NCBI GenBank assembly: GCA_027482985.1
Contig: JAIXVO010000155.1
Coordinates: 1 to 25,725, forward strand
Origin: Cyanobacteriota bacterium
Lineage (GTDB): Bacteria > Cyanobacteriota > Cyanobacteriia > Leptolyngbyales > Leptolyngbyaceae
Direction: 5' to 3'
DNA: 25,725 nucleotides
The position numbers and the translations under genes were made by a program. Below are positions 1 through 25,725 of this stretch, in pieces. The number at the start of each line of letters is the position of its first letter. The first letter of the stretch is position 1. Under the pieces are notes generated by a model, which searched no databases, was not told the DNA's origin, and was given only the letters and a program-made list of their open reading frames with translations.

Positions 1-1639
1 CACAGAGCGTGGCAACATTGGTGAGCGACAGGGCGAGTTCATACTGCTTGCCCATCAAACTGCTGATGGTCGAAAAGTCATTCAGCAGATCCGTCATGTA
101 GTCAGTGGCCGCTAACAGTCGGGAGACGCGCACCTGCGTTTGCTCTGCCTGGTCGCGATCGCGCTCCTGGCCCAACAACTCAATGCCCATCGTGATAATG
201 GTCAGTGGGGTGCGAAATTCATGGGAAACGGTGGCAATAAAGGAATCTTTTAAGGTGTTGAGTTCTTGTTCGCGGGCGAGGGCACGCTGGGTACCGAGTT
301 CGGCCTGCTTGAGACTGGTCACATCCCGGGCGATCGCTAGCACTGTCGCTACGGCTCCCGTCTCATCCCATTCCGGCACAAACCGCACCTGCATCCACTG
401 TTCGCCGGATGAGGTGAGGTGGCAGATCGTCTGAAATGATTCTGTTGCGGTGGCAATGACTTGCTGAATTGTCTTCTCATAGGTTGTCGCGATCGCCGCT
501 GGACAGCCCGCCAACTCTGACCACCGCTGTCCCGGCAGGGCTGAGGCAGGCAGTCCCAGCAGCGCGGCGATCGCGGCATTCCCATAGACAAACCGCCCCG
601 CGCGATCAAACCGGGCGATCGCATCGGGGGTATGCTCCACCAGGGTGCGATACCGTTCTTCCGCTTGTACCAGGGCGATCGTCCGTTCCTGCACCCGTGC
701 TTCCAGGGTTTGATTCAGTTGCCGCAGTGTGGTTTCAGCTTCCTGGCGAGCTGATACTTCGGCTTGCAGTTGGGCATTTGTCGTTTGTAACTCTTCCGTG
801 CGACGAGTCACCACCTCTTGCAGCGCGGCGACGGTGTGCGCCAACTCCATCGGATCGATCGCTTTCAGCAAACTGCTTTGCGTCACAATGCCCACCAGCT
901 CGCCAGCGGTATTGACGACCACCATGCGCCGCACATGGAGCTGTTGCATCGTCCAGTGAGTTTGCCAGAGGGAGTCATCCAGCAAGACTTCTTGCAAGGG
1001 TGAACTCATTTCATCCTGCGCCAACCCCATTGACCAGTTGGCATGGGTCGCTTGAAGCCGAATGATGTCGCGCTCAGTGAGAATGCCCAACGGTCGCTGG
1101 TGCCCCGCTTCACCAGTGGCAATCACCACGCAACTCACCCGATGCGTCGTCATCAGTTGACTAATCTGCAACAGGGAAGCAGTGGGCAGGGCGACAATCA
1201 CCTGGGTAGACATCACTTCTTCCACCCGCCGCAGCTTGAGCAGGTCAACGGGTTCCAGGACGGAACGCAAACTATAGGGCGTGACAACACCACACAAGAT
1301 TTGCTGTTCATCCACCAGCGGCAAATGGCGAATGCGATGCTGCCGCAAGATGGAGAGCACCGACACGACCTCCGTCTTGTCCGTCAAAGGAAACGTAATG
1401 ACTTTGGGGGTCATCACCGTGGCGATCGCCTGAGTTGATAGGGGTATTTGCGCTGCAACTAAACGGGTCAGATCCCGCGCGGTAAAAATGCCGAGGAGCG
1501 CATCTTGTTCCGTAATTAAAACGTAATCAACTCGATGCTGATGCATTAAGTGCACGACATCGACCAGTGCGGTTTCTTTGGACACCAAGACAGGTTGGCG
1601 ATCGATCGCCCCATCTAAACTTTGCAACAGGGAGTTCAT
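1..1639 (-). CDS. Histidine kinase with four CBS domains and a PAS domain (partial, C-terminus outside window)
   Basis: The frame is open from ATG at 1639 to the left edge of the window, so about 546 residues are visible and the end is missing. Two CBS pairs fill roughly residues 8-265 (motifs such as LVDVVHLMHQHRVDYVLI, GILTERDII and LVGIVTQSSLLKAI). A coiled linker with E/Q-rich heptads follows at about 270-325, then a PAS domain at about 325-450 (AEERYRTLVEHTPDAIARFD). A HisKA dimerisation region has the H-box FIATVSHEFRTPL, with the likely phosphorylated His at about residue 473. The catalytic ATPase domain must lie beyond position 1. There is no signal peptide or membrane helix in the visible part, so it is probably a soluble sensor. 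CBS pairs commonly bind adenine nucleotides, so energy sensing is a reasonable inference, but the signal is unknown. It may be co-transcribed with the gene ending at 1717, 77 bp upstream. Confidence 0.9.
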   Translation of the reverse strand, partial: MNSLLQSLDGAIDRQPVLVSKETALVDVVHLMHQHRVDYVLITEQDALLGIFTARDLTRLVAAQIPLSTQAIATVMTPKVITFPLTDKTEVVSVLSILRQHRIRHLPLVDEQQILCGVVTPYSLRSVLEPVDLLKLRRVEEVMSTQVIVALPTASLLQISQLMTTHRVSCVVIATGEAGHQRPLGILTERDIIRLQATHANWSMGLAQDEMSSPLQEVLLDDSLWQTHWTMQQLHVRRMVVVNTAGELVGIVTQSSLLKAIDPMELAHTVAALQEVVTRRTEELQTTNAQLQAEVSARQEAETTLRQLNQTLEARVQERTIALVQAEERYRTLVEHTPDAIARFDRAGRFVYGNAAIAALLGLPASALPGQRWSELAGCPAAIATTYEKTIQQVIATATESFQTICHLTSSGEQWMQVRFVPEWDETGAVATVLAIARDVTSLKQAELGTQRALAREQELNTLKDSFIATVSHEFRTPLTIITMGIELLGQERDRDQAEQTQVRVSRLLAATDYMTDLLNDFSTISSLMGKQYELALSLTNVATLC

Positions 1640-1716
1640 ATTAATATGCAGAGAAGCGAAAATCTATGCTCTTGGGGTGCAGTATCCTACCTGTATCATT
1701 GCACCAAAAGCGAGAC

Positions 1717-2511
1717 TTAGAGCCAACCTCGGAGCCAGTAAACCCCAATTCCGACATACTCTTTCAAGGCGCGAGTCGTCGATCTTAACCGTTCTGCTTC
1801 CGGCAACAAATTTAAGGTGATCGCAGGGAGGCTACTTTGCATTTCGGCGTGCGTTTCGTTGGTGACTAAAAAGTCTGTCGGGGCAGGAGTGGCCTCAATT
1901 CCCAGCTTGCGAAAAATCCACAGCGATCGCGGCATGTGTAACGCCGAAGTCACCAGCAGCACCGTTTTGATGTTCTGAGCCTGCATAATTTGTTTCACAT
2001 TCACCGCATTTTCGCGCGTATTGCGAGAATTGGGTTCCTGAATTAAGACCGTTGCCGGCACTCCCATCGATTCCAGCAACGTTGCCATATCCTGCGATTC
2101 GGGAAACACATTATCCCCTTCCCAATCCACTCGCCCGCCGCTGAGGATGATTTTCGGCGCTTTCCCCGCTTTATATAGGTTGGCGGCATGAAACACGCGA
2201 TCGCCCTCCTCACTCACATCCACCCATGGTCGCGGCGGAATCGGTGGCTTCGTCGCCCCTCCCAACACCACGATCGCATCCGCCGTCGGCAAACTCGCAG
2301 GCGGCAGATATTGATATTCCAGCGATCGCACCAGCCACTCACTCACCCAGCCATTACTACTCGCCAGCAACACCACCAACGCCAGCGCGATCGGAATCGT
2401 CGCCAATCGCGGCTTACTCCAGAGCAACGCCGTGGCAATGATCAGCAAAATAGCAATCAATCCCAGCGGATAGAAAAAGAGAGGAATCAGCTTGGAGAGG
2501 AAGAGAAACAT
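1717..2511 (-). CDS. YdcF/ElyC/SanA-type DUF218 membrane protein
   Basis: A 264-residue protein with two hydrophobic segments in the first ~60 residues (LIPLFFYPLGLIAILLI and a second around IPIALALVVLLA). The DUF218 domain follows: DAIVVLGGAT, then IILSGGRVDWEGD, SRNTRENAVNVKQI and LVTSALHMPRSLWIF, the usual order of conserved blocks in this family. Family members are inner-membrane proteins linked to envelope homeostasis (ElyC, SanA), with an active domain outside the membrane; the biochemical activity is not settled. The frame is open further upstream to a TTG at 2559, but ATG at 2511 (MFLFLSKLIPLFFYPLGL) gives the typical N-terminus and was chosen. No strong Shine-Dalgarno sequence is visible. 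It lies just upstream of the CBS-PAS kinase on the same strand. Confidence 0.85.
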   Translation of the reverse strand: MFLFLSKLIPLFFYPLGLIAILLIIATALLWSKPRLATIPIALALVVLLASSNGWVSEWLVRSLEYQYLPPASLPTADAIVVLGGATKPPIPPRPWVDVSEEGDRVFHAANLYKAGKAPKIILSGGRVDWEGDNVFPESQDMATLLESMGVPATVLIQEPNSRNTRENAVNVKQIMQAQNIKTVLLVTSALHMPRSLWIFRKLGIEATPAPTDFLVTNETHAEMQSSLPAITLNLLPEAERLRSTTRALKEYVGIGVYWLRGWL

Positions 2512-2647
2512 AGGTCGTGACCAGATGACTTTGCGGATAAATTGGATCCCGGTATTCAAAGGGCGCTGCGGTAGGAGGGAAGTCCTGCTGTTAAAGTGAT
2601 AGCTCCCGCATCGATCCCCCTAACTTCCCCTTGACAAAGCAGGTATC

Positions 2648-3073
2648 TCACTTTGGCGTGCAAACGTAGTTGAGCACAGTACTAGCGCTACTGCCCGATC
2701 GCGGTTGGAGCAGGGTGCCACTGTCGCCATAACTGAAGCGTTTAATCACTTTGCGGTCTTGGTCATAGGCGGTCACCTGGCGCAACCGTTGGGTTTTGTT
2801 GGCGCAATTCGCTGACCAATTCAAGACCACGCCATGCACGGGGCGATCGACGGGTGCTTCTAAAAAGGCATTGTTGGCCTGCGGAAACTCGCGATATTCC
2901 CAATAAAGCACGGTGTCGGCCTGCCGCTGGATGGAACTGGTATCGACTAAAAAGCGATCGCCCACCGCATTTTGGGTCACCTTTTCCCAGGTCACAGCAC
3001 TGACCGCTGCCGAGGGCGCAATCAAACTGAGGCAAAACATCAGCGGTAGACAGCGAGTCAAGTAAAACTGCAT
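2648..3073 (-). CDS. Small exported protein resembling the surface-adhesin E (Adhesin_E) fold
   Basis: A 141-residue protein with a clear signal peptide (QFYLTRCLPLMFCLSLIAPSAAVSA, cleavage expected near residue 26). The mature part begins WEKVTQNAVGDRFLVDTSSI and continues with VLYWEYREFPQA and two cysteines (NWSANCANKTQ and VCTPK) that could form a disulfide. The W...yvD..SI...g..v..W pattern resembles the Adhesin_E family of small secreted proteins; this is recognition by eye and not certain. ATG at 3073 is preferred over GTG at 3076 because AGGAG lies 7 nt before it. Only 18 bp separate it from the upstream IMS-domain gene, so the two form a transcription unit of exported proteins. Confidence 0.75.
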   Translation of the reverse strand: MQFYLTRCLPLMFCLSLIAPSAAVSAVTWEKVTQNAVGDRFLVDTSSIQRQADTVLYWEYREFPQANNAFLEAPVDRPVHGVVLNWSANCANKTQRLRQVTAYDQDRKVIKRFSYGDSGTLLQPRSGSSASTVLNYVCTPK

Positions 3074-3091
3074 CACGGTGCTCCTGAATGG

Positions 3092-4255
3092 TTACTGAAT
3101 ACCAGCCGTGGGGGTCAGGATTGATCGCTCTAGCAACGAACCTGCCACCGTCTTGTAATCGGCAATTTTCCAGGTGCCATTATCCACCACAAAGGTAAAG
3201 CGCACCCGCTGGCTGGTGAAATCGGTCCGCGTCGGATCAATCACCCCATTCAGATACAACGTCCGTTCTTCCGTCAGGTTAATTTCCATCGTGGCGCGAT
3301 CGCGAGCCACGGCAAAGCGTTCGACTCCATCCACTTTTTGCACGCCGTACTGAAAATAAGCCCGATTCGTTTTCAGCCAATTCAACACGCCGTTGGGTCG
3401 CATCAGTGCCGCCAATAATTCACCCGTGGTCAGGTCTACCACCTGTTGCTGGTCATAGGGTGGCGCAAACACTTCCCCTTTGGCCTGCAACCAGCGATTA
3501 ATCAACGCGATCGCCTGTTGCTCATTAAACGCATCGGCAGGCCGCGCCGCTGGCACAATCACGATCGCAGTGGGCGGTTTCCCGGCAGGCGCAGTCGGTT
3601 GGGGCGTGGGGAGCGATCGCGGCGGCGTAAGTTGAGTCGGTTGATTCGGATTCGCAGCGGGTTTGGCAGTCGGTTTGGTCGCCGTCGGTTTCGGGCTGCC
3701 TGGTGAGGTCGCGGGTTTTGCCGGAGTCGGTTTGGCAGGCGTGGGTTTGGCTGGAGTCGGTTGCGCCGTAGTCGGCTTTGCGGGTGCCGGGGTGGGTTTG
3801 GTCGCCGTCGGTTGCGCAGGCGGGGTAGACGGCTTCGCGGGCGCATTCAGGGGCGGCACCACCACCGTTGGCACAGGCGCAGGATTGGTCACCGGGGGCG
3901 GGTTCGTCACTGGTGACGGGCTACTGCCGGTTGGTGGGCTGGGCACTGTTTCTACCATTCCAGCCGTCGCTTTGCCCAAATAACTTTCCACATTCCGAAT
4001 CGCCTGAAGCGCATAAGGATCATCAGGTCGCTCATCCAGTGCCCGTTTGAAATAGATCAACGCCGTTTGATGATCCCGCTGATTCGTCGCCGCATACCCC
4101 GCCTGCATATAGCGATCGAACAACGGCACTGGCTTCGCTGCCGCATTCGGTGCAGGTGTCGGAGTTTGGGCTACTCCGATCTCAGGACTGAGCATCAATC
4201 CCAGACCTGCCGCGATCGCCCAACCCATGCCCCACTTCTGCCACATCCCACTCAT
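3092..4255 (-). CDS. Exported TPR / Pro-rich / ARC6-type IMS-domain (DUF4101) protein
   Basis: A 387-residue protein. Residues 1-29 look like a signal peptide or anchor (MGWAIAAGLGLMLSPEIGVAQ). One or two TPR-like helices follow at about 45-95 (AGYAATNQRDHQTALIYFKRAL). Residues ~105-235 are a Pro/Thr/Ala/Lys linker with tandem KPTPA units. Residues ~245-380 match the IMS (DUF4101) domain known from ARC6 and related cyanobacterial proteins: ALINRWLQAKGEVFAPPYD, then LNWLKTNRAYFQYGVQKVDG, then VRFTFVVDNGTWKIADYKTV. In ARC6 the IMS domain lies in the intermembrane space, which fits an exported location here; the role of this protein is unknown. GGAGG lies 8 nt before the ATG. The gene precedes the Adhesin_E-like gene by 18 bp, and a heptamer repeat lies 24-58 bp upstream of its start. 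Confidence 0.85.
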   Translation of the reverse strand: MSGMWQKWGMGWAIAAGLGLMLSPEIGVAQTPTPAPNAAAKPVPLFDRYMQAGYAATNQRDHQTALIYFKRALDERPDDPYALQAIRNVESYLGKATAGMVETVPSPPTGSSPSPVTNPPPVTNPAPVPTVVVPPLNAPAKPSTPPAQPTATKPTPAPAKPTTAQPTPAKPTPAKPTPAKPATSPGSPKPTATKPTAKPAANPNQPTQLTPPRSLPTPQPTAPAGKPPTAIVIVPAARPADAFNEQQAIALINRWLQAKGEVFAPPYDQQQVVDLTTGELLAALMRPNGVLNWLKTNRAYFQYGVQKVDGVERFAVARDRATMEINLTEERTLYLNGVIDPTRTDFTSQRVRFTFVVDNGTWKIADYKTVAGSLLERSILTPTAGIQ

Positions 4256-4278
4256 CCTGCTGCCCTCCGGCGTTTGAC

Positions 4279-4313
4279 TTTTAGCTTTTAGCTTTTAGCT
4301 CTTAGCTTTTAGG
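4279..4313. repeat. Heptanucleotide tandem repeat, TTTTAGC x5
   Basis: Five consecutive 7-bp units: three exact TTTTAGC, then TCTTAGC, then TTTTAGG. It lies 24-58 bp upstream of the ATG at 4255, so in the promoter or 5' leader of the IMS-domain gene, just beyond its GGAGG. Heptamer tandem arrays of this kind (STRR-type repeats) are known in cyanobacteria. Confidence 0.9.
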
Positions 4314-4343
4314 AGATTTCTGAAGAAGATACCATCTCTGCAT

Positions 4344-4411
4344 GGGTTTGGCATTCGGCGCATTACCGCTCAACCATTGCCAAGCCTGTGACCGAATGCC
4401 GAACCCCTACA
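4344..4411. repeat. Dispersed palindromic repeat, copy 1
   Basis: The left arm GGGTTTGGCATTCGG (4344-4358) pairs with CCGAATGCCGAACCC (4392-4406), 14 of 15 positions matching, around a 33-nt loop. A second copy lies at 23399-23466 with nearly the same arms and a different loop. Read on the minus strand, this copy starts TGTAGGGGTTCGGCATTCGG, which matches the start of copy 2, so the two are in opposite orientation. It sits between the divergent regulatory side of the IMS gene and the 3' end of the DUF3685 gene. It is non-coding and could fold as a cruciform, or act as a terminator or transcript-end hairpin. Confidence 0.85.
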
Positions 4412-4458
4412 GTTTGTGGATAGAAATTCTTCTAGAAATTGCCCCAACCCCCTACCCC

Positions 4459-6327
4459 CTACCCCCGCCACCGCTGACCATTCCGCTTAAACCCCGGATC
4501 TTGCACGACATTGCCGACTCCTTTGATGATGCCACGACCAATCAGCCCGATGCCGCGCCCAATGACTTCCGTCAACACATAAACCACACCACTGCCGACA
4601 AAGGCGATCGCGGAGCGGAACCGGGGGGCGATCGCATCGCGGGCTTCTAGCGCCAGCGTCACGGCCAGCCCTACGCCAGCCAGGTCGTCTAACTCCTGAT
4701 TGCGGGGGGCATAGATCGAGGTTTTGACAATCCCTAAGTCGGCAAACATCAGCAGGGCATAGCGACTTTCAAAAATGGCGGTCGGTTCCTTCAAGTAGCG
4801 CTGCACCCGATACTTCCAGGAGAGGTTATTGCGGAAGCGTTCAATTTCGCGGGTGGAGAGCAGGCGGCGATCGTAGAAATTTTGCTTAATCGCGACCACA
4901 TTGCCAAAGCGATTTAGCAGGGGTTGCATCACGGCATTGCTCACCTGAATCACCAGATTTTGCAGGAGGGCTTCCATGCGGGTCATGGCTTCCACACTGC
5001 CGATCGCATAGCTGGTTTCATCCACCATCAATGGCAATTGCCACAGCAGGTGCGCCAGAAAATCGGGCACCATCGGAATTTTGCTGAGAATTTCAGCCTG
5101 CACGATCGCCACATCTTGCAACAACACTTCTACAATCTCAATCGGTTGCTGGTTTAAGGGATCGGTGGGCGAGTCGCCCAAGGGCAGCGTCGTGTAACGG
5201 CCAAAGTAATCAATCGTGGCCGATCGCCACAGGTCTTCCAAAATCAGCGCTTGTTTCTCGACCAGTTGGGACACTTCCAGGGGCGACAGTCGTAACTCGG
5301 CGATCGTCGCTTCCACCTGGCGTAACACGATCTCCAGCAAATCGCGTTTGCGATCGTCCCGCAGAATATCAATTTCCAGCGGGGTTTCGGTTAAATTCCG
5401 CAGCCCTAACTGCAATTTGGCATAGGTCGTATCCCACAAAGATGCTTGAAGACTACGCAGGGCTGTCGCCGGGGGGGAGGCAACGGTGAGGGCAGTCGGG
5501 GTGGGTGCGGGTGGGGTGGGTGGGTTGGGTGGTAAAGGCGGGGCGGCATCGCTGCTGCTAGAGCCAGTCGATTCCCCTCGCGGCGGGGGATTGCTAGCCC
5601 GACTCTCACGCCTGGGGACGGGGGGCACAGCCGCTGCTGGGGTGACGAGGAGCTGCTGTACCAACCAGCGAGAAGCCCGCAGTTCGCGCCGCCGTCCGGT
5701 GAGAAATAACTGGTCGAGGGGAGTCAGGGTGGGATCTTGAAGTTGAGCATCGATCGCCGCGATCGCGCTATCAATCTGTTCCAGCCCGGATTGCCGCACG
5801 CGCCGCTTGAATGTACTGAGACGATCAGAGGCAGCCTGACGGGGGGATGGGTTTACAGCGATCGCGGTCGTCGTGGGGGCGATCGCGTCCATGCCCTGCA
5901 CCCAGTAGGCATAACCTGCCGCTACTTGCTGAATCGCGATCAGCCAATCGGCAATCACGGTGGCATTTTGGCAGTAGCCCATCGCGCCAGCCTGGTAAGC
6001 CGCAGCAATTTGGGTAGGCGAGTTGACCTCACTCATCGTCAAAATCGGGATGGCGGGATACTGCTGCCGCAAGGTTTGACAGAGAGCGATCGCGGCGGTT
6101 TCTCCCGGCGGCAAATCCAGGCTGAGAATGATCACATCGAGGGCGATCGGTTGGGTGGGTCGCTGCTCCACCCATTGCGTCAACACCCGTAACGCCCCCC
6201 GCTGGGAATCGGCTTCGAGCACCACCTGCAACCCCGCCTCCGCCAGACAAATCGCCAATCCCCGCCGAAACCTGGGATTGGGATCAATCAGCATTAACTT
6301 CAATGGCTCAGCAGCAAGAGATGGCAT
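4459..6327 (-). CDS. Degenerate receiver domain fused to DUF3685 (Ycf55-like) protein
   Basis: A 622-residue protein. Residues ~9-145 form a CheY-like receiver (LKLMLIDPNPRFRRGLAICL; ALDVIILSLDLPPG; PILTMSEV; AGAMGYCQN). The phosphoacceptor Asp position is Ser69, and the conserved Lys near the end is Asn121, so this looks like a pseudo-receiver. A conserved helical stretch (about 175-240: LSTFKRRVRQSGLEQIDSAI ... FLTGRRRELRASRWLVQQLL) and a Pro/Ser-rich linker (about 245-290) follow. Residues ~300-620 match DUF3685, the domain of the plastid-encoded Ycf55 protein, ending with a hydrophobic patch (IAFVGSGVVYVLTEVIGRG). The function of the family is not established. The start at 6327 is the first ATG in frame before the receiver; no strong Shine-Dalgarno is seen. 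It is divergent from the GT39 gene, with 76 bp between. Confidence 0.88.
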   Translation of the reverse strand: MPSLAAEPLKLMLIDPNPRFRRGLAICLAEAGLQVVLEADSQRGALRVLTQWVEQRPTQPIALDVIILSLDLPPGETAAIALCQTLRQQYPAIPILTMSEVNSPTQIAAAYQAGAMGYCQNATVIADWLIAIQQVAAGYAYWVQGMDAIAPTTTAIAVNPSPRQAASDRLSTFKRRVRQSGLEQIDSAIAAIDAQLQDPTLTPLDQLFLTGRRRELRASRWLVQQLLVTPAAAVPPVPRRESRASNPPPRGESTGSSSSDAAPPLPPNPPTPPAPTPTALTVASPPATALRSLQASLWDTTYAKLQLGLRNLTETPLEIDILRDDRKRDLLEIVLRQVEATIAELRLSPLEVSQLVEKQALILEDLWRSATIDYFGRYTTLPLGDSPTDPLNQQPIEIVEVLLQDVAIVQAEILSKIPMVPDFLAHLLWQLPLMVDETSYAIGSVEAMTRMEALLQNLVIQVSNAVMQPLLNRFGNVVAIKQNFYDRRLLSTREIERFRNNLSWKYRVQRYLKEPTAIFESRYALLMFADLGIVKTSIYAPRNQELDDLAGVGLAVTLALEARDAIAPRFRSAIAFVGSGVVYVLTEVIGRGIGLIGRGIIKGVGNVVQDPGFKRNGQRWRG

Positions 6328-6403
6328 TCGACACAGACGACGGTTCGCATCAATATACTATGTCTGAATGCACTGTTCTGACTGCACCAGTTCCCCCTGA
6401 CGC
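6328..6403. promoter_or_regulatory. Divergent promoter region between DUF3685 and GT39 genes
   Basis: This 76-bp spacer separates two divergent start codons, so both promoters must lie here or inside the genes. TATACT at 6354-6359 is a good -10 match on the plus strand, and the overlapping AGTATATTG reads as a possible -10 on the minus strand. No convincing -35 hexamer was found for either direction. Assignment is weak. Confidence 0.35.
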
Positions 6404-8149
6404 ATGCACATTTTTCTGCTGTTTCTCTGGGTGGCGATCGCCGTCCTCCTGCGGTTCACTCATCTCGCCACCAAACCCGTCTGGGCAGACGAATTCTCGA
6501 CCCTGGTGTTCAGTCTCGGCAACAGTTTCCGCACGATTCCACTGGATCAGGTCTTGTCCCTGTCCCAACTCCTGCAACCGCTGCAACCGAATCCGACTGC
6601 GACCCCGTTCACCGTCATTCAAAATCTACTCACAGAAAGTAATCATCCACCCCTGTCCTTCGTCCTGACCCATTTCTGGTTACAGCTTTTTCCTCCCGTC
6701 AATGGTTGGGTGTCCATCTGGGCCGCACGATCGCTGTCGGCGCTCTGGGGCGTGGCGGCTGTGCCCGCGATGTTTGGGCTGGGCTGGTGGGCCAGTCGAG
6801 ATCGCCAGGTGGGACAGCTGGCAGCGGTACTGATGGCGTTCTCCCCCTTTGGCATTTATTTGGCTCAAGAAGCCCGTCACTATACGTTGGCAGTGCTGTG
6901 GGTATTGGCCTCACTGACCTGTTTAATCGCTGTCGTCAAGCGGTTACAAGCGAGACAGTCATTGCCGTTGGGACTCTGTGGGCTGTGGATTGTCGTGAAC
7001 GGCCTGGGCATTGCCACCCACTATTTCGTACTACTGGCGCTGGTGGCGATCGCGATCGCGGGACTCACCTGGTGGATCTGGGATCAATGGTCTGCCATCA
7101 AAGCGAGACAATGGGCATTTCCGCCTCAAACGAGCCGCTTGCTGCTGGTCGCCTTGGGGACGATCGCCACCGCCGCCGTCTGGTTGCCCACCCTCACCAA
7201 CATTCGCGGCACCGAACTCACTCGCTGGATTCAACGCGGCGAGTTAGATCACTCCACCGGACTGGATCAACTCCTGCGCACACTGGCGGGACTCGTGTCG
7301 ATGATCTATCTCCTGCCGATTCAAGGCATTCCGGTCTGGGGACTGGTGCTCACTGGGGTCGTTGGGGCAGCGCTCTTATTGTGGACAATGCCCTTACTCT
7401 GGCGGGGCGGACGGAATCAGGCGCAAGATCCGGCGATCGCGGCGCTCCTCGTCCTGCTATTAGGGTTTGTGGGCGCGGTGCTGGTGCTCTCGTTCCTGCT
7501 CACCTTTGGCTTCGGCCTCAACTTCAGCAGCGTCTTTCGCTATCAATTCATTTGCCTCCCGGCGGTGATTTTGCTCGTTGCCCTTTGTCTGGCGGACTAC
7601 TGGCAGCGACAGGCACCCCTGATTCCCGGTCTTAAAATTGGGCAGATCAGTGGCAAAGCCGCGATCGCGATCGTCCTGGGATTTAGTCTGGTGGGCAGTC
7701 TTACCGTCGTCGGCGATTGGGGCTATCAACGCACCCACCGTCCCGATCAGGTCGCAACTGCCATCAACATCGACTTTCAACCGCCCACCCTGATTGCCAT
7801 CCCCTATCGCACCCACGCTCACAGTAGCCGCCTGATGGCGATCGCCTGGGAACTATTCCAGGTCAACCCGACTGCCGCCCAGCAGAGTCAATTCCTGTTG
7901 GCGACGGCTCCGCCCCAGCAACCCCAAACCGCGATCGCTACCCTACAAACCGCCCTGAAATCCTTCTCAACGCCCTTTACGGTCTGGCGGCTCAACTTTC
8001 GCAGTGAGCTGAATCCCCGCTCTCAGGCAGTCTTGAGCCAGCAGGGATGTGAGGCCACCATGCCGTTAACATCAGTGGATGGCTACCGCTATCAACGCTA
8101 TGACTGTCCGGCTCCACGACAAACGAGTTCATCCCGGCAGTTATCGTGA
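6404..8149 (+). CDS. Membrane glycosyltransferase, GT39/PMT (ArnT-like) family
   Basis: A 581-residue polytopic membrane protein with about 10-12 hydrophobic segments through residue ~450 and a soluble C-terminal part of about 130 residues. The first extracytoplasmic loop carries PVWADEFST (Asp29-Glu30), matching the acidic pair used in catalysis by GT-C family 39 enzymes. LAQEARHYTLAVLW after the next helices matches the conserved EaR.Y.L block. Such enzymes move a sugar from a polyprenyl-phosphate donor to a protein, lipid or polysaccharide acceptor on the outer face of the membrane; the acceptor cannot be inferred. No Shine-Dalgarno is evident before ATG 6404, but the N-terminal helix begins directly there. 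The stop overlaps the proposed rpsP promoter. Confidence 0.88.
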   Translation: MHIFLLFLWVAIAVLLRFTHLATKPVWADEFSTLVFSLGNSFRTIPLDQVLSLSQLLQPLQPNPTATPFTVIQNLLTESNHPPLSFVLTHFWLQLFPPVNGWVSIWAARSLSALWGVAAVPAMFGLGWWASRDRQVGQLAAVLMAFSPFGIYLAQEARHYTLAVLWVLASLTCLIAVVKRLQARQSLPLGLCGLWIVVNGLGIATHYFVLLALVAIAIAGLTWWIWDQWSAIKARQWAFPPQTSRLLLVALGTIATAAVWLPTLTNIRGTELTRWIQRGELDHSTGLDQLLRTLAGLVSMIYLLPIQGIPVWGLVLTGVVGAALLLWTMPLLWRGGRNQAQDPAIAALLVLLLGFVGAVLVLSFLLTFGFGLNFSSVFRYQFICLPAVILLVALCLADYWQRQAPLIPGLKIGQISGKAAIAIVLGFSLVGSLTVVGDWGYQRTHRPDQVATAINIDFQPPTLIAIPYRTHAHSSRLMAIAWELFQVNPTAAQQSQFLLATAPPQQPQTAIATLQTALKSFSTPFTVWRLNFRSELNPRSQAVLSQQGCEATMPLTSVDGYRYQRYDCPAPRQTSSSRQLS

Positions 8150-8155
8150 TACAAT
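8128..8155 (+). promoter_or_regulatory. Candidate promoter of rpsP-khpA-phoH
   Basis: TACAAT (8150-8155) is a good -10 match, with TTCATC (8128-8133) as a weak -35 at 16-bp spacing. It overlaps the stop codon of the upstream glycosyltransferase gene. Transcription would start near 8162 and give a leader of about 70 nt before rpsP, containing the hairpins at 8165-8192. Confidence 0.4.
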
Positions 8156-8164
8156 CAGTAGTCT

Positions 8165-8192
8165 GTGAATTTTCACGGTTTTGATCACCGTG
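8165..8192 (+). promoter_or_regulatory. Two mutually exclusive hairpins in the rpsP leader
   Basis: GTGAA-TT-TTCAC (8165-8176) and CACGGT-TTTGATC-ACCGTG (8174-8192) are both perfect inverted repeats and share the bases CAC at 8174-8176, so only one can form at a time. There is no U-run after the second hairpin, so it is not a standard terminator. It could be an autoregulatory site or only a transcript-stability element. Confidence 0.4.
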
Positions 8193-8232
8193 TCCACCTT
8201 AATGACCTCTTGGGAAAATCCCCTAACAGCCG

Positions 8233-8481
8233 ATGATTAGATTGCGACTCAAGCGATTTGGTAAAAAACGGGAAGTGAGCTACAGAATCGTAGCCGCCCA
8301 CAGCACGTCTCGCCGGGATGGCAGACCGTTAGAAGAATTGGGTTTCTTTAACCCCCGGACGGATGAAGTGCGGCTGAATGTGCCCGCGATCGTCAAGCGT
8401 CTGAAAGAAGGGGCGCAACCGACGGATACCGTGCGGAGCATTCTGGAAAAACAAAACGTCTTCGATCAAATGAATGCTTAA
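8233..8481 (+). CDS. rpsP: 30S ribosomal protein S16
   Basis: An 82-residue protein beginning [20 protein letters not shown], followed by [17 protein letters not shown], the diagnostic S16 blocks, at the usual bacterial length. S16 binds 16S rRNA early in assembly of the small subunit. Its TAA overlaps the ATG of khpA by one base (TAATG), so the two are translationally coupled. In many cyanobacteria this gene sits with khpA and phoH, sometimes after ffh; here the upstream gene is a glycosyltransferase instead. Confidence 0.98.
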
Positions 8482-8861
8482 TGCCTGAAGCCATGTCCCC
8501 CGCTGCTGACACGCCCCTACCAGACTTTGAAACCCTGGTGCGGTTTCTGGTCAACCCCTTCCTCGAATCCCCGGAAGCGCTCAAGCTCGACTGTGAGACA
8601 TTTCCGCAGCGATCGCGCGTGTGGATTCGGATGGCTTTTGAAGGAGCCGATAAAGGGCGGGTGTTTGGGCGCGGGGGGCGCAATATCCAGGCGATTCGCA
8701 CCGTGTTGACGGCGATCGCTCAGATGTCAGGTTACTCCGTCCACCTGGATGTGTTTGGCAGTGCCACTGGGACGGGCGGCAATGAGGGCGAAGAAGAGAG
8801 CGACCGTCCACCCCGGCGACCGCCCCCCAACCGTCGTCCGGTGCCGCGCCCATCCCGTTAG
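8481..8861 (+). CDS. khpA: KhpA-type KH-domain RNA-binding protein
   Basis: A 126-residue protein. Residues ~12-95 form a single KH domain: FETLVRFLVNPFLESPEALKL at the start, then the RNA-contacting GxxG-type loop in VFGRGGRNIQAIRTVL (about residues 61-76). The C-terminal ~30 residues are a Glu- then Arg/Pro-rich tail (EEESDRPPRRPPPNRRPVPR), longer than in compact KhpA proteins of about 75-80 residues and probably disordered and RNA-binding. KhpA proteins bind RNA broadly and in Firmicutes pair with KhpB; in cyanobacteria they are encoded next to rpsP. The start overlaps the rpsP stop, and phoH begins 12 bp after its own stop. Confidence 0.93.
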   Translation: MPEAMSPAADTPLPDFETLVRFLVNPFLESPEALKLDCETFPQRSRVWIRMAFEGADKGRVFGRGGRNIQAIRTVLTAIAQMSGYSVHLDVFGSATGTGGNEGEEESDRPPRRPPPNRRPVPRPSR

Positions 8862-8873
8862 TTTGGAGCCTGG

Positions 8874-9830
8874 ATGCCTGCTGCCTTAACGATTCAATTA
8901 CCCAATGTCGAAAGCGCGATCGCCCTCGCTGGAGAGCGTGAGGAAAACCTGAAGCTCATTGCGCGGCAGACGGGTGCCGTCTTGGTGCTCCGAGGTCAGG
9001 AATTAATGGTGTCCGGGACGGATCAGCAAGTGGCTCTATCCCAAAAGCTGATTCAAGCCCTCGAAAGTATTTGGTTGGAAGGGAAAAATCTGTCGACGGC
9101 AGATATTCTCACGGCGCGACAGGCGATCGATACCGAACGCCAAGATGAACTCAAGGATCTGCAACGCGATACCCTGGCGCGAACCCGGCGGGGTGATGCG
9201 ATTCGGGCGAAAACGTTTCGGCAACGGCAATATATTCAAGCCGTCCAGCAGCATGACCTGACCTTTTGTATTGGGCCAGCGGGAACGGGCAAGACGTTTT
9301 TAGCCGCTGTGTTGGGCGTGCAAGCACTGCTGAATAACGAGTGCGAACGGTTGATTTTGACCCGTCCAGCGGTGGAAGCGGGCGCGAAATTGGGCTTCTT
9401 GCCGGGAGATTTGCAGCAAAAGGTGAATCCTTACCTGCGCCCGTTGTATGATGCCCTGTTTGAATTTATTGACCCAGAAAAAATTCCCAGCCTGATGGAA
9501 CGGGGGGTGATTGAAGTTGCCCCCATTGCCTATATGCGCGGACGGACGTTAAATAACGCCTTCGTCATCCTGGATGAAGCCCAAAACACCACGCCTTCCC
9601 AGATGAAAATGATTTTGACGCGGTTGGGCTTTCGATCGCGGATGGTGGTCACTGGCGACCTCACCCAAACCGACCTGCCCAGCAGTCAAACTTCAGGCTT
9701 GGCGATGGCCGAACGCATTTTGCGATCGGTGGAAGGGATTGCCTTTTGTCATCTGACGAAAGCCGATGTCGTGCGCCATCCCCTCGTTCAACGCATCGTC
9801 GCCGCCTACGAGCACCATGAACAAACGTAA
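8874..9830 (+). CDS. phoH: PhoH family ATPase
   Basis: A 318-residue protein of typical family length. The N-terminal ~70 residues are a KH-like region (ENLKLIARQTGAVLVLRGQELMVSG). Residues ~105-315 form the PhoH P-loop domain: Walker A GPAGTGKTF at about residue 134, LTRPAVEAGAKLGFLPGD, the Walker B-like VILDEAQNTTPSQMKMILTR near 230, and VVTGDLTQTDLP after it. PhoH-like proteins are RNA-associated ATPases, some with helicase or endonuclease activity. GGAG lies 5 nt before the ATG. It is the last gene of the rpsP unit, and its stop is only 6 bp from the stop of the convergent CHAT gene with no terminator between. Confidence 0.96.
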   Translation: MPAALTIQLPNVESAIALAGEREENLKLIARQTGAVLVLRGQELMVSGTDQQVALSQKLIQALESIWLEGKNLSTADILTARQAIDTERQDELKDLQRDTLARTRRGDAIRAKTFRQRQYIQAVQQHDLTFCIGPAGTGKTFLAAVLGVQALLNNECERLILTRPAVEAGAKLGFLPGDLQQKVNPYLRPLYDALFEFIDPEKIPSLMERGVIEVAPIAYMRGRTLNNAFVILDEAQNTTPSQMKMILTRLGFRSRMVVTGDLTQTDLPSSQTSGLAMAERILRSVEGIAFCHLTKADVVRHPLVQRIVAAYEHHEQT

Positions 9831-9836
9831 TCGGCG

Positions 9837-12368
9837 CTAGTCCGCCTCGCCCATGAGGGTAAACGCCGCCCAATCCAACGGTCGCGGATATTGCTTCATG
9901 GTTTCCAGCATGGCAAACCGGAGAGCTTTAGCCTTATCCGGTTGCTGCAATAGATGCTCATAAAAATTCACCATCAGATGCGCCGTGGCCGCATCGGGCA
10001 CTGCCCACAACGAAACGATGACACTGGGCACACCCGCCGCAATGAAGGCGCGGGATAACCCCTGCACACCATCGCCCGTAATGCGCCCCCGGCCTGTATC
10101 GCAAGCACTCAGGACGACCAGATGCGCCCGCAACTGCAAATCTAGGATAGCGCCGGCTGTGAGGATGCCATTGGGGGCACGGGTATCTGTCGGCCGAGGA
10201 TTGGGGGCGAGGGCGATCGCCCCTGGAATCGCCGTATCGTCCAAAGCTTGCCCAAACTCCAGTAAGCCATGAGTGGCGAGATGAATCACGGCGGCAGTCG
10301 CCATTTGCCGCACCACCTGAGCCTGCGTTGCCTGGTTGCCAATTAAAGGTCGGGTGCGCAGTAAGGTGGCAATTTGTTGGGCTTCGGTTTCTGAAGCGGG
10401 GAGTGGGGCGAGGGGGTCGGTGCCAATTTGCGGCATAGTAGGATTACCCACGACTAGCGCTGGACGGAAGCGATCGCTCGCTTTGCTCGGTGCCGTTCGT
10501 CGTTGACTGGCAAGCTGGCGCGTTAGGTCGAGCACTTGAATTGCCGGAGCCGTCAACAGCGTGTGGTGTTCAATCAAATATTGCCCATCGGCTCGTTGCA
10601 AAGCGGGAAACGGCACCAGGTAAAGGGATTCGAGCGGCAGGATAATGACGCGATCGCTGGGATTCGTTGGCAGGAAGTCCGCGATCGGCTGAATTAACAG
10701 TTGGTACAGCTGATGCAGAGCGGGATTGACCCGTCGCTGAGGGGCACTGGGCGCAGTCGATTGGGGCGATCGTGGGGCTACCGTTACTGGAGTTTGTAAC
10801 ACTTCGGCACAACTGAAGGGCGGGTACAAACAATTGCGGCTAACGGCGACGAGCTTTTCCAGCGTTAAATTCTGCTGCCATAAGGGTTTCAAGTTTACCC
10901 GCCGAAATTGCACAGGTCCCGTCGGTGGCACGACCCAGATCAGGAGGGATTCCTCCCGCCCCCGCTGTTTGCCCCGAAACTTAAAGTCGTCATCCGGGAC
11001 GATCGCGTACTCCACCAAGGTCGCCTTTTGTTCCTTCGCAATCCGCCGAATGTCCGCCATCCGAATGGGACGCACGATCGCCTGCGGGAGATGTTCCAAC
11101 GGCACGTCTCTACGAGGGTGATCGGGGGGTGTTGGTTTGGGTTGATCGTCACGAACACGGCGGGCTAAGCGTTCGGCAAAGGCGCGGGCGCGACCCCATT
11201 CGGCGGCTTCCAGAGCGGCTTCGTACTGCTTGGCGGCAATCAGAACTTGTTGTAGCAGGCTATAGGTATGCAATTGGGTGTCAAAAATGGCAACTTTGTA
11301 GCGATCGCTCAGGTCAGGGCGCAACCCGTCTAACAACTGGATGGCTTGGCGGAGAGTGGTTTCGGCTTCCTTCAACCGGCCGGCATTGAAGAGGGTATGA
11401 CCGAGGTTATTTAATGCCTGCCCTTGAATTTCGGGGTTGTCCAGCGATCGCCCAATCGCCAAACTTTGCTGCTGCTGCCGAATCGCCTCCGGAAAGTTTT
11501 TTTGATCCTCGTAAACCAGTCCCAGTGCTCCTAATGCCTGGGCTTCCAGTTGGCGATCGCCCATTTGCTGCGCTAGTTGCAAACTGGATTGGTAAAAGGT
11601 AATGGCGCGATCGAGCCGCCGTAACGCGTGATGTGTGGAGCCTAAATTCAGTAAGGCATTGGCCTGTCCCGGTAAATAATTCAGGGCTTTAGCCTGATCT
11701 AAACTCTGCTGAAATAACTGCAACGCCTCCTGATCCTGCCCCTGATTGGCTGCCATTGCGCCCAAATTGCCGAGGGCGACCACTTCTCCCTCGCGATCGC
11801 CCGTTTGTCGTGTGAGCTTCAGGCTTTGCTGAAAGGCGATCGTGGCGTTGGTGTAATCGCCCACCGCTTCAAAGGTGTTACCCAAATTCGTCAGGACTTG
11901 GCCTAATCCCTGGCGATCGCCCAATGCCAGCAACAGTTTGCCCGCTTGCCGATGAGTGGCGATCGCCTGACTGTAGCGCCCCAAAGCTTGATGCACAATG
12001 CCCAAATTGCCCCAGGCTTGTGCTTCTGAGCGTTGATCTGGCAATTGTTGGCTGAAGGTTAAGGCTTGCTCCAGGAGAGGCATTGCGTCTTGATAACGCT
12101 CCAGGCTGAGCGCCGCCGCCCCCAATTTCAACACCGTTCGCAGTTCGCCAGGGCGGTTTTGGGTTTGTTGGAACTGTTGCCGTGCTTGCTGCCATAGTTG
12201 CATCGCCGGAGCGACCTGACCCGCCTGAAATGCGGCATCGCCCTGCTGCACCAATTGTTCGGCAGCATTAGCGGGTAACGGCTCAGGTGCCGCGAGTACA
12301 GCCAGATTGGGGCTAGTCAAGCACAGCAGCAAGGCGATCGCGGTTCCAGTCCGCAACACGGCTCTCAT
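9837..12368 (-). CDS. Exported TPR-CHAT domain protein (caspase-like protease)
   Basis: An 843-residue protein. Residues 1-27 form a signal peptide (AVLRTGTAIALLLCLTSPNLAVLAA). About eight to nine TPR units follow from ~30 to ~390 (for example AQAWGNLGIVHQALGRYSQAI and QALGALGLVYEDQKNFPEAI). The CHAT domain occupies roughly 560-843, with the expected His in VIHLATHGLLEFG (His700) and Cys in LVVLSACDTGRGR (Cys756), then GDGVQGLSRAFIAAGVPSVIVSLWAVPD. CHAT is a separase/caspase-related peptidase fold, and both catalytic residues are present, so activity is likely; the substrate is unknown. ATG at 12368 was chosen over TTG at 12374. The gene starts 7 bp after the Uma2 stop and lies downstream of a haemagglutinin-type exoprotein gene, which suggests work on exported or surface proteins. 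Confidence 0.92.
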   Translation of the reverse strand: MRAVLRTGTAIALLLCLTSPNLAVLAAPEPLPANAAEQLVQQGDAAFQAGQVAPAMQLWQQARQQFQQTQNRPGELRTVLKLGAAALSLERYQDAMPLLEQALTFSQQLPDQRSEAQAWGNLGIVHQALGRYSQAIATHRQAGKLLLALGDRQGLGQVLTNLGNTFEAVGDYTNATIAFQQSLKLTRQTGDREGEVVALGNLGAMAANQGQDQEALQLFQQSLDQAKALNYLPGQANALLNLGSTHHALRRLDRAITFYQSSLQLAQQMGDRQLEAQALGALGLVYEDQKNFPEAIRQQQQSLAIGRSLDNPEIQGQALNNLGHTLFNAGRLKEAETTLRQAIQLLDGLRPDLSDRYKVAIFDTQLHTYSLLQQVLIAAKQYEAALEAAEWGRARAFAERLARRVRDDQPKPTPPDHPRRDVPLEHLPQAIVRPIRMADIRRIAKEQKATLVEYAIVPDDDFKFRGKQRGREESLLIWVVPPTGPVQFRRVNLKPLWQQNLTLEKLVAVSRNCLYPPFSCAEVLQTPVTVAPRSPQSTAPSAPQRRVNPALHQLYQLLIQPIADFLPTNPSDRVIILPLESLYLVPFPALQRADGQYLIEHHTLLTAPAIQVLDLTRQLASQRRTAPSKASDRFRPALVVGNPTMPQIGTDPLAPLPASETEAQQIATLLRTRPLIGNQATQAQVVRQMATAAVIHLATHGLLEFGQALDDTAIPGAIALAPNPRPTDTRAPNGILTAGAILDLQLRAHLVVLSACDTGRGRITGDGVQGLSRAFIAAGVPSVIVSLWAVPDAATAHLMVNFYEHLLQQPDKAKALRFAMLETMKQYPRPLDWAAFTLMGEAD

Positions 12369-12375
12369 TGTCAAC

Positions 12376-13119
12376 CTATCTGGGCTGCTGGGCGATCACC
12401 TGTGCCACGGTCAAACCGAGGGCGATCGCCACTTGTTCCACACTTAACCCCATCTCCAGCAACCTGGGAATGGCATCAATGCGGGCTTGTTCGGCGGCTT
12501 GCCTCGCTCGTTCGGCGGCTTGTCGGGATTGCTCCATCTCCGCAAAGCTCAGTAGTTTCTCGCCCGTTTCTGGGACAAAAAAGCGGAGTTCGCCCTCAAT
12601 GAGGCGTAACTCTAAGCCCAAAACTTGACTCATCAAAGATCCGGTCGCAGTGGGAGTTATCGGGCAGTACTGGTTTCCCACTAAAGCCGATCCTTTCAAG
12701 GGCGGACGCAAATAATCCCCCGTTGGATCATATTGAAAATACTCCGGAACTCCCAGTTGTGCGTACTTATGCGGTTTTTCCTGCTCGTCTTTTTCTTGCG
12801 TCGTTTTTGAGGTAATTTCCATCACAAAGCTGGGTGTAATGCCGCCTTCCTCCCAAACTTTAAAGCTCCGGCGCTTTTTCTTCTCCACCCCCAACACGAC
12901 ATAGACATCGGGCGCAATCACGGCATCCGGGACACCCTGGCGATAGTAAATGAAGGAATTGCCGGAGACGTATACATCCGGGCGATCGCGAAAATAAGAG
13001 TCGAGGGCTTCCACACAGTAAATGAGAAAATCTCGAGTTTGATCACTTTCTGCCATCGGCAACCCGTCGGAGTCTGGATATTCAATCTCAAAATCGAGGG
13101 GCTGATTGATCAAATTCAT
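12376..13119 (-). CDS. Uma2 family (DUF820) restriction-endonuclease-fold protein
   Basis: A 247-residue protein. Residues ~20-185 carry the Uma2 fold: APDVYVVLG, then FVMEITSKTTQEKDEQEKPH and KYAQLGVPEYFQYDP, which supply the Asp and Glu-x-(S)K pattern of PD-(D/E)xK nucleases. A short charged coiled segment (QSRQAAERARQAAEQARIDA) follows, then a C-terminal helix-turn-helix-like end (LLEMGLSVEQVAIALGLTVAQV) as often seen in cyanobacterial Uma2 proteins. These genes occur in many copies in cyanobacteria and their biological role is unclear. A strong AAGGAGG lies 8 nt before the ATG. It is co-transcribed with the CHAT gene. Confidence 0.9.
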   Translation of the reverse strand: MNLINQPLDFEIEYPDSDGLPMAESDQTRDFLIYCVEALDSYFRDRPDVYVSGNSFIYYRQGVPDAVIAPDVYVVLGVEKKKRRSFKVWEEGGITPSFVMEITSKTTQEKDEQEKPHKYAQLGVPEYFQYDPTGDYLRPPLKGSALVGNQYCPITPTATGSLMSQVLGLELRLIEGELRFFVPETGEKLLSFAEMEQSRQAAERARQAAEQARIDAIPRLLEMGLSVEQVAIALGLTVAQVIAQQPR

Positions 13120-13227
13120 GCCACATCCCTCCTTGAGCGTGCGTCTGGTTCAACCTTACCACAGGGATAAGGCTTGCCCAGTAACGTGACAGGCTCCGGT
13201 GTGAGCGGTCTAATCCCAGCAATCGCA

Positions 13228-15789
13228 TCAGCGGGGTGGCGGTTGTCCATCTTCGCCCAGGATTTTCAAAATTTGCTGGTCATCGGTGGTCGTGGTCAGG
13301 CAGGGGTTAAGACCAGTGGGCGATCGCGGGGTGCCGCGCGGGTTGGGGTTAGTGTCCGTTGGGGTGCAAGCATTTTGGCTCACAACCGTGCGTTGTAGGG
13401 TGTCTTGCCCCACGGTAGTGGCCGCTGTGGTGACGGTGGGGGTGGGTGGCTGAGGCGGGGTGATGGCACTTTCGGGTGGGGGAGCGGCGGGGATCAAGGG
13501 CGTGGTCGAGCCAATCACGCGATTTTGCGTGGCAACTGTCAAGCTCCCGTCAATGACGACCGTGCGGATAATTGCGCCCACAGTCCCGCTAGCATCGGCT
13601 GGAATGGTGGACAGAGCGGCCGATTCGTTTTTATTCAAGCTGAAGGGCGTGGCGACAAAGGTGCTGTAATTGTTGGCGGGATTGCGGATCACGTAAGGAG
13701 CACCGGGATTGGGCGTGACATTCGGGCCAATCACAAATGGGGTGTTGTCTCCTTCTAAGTTGACCCCCGCAGACAGCGGCGTAGTGACCCCGCCAGCCCC
13801 ATAGCGAATTCGGATGGTACCGATGCTGGAACTGATGCTGATGGGGGTACTAAGGTACATTTTTTGGGTGCCGTCTGCCGGATTACTGCCAGCGATCGCG
13901 GTAGAAACCTGGGCGATCGTGGCCCCTGTTTGAGTGACCAGAAATGGGATGAGATTCGGATCGACTAAGACGTAGTTTTTCAGCCCTGTGGCGTATCCCA
14001 AGAAACCTGGGCCCAACACATCCAGAGTCCCCGTGGCTCTAAATTTGCCATCTGCGGTAATGTCGATATCCCCGTTTACCCCCGTACTGTTGATAAATTG
14101 CGTCCGAATCGAGTGGACAGTCACATCGCCAGCGCTGGCAGTGAGTTTGACGTAGCCTGCATCAATGGGGGAATGAATCAGAATGCCATTGGGCGCAGAA
14201 ATATCGACGTACTCGGCTTGAATACTGCGCACCGAGGGAGTAGCAGAATTACCCACCGTGACGCGACCCGTGGCTGGCGTGGCAGAACTGCCAGTAAAGG
14301 TAGTACCCCCGGTGTTGACGGCAAAGGGTGGGATGACAGAGGGATTGGTGGCAACGGCGGATTCTTGTAAGACGGGTACCCCAGCCCGCAAAATGACGGT
14401 GAAGTAGTCGGCTAAAAGGCGGCGATCGCTGCCGAGGGGAGCCGCCGCAAAGGTGGGATCAGTCCCCGTAATCGAGATATTGCCCGTGGTAATGTTACCT
14501 GTCGCTTCGACTTTGAGGGACGGCCCAGTGTAATTCCCAAAAGTGACATCGCCATTGGCACTGATGATCGGGTCTCGAATGCTGATAAAAGTGCCGGGAG
14601 TGCCATCGGATTTTTGCATGGCAAAATTGCCACCGCTGGCGTAATGCGTGTCGCCAGAAATGATCCCATTGCTGATTAAATTCAGGTCACGCCCACTTTG
14701 AAAGGCTGCAGTCGGATGGTTAAGCGCCATCACATCAATGCCGCGATCGCCCTGGATAGTCAAATTTCCGCCGGCCTGGAGCGTCACCGGATTGGCAATA
14801 CTGTCTCGCACTACCACCGTATTGTTCGCGCGAATATTTAAATCGCCCGTCGTCCGTACCTGACTTTCCACCAGGGTGACATTGTTTGCAGCTGAGAGAT
14901 TAGCCGTTTGCGCTTGAATCGTCTTCGCAACGACATCCCCCAACGTGACTGGGGTGCCGGAACCCGTCAGCCGTGTCACCCCATTTTCGACTGTAATTCC
15001 CGTCGCATTCGCTAGATTGCCCCCCGTCAGCAAGGCAGGTAGAGACGGGGGAGTCGCGGAGGCGGGATTGATCGCCGATCTCGCCTCCGTGGGCAATACC
15101 AGGCTGAGTAAACTGCCCTCTGGTGTAATTCGCACTAAATTTTGACCCGGCACAGCGGCGATCGTCACCGTGCCACCGGGAGCCGCGATCGTCCCGGTAT
15201 TAATCACGGTGCCGCCCAACAGGGTGATGCTTTGCCCCTGCCCAACTGCTAAATTGCCCGCATTGATAATTGCCCCCGGTTGCGACGTGGTAAAAGCGAA
15301 CCCGCTGGGTTGCCCCGTTAAAGCTCCATAGTGATTGGCACCCACGGCATTGAACCAGCCATTGCCCACCCCTATGCCATTGGCCGTCGCCGCGGCAAAC
15401 GAGCCGGGGACATTTAGACTGGCATTTGCGCCAAACACAATGCCAGCAGGATTGACGAGATACAGGTTGGCATTGCTGCCTGTCACCTGAATTTGCCCCT
15501 GAATGATGGAAGGATCGCTGCCCGTCACTCGCGCCAGAATGTTTTGAATCACAGGATGGGTGAGGAAGGTTGCCACCTGATTCGGATTCAAACCGAATTG
15601 TTGAAAGCTATGGAACTGATTGCTCCCAGCCTGGGTGCCACCGGTGATGTTAAAGGTGTTGCCCGCCTGGTTCACGTTGGTATTGGTGCCATCAGGGGCA
15701 GCGGTGATTTGCGCTAAGACAGCAGGTTGCCAGAGGGAAAGCAGGATGAAGGGCGCGATCGCGACTACAGCAGCGCATGACCTGGCCAT
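13228..15789 (-). CDS. Two-partner-secretion (filamentous haemagglutinin N-terminal domain) exoprotein
   Basis: An 853-residue protein. The signal peptide is residues 1-26 (AIAPFILLSLWQPAVLAQ). Residues ~27-250 form the TPS/haemagglutination-activity domain: TFNITGGTQAGSNQFHSFQQF, FLTHPVIQNILARVTGSDPS and NLYLVNPAGIVFGANASLNV with its NPxGI motif. The rest is predicted beta-helix (repeats of the type NGDVTFGNYTGPSLKVEATG) and a Pro/Thr-rich end. TPS passengers are exported through an outer-membrane TpsB/FhaC-type pore; no tpsB is present in this window. At ~850 residues it is short for the group. GGAGGA lies 5 nt before ATG 15789. Uma2 begins 108 bp downstream, so co-transcription is possible. 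Confidence 0.92.
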   Translation of the reverse strand: MARSCAAVVAIAPFILLSLWQPAVLAQITAAPDGTNTNVNQAGNTFNITGGTQAGSNQFHSFQQFGLNPNQVATFLTHPVIQNILARVTGSDPSIIQGQIQVTGSNANLYLVNPAGIVFGANASLNVPGSFAAATANGIGVGNGWFNAVGANHYGALTGQPSGFAFTTSQPGAIINAGNLAVGQGQSITLLGGTVINTGTIAAPGGTVTIAAVPGQNLVRITPEGSLLSLVLPTEARSAINPASATPPSLPALLTGGNLANATGITVENGVTRLTGSGTPVTLGDVVAKTIQAQTANLSAANNVTLVESQVRTTGDLNIRANNTVVVRDSIANPVTLQAGGNLTIQGDRGIDVMALNHPTAAFQSGRDLNLISNGIISGDTHYASGGNFAMQKSDGTPGTFISIRDPIISANGDVTFGNYTGPSLKVEATGNITTGNISITGTDPTFAAAPLGSDRRLLADYFTVILRAGVPVLQESAVATNPSVIPPFAVNTGGTTFTGSSATPATGRVTVGNSATPSVRSIQAEYVDISAPNGILIHSPIDAGYVKLTASAGDVTVHSIRTQFINSTGVNGDIDITADGKFRATGTLDVLGPGFLGYATGLKNYVLVDPNLIPFLVTQTGATIAQVSTAIAGSNPADGTQKMYLSTPISISSSIGTIRIRYGAGGVTTPLSAGVNLEGDNTPFVIGPNVTPNPGAPYVIRNPANNYSTFVATPFSLNKNESAALSTIPADASGTVGAIIRTVVIDGSLTVATQNRVIGSTTPLIPAAPPPESAITPPQPPTPTVTTAATTVGQDTLQRTVVSQNACTPTDTNPNPRGTPRSPTGLNPCLTTTTDDQQILKILGEDGQPPPR

Positions 15790-16270
15790 AAGATTCCTCC
15801 TATATCGGTGAATGATTGACCTGCTAATTGCTTAGGAAAATGTCTATATCATCTCTTCATCTTGGTAATCTGGACGAATTCCGTATCGTCGTAAAAAAAC
15901 TTTAAAGTCTAAAATTAATAGCCTCATGAGCGCTGGATAGATTTTGGTGTGAGGGTATCGAGTGAACTTCAGCAACCGCTGCTTAATCGGCCAAAGTGAG
16001 CCAGCACACTCACTGGGAATTGGCTGGGCGCAATCCGATGGCTCCTCCGGCGGAATATTTTCCGACTCAGTAGCTTAAGTTACCTCGGCGGTTACCCAGT
16101 GGCTCTACAGTGCTGGCAAACAAACTTTCATAAAAATCCGTGGTAGAGGTCACCAAGACACATGACAATCTGGCAAAGACTAGTCGATACTCAGAAACAA
16201 GTTTCTGCGACCAGCATTGTTGAAGTAAGCCCCTGATCCTGTTGGTTCACTTTGACGCGAGGATTGCTTG
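15790..16270. other. 480-bp gap with tpsA leader, a small open frame and no established gene
   Basis: This is the longest stretch without a confident gene. The part next to 15789 must hold the promoter and Shine-Dalgarno of the haemagglutinin gene, and the part next to 16271 that of the hypothetical gene (GAGGA before its ATG). Between them is the minus-strand open frame described separately. A short palindrome GAAAC-AA-GTTTC is at 16195-16206. No transposase, tRNA or terminator was seen. Confidence 0.6.
15844..16074 (-). other. Possible small ORF or gene remnant upstream of the haemagglutinin gene
   Basis: A frame open for 76 codons between a TAA (16075-16077) and a TAG (15844-15846). Only the last 27 codons follow an ATG (15927; MRLLILDFKVFLRRYGIRP then DYQDEEMI). 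The part before the ATG also looks protein-like (SLWPIKQRLLKFTRYPHTKI), so either a non-ATG start is used or this is the 3' end of a decayed gene. The next frame upstream is also open for about 60 codons (about 16250-16077; for example VFARLSCVLVTSTTDFYESL), which would fit a gene broken by one frameshift. No family is recognised. It ends 54 bp before the exoprotein start. Confidence 0.3.
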
Positions 16271-16879
16271 ATGTCCCACCGTTACAGTACCGAAGATTTA
16301 ATCCAAATTCTGGCGAATGAACGGCAGGCTTGTATGAACGGGGAGCGCCTGAATTTGGCGGTCAGTCTCTCTGGTAGTCCTTTTTTAGATAAGTTTCTGC
16401 GCCCCGAAGGATTGCAGAAGTTTGCGGCTTATAGCGATTTTCGTGCTTCTGTTCACGCCTATCAACGAGAGCATGGCGTATCGGGAATTGTCTGGCAGAC
16501 CCAAACCCTTCGCGATCGCCAAATTCACTTCCCCAAAGTGGATGATCAACTGATCGCCCTCCCTGGCGACCTGGACATCCTCCGCGCTGCCACAGCCCAG
16601 GTCTTTCAGTTCTGGCAAGAAGTCACCCACGGGATGGAACTCTACCTCAGCCTGAATGCTGGCAAAATCCACCAACCCATCATTGCTGTCCATGTCGATC
16701 GCATCTGGCAGCGATCGGAATGGGCCAGCCTCAGTCATCAAGGCCATCGCCAAACCCTCGAAATCATCCTCCAACTCGGCTGGGGCCAACCCGAAGAAGC
16801 CGCCTACCGTCGCGGTTTTCCCGAATCTGGGAGTGAGTATGTGCATGCAGTGTTTCCTGGTAATCAACCGATTGGGTGA
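16271..16879 (+). CDS. Hypothetical protein, about 200 residues
   Basis: A 202-residue soluble protein with no signal peptide or membrane segment. It begins MSHRYSTEDLIQILANERQA and contains QKFAAYSDFRASVHAYQREH, GIVWQTQTLRDRQIHFPKVD, LPGDLDILRAATAQVFQFW, GMELYLSLNAGKIHQP and AYRRGFPESGSEYVHAVFP. The composition and even codon use are those of a real gene; the pattern recalls a conserved cyanobacterial hypothetical family, but I cannot assign a function. ATG at 16271 is preferred over TTG at 16268; AGGA precedes it by about 7 nt. It is divergent from the haemagglutinin gene. Its stop codon is the start of a heptamer repeat array. Confidence 0.8.
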   Translation: MSHRYSTEDLIQILANERQACMNGERLNLAVSLSGSPFLDKFLRPEGLQKFAAYSDFRASVHAYQREHGVSGIVWQTQTLRDRQIHFPKVDDQLIALPGDLDILRAATAQVFQFWQEVTHGMELYLSLNAGKIHQPIIAVHVDRIWQRSEWASLSHQGHRQTLEIILQLGWGQPEEAAYRRGFPESGSEYVHAVFPGNQPIG

Positions 16880-16926
16880 GGAGAGAGGAGACAGGAGACA
16901 GAAGCTAGGAGACAGGAGCCAAGAGA
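16878..16926. repeat. Heptanucleotide purine repeat, (C/G)AGGAGA x7 degenerate
   Basis: Seven 7-bp units in register: GAGGAGA, GAGGAGA, CAGGAGA, CAGAAGC, TAGGAGA, CAGGAGC, CAAGAGA. The first unit overlaps the stop codon of the hypothetical gene ending at 16879. It is the second of three heptamer arrays in this window, each with its own consensus. Confidence 0.85.
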
Positions 16927-17048
16927 AACAAGGGACTTCGTAGAGATGCGCCGCTGGCACGTCTCGCCCAAATTTGGCGATCAGGTGTGAGGGGCGATCG
17001 CGCAACCCATTCCCCCCCCAGTCTCTATTACCCTTCACAACCCCGCAG

Positions 17049-17071
17049 GAGACGCGCTAACGGTGCGTCTC
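17049..17071. repeat. Hairpin of the GAGACGC...GCGTCTC type
   Basis: Perfect 7-bp arms GAGACGC (17049-17055) and GCGTCTC (17065-17071) around the loop GCTAACGGT. A related, imperfect hairpin with GTAGAGATGCG and CGTCTC lies at about 16940-16965, followed by the palindrome CCAAATTTGG. Short inverted repeats with GTAGAGACG-type arms are common intergenic repeats in cyanobacteria. Confidence 0.7.
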
Positions 17072-17097
17072 TACGACAAAATTCTCACCTCCCTCCC

Positions 17098-17145
17098 CTG
17101 CCTTCTGCCTTCTGCCCTCTGCCTCCTGCCCCCTGCCCCCTGCCC
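17098..17145. repeat. Heptanucleotide tandem repeat, CTGCCYY x7
   Basis: Units CTGCCTT, CTGCCTT, CTGCCCT, CTGCCTC, CTGCCCC, CTGCCCC and a final CTGCCC that runs directly into the ATG at 17146. The array occupies the whole region where the ribosome-binding site of the DUF1643 gene should be, and no purine-rich Shine-Dalgarno remains. Confidence 0.92.
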
Positions 17146-17661
17146 ATGTCCGCTCTCTTCGATGCCACTCGTCAATATCGCTACCGGCTCTGGCGGGAAT
17201 GGGATGCCGTCGCGCCGCGAGTCGGGTTTGTCATGCTGAATCCCAGTCAGGCAGATGAAACGGTCAATGATCCGACGATTCGCCGCTGTGTTGGGTTTGC
17301 GCGATCGTGGGGCTACGGTGCCGTTGAGGTCGTGAATTTGTTCGCCTACCGCACCCCCCATCCCAAGCATCTCCGCCAAGTGGGTGATCCCATCGGGCAG
17401 GACAACGATCGCACCCTGATCGAATTTGCCCAGCGCGTCGATCGCATCATTCTCGCTTGGGGCAACTGGGGCACGCTCCACAGTCGAGATCAACAGGCGA
17501 TCGCGCTATTCAGTGTCGCCGACCTGTACTGCTTCGGGGTGACGAAACAAGGCCAGCCAATGCATCCTTTGTATCTGCCAAGCGATCGACAGGTGCAGCG
17601 GTTTGGGGGAGAGGAAGGGGGCGGAATGAGCGGGAGCAGAGGAATCAGCGGAATGGAGTAG
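17146..17661 (+). CDS. DUF1643 domain-containing protein
   Basis: A 171-residue protein. Residues 1-150 match DUF1643: SALFDATRQYRYRLWREWD, VGFVMLNPSQADETVNDPTI with RRCVGFARSWGYGAVEVVNL directly after, DRIILAWGNWG and CFGVTKQGQPMHPLYLP. The biochemical role of the family is not known. The C-terminal ~20 residues (FGGEEGGGMSGSRGISGME) are Gly/Ser/Glu low complexity, encoded by purine-rich repeated DNA, and probably a repeat-derived extension. The frame is open upstream to 16987 through the repeat and hairpin DNA, but that stretch does not look like protein; ATG 17146, which starts the conserved domain, was chosen. Confidence 0.88.
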   Translation: MSALFDATRQYRYRLWREWDAVAPRVGFVMLNPSQADETVNDPTIRRCVGFARSWGYGAVEVVNLFAYRTPHPKHLRQVGDPIGQDNDRTLIEFAQRVDRIILAWGNWGTLHSRDQQAIALFSVADLYCFGVTKQGQPMHPLYLPSDRQVQRFGGEEGGGMSGSRGISGME

Positions 17662-17682
17662 TCAGAAGGCAGGCGTTACCTT

Positions 17683-17741
17683 CCTTCTTCCTTTACCTTC
17701 CTCCCCCTCCCGCGCCCTTCCGCTGCCTTCCTTCCCCTTCC
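17683..17741. repeat. Polypyrimidine low-complexity tract between convergent genes
   Basis: About 60 bp almost purely C and T on the plus strand, rich in CCTTCC and CTTCC words, from just after the DUF1643 stop to the stop of the minus-strand permease gene. It has no hairpin. It mirrors the purine-rich repeat DNA inside the end of the DUF1643 gene. Confidence 0.65.
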
Positions 17742-18881
17742 TCACCGCTGCAAACTCCGGGGATCAAGCGCATCCCGCAGGCCATCGCCCAGCAGGTTGA
17801 AGGCTAACACGGTGAGGATGATCAGCAAGGCGGGTGCCCAGATGAGCCAGGGTTGTAAGACCAGAATGGAGGCGTTAGTGGCGATCGAGAGCATATTGCC
17901 CCAGGAGGGGTCGGGTTGCTGAATGCCTAGCCCGATCAAGCTGAGTACAGACTCGGCCACAATGAAATCGGGGATGGCGAGGGTGGCGGCAATAATCACA
18001 TAGGTAGCGGTTTGGGGCAGGACGTGACGCACGATGATGTAGAGCGATCGCCCCCCCATGGCTCGTGAAGCTTGAACAAATTCCCGTTCTTTGATCGACA
18101 ACACTTCGCCGCGAATCACCCGCGCCAGTCCTGCCCAGCGAATGAACGAAGTAATCAGAATAATCAGCAAAAAGCGTTGGGCACTACTCAAACCCGGTGG
18201 CAATACGGCAGCTAAGGCCACCAGCAGGTAAATACTGGGGATCGTCATCAACACTTCCACCAAGCGCATCAGGATGGTATCTGTCCAGCCGCCAAAATAG
18301 CCAGAAATGCCCCCCACCAATAGGCCTAACGGGAACGAGATGATAATCCCGACCAACCCAATGCTGAGACTAATGCGACCACCAAACACTAACCGACTAA
18401 ATTGATCCCGCGCCTGATCATCCGTCCCGATCAAGTTGAATTTACCGGGGCCAATCGTCCCAAACAGATGCAGATTGGCGGGAATGCCAGAGAATACCTC
18501 GACTTCATCAAACTTGGGATCGGTGAACGAAAATTGAGTGGGGAGGGGCAGCTTCAATTGGAACAGCCGATATTCATCACCTGAAACAAATAATCGAATC
18601 GGCGAGGGCTGGCTGAAATCCACTTGCAGTTTGCGATCGCCCGTATTCAAATCGACTGGTCCTTGAGTGGTGGGATACACGTGAGGACCGATGAACTGCC
18701 CTGATTTTTTTTTTTTTTTTTACACCTGCGCTGGTGGCAGTAACGCTCCATCCGGTTGGGAGGCGTAGGGGTCATAGGGAGCCACAAATTCCGCCGCAAT
18801 TACGATCAGATAGAAGACCAGCAAAATCACTGCCCCGATGCGAGCCAGTGCATTGGTCTTCAGCCGTTTCCACCAATTCAT
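17742..18881 (-). pseudogene. ABC transporter permease, OppC/DppC type, with in-frame stop in a homopolymer
   Basis: The full locus runs from ATG 18881 (MNWWKRLKTNALARIGAVIL, first membrane helix, AAEFVAPYDPYASQPDGALL) to TGA 17742. After PPAQV the frame meets TAA (18720-18722), then five AAA codons, then continues in the same frame with SGQFIGPHVYPTTQGPVDLN. The remaining part has the insert typical of cyanobacterial members, five membrane helices and the EAA loop EFVQASRAMGGRSLYIIVRH before VLPQ. These permeases form the membrane channel for peptide or nickel importers. The total of 380 codons fits the family length. The stop would leave only a 53-residue fragment, and the downstream part has no credible start (GTG 18680 is the Val of PHVYPTTQG). 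Either a recent pseudogene or a base-calling error. Confidence 0.8.
18705..18721. repeat. 17-bp T homopolymer inside the permease gene
   Basis: Seventeen consecutive T on the plus strand (A17 in the coding sense). With the preceding coding T it makes TAA plus five AAA codons, exactly six codons, so the downstream frame is kept. It is the only homopolymer of this length in the window. Confidence 0.95.
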
Positions 18882-19052
18882 AGGAGCCGCCAGCCCTCAG
18901 CAAATTCTGTCAGTTCAAAGTAGCACGATCGCCCCAGGCATAACACGTTTCTTCAAACTCCTAAGCCGCTCTGGGAAACCTGATAAAATTTCGCCAAAGC
19001 ATAAATATTCTTTGGCATCCCGATATTCGTCATGATCTGCTTATCCCCGACG

Positions 19053-19091
19053 GGTATCCCTAGTTTTGCCTTGGTTTGACTAGGGTATACC
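19053..19091. promoter_or_regulatory. Inverted repeat between the permease and the coiled-coil gene
   Basis: GGTATCCCTAG (19053-19063) pairs with CTAGGGTATACC (19080-19091) with a single bulged base and a 16-nt loop (TTTTGCCTTGGTTTGA). It lies 44 bp before the ATG at 19135 in the 253-bp divergent spacer (18882-19134). The TATACC in the right arm and the TTGAC between the arms suggest a promoter overlap. It could be an operator or a leader hairpin. Confidence 0.45.
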
Positions 19092-19134
19092 TACCATTGT
19101 TCCTACTGTTGCCCCCACTGTTGAGCCGCTGATC

Positions 19135-20787
19135 ATGCCTAAAAATCCACACGTGAAAGACCCACAAGCGAAAGATCAACTAGCTTCCGAATTAAAGCCA
19201 GAGGTGCTTGTGAAGATTCAGCAATTGCGCCAACAACTCATCCATGAACTGCAACAGTTGCCGCCTCATCAGGCTGGAGAAACAGCCCAGGCGCGGCTAT
19301 TGGATAACCATTTTCAGCAGGAAGTCGGCAAATTAGGCGCACTGTTACAGCGCATCGAACGCTTAGTCCACAGAACACCAGACACGCGCGATCGCCGCTT
19401 GCATCAACTCCTCAATTTGGTGGAGTCGGTGGAAATTGCCGTCTTGAGTTTGACCCATTCACGATCGCGGATTGAAGTCTCGCGCCAAATCCGCTTCGCC
19501 GTGGAGCAACAAATTATTAGCTACGAAAATCCACCCCTATTGCGGCTCATTGTCAGACGATTTTCCTATGCGTGGCACTCTCCCTCCACCCCGCTCAAAG
19601 TGATTCATGGGCTAATTTTTTCTTTTTTTATCATCTTCGGCGGGTTGTTTACCCTGGCCATTTTTCAATACTCAGTCTCGCGCTCTCATGCGGCTGTTTC
19701 CAACTATTCAGCTTTAAAAGAACAACTGAATAAGCAGATTCTAGAAACTGACATCAAGCTCAAAAATCTGAAGCAAACCTCAGCCGATGCCGTTACCAAT
19801 ATCATGGAAAGAAAGGAAAGGGGGATTCCTCGCAAAGAAAAAGAGATTCAGAAATTAGAGACTATAATCTCAGCGATCAGTCCCAATGAACTGATCGGTC
19901 AGCAAGAACGAACCAGTCTGGTCAATCAGCGACTTCAGGCGCAAAAAGAACTAGACGTATTAACCAAAGAACTCTCAAATTATCGCCGTCAGCGAGCCAC
20001 TGCTGATGCCAGCGAAGGACAGGTAGAAGCGGAACAGAAAAGGCTGCAACAGGCATTAGATCAAGTGACTGTCGATAGTAAGCCAACTGCAATTCAAAAG
20101 TTTCTTGCCCAATTGTTTGACAATGATGTTTCTGAAATTTTGAGTCAGATTTTATGGGTGGCGGCGGCGGGCACCCTCGGCAGTATCGTCAGTATTTTAA
20201 TTCGGGTGATTGATCAGTTTAATGGCAAAGAATATAAGGATCGATTAACGCCATTCTTTCTCGGATTCTTTAAACCGGTCATTGGGGCGGCGTTTGGGGT
20301 GTTGTTCTTGGCGATTTATAATTCGGAAATTGTTAGCTTACCCTTTGCTAATCGGGTGAATCAGACGATCGCCCTCGCCCCCGCTAACCCCACCGGAACG
20401 CCGACCAATGGCACCCCTGCAACGACTGGCACTGGAGACACTTCGATCGCCCGCTGGGAACAACTGGAACAACGGAAAAGTACCCAGGCGCGGCAGGAAA
20501 TCTTTTTTCTGTTTGCGATCGCGTTTGTGGTGGGCTTCAGCGAACGACTGGCGAAAGACACCATCAGCAAAATTGATGGGAGTGCTGCTGATGGTTCATC
20601 CAGCGGGTCAGGTTCTAGCAAACTGTCAGGGCTCCGCGAAGTCGCGGGAACGAACCCCGCGATCGAGATCATCTCTACTCGCCAACCTGACAGTTCCTCA
20701 ACAAACCCGACCACAAACGGGGTGCAGTCTGGCGACGGAACCAACCCGCAGACCAGCGCCGCTCAACCCTCGGCTACTACAGATTGA
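19135..20787 (+). CDS. Coiled-coil membrane protein of unknown function
   Basis: A 550-residue protein. Residues 1-130 are hydrophilic and helical, Gln-rich (VKIQQLRQQLIHELQQLPPH). A first membrane segment at about 155-180 (GLIFSFFIIFGGLFTLAIFQ) is followed by a long coiled coil at ~190-325 (ILETDIKLKNLKQTSADAV; KELDVLTKELSNYRRQRA). Three more hydrophobic segments lie at about 335-360 (ILWVAAAGTLGSIVSILIRV), 374-397 (FFKPVIGAAFGVLFLAIYNS) and 455-472 (EIFFLFAIAFVVGFSERLA). The last ~70 residues are Ser/Thr/Asn/Gly-rich and probably disordered. No domain is recognised. The start is the ATG at 19135 with no clear Shine-Dalgarno. It is flanked by a divergent permease and a hairpin at its 3' end, so it is likely a single-gene transcript. 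Confidence 0.82.
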   Translation: MPKNPHVKDPQAKDQLASELKPEVLVKIQQLRQQLIHELQQLPPHQAGETAQARLLDNHFQQEVGKLGALLQRIERLVHRTPDTRDRRLHQLLNLVESVEIAVLSLTHSRSRIEVSRQIRFAVEQQIISYENPPLLRLIVRRFSYAWHSPSTPLKVIHGLIFSFFIIFGGLFTLAIFQYSVSRSHAAVSNYSALKEQLNKQILETDIKLKNLKQTSADAVTNIMERKERGIPRKEKEIQKLETIISAISPNELIGQQERTSLVNQRLQAQKELDVLTKELSNYRRQRATADASEGQVEAEQKRLQQALDQVTVDSKPTAIQKFLAQLFDNDVSEILSQILWVAAAGTLGSIVSILIRVIDQFNGKEYKDRLTPFFLGFFKPVIGAAFGVLFLAIYNSEIVSLPFANRVNQTIALAPANPTGTPTNGTPATTGTGDTSIARWEQLEQRKSTQARQEIFFLFAIAFVVGFSERLAKDTISKIDGSAADGSSSGSGSSKLSGLREVAGTNPAIEIISTRQPDSSSTNPTTNGVQSGDGTNPQTSAAQPSATTD

Positions 20788-20807
20788 GTCGGACTAAAAC
20801 CCTCGAT

Positions 20808-20839
20808 CCCTGTGGGTTGCGGAGCCGAAACCCACAGGG
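20808..20839. terminator. Perfect hairpin between convergent genes
   Basis: CCCTGTGGGTT (20808-20818) and AACCCACAGGG (20829-20839) are perfect complements around a 10-nt loop (GCGGAGCCGA). It starts 20 bp after the stop of the coiled-coil gene and ends 1 bp before the stop of the convergent HD gene, so it can serve both. There is no clean U-run on either strand (GGGTTTTAG on the minus side). This could also be a copy of a dispersed palindromic repeat. Confidence 0.6.
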
Positions 20840-20840
20840 C

Positions 20841-21677
20841 TTAAACAATCGCTTCCTCATGTTCCACAACAAACACATTAGAGTGGAGATTCGCAATAAT
20901 TTGTTTCCCCTGCTGCGTGAGGGAGAGGTAATCCAGCGCATTTTGCACATAGGGATAAACGCCATGCCAATAAAATTTGGGATAGTTCTTCCGCAAGTCG
21001 CCGGGATGATGGTAGCCCAGGGCTTGATTGACTCCCGTTTCTTCAAATTCGTAGTACAACGCGCTAATTTTCTTGAGATAACGCGGGTCGCTCAGTTGCC
21101 CAATTAGATCAGAAGCGCGAATCAAACCGGGATAATTACTTGTCTCCTGGTGGTCTTCCGCTGCGGGGACTGGAAACCGGGTGAGTTCAATATTATGTTT
21201 GATGATTTCGGCATCAATCAGCTTGTGCCCGCCAAACCGCTCATCAATGAATAACTTGGCGCGATCGACGTGGTACGGGGTCAGCGACGCATCCGAAGAA
21301 CCCGGAGCCAACTTCACCATGCCGCCCGATCGCCCTGTGGCATAAACCCCGTGCCCATCCTGCCGACACACGCCTTTGACGTAGCCAATGTCATGACAGA
21401 CCAGGGAAATGATGAAATGCAGCCAGTCATCGCAGGACACGCCGCCTTCGCGAATGTGTTTGCCGCGCAGAATTTCCTGTCCCACTAAGGTGACGAGAAT
21501 CGAGTGTTCCACATTGTGATAGAGGGCATCACTGTTGGCAATATTCTCCATCGCCATTGCTCCTACCCACCCAATGATGTCTTCGTAATCAGATTTCAAC
21601 CCGCCATAGGTGCGGCGATAGCCTTCCTTCAGCTTGGTCACAAAATCTTCGATTAATAGTTCGGTAGCATTAAACAT
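20841..21677 (-). CDS. HD-domain metalloprotein (Npun_R2479-like)
   Basis: A 278-residue protein. The HD superfamily metal motif is visible: LYHNVEHSILVTLVGQEIL (His54, His58), then the HD pair in SLVCHDIGYVKG (His95-Asp96), then GSSDASLTPYHVDRAKLFID and AEIIKHNIELTRFPVP with a later His. HD proteins hydrolyse phosphoesters such as nucleotides; the specificity cannot be read here. The general pattern fits the cyanobacterial Npun_R2479 group. ATG 21677 (MFNATELLIEDFVTKLKEGY) was chosen over the TTG at 21698. It follows the thioesterase gene by 88 bp on the same strand and ends next to the hairpin at 20808-20839. Confidence 0.88.
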   Translation of the reverse strand: MFNATELLIEDFVTKLKEGYRRTYGGLKSDYEDIIGWVGAMAMENIANSDALYHNVEHSILVTLVGQEILRGKHIREGGVSCDDWLHFIISLVCHDIGYVKGVCRQDGHGVYATGRSGGMVKLAPGSSDASLTPYHVDRAKLFIDERFGGHKLIDAEIIKHNIELTRFPVPAAEDHQETSNYPGLIRASDLIGQLSDPRYLKKISALYYEFEETGVNQALGYHHPGDLRKNYPKFYWHGVYPYVQNALDYLSLTQQGKQIIANLHSNVFVVEHEEAIV

Positions 21678-21765
21678 TCCCACAAAGCTTTCGCACAAAG
21701 CTCAAAATGTCTCATTCCTAACTACAGAGGGAATTGGAATGAGTCAGGGAAATGAGCAAAATTTC

Positions 21766-22284
21766 TTAAGACTCTGCCAGTTTCAGCAGGGCATCCTTTA
21801 CCGGCACGGGTAATTGCCGCATGATTTTGCCCTTGGCGATGTCCACCCCAACCAGGGTGATGCGAGCGGTGACATAGAGTTCCTGCCCATCGGCGGATTG
21901 AATCTGGTAATCCCAGTTAATGCGAACGCCGGAAATATCGCTCATGCGGGTTTTGACGATCGCCGTTTGCCCCATCCGAATCGATTGATGATAGCGCACC
22001 GCCAATTCCACCACGGGCAGGTCACACCCCAGCGCCACCAGATCAGCAAAGGCCACGCCAATACTGCGCAAGCACTCAATGCGGGCTTCCTCCATCCAGG
22101 CAATGTAGGTGCCATGCCAAACGATGCCCGCAAAATCCGTGTGGTGGGGATGGGCGGTCACTGGATAACTAAACCAGCCCGTTGTGTCAGTGGGGTTGAA
22201 GGGAGTAATGGCGGCGGTGGGTGGGAGTTGGGGGGAATCGAAAATGTCAGTCATGGTATCGAGAACATAGTGAACCGCTAGCAT
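21766..22284 (-). CDS. Hotdog-fold acyl-CoA thioesterase (4HBT family)
   Basis: A 172-residue protein with the hotdog core at residues ~38-165. The catalytic-loop block is HHTDFAGIVWHGTYIAWMEE followed by ARIECLRSIG, with Asp50 in the position of the nucleophile or general base and the Tyr and Glu that follow in their usual places. The second half (LPVVELAVRYHQSIRMGQTA; VRINWDYQIQSADGQELYVT) gives the typical sheet strands. Such enzymes cleave acyl-CoA thioesters; the substrate is not inferable, and it does not look like the shorter DHNA-CoA hydrolase. ATG 22284 was chosen: AGGAGAAGG lies just before it. Longer starts (TTG 22362) add residues that do not look conserved. It is divergent from the stress-protein gene. 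Confidence 0.87.
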   Translation of the reverse strand: MLAVHYVLDTMTDIFDSPQLPPTAAITPFNPTDTTGWFSYPVTAHPHHTDFAGIVWHGTYIAWMEEARIECLRSIGVAFADLVALGCDLPVVELAVRYHQSIRMGQTAIVKTRMSDISGVRINWDYQIQSADGQELYVTARITLVGVDIAKGKIMRQLPVPVKDALLKLAES

Positions 22285-22362
22285 TATCGCCTTCTCCTGG
22301 CGGGGTTGCGATCGCCAGGGGACAGTTGATTGTGACGAATTATGGATTCCCAAACCATCCAA

Positions 22363-22391
22363 TTGAGCCGCGCAGGGGATGGAGTTATTAA
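22363..22391 (+). promoter_or_regulatory. Candidate promoter of the universal stress protein gene
   Basis: TTGAGC (22363-22368) and TATTAA (22386-22391) are separated by 17 bp, four of six consensus matches each. It would give a leader of about 115 nt before ATG 22516. A second possible -35, TTGACT near 22436, has no good -10. Evidence is by eye only. Confidence 0.3.
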
Positions 22392-22515
22392 TAGTATGGG
22401 TTGGCCTTCAGGCGGAGTGATGCTGGCTGAAAGCGTTGACTCAAAACCAATTTTGGCAGTTGTGGTGATCCATGCGATCGCGGGAAATTTTAATGATGCA
22501 AAATGAGGCAACACC

Positions 22516-23367
22516 ATGATAGAAAAAATTCTCTTAGCCGATTCTGGGACGGGGCACTCAGAAGAAATGCTGAAAACCCTGATGGAAATTCCGTCCATCC
22601 AACGGGCTCAAGTCACCGTGTTGCATGTGGTGTCGCCCCAGGTCACAACCGATGCGATGACCGAAAAATGGGAAGAAGGCGGCAAACTACTCGCAGGGGC
22701 GATCCAATCCCTGGCCTTAGACCCCAACCACGTCAATGCCATGCTGCGGCAAGGTGATCCCAAAGATGTGGTGGTCAAAGTGGCAGAAGAAATCGACGCG
22801 GATCTGATCATCATGGGATCACGGGGCTTAACCCGGATTATTTCGATTCTGGAGAACTCCGTCAGCCAGTACGTGTTCCAACTCTCATCGCGCCCCATGT
22901 TGCTAGTCAAGGATGACATTTATGTCCGCAAAATTAAACGGATCATGGTGGCGATCGATAAATCCGTTTCCGCGAAGAAGTGTCTAGACCTGGCTTTATT
23001 TCTGCTGAAAGATATTAAAGGCAGTCAACTTACCCTCGTCCATGTGGATGCCAAACCCTCTGGCAAAGAAGAACCCAAGTATGGAGCCGAGGCCGAGAAG
23101 GATGAAGCCCTGGCAGAAGCGATCGCCCAAGCCAAGAAGATGGGCGTGGTCTATCAATGTATTTCCGCCACTGGCAAACCTGGCGAGCTGATTTGCAAAC
23201 TGGCAGAAGAAAATCAAACCGATTTGTTGATGCTGGGTTCACCCGATCGCCGTCCCTCCATCGCCAAAGGCTTACCCGATCTGGATCGACTCCTGGGCAC
23301 CTCCCTCTCTGACTATGTGCGCGTTTACGCCAATTGCCCTGTCCTGCTCGCCCGGACAGTTGCCTAA
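22516..23367 (+). CDS. Tandem universal stress protein (two Usp domains)
   Basis: A 283-residue protein of two Usp domains, about 1-135 and 136-283. Each starts with the strand and Asp expected (KILLADSGTGHSEEML; RIMVAIDKSVSAKKCL). Domain 1 has the nucleotide-loop pattern MGSRGLTRIISILENSVSQY, with Asn where the usual second Gly sits. Domain 2 has LLMLGSPDRRPSIAKGLPDL then GTSLSDYV, with a longer loop than normal between the two Gly-Ser parts, so ATP binding there is doubtful. It is cytoplasmic, with no signal peptide. GAGG lies 7 nt before the ATG. It is a single gene facing the divergent thioesterase; hairpins follow its stop. Confidence 0.93.
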   Translation: MIEKILLADSGTGHSEEMLKTLMEIPSIQRAQVTVLHVVSPQVTTDAMTEKWEEGGKLLAGAIQSLALDPNHVNAMLRQGDPKDVVVKVAEEIDADLIIMGSRGLTRIISILENSVSQYVFQLSSRPMLLVKDDIYVRKIKRIMVAIDKSVSAKKCLDLALFLLKDIKGSQLTLVHVDAKPSGKEEPKYGAEAEKDEALAEAIAQAKKMGVVYQCISATGKPGELICKLAEENQTDLLMLGSPDRRPSIAKGLPDLDRLLGTSLSDYVRVYANCPVLLARTVA

Positions 23368-23398
23368 TTAAACTATTGAGGGACGTGAAACCCCACTT

Positions 23399-23466
23399 TG
23401 TAGGGGTTTGGCATTCGGCCCTAGGTTGGGCGATCGCTCAGCGGTCAGTTGCCGAATGCTAAACCC
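23399..23466. repeat. Dispersed palindromic repeat, copy 2
   Basis: The left arm GGGGTTTGGCATTCGGC (23403-23419) pairs with GCCGAATGCTAAACCC (23451-23466) around a 31-nt loop containing a HIP1-like GCGATCGC. The arms match copy 1 (4344-4411). The left arm can also pair with AAACCCC at 23388-23394 to make a small hairpin right after the stress-protein gene. It lies in the 305-bp spacer 23368-23672, whose other contents are a CTCAC/GTGAG palindrome at 23527-23541 and the hairpin at 23591-23613. Confidence 0.85.
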
Positions 23467-23590
23467 ATCCAGGGAATGTCTTTGATCAAAAGCGCCTGAG
23501 TTCATTCGTTAAGCTTTTCTACAGGTCTCACCCAGAGTGAGTTGGGATATAGTCCAATGAATTTAGATAGTATTGAGTGAAATCAGTTGA

Positions 23591-23613
23591 GGGACGTTGA
23601 CTGCCAGCGTCCC
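23591..23613 (+). terminator. Hairpin GGGACGTTG/CAGCGTCCC in the leader of the J-domain gene
   Basis: GGGACGTTG (23591-23599), a 5-nt loop ACTGC, then CAGCGTCCC (23605-23613), eight Watson-Crick pairs plus one G-T. TACGCTTTTAGG follows, a short and imperfect T-run. It may end transcripts from the stress-protein gene or be a dispersed repeat; GGGACGT also occurs at 23381. Confidence 0.45.
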
Positions 23614-23672
23614 TACGCTTTTAGGGTCAGGCGCAGAAGTTCCCGCGAGGAAATGGTGCTATTGTGGTACAA

Positions 23673-24959
23673 ATGAGCGATTTGGAGCGATGCTATCGAC
23701 TGCTAGGACTTAAGCCTGGTGCCTCTTTAGAAGAGATTAACCAGGCGTATAAAGACTTGGTTTTAGTCTGGCATCCTGACCGCGTTGCCCATGAAGAACC
23801 CGCCCGCGTGGCCGAAGCTCAAGAAAAAATGAAAGAGCTGAACCATGCGCGCGATCAACTCCGGGCGTATCGCTCCAAAGTCCAAGCTCGCACTGCGCAA
23901 ACCACGAGTCAATCGCGCCGGCATTATTACCAGCCCTACCCGCGCCCCCATCAGCATTACCAACAGCAGGGCAAGACCAGCACTTCGGGACAACAGTCGT
24001 CACCACCAGAGCGATCGCCATCCCAGCAATCGCCATCAGGACGATCAGACCCTTACCGGACGACGGGCTACTCCAACCAAACTGGACAGTCTCAAACTGG
24101 ACAGTCGCATACCGGACAATCCCAGACTGGACAGTCCCATGGCTATTCCTATGATCCTTACAACCGACCGAGTGAGCGATCGCCCAACGGACAGTCTCAG
24201 AATGGGCAATCCCAAACGGGACAATCAAATGGCTACGGGTATGGCAGACCGACTGAGCGATCGCCCAATGGACAGTCTCAGAATGGGCAATCCCAAACGG
24301 GGCAATCTCAGACCGGACAGTCGAATGGCTATGGCTATGGCAGACCGACTGAGCGATCGCAACCGCCCTATCAGCCGCCTGCCACCCCACCGCCACAGAC
24401 CGATTACCGAGCTTATCAACCCAAACCCAATTCGACGAACACCAATTCCCGTTCTGACATGGAGCGGAATGCACCCCCTGCCCAGTCTGCCCCTGCCGCC
24501 AATCCCTATGCCGCTTACCAGGCGTATTATCGAGCAGCGGCCACTCCTACCGATTCGCCCAGTTACCAGAGTCCGCCGCCGCCCAAGTCCCCTTACCCCG
24601 ACATGAGTGGGGTCGATTTGCAGGGTGCCAATTTAAGCGAAAAAGATTTATCCAATCGCAACCTCAGCAACGCCAACCTGAGCCATGCTGACCTCAGTGA
24701 TACGTTTTTGCACAAGGTCAATTTCAATGGTGCCAATCTGGAACGAGCCAATTTGTTTCGCGCCAATTTATTGCAAGCCAATCTCCGGCAGGCCAACTTG
24801 CGGGGTGCCAACCTGATTGGTGCCGATTTTAGTGGAGCAGATTTGACCGGAGCCGATCTTACTGATGCCAAAATTGGCACCAGCGATCGCATCATGGTGA
24901 AAATGACGGGTGCCATTCTCAAAGGCATGACCTTACCCGATGGCCGCATTCATGAGTAA
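23673..24959 (+). CDS. J-domain / Gln-Ser-rich / pentapeptide-repeat protein
   Basis: A 428-residue protein. Residues 1-65 form a J domain with HPD at 34-36 (KDLVLVWHPDRVAHEEPAR), the motif that stimulates DnaK ATPase. Residues ~75-305 are low complexity: Gln/Ser/Pro-rich, with tandem GQSQT and GQSQN pentads and two NGYGYGRPTERS units. Residues ~310-410 form a pentapeptide-repeat solenoid (ANLRQANLRGANLIGADFSG). No signal peptide is present, so a cytoplasmic DnaK co-chaperone with a disordered linker is the best guess. ATG 23673 was chosen; GTG 23664 is in frame and nearer to GAGG at 23647, so the start is not certain. A 7-codon open frame from 23653 ends in TGA overlapping this ATG. Confidence 0.85.
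   Translation: MSDLERCYRLLGLKPGASLEEINQAYKDLVLVWHPDRVAHEEPARVAEAQEKMKELNHARDQLRAYRSKVQARTAQTTSQSRRHYYQPYPRPHQHYQQQGKTSTSGQQSSPPERSPSQQSPSGRSDPYRTTGYSNQTGQSQTGQSHTGQSQTGQSHGYSYDPYNRPSERSPNGQSQNGQSQTGQSNGYGYGRPTERSPNGQSQNGQSQTGQSQTGQSNGYGYGRPTERSQPPYQPPATPPPQTDYRAYQPKPNSTNTNSRSDMERNAPPAQSAPAANPYAAYQAYYRAAATPTDSPSYQSPPPPKSPYPDMSGVDLQGANLSEKDLSNRNLSNANLSHADLSDTFLHKVNFNGANLERANLFRANLLQANLRQANLRGANLIGADFSGADLTGADLTDAKIGTSDRIMVKMTGAILKGMTLPDGRIHE
24174..24350 (+). repeat. Tandem in-frame duplication in the J-domain gene (81- and 96-bp units)
   Basis: Two adjacent units both begin GAGCGATCGCCCAA (24174 and 24255), and a third begins at 24351 with GAGCGATCGC then diverges. Unit 1 is 81 bp and unit 2 is 96 bp. 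The difference of 15 bp is exactly one extra GQSQT codon set. The units carry the HIP1 octamer at their boundary. Confidence 0.85.
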
Positions 24960-24967
24960 TTCGCTTG

Positions 24968-24986
24968 TTTGCATAAGCTATGCAAA
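24968..24986. promoter_or_regulatory. Perfect short inverted repeat after the J-domain gene
   Basis: TTTGCATA (24968-24975), loop AGC, TATGCAAA (24979-24986). It starts 9 bp after the J-domain stop. There is no T-run after it, so it is an imperfect terminator candidate or a protein-binding site. The rest of the 268-bp spacer to 25227 shows no gene. Confidence 0.45.
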
Positions 24987-25227
24987 TGGCAGCACCATTC
25001 AATCCAGGCCGACTGGCGGCGAACGTTGCCCAGCACCCTGCTTGCCTGACAAAGCTTTTGCACGACCCATTCTTTCGTCGGTCTTGGCGTTGAGTTTCAC
25101 GATGGTCAACCCAACCTGTGGTGGAACTGTGTCAGTCAAGCAGGGGTTTGGGTCAATTGTCGGATGTAACCGATCGCAGAAGGCAAGACGGCAAGATTGG
25201 CGATCGCGGTCTCACCGCCAGGGTAAT

Positions 25228-25704
25228 TTACTCAACAGCAGCAGCCCCCACTGCTTGATTGCGTTTCATGTAATCATTCAAGACTTTCAACTGAGCTGGA
25301 TTCAGCTTGGCCTTGATATTGTCCGCTGAGGCTTTCACGATCGCCAGGATTTGAGTTTTTTGGGCAGGCTTCAGACTCAAAGTTTTCAACGCTTCCCCTA
25401 AAGGCTTACCCGCTTTCCGAGCTTGTTCAAACTTGGCTTTTTGATCCGCATCCAGAATTTGATTAATTTGTTTCGTGCGATTGGATCGAATTACGCGAAT
25501 GTCATTCTTTTGTTGATCCGTTAATTTTAATGCCTCCATTAAGGCCGCACTGGAAGTGGGAGCTTTGGGTGTTGAGGTGGTGCTGGCAGGAGTGGGATCA
25601 GCGGGTTTAGCAGCGATCGCGCTGGTGGTCATCAAACTGCCAGTCAGGGTGAGGGCAATTGATACCAGCAGACCAGCAGGCAGTTTGAGCGATTTTCTAA
25701 GCAT
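25228..25704 (-). CDS. Exported Spy/CpxP-like helical protein
   Basis: A 158-residue protein. Residues 1-32 form a signal peptide (LPAGLLVSIALTLTGSLMTT then SAIAA). An Ala/Pro/Thr-rich spacer follows, then an all-helical domain with LTxxQ-type motifs: LKLTDQQKNDIRVIRSNRTK, DADQKAKFEQARKAGKPLGE, LKPAQKTQILAIV and LNPAQLKVLNDYM. Periplasmic Spy/CpxP family proteins share such LTxxQ helices and act as chaperones or envelope-stress sensors; the match is by motif only. ATG 25704 was chosen because AAGGAG lies 8 nt before it; the GTG at 25722 overlaps that site. Its promoter lies beyond the window edge. Confidence 0.82.
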   Translation of the reverse strand: MLRKSLKLPAGLLVSIALTLTGSLMTTSAIAAKPADPTPASTTSTPKAPTSSAALMEALKLTDQQKNDIRVIRSNRTKQINQILDADQKAKFEQARKAGKPLGEALKTLSLKPAQKTQILAIVKASADNIKAKLNPAQLKVLNDYMKRNQAVGAAAVE

Positions 25705-25725
25705 GGTTTCTGCTCCTTCCACATG

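What the first reader, a model, noticed from the sequence alone, without database searches (positions are those of the whole stretch)
18700..18725. Frame-preserving T17 homopolymer creates an in-frame stop in an otherwise intact ABC permease
Both sides of the tract encode the same permease in the same frame: PPAQV before it and SGQFIGPHVYPTTQG after it. The A17 in the coding strand plus the preceding T makes TAA and five Lys codons, which keeps the frame and gives a normal family length of about 380 codons. Because the stop lies at the 5' end of the tract, slippage on the A-run cannot remove it. Relatives, as I recall them, have a Tyr-Trp-Arg-type stretch here. Sixteen bases replaced by A with no frame change looks more like a base-calling or consensus error than a slippage mutation, but a real stop with readthrough is also possible.
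Basis: partly seen in the sequence, partly recalled or inferred. Interest (0 to 1): 0.7.

Follow-up and report, generated by a model that had tools for sequence, protein, structure and literature searches.

The report
Assembly artefact in a permease gene
A run of 17 T's that appears to break a cyanobacterial transporter gene is almost certainly a sequencing or assembly error that overwrote about 16 real bases, because the same draft genome carries other such runs, those that could be compared with relatives overwrite sequence of the same length, and no other family genome searched has one.

Summary
T17 lies at 18705-18721. On the coding strand (-) it makes TAA plus five Lys codons inside an otherwise intact 379-codon OppC-type permease. 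The two same-genus genomes have TATTGGCGNGATCAAAAG there, exactly as long as the window's T+A17, so a 16-base span was overwritten without an indel. None of the 120 best-listed homologues has KKKK there.

The tract is not unique. This 838-contig, 84%-complete draft has 14 A/T runs of 16 or more, all 16-19 long, and 16 of 15 or more; the 41 other genomes of the family have none of 15 or more. Six coding tracts, this one included, could be compared with a relative; in all six the run stands in place of different sequence of the same length. Seven of the 16 runs lie within 75 bp of a contig end, against 0.4 expected.

This is the signature of a data artefact: a failed or masked block of about 16 bases written as A. 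It is not slippage, a pseudogene or a readthrough stop. The exact step is inferred; raw reads would settle it.

The parts
18705..18721 (+). T17 run (A17 on the coding strand); read as a 16-base overwritten span (18705-18720) plus one natural base at 18721, the A of a TAY codon
   Evidence: equal-length comparison with G001 and G002
17742..18881 (-). OppC/DppC-type ABC transporter permease, 379 codons plus stop, with one in-frame TAA at codon 54 made by the run
18723..18881 (-). N-terminal piece, 53 codons, OppC_N domain
   Evidence: PF12911, E 8.2e-14
17745..18704 (-). C-terminal piece, 320 codons, BPD_transp_1 domain
   Evidence: PF00528, E 1.2e-30

Best explanation
The run is a sequencing or assembly artefact. 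A block of about 16 consecutive bases in one or few reads was unreadable (no-call or failed cycles) and was written as A, T on the opposite strand, in a thinly covered part of a fragmented draft genome. It overwrote the codons for a YWRDQK-type stretch without changing the length, so a false TAA plus five Lys codons appears in an intact OppC-type permease gene. Shown, by comparison with related species: overwriting at equal length, recurrence at many places in this draft, absence from the relatives searched. Inferred: low coverage, and the exact step (base caller, N-to-A conversion or packed-word error).
For: (1) The draft has 14 A/T runs of 16 or more, none longer than 19, and one search shows only 5 runs of 12-15 (12, 13, 13, 15, 15; lengths): a narrow peak, not a decaying tail. 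(2) 0 of 41 other family genomes have a run of 15 or more, two of the same genus among them; 0 of 28 relatives, 11 of them outside the family, have one of 16 or more. (3) In 6 of 6 coding tracts with a relative that could be compared, the run stands in place of non-homopolymer sequence of the same length: C50, C473, C288, C25 and C457, C356. (4) At C50, C288 and C457 the overwritten part can be read as exactly 16 bases, any excess being a base that a relative also has (my reading). (5) 7 of the 16 runs of 15 or more lie within 75 bp of a contig end; 0.39 expected for random places in those contigs. (6) 0 of the 120 listed homologues carry KKKK here.
Against: No raw reads or coverage were available. 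Two runs are T15 (C142, C811), so if they are of the same kind the block is not strictly 16. Three tracts with noncoding or poor flanks (C282, C471, C736) did not align clearly, and C471 shows a 3-base gap. C442, C505, C588, C675 and C783 had no match in the two same-genus genomes. At C473 and C288 only 10 and 6 bases lie beyond the run, so equality of length there rests on short anchors, and the alignments were made with a raised gap penalty. C356 was compared with one relative only (64% identical). Beyond the closest homologues the permease is one residue shorter here in 105 of 118 matched proteins, so equal length holds against the nearest relatives, not the whole family. No second assembly of the same species was found: the nearest protein, P0001, differs at 12 residues outside the tract.
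Confidence: 0.96

Rival explanations
1. A real in-genome tract: the permease is a recent pseudogene, or its stop is read through or bypassed.
For: The flanking frame is intact and the rest of the protein is conserved, as it would be if the break were young.
Against: I know of no mutation that overwrites 16 bases with one letter at constant length (general knowledge). Here it would have had to happen many times in one genome and in none of 41 other family genomes. Slippage would change the length.
Confidence: 0.03
2. A natural slippage-prone, phase-variable A/T tract that switches the permease on and off.
For: Long mononucleotide runs can be phase-variable in bacteria (general knowledge).
Against: The TAA lies at the 5' end of the A-run, so gain or loss of A leaves the stop in place. 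No run of 15 or more occurs in the relatives searched, and the tract equals in length the same-genus sequence it replaces.
Confidence: 0.01

Closest known systems
Illumina no-call or failed-cycle artefacts carried into an assembly (PMC3163567; passages seen)
   Same: A local block of missing or wrong calls with correct flanks and unchanged length; [quoted passage not shown]
   Different: The passages do not describe A16 blocks in assemblies. That the block became A is inferred; that some assemblers store N as A is recalled, from no call. That this draft was made from Illumina reads is also not known.
OppC/DppC-type ABC transporter permease (PF12911 + PF00528)
   Same: Both domains and the family length are present.
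   Different: The TAA and five Lys codons; the rest differs from the nearest homologues by ordinary substitutions.

Membership tests
Sequencing/assembly artefact | Equal-length replacement relative to homologues | tested here: met
   6 of 6 comparable coding tracts; 3 noncoding or poorly aligned ones inconclusive; the rest without a usable relative
Sequencing/assembly artefact | Recurs at unrelated loci of the same assembly and not in relatives | tested here: met
   16 runs of 15 or more here, 0 in 41 other family genomes
Sequencing/assembly artefact | Reads disagree with the consensus, or coverage is very thin | not testable with these tools
   No reads or coverage held
OppC-type ABC permease | OppC_N and BPD_transp_1 domains | tested here: met
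OppC-type ABC permease | Uninterrupted reading frame | tested here: not met
   One TAA at codon 54 in the sequence as held; judged false
Slippage (phase-variable) tract | Change of tract length switches the gene | tested here: not met
   The stop stays at the 5' end of the A-run whatever its length; the length equals that of the same-genus relatives

The most novel reading that the evidence does not exclude
A real, lineage-specific process overwrites blocks of about 16 bases with poly-A/T at constant length across this genome, breaking genes including this permease.
Probability: 0.01. Interest if true: 0.85.

Novelty: not a real feature. Interest (0 to 1): 0.06.

Why it matters
It matters only as quality control. 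This draft carries 16 A/T runs of 15 or more, at least six of which stand inside genes and give false poly-Lys or poly-Phe, here with a false stop. Gene calls that overlap them should be masked. Counting A/T runs of 15 or more against relatives is a quick check for this error class.

Tried and rejected
Slippage was rejected because the length equals that of the same-genus relatives and the stop lies at the 5' edge. A conserved readthrough or poly-Lys feature was rejected because 0 of the 120 listed homologues have KKKK in this region and 0 have KKKKK anywhere. A packed-word error aligned to the contig start was considered: by hand, the offset of the C50 block is divisible by 16, but those of C25, C282 and C288 are not. 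A strict minimum of 16 was dropped because two runs are 15 long. The pattern needs a base before the run, so it misses runs that begin at a contig end (it missed C505); runs of 12-14 at such places would be uncounted. Three literature searches listed 5, 6 and 0 papers; I saw the listings and opened passages of one (PMC3163567), and none of what I saw describes this exact artefact. C811 against G001 and G002 matched only beyond the tract. For C356, 3 of 17 relatives had a homologue, and one of the three (L155) gave a motif match across the tract; L156 and L157 did not match the motif and were not looked at further. C142 was not compared. One search was a translation in the wrong frame and was not used; only found the longer runs again.

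Full report
Observation. The window is the whole of contig C50 (25,725 bases) of a draft genome of 5.23 Mb in 838 contigs, 84% complete. T17 is at 18705-18721. On the - strand, 18881-17742 encodes a 379-codon permease with a single internal stop: LLPPAQV-TAA-(AAA)5-SGQFIGPHVYP. The two pieces match OppC_N and BPD_transp_1. What the finding says about the sequence itself is correct.

What relatives have there. I looked at this stretch in 20 of the 30 loci (L022-L041); 17 matched the search motif (the window's own and 16 relatives), and L028, L040 and L041 did not. None of the 16 has a stop or a run of Lys like that of the window; L039 has three Lys in a row just before FIGPH. The two same-genus genomes read GTT-TAT-TGG-CGN-GAT-CAA-AAG-TCG/TCA-GGG. 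The window has GTG-TAA-AAA-AAA-AAA-AAA-AAA-TCA-GGG: the same 18 bases in length. After the shared TA, all 16 bases are A in the window; 10 of them differ from G001 and 11 from G002. The eight best homologues are all 379 aa and have YW[RQN][DEN]Q[KT] in the place of *KKKKK; 0 of the 120 listed proteins (of 7970 found) have KKKK in the region, and the pair is YW in 111, HW in 5, AW in 1 and DW in 1 of the 118 that the regex matched. Most homologues farther away are one residue shorter here (105 of 118 matched by a second regex), so equal length is a statement about the nearest relatives.

The rest of the genome. A scan for A/T runs of 16 or more found 14 in this draft: lengths 16 (5), 17 (5), 18 (2) and 19 (2). 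One search shows five runs of 12-15: 12, 13, 13, 15 and 15; runs of 12-14 that begin at a contig end would be missed by that pattern. For 15 or more, 42 genomes of the family, this one included, were searched: 16 runs here and none in the other 41. For 16 or more, 29 genomes were searched and only this one had any. I would expect natural tracts to fall off with length and to occur now and then in relatives.

Same-length replacement elsewhere. Pieces around the other 13 runs of 16 or more were searched in the two same-genus genomes; 7 of the 13 found a match. Aligned (MAFFT with a raised gap penalty), the coding tracts read: C473, T19 against TTTTTCTGCTCGAGAAATT in G001; C288, T16 against TTTTTTCATTCGGGCA in G001 and CTTCTTCATGCGGGCA in G002; C25, T16 against TTTATTGCAGCCAGGG in both; C457, A18 against AATGTCAAAAAGTCGAAG in G002. 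Read as protein (for this genome; the relatives translated by hand) the anchors agree on both sides: C25 MTTL-FFFFF-HLN against MTTL-YCSQG-HLN; C457 DPYN-FFFFF-L against DPYN-FDFLT-L; C473 KKSE-KKKKK-NQ against KKSE-FLEQK-NQ; C288 AQI-KKKKK-RI against AQI-ARMKK-RI. At C473 and C288 only 10 and 6 bases lie beyond the run. For C356 one more distant relative has CGT-TTCTACGGCGAAGAG-TAT where the draft has CGT-(TTT)5-TAT. That makes 6 of 6 comparable coding tracts, this one included. C282, C471 and C736 have noncoding or poorly alignable flanks and are uninformative (C471 shows a 3-base gap). C442, C505, C588, C675 and C783 had no match. C811 matched only beyond its tract. C142 was not compared.

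Position in contigs. Of the 16 runs of 15 or more, 7 lie within 75 bp of a contig end; 0.39 would be expected for random places in those contigs. Contig ends are where coverage is usually thinnest (general knowledge), which fits a consensus resting on one or few faulty reads.

Explanation. Equal-length overwriting with one letter, of nearly constant extent, at unrelated loci of one draft and in none of the relatives searched, is best explained as a data artefact. A likely course is a stretch of failed cycles or no-calls in a read, written as A when sequence is called or packed, then seen as T when the contig lies on the other strand. Passages of PMC3163567 ([quoted passage not shown] The conversion to A, and that the draft comes from such reads at all, are inferred. 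The permease gene is most likely intact in the organism.

Verdict. The feature is not biological.

Noticed in passing
L014, - strand, 9 and 11 codons past the run at 2454-2471 (contig C457): The gene that holds this tract (recalled as a DUF1016-type nuclease, from no call) has two more in-frame stops shortly after the run: either further read errors next to the block, or a decayed gene.
   Followed up: no
L148, L149, L150, L151, L152 (contigs C174, C266, C381, C555, C778): Five G/C runs of 14-24 bases, all within about 60 bases of a contig end. Relatives were not searched for such runs. They may be another sequencing artefact or the cause of the contig breaks.
   Followed up: partly
window 18729-18731 (codon 51 of the permease): Ala here is Thr in 117 and Ser in 2 of 120 homologues, one not matched by the regex. 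A single odd residue two codons before the tract could be real or a low-quality base.
   Followed up: partly
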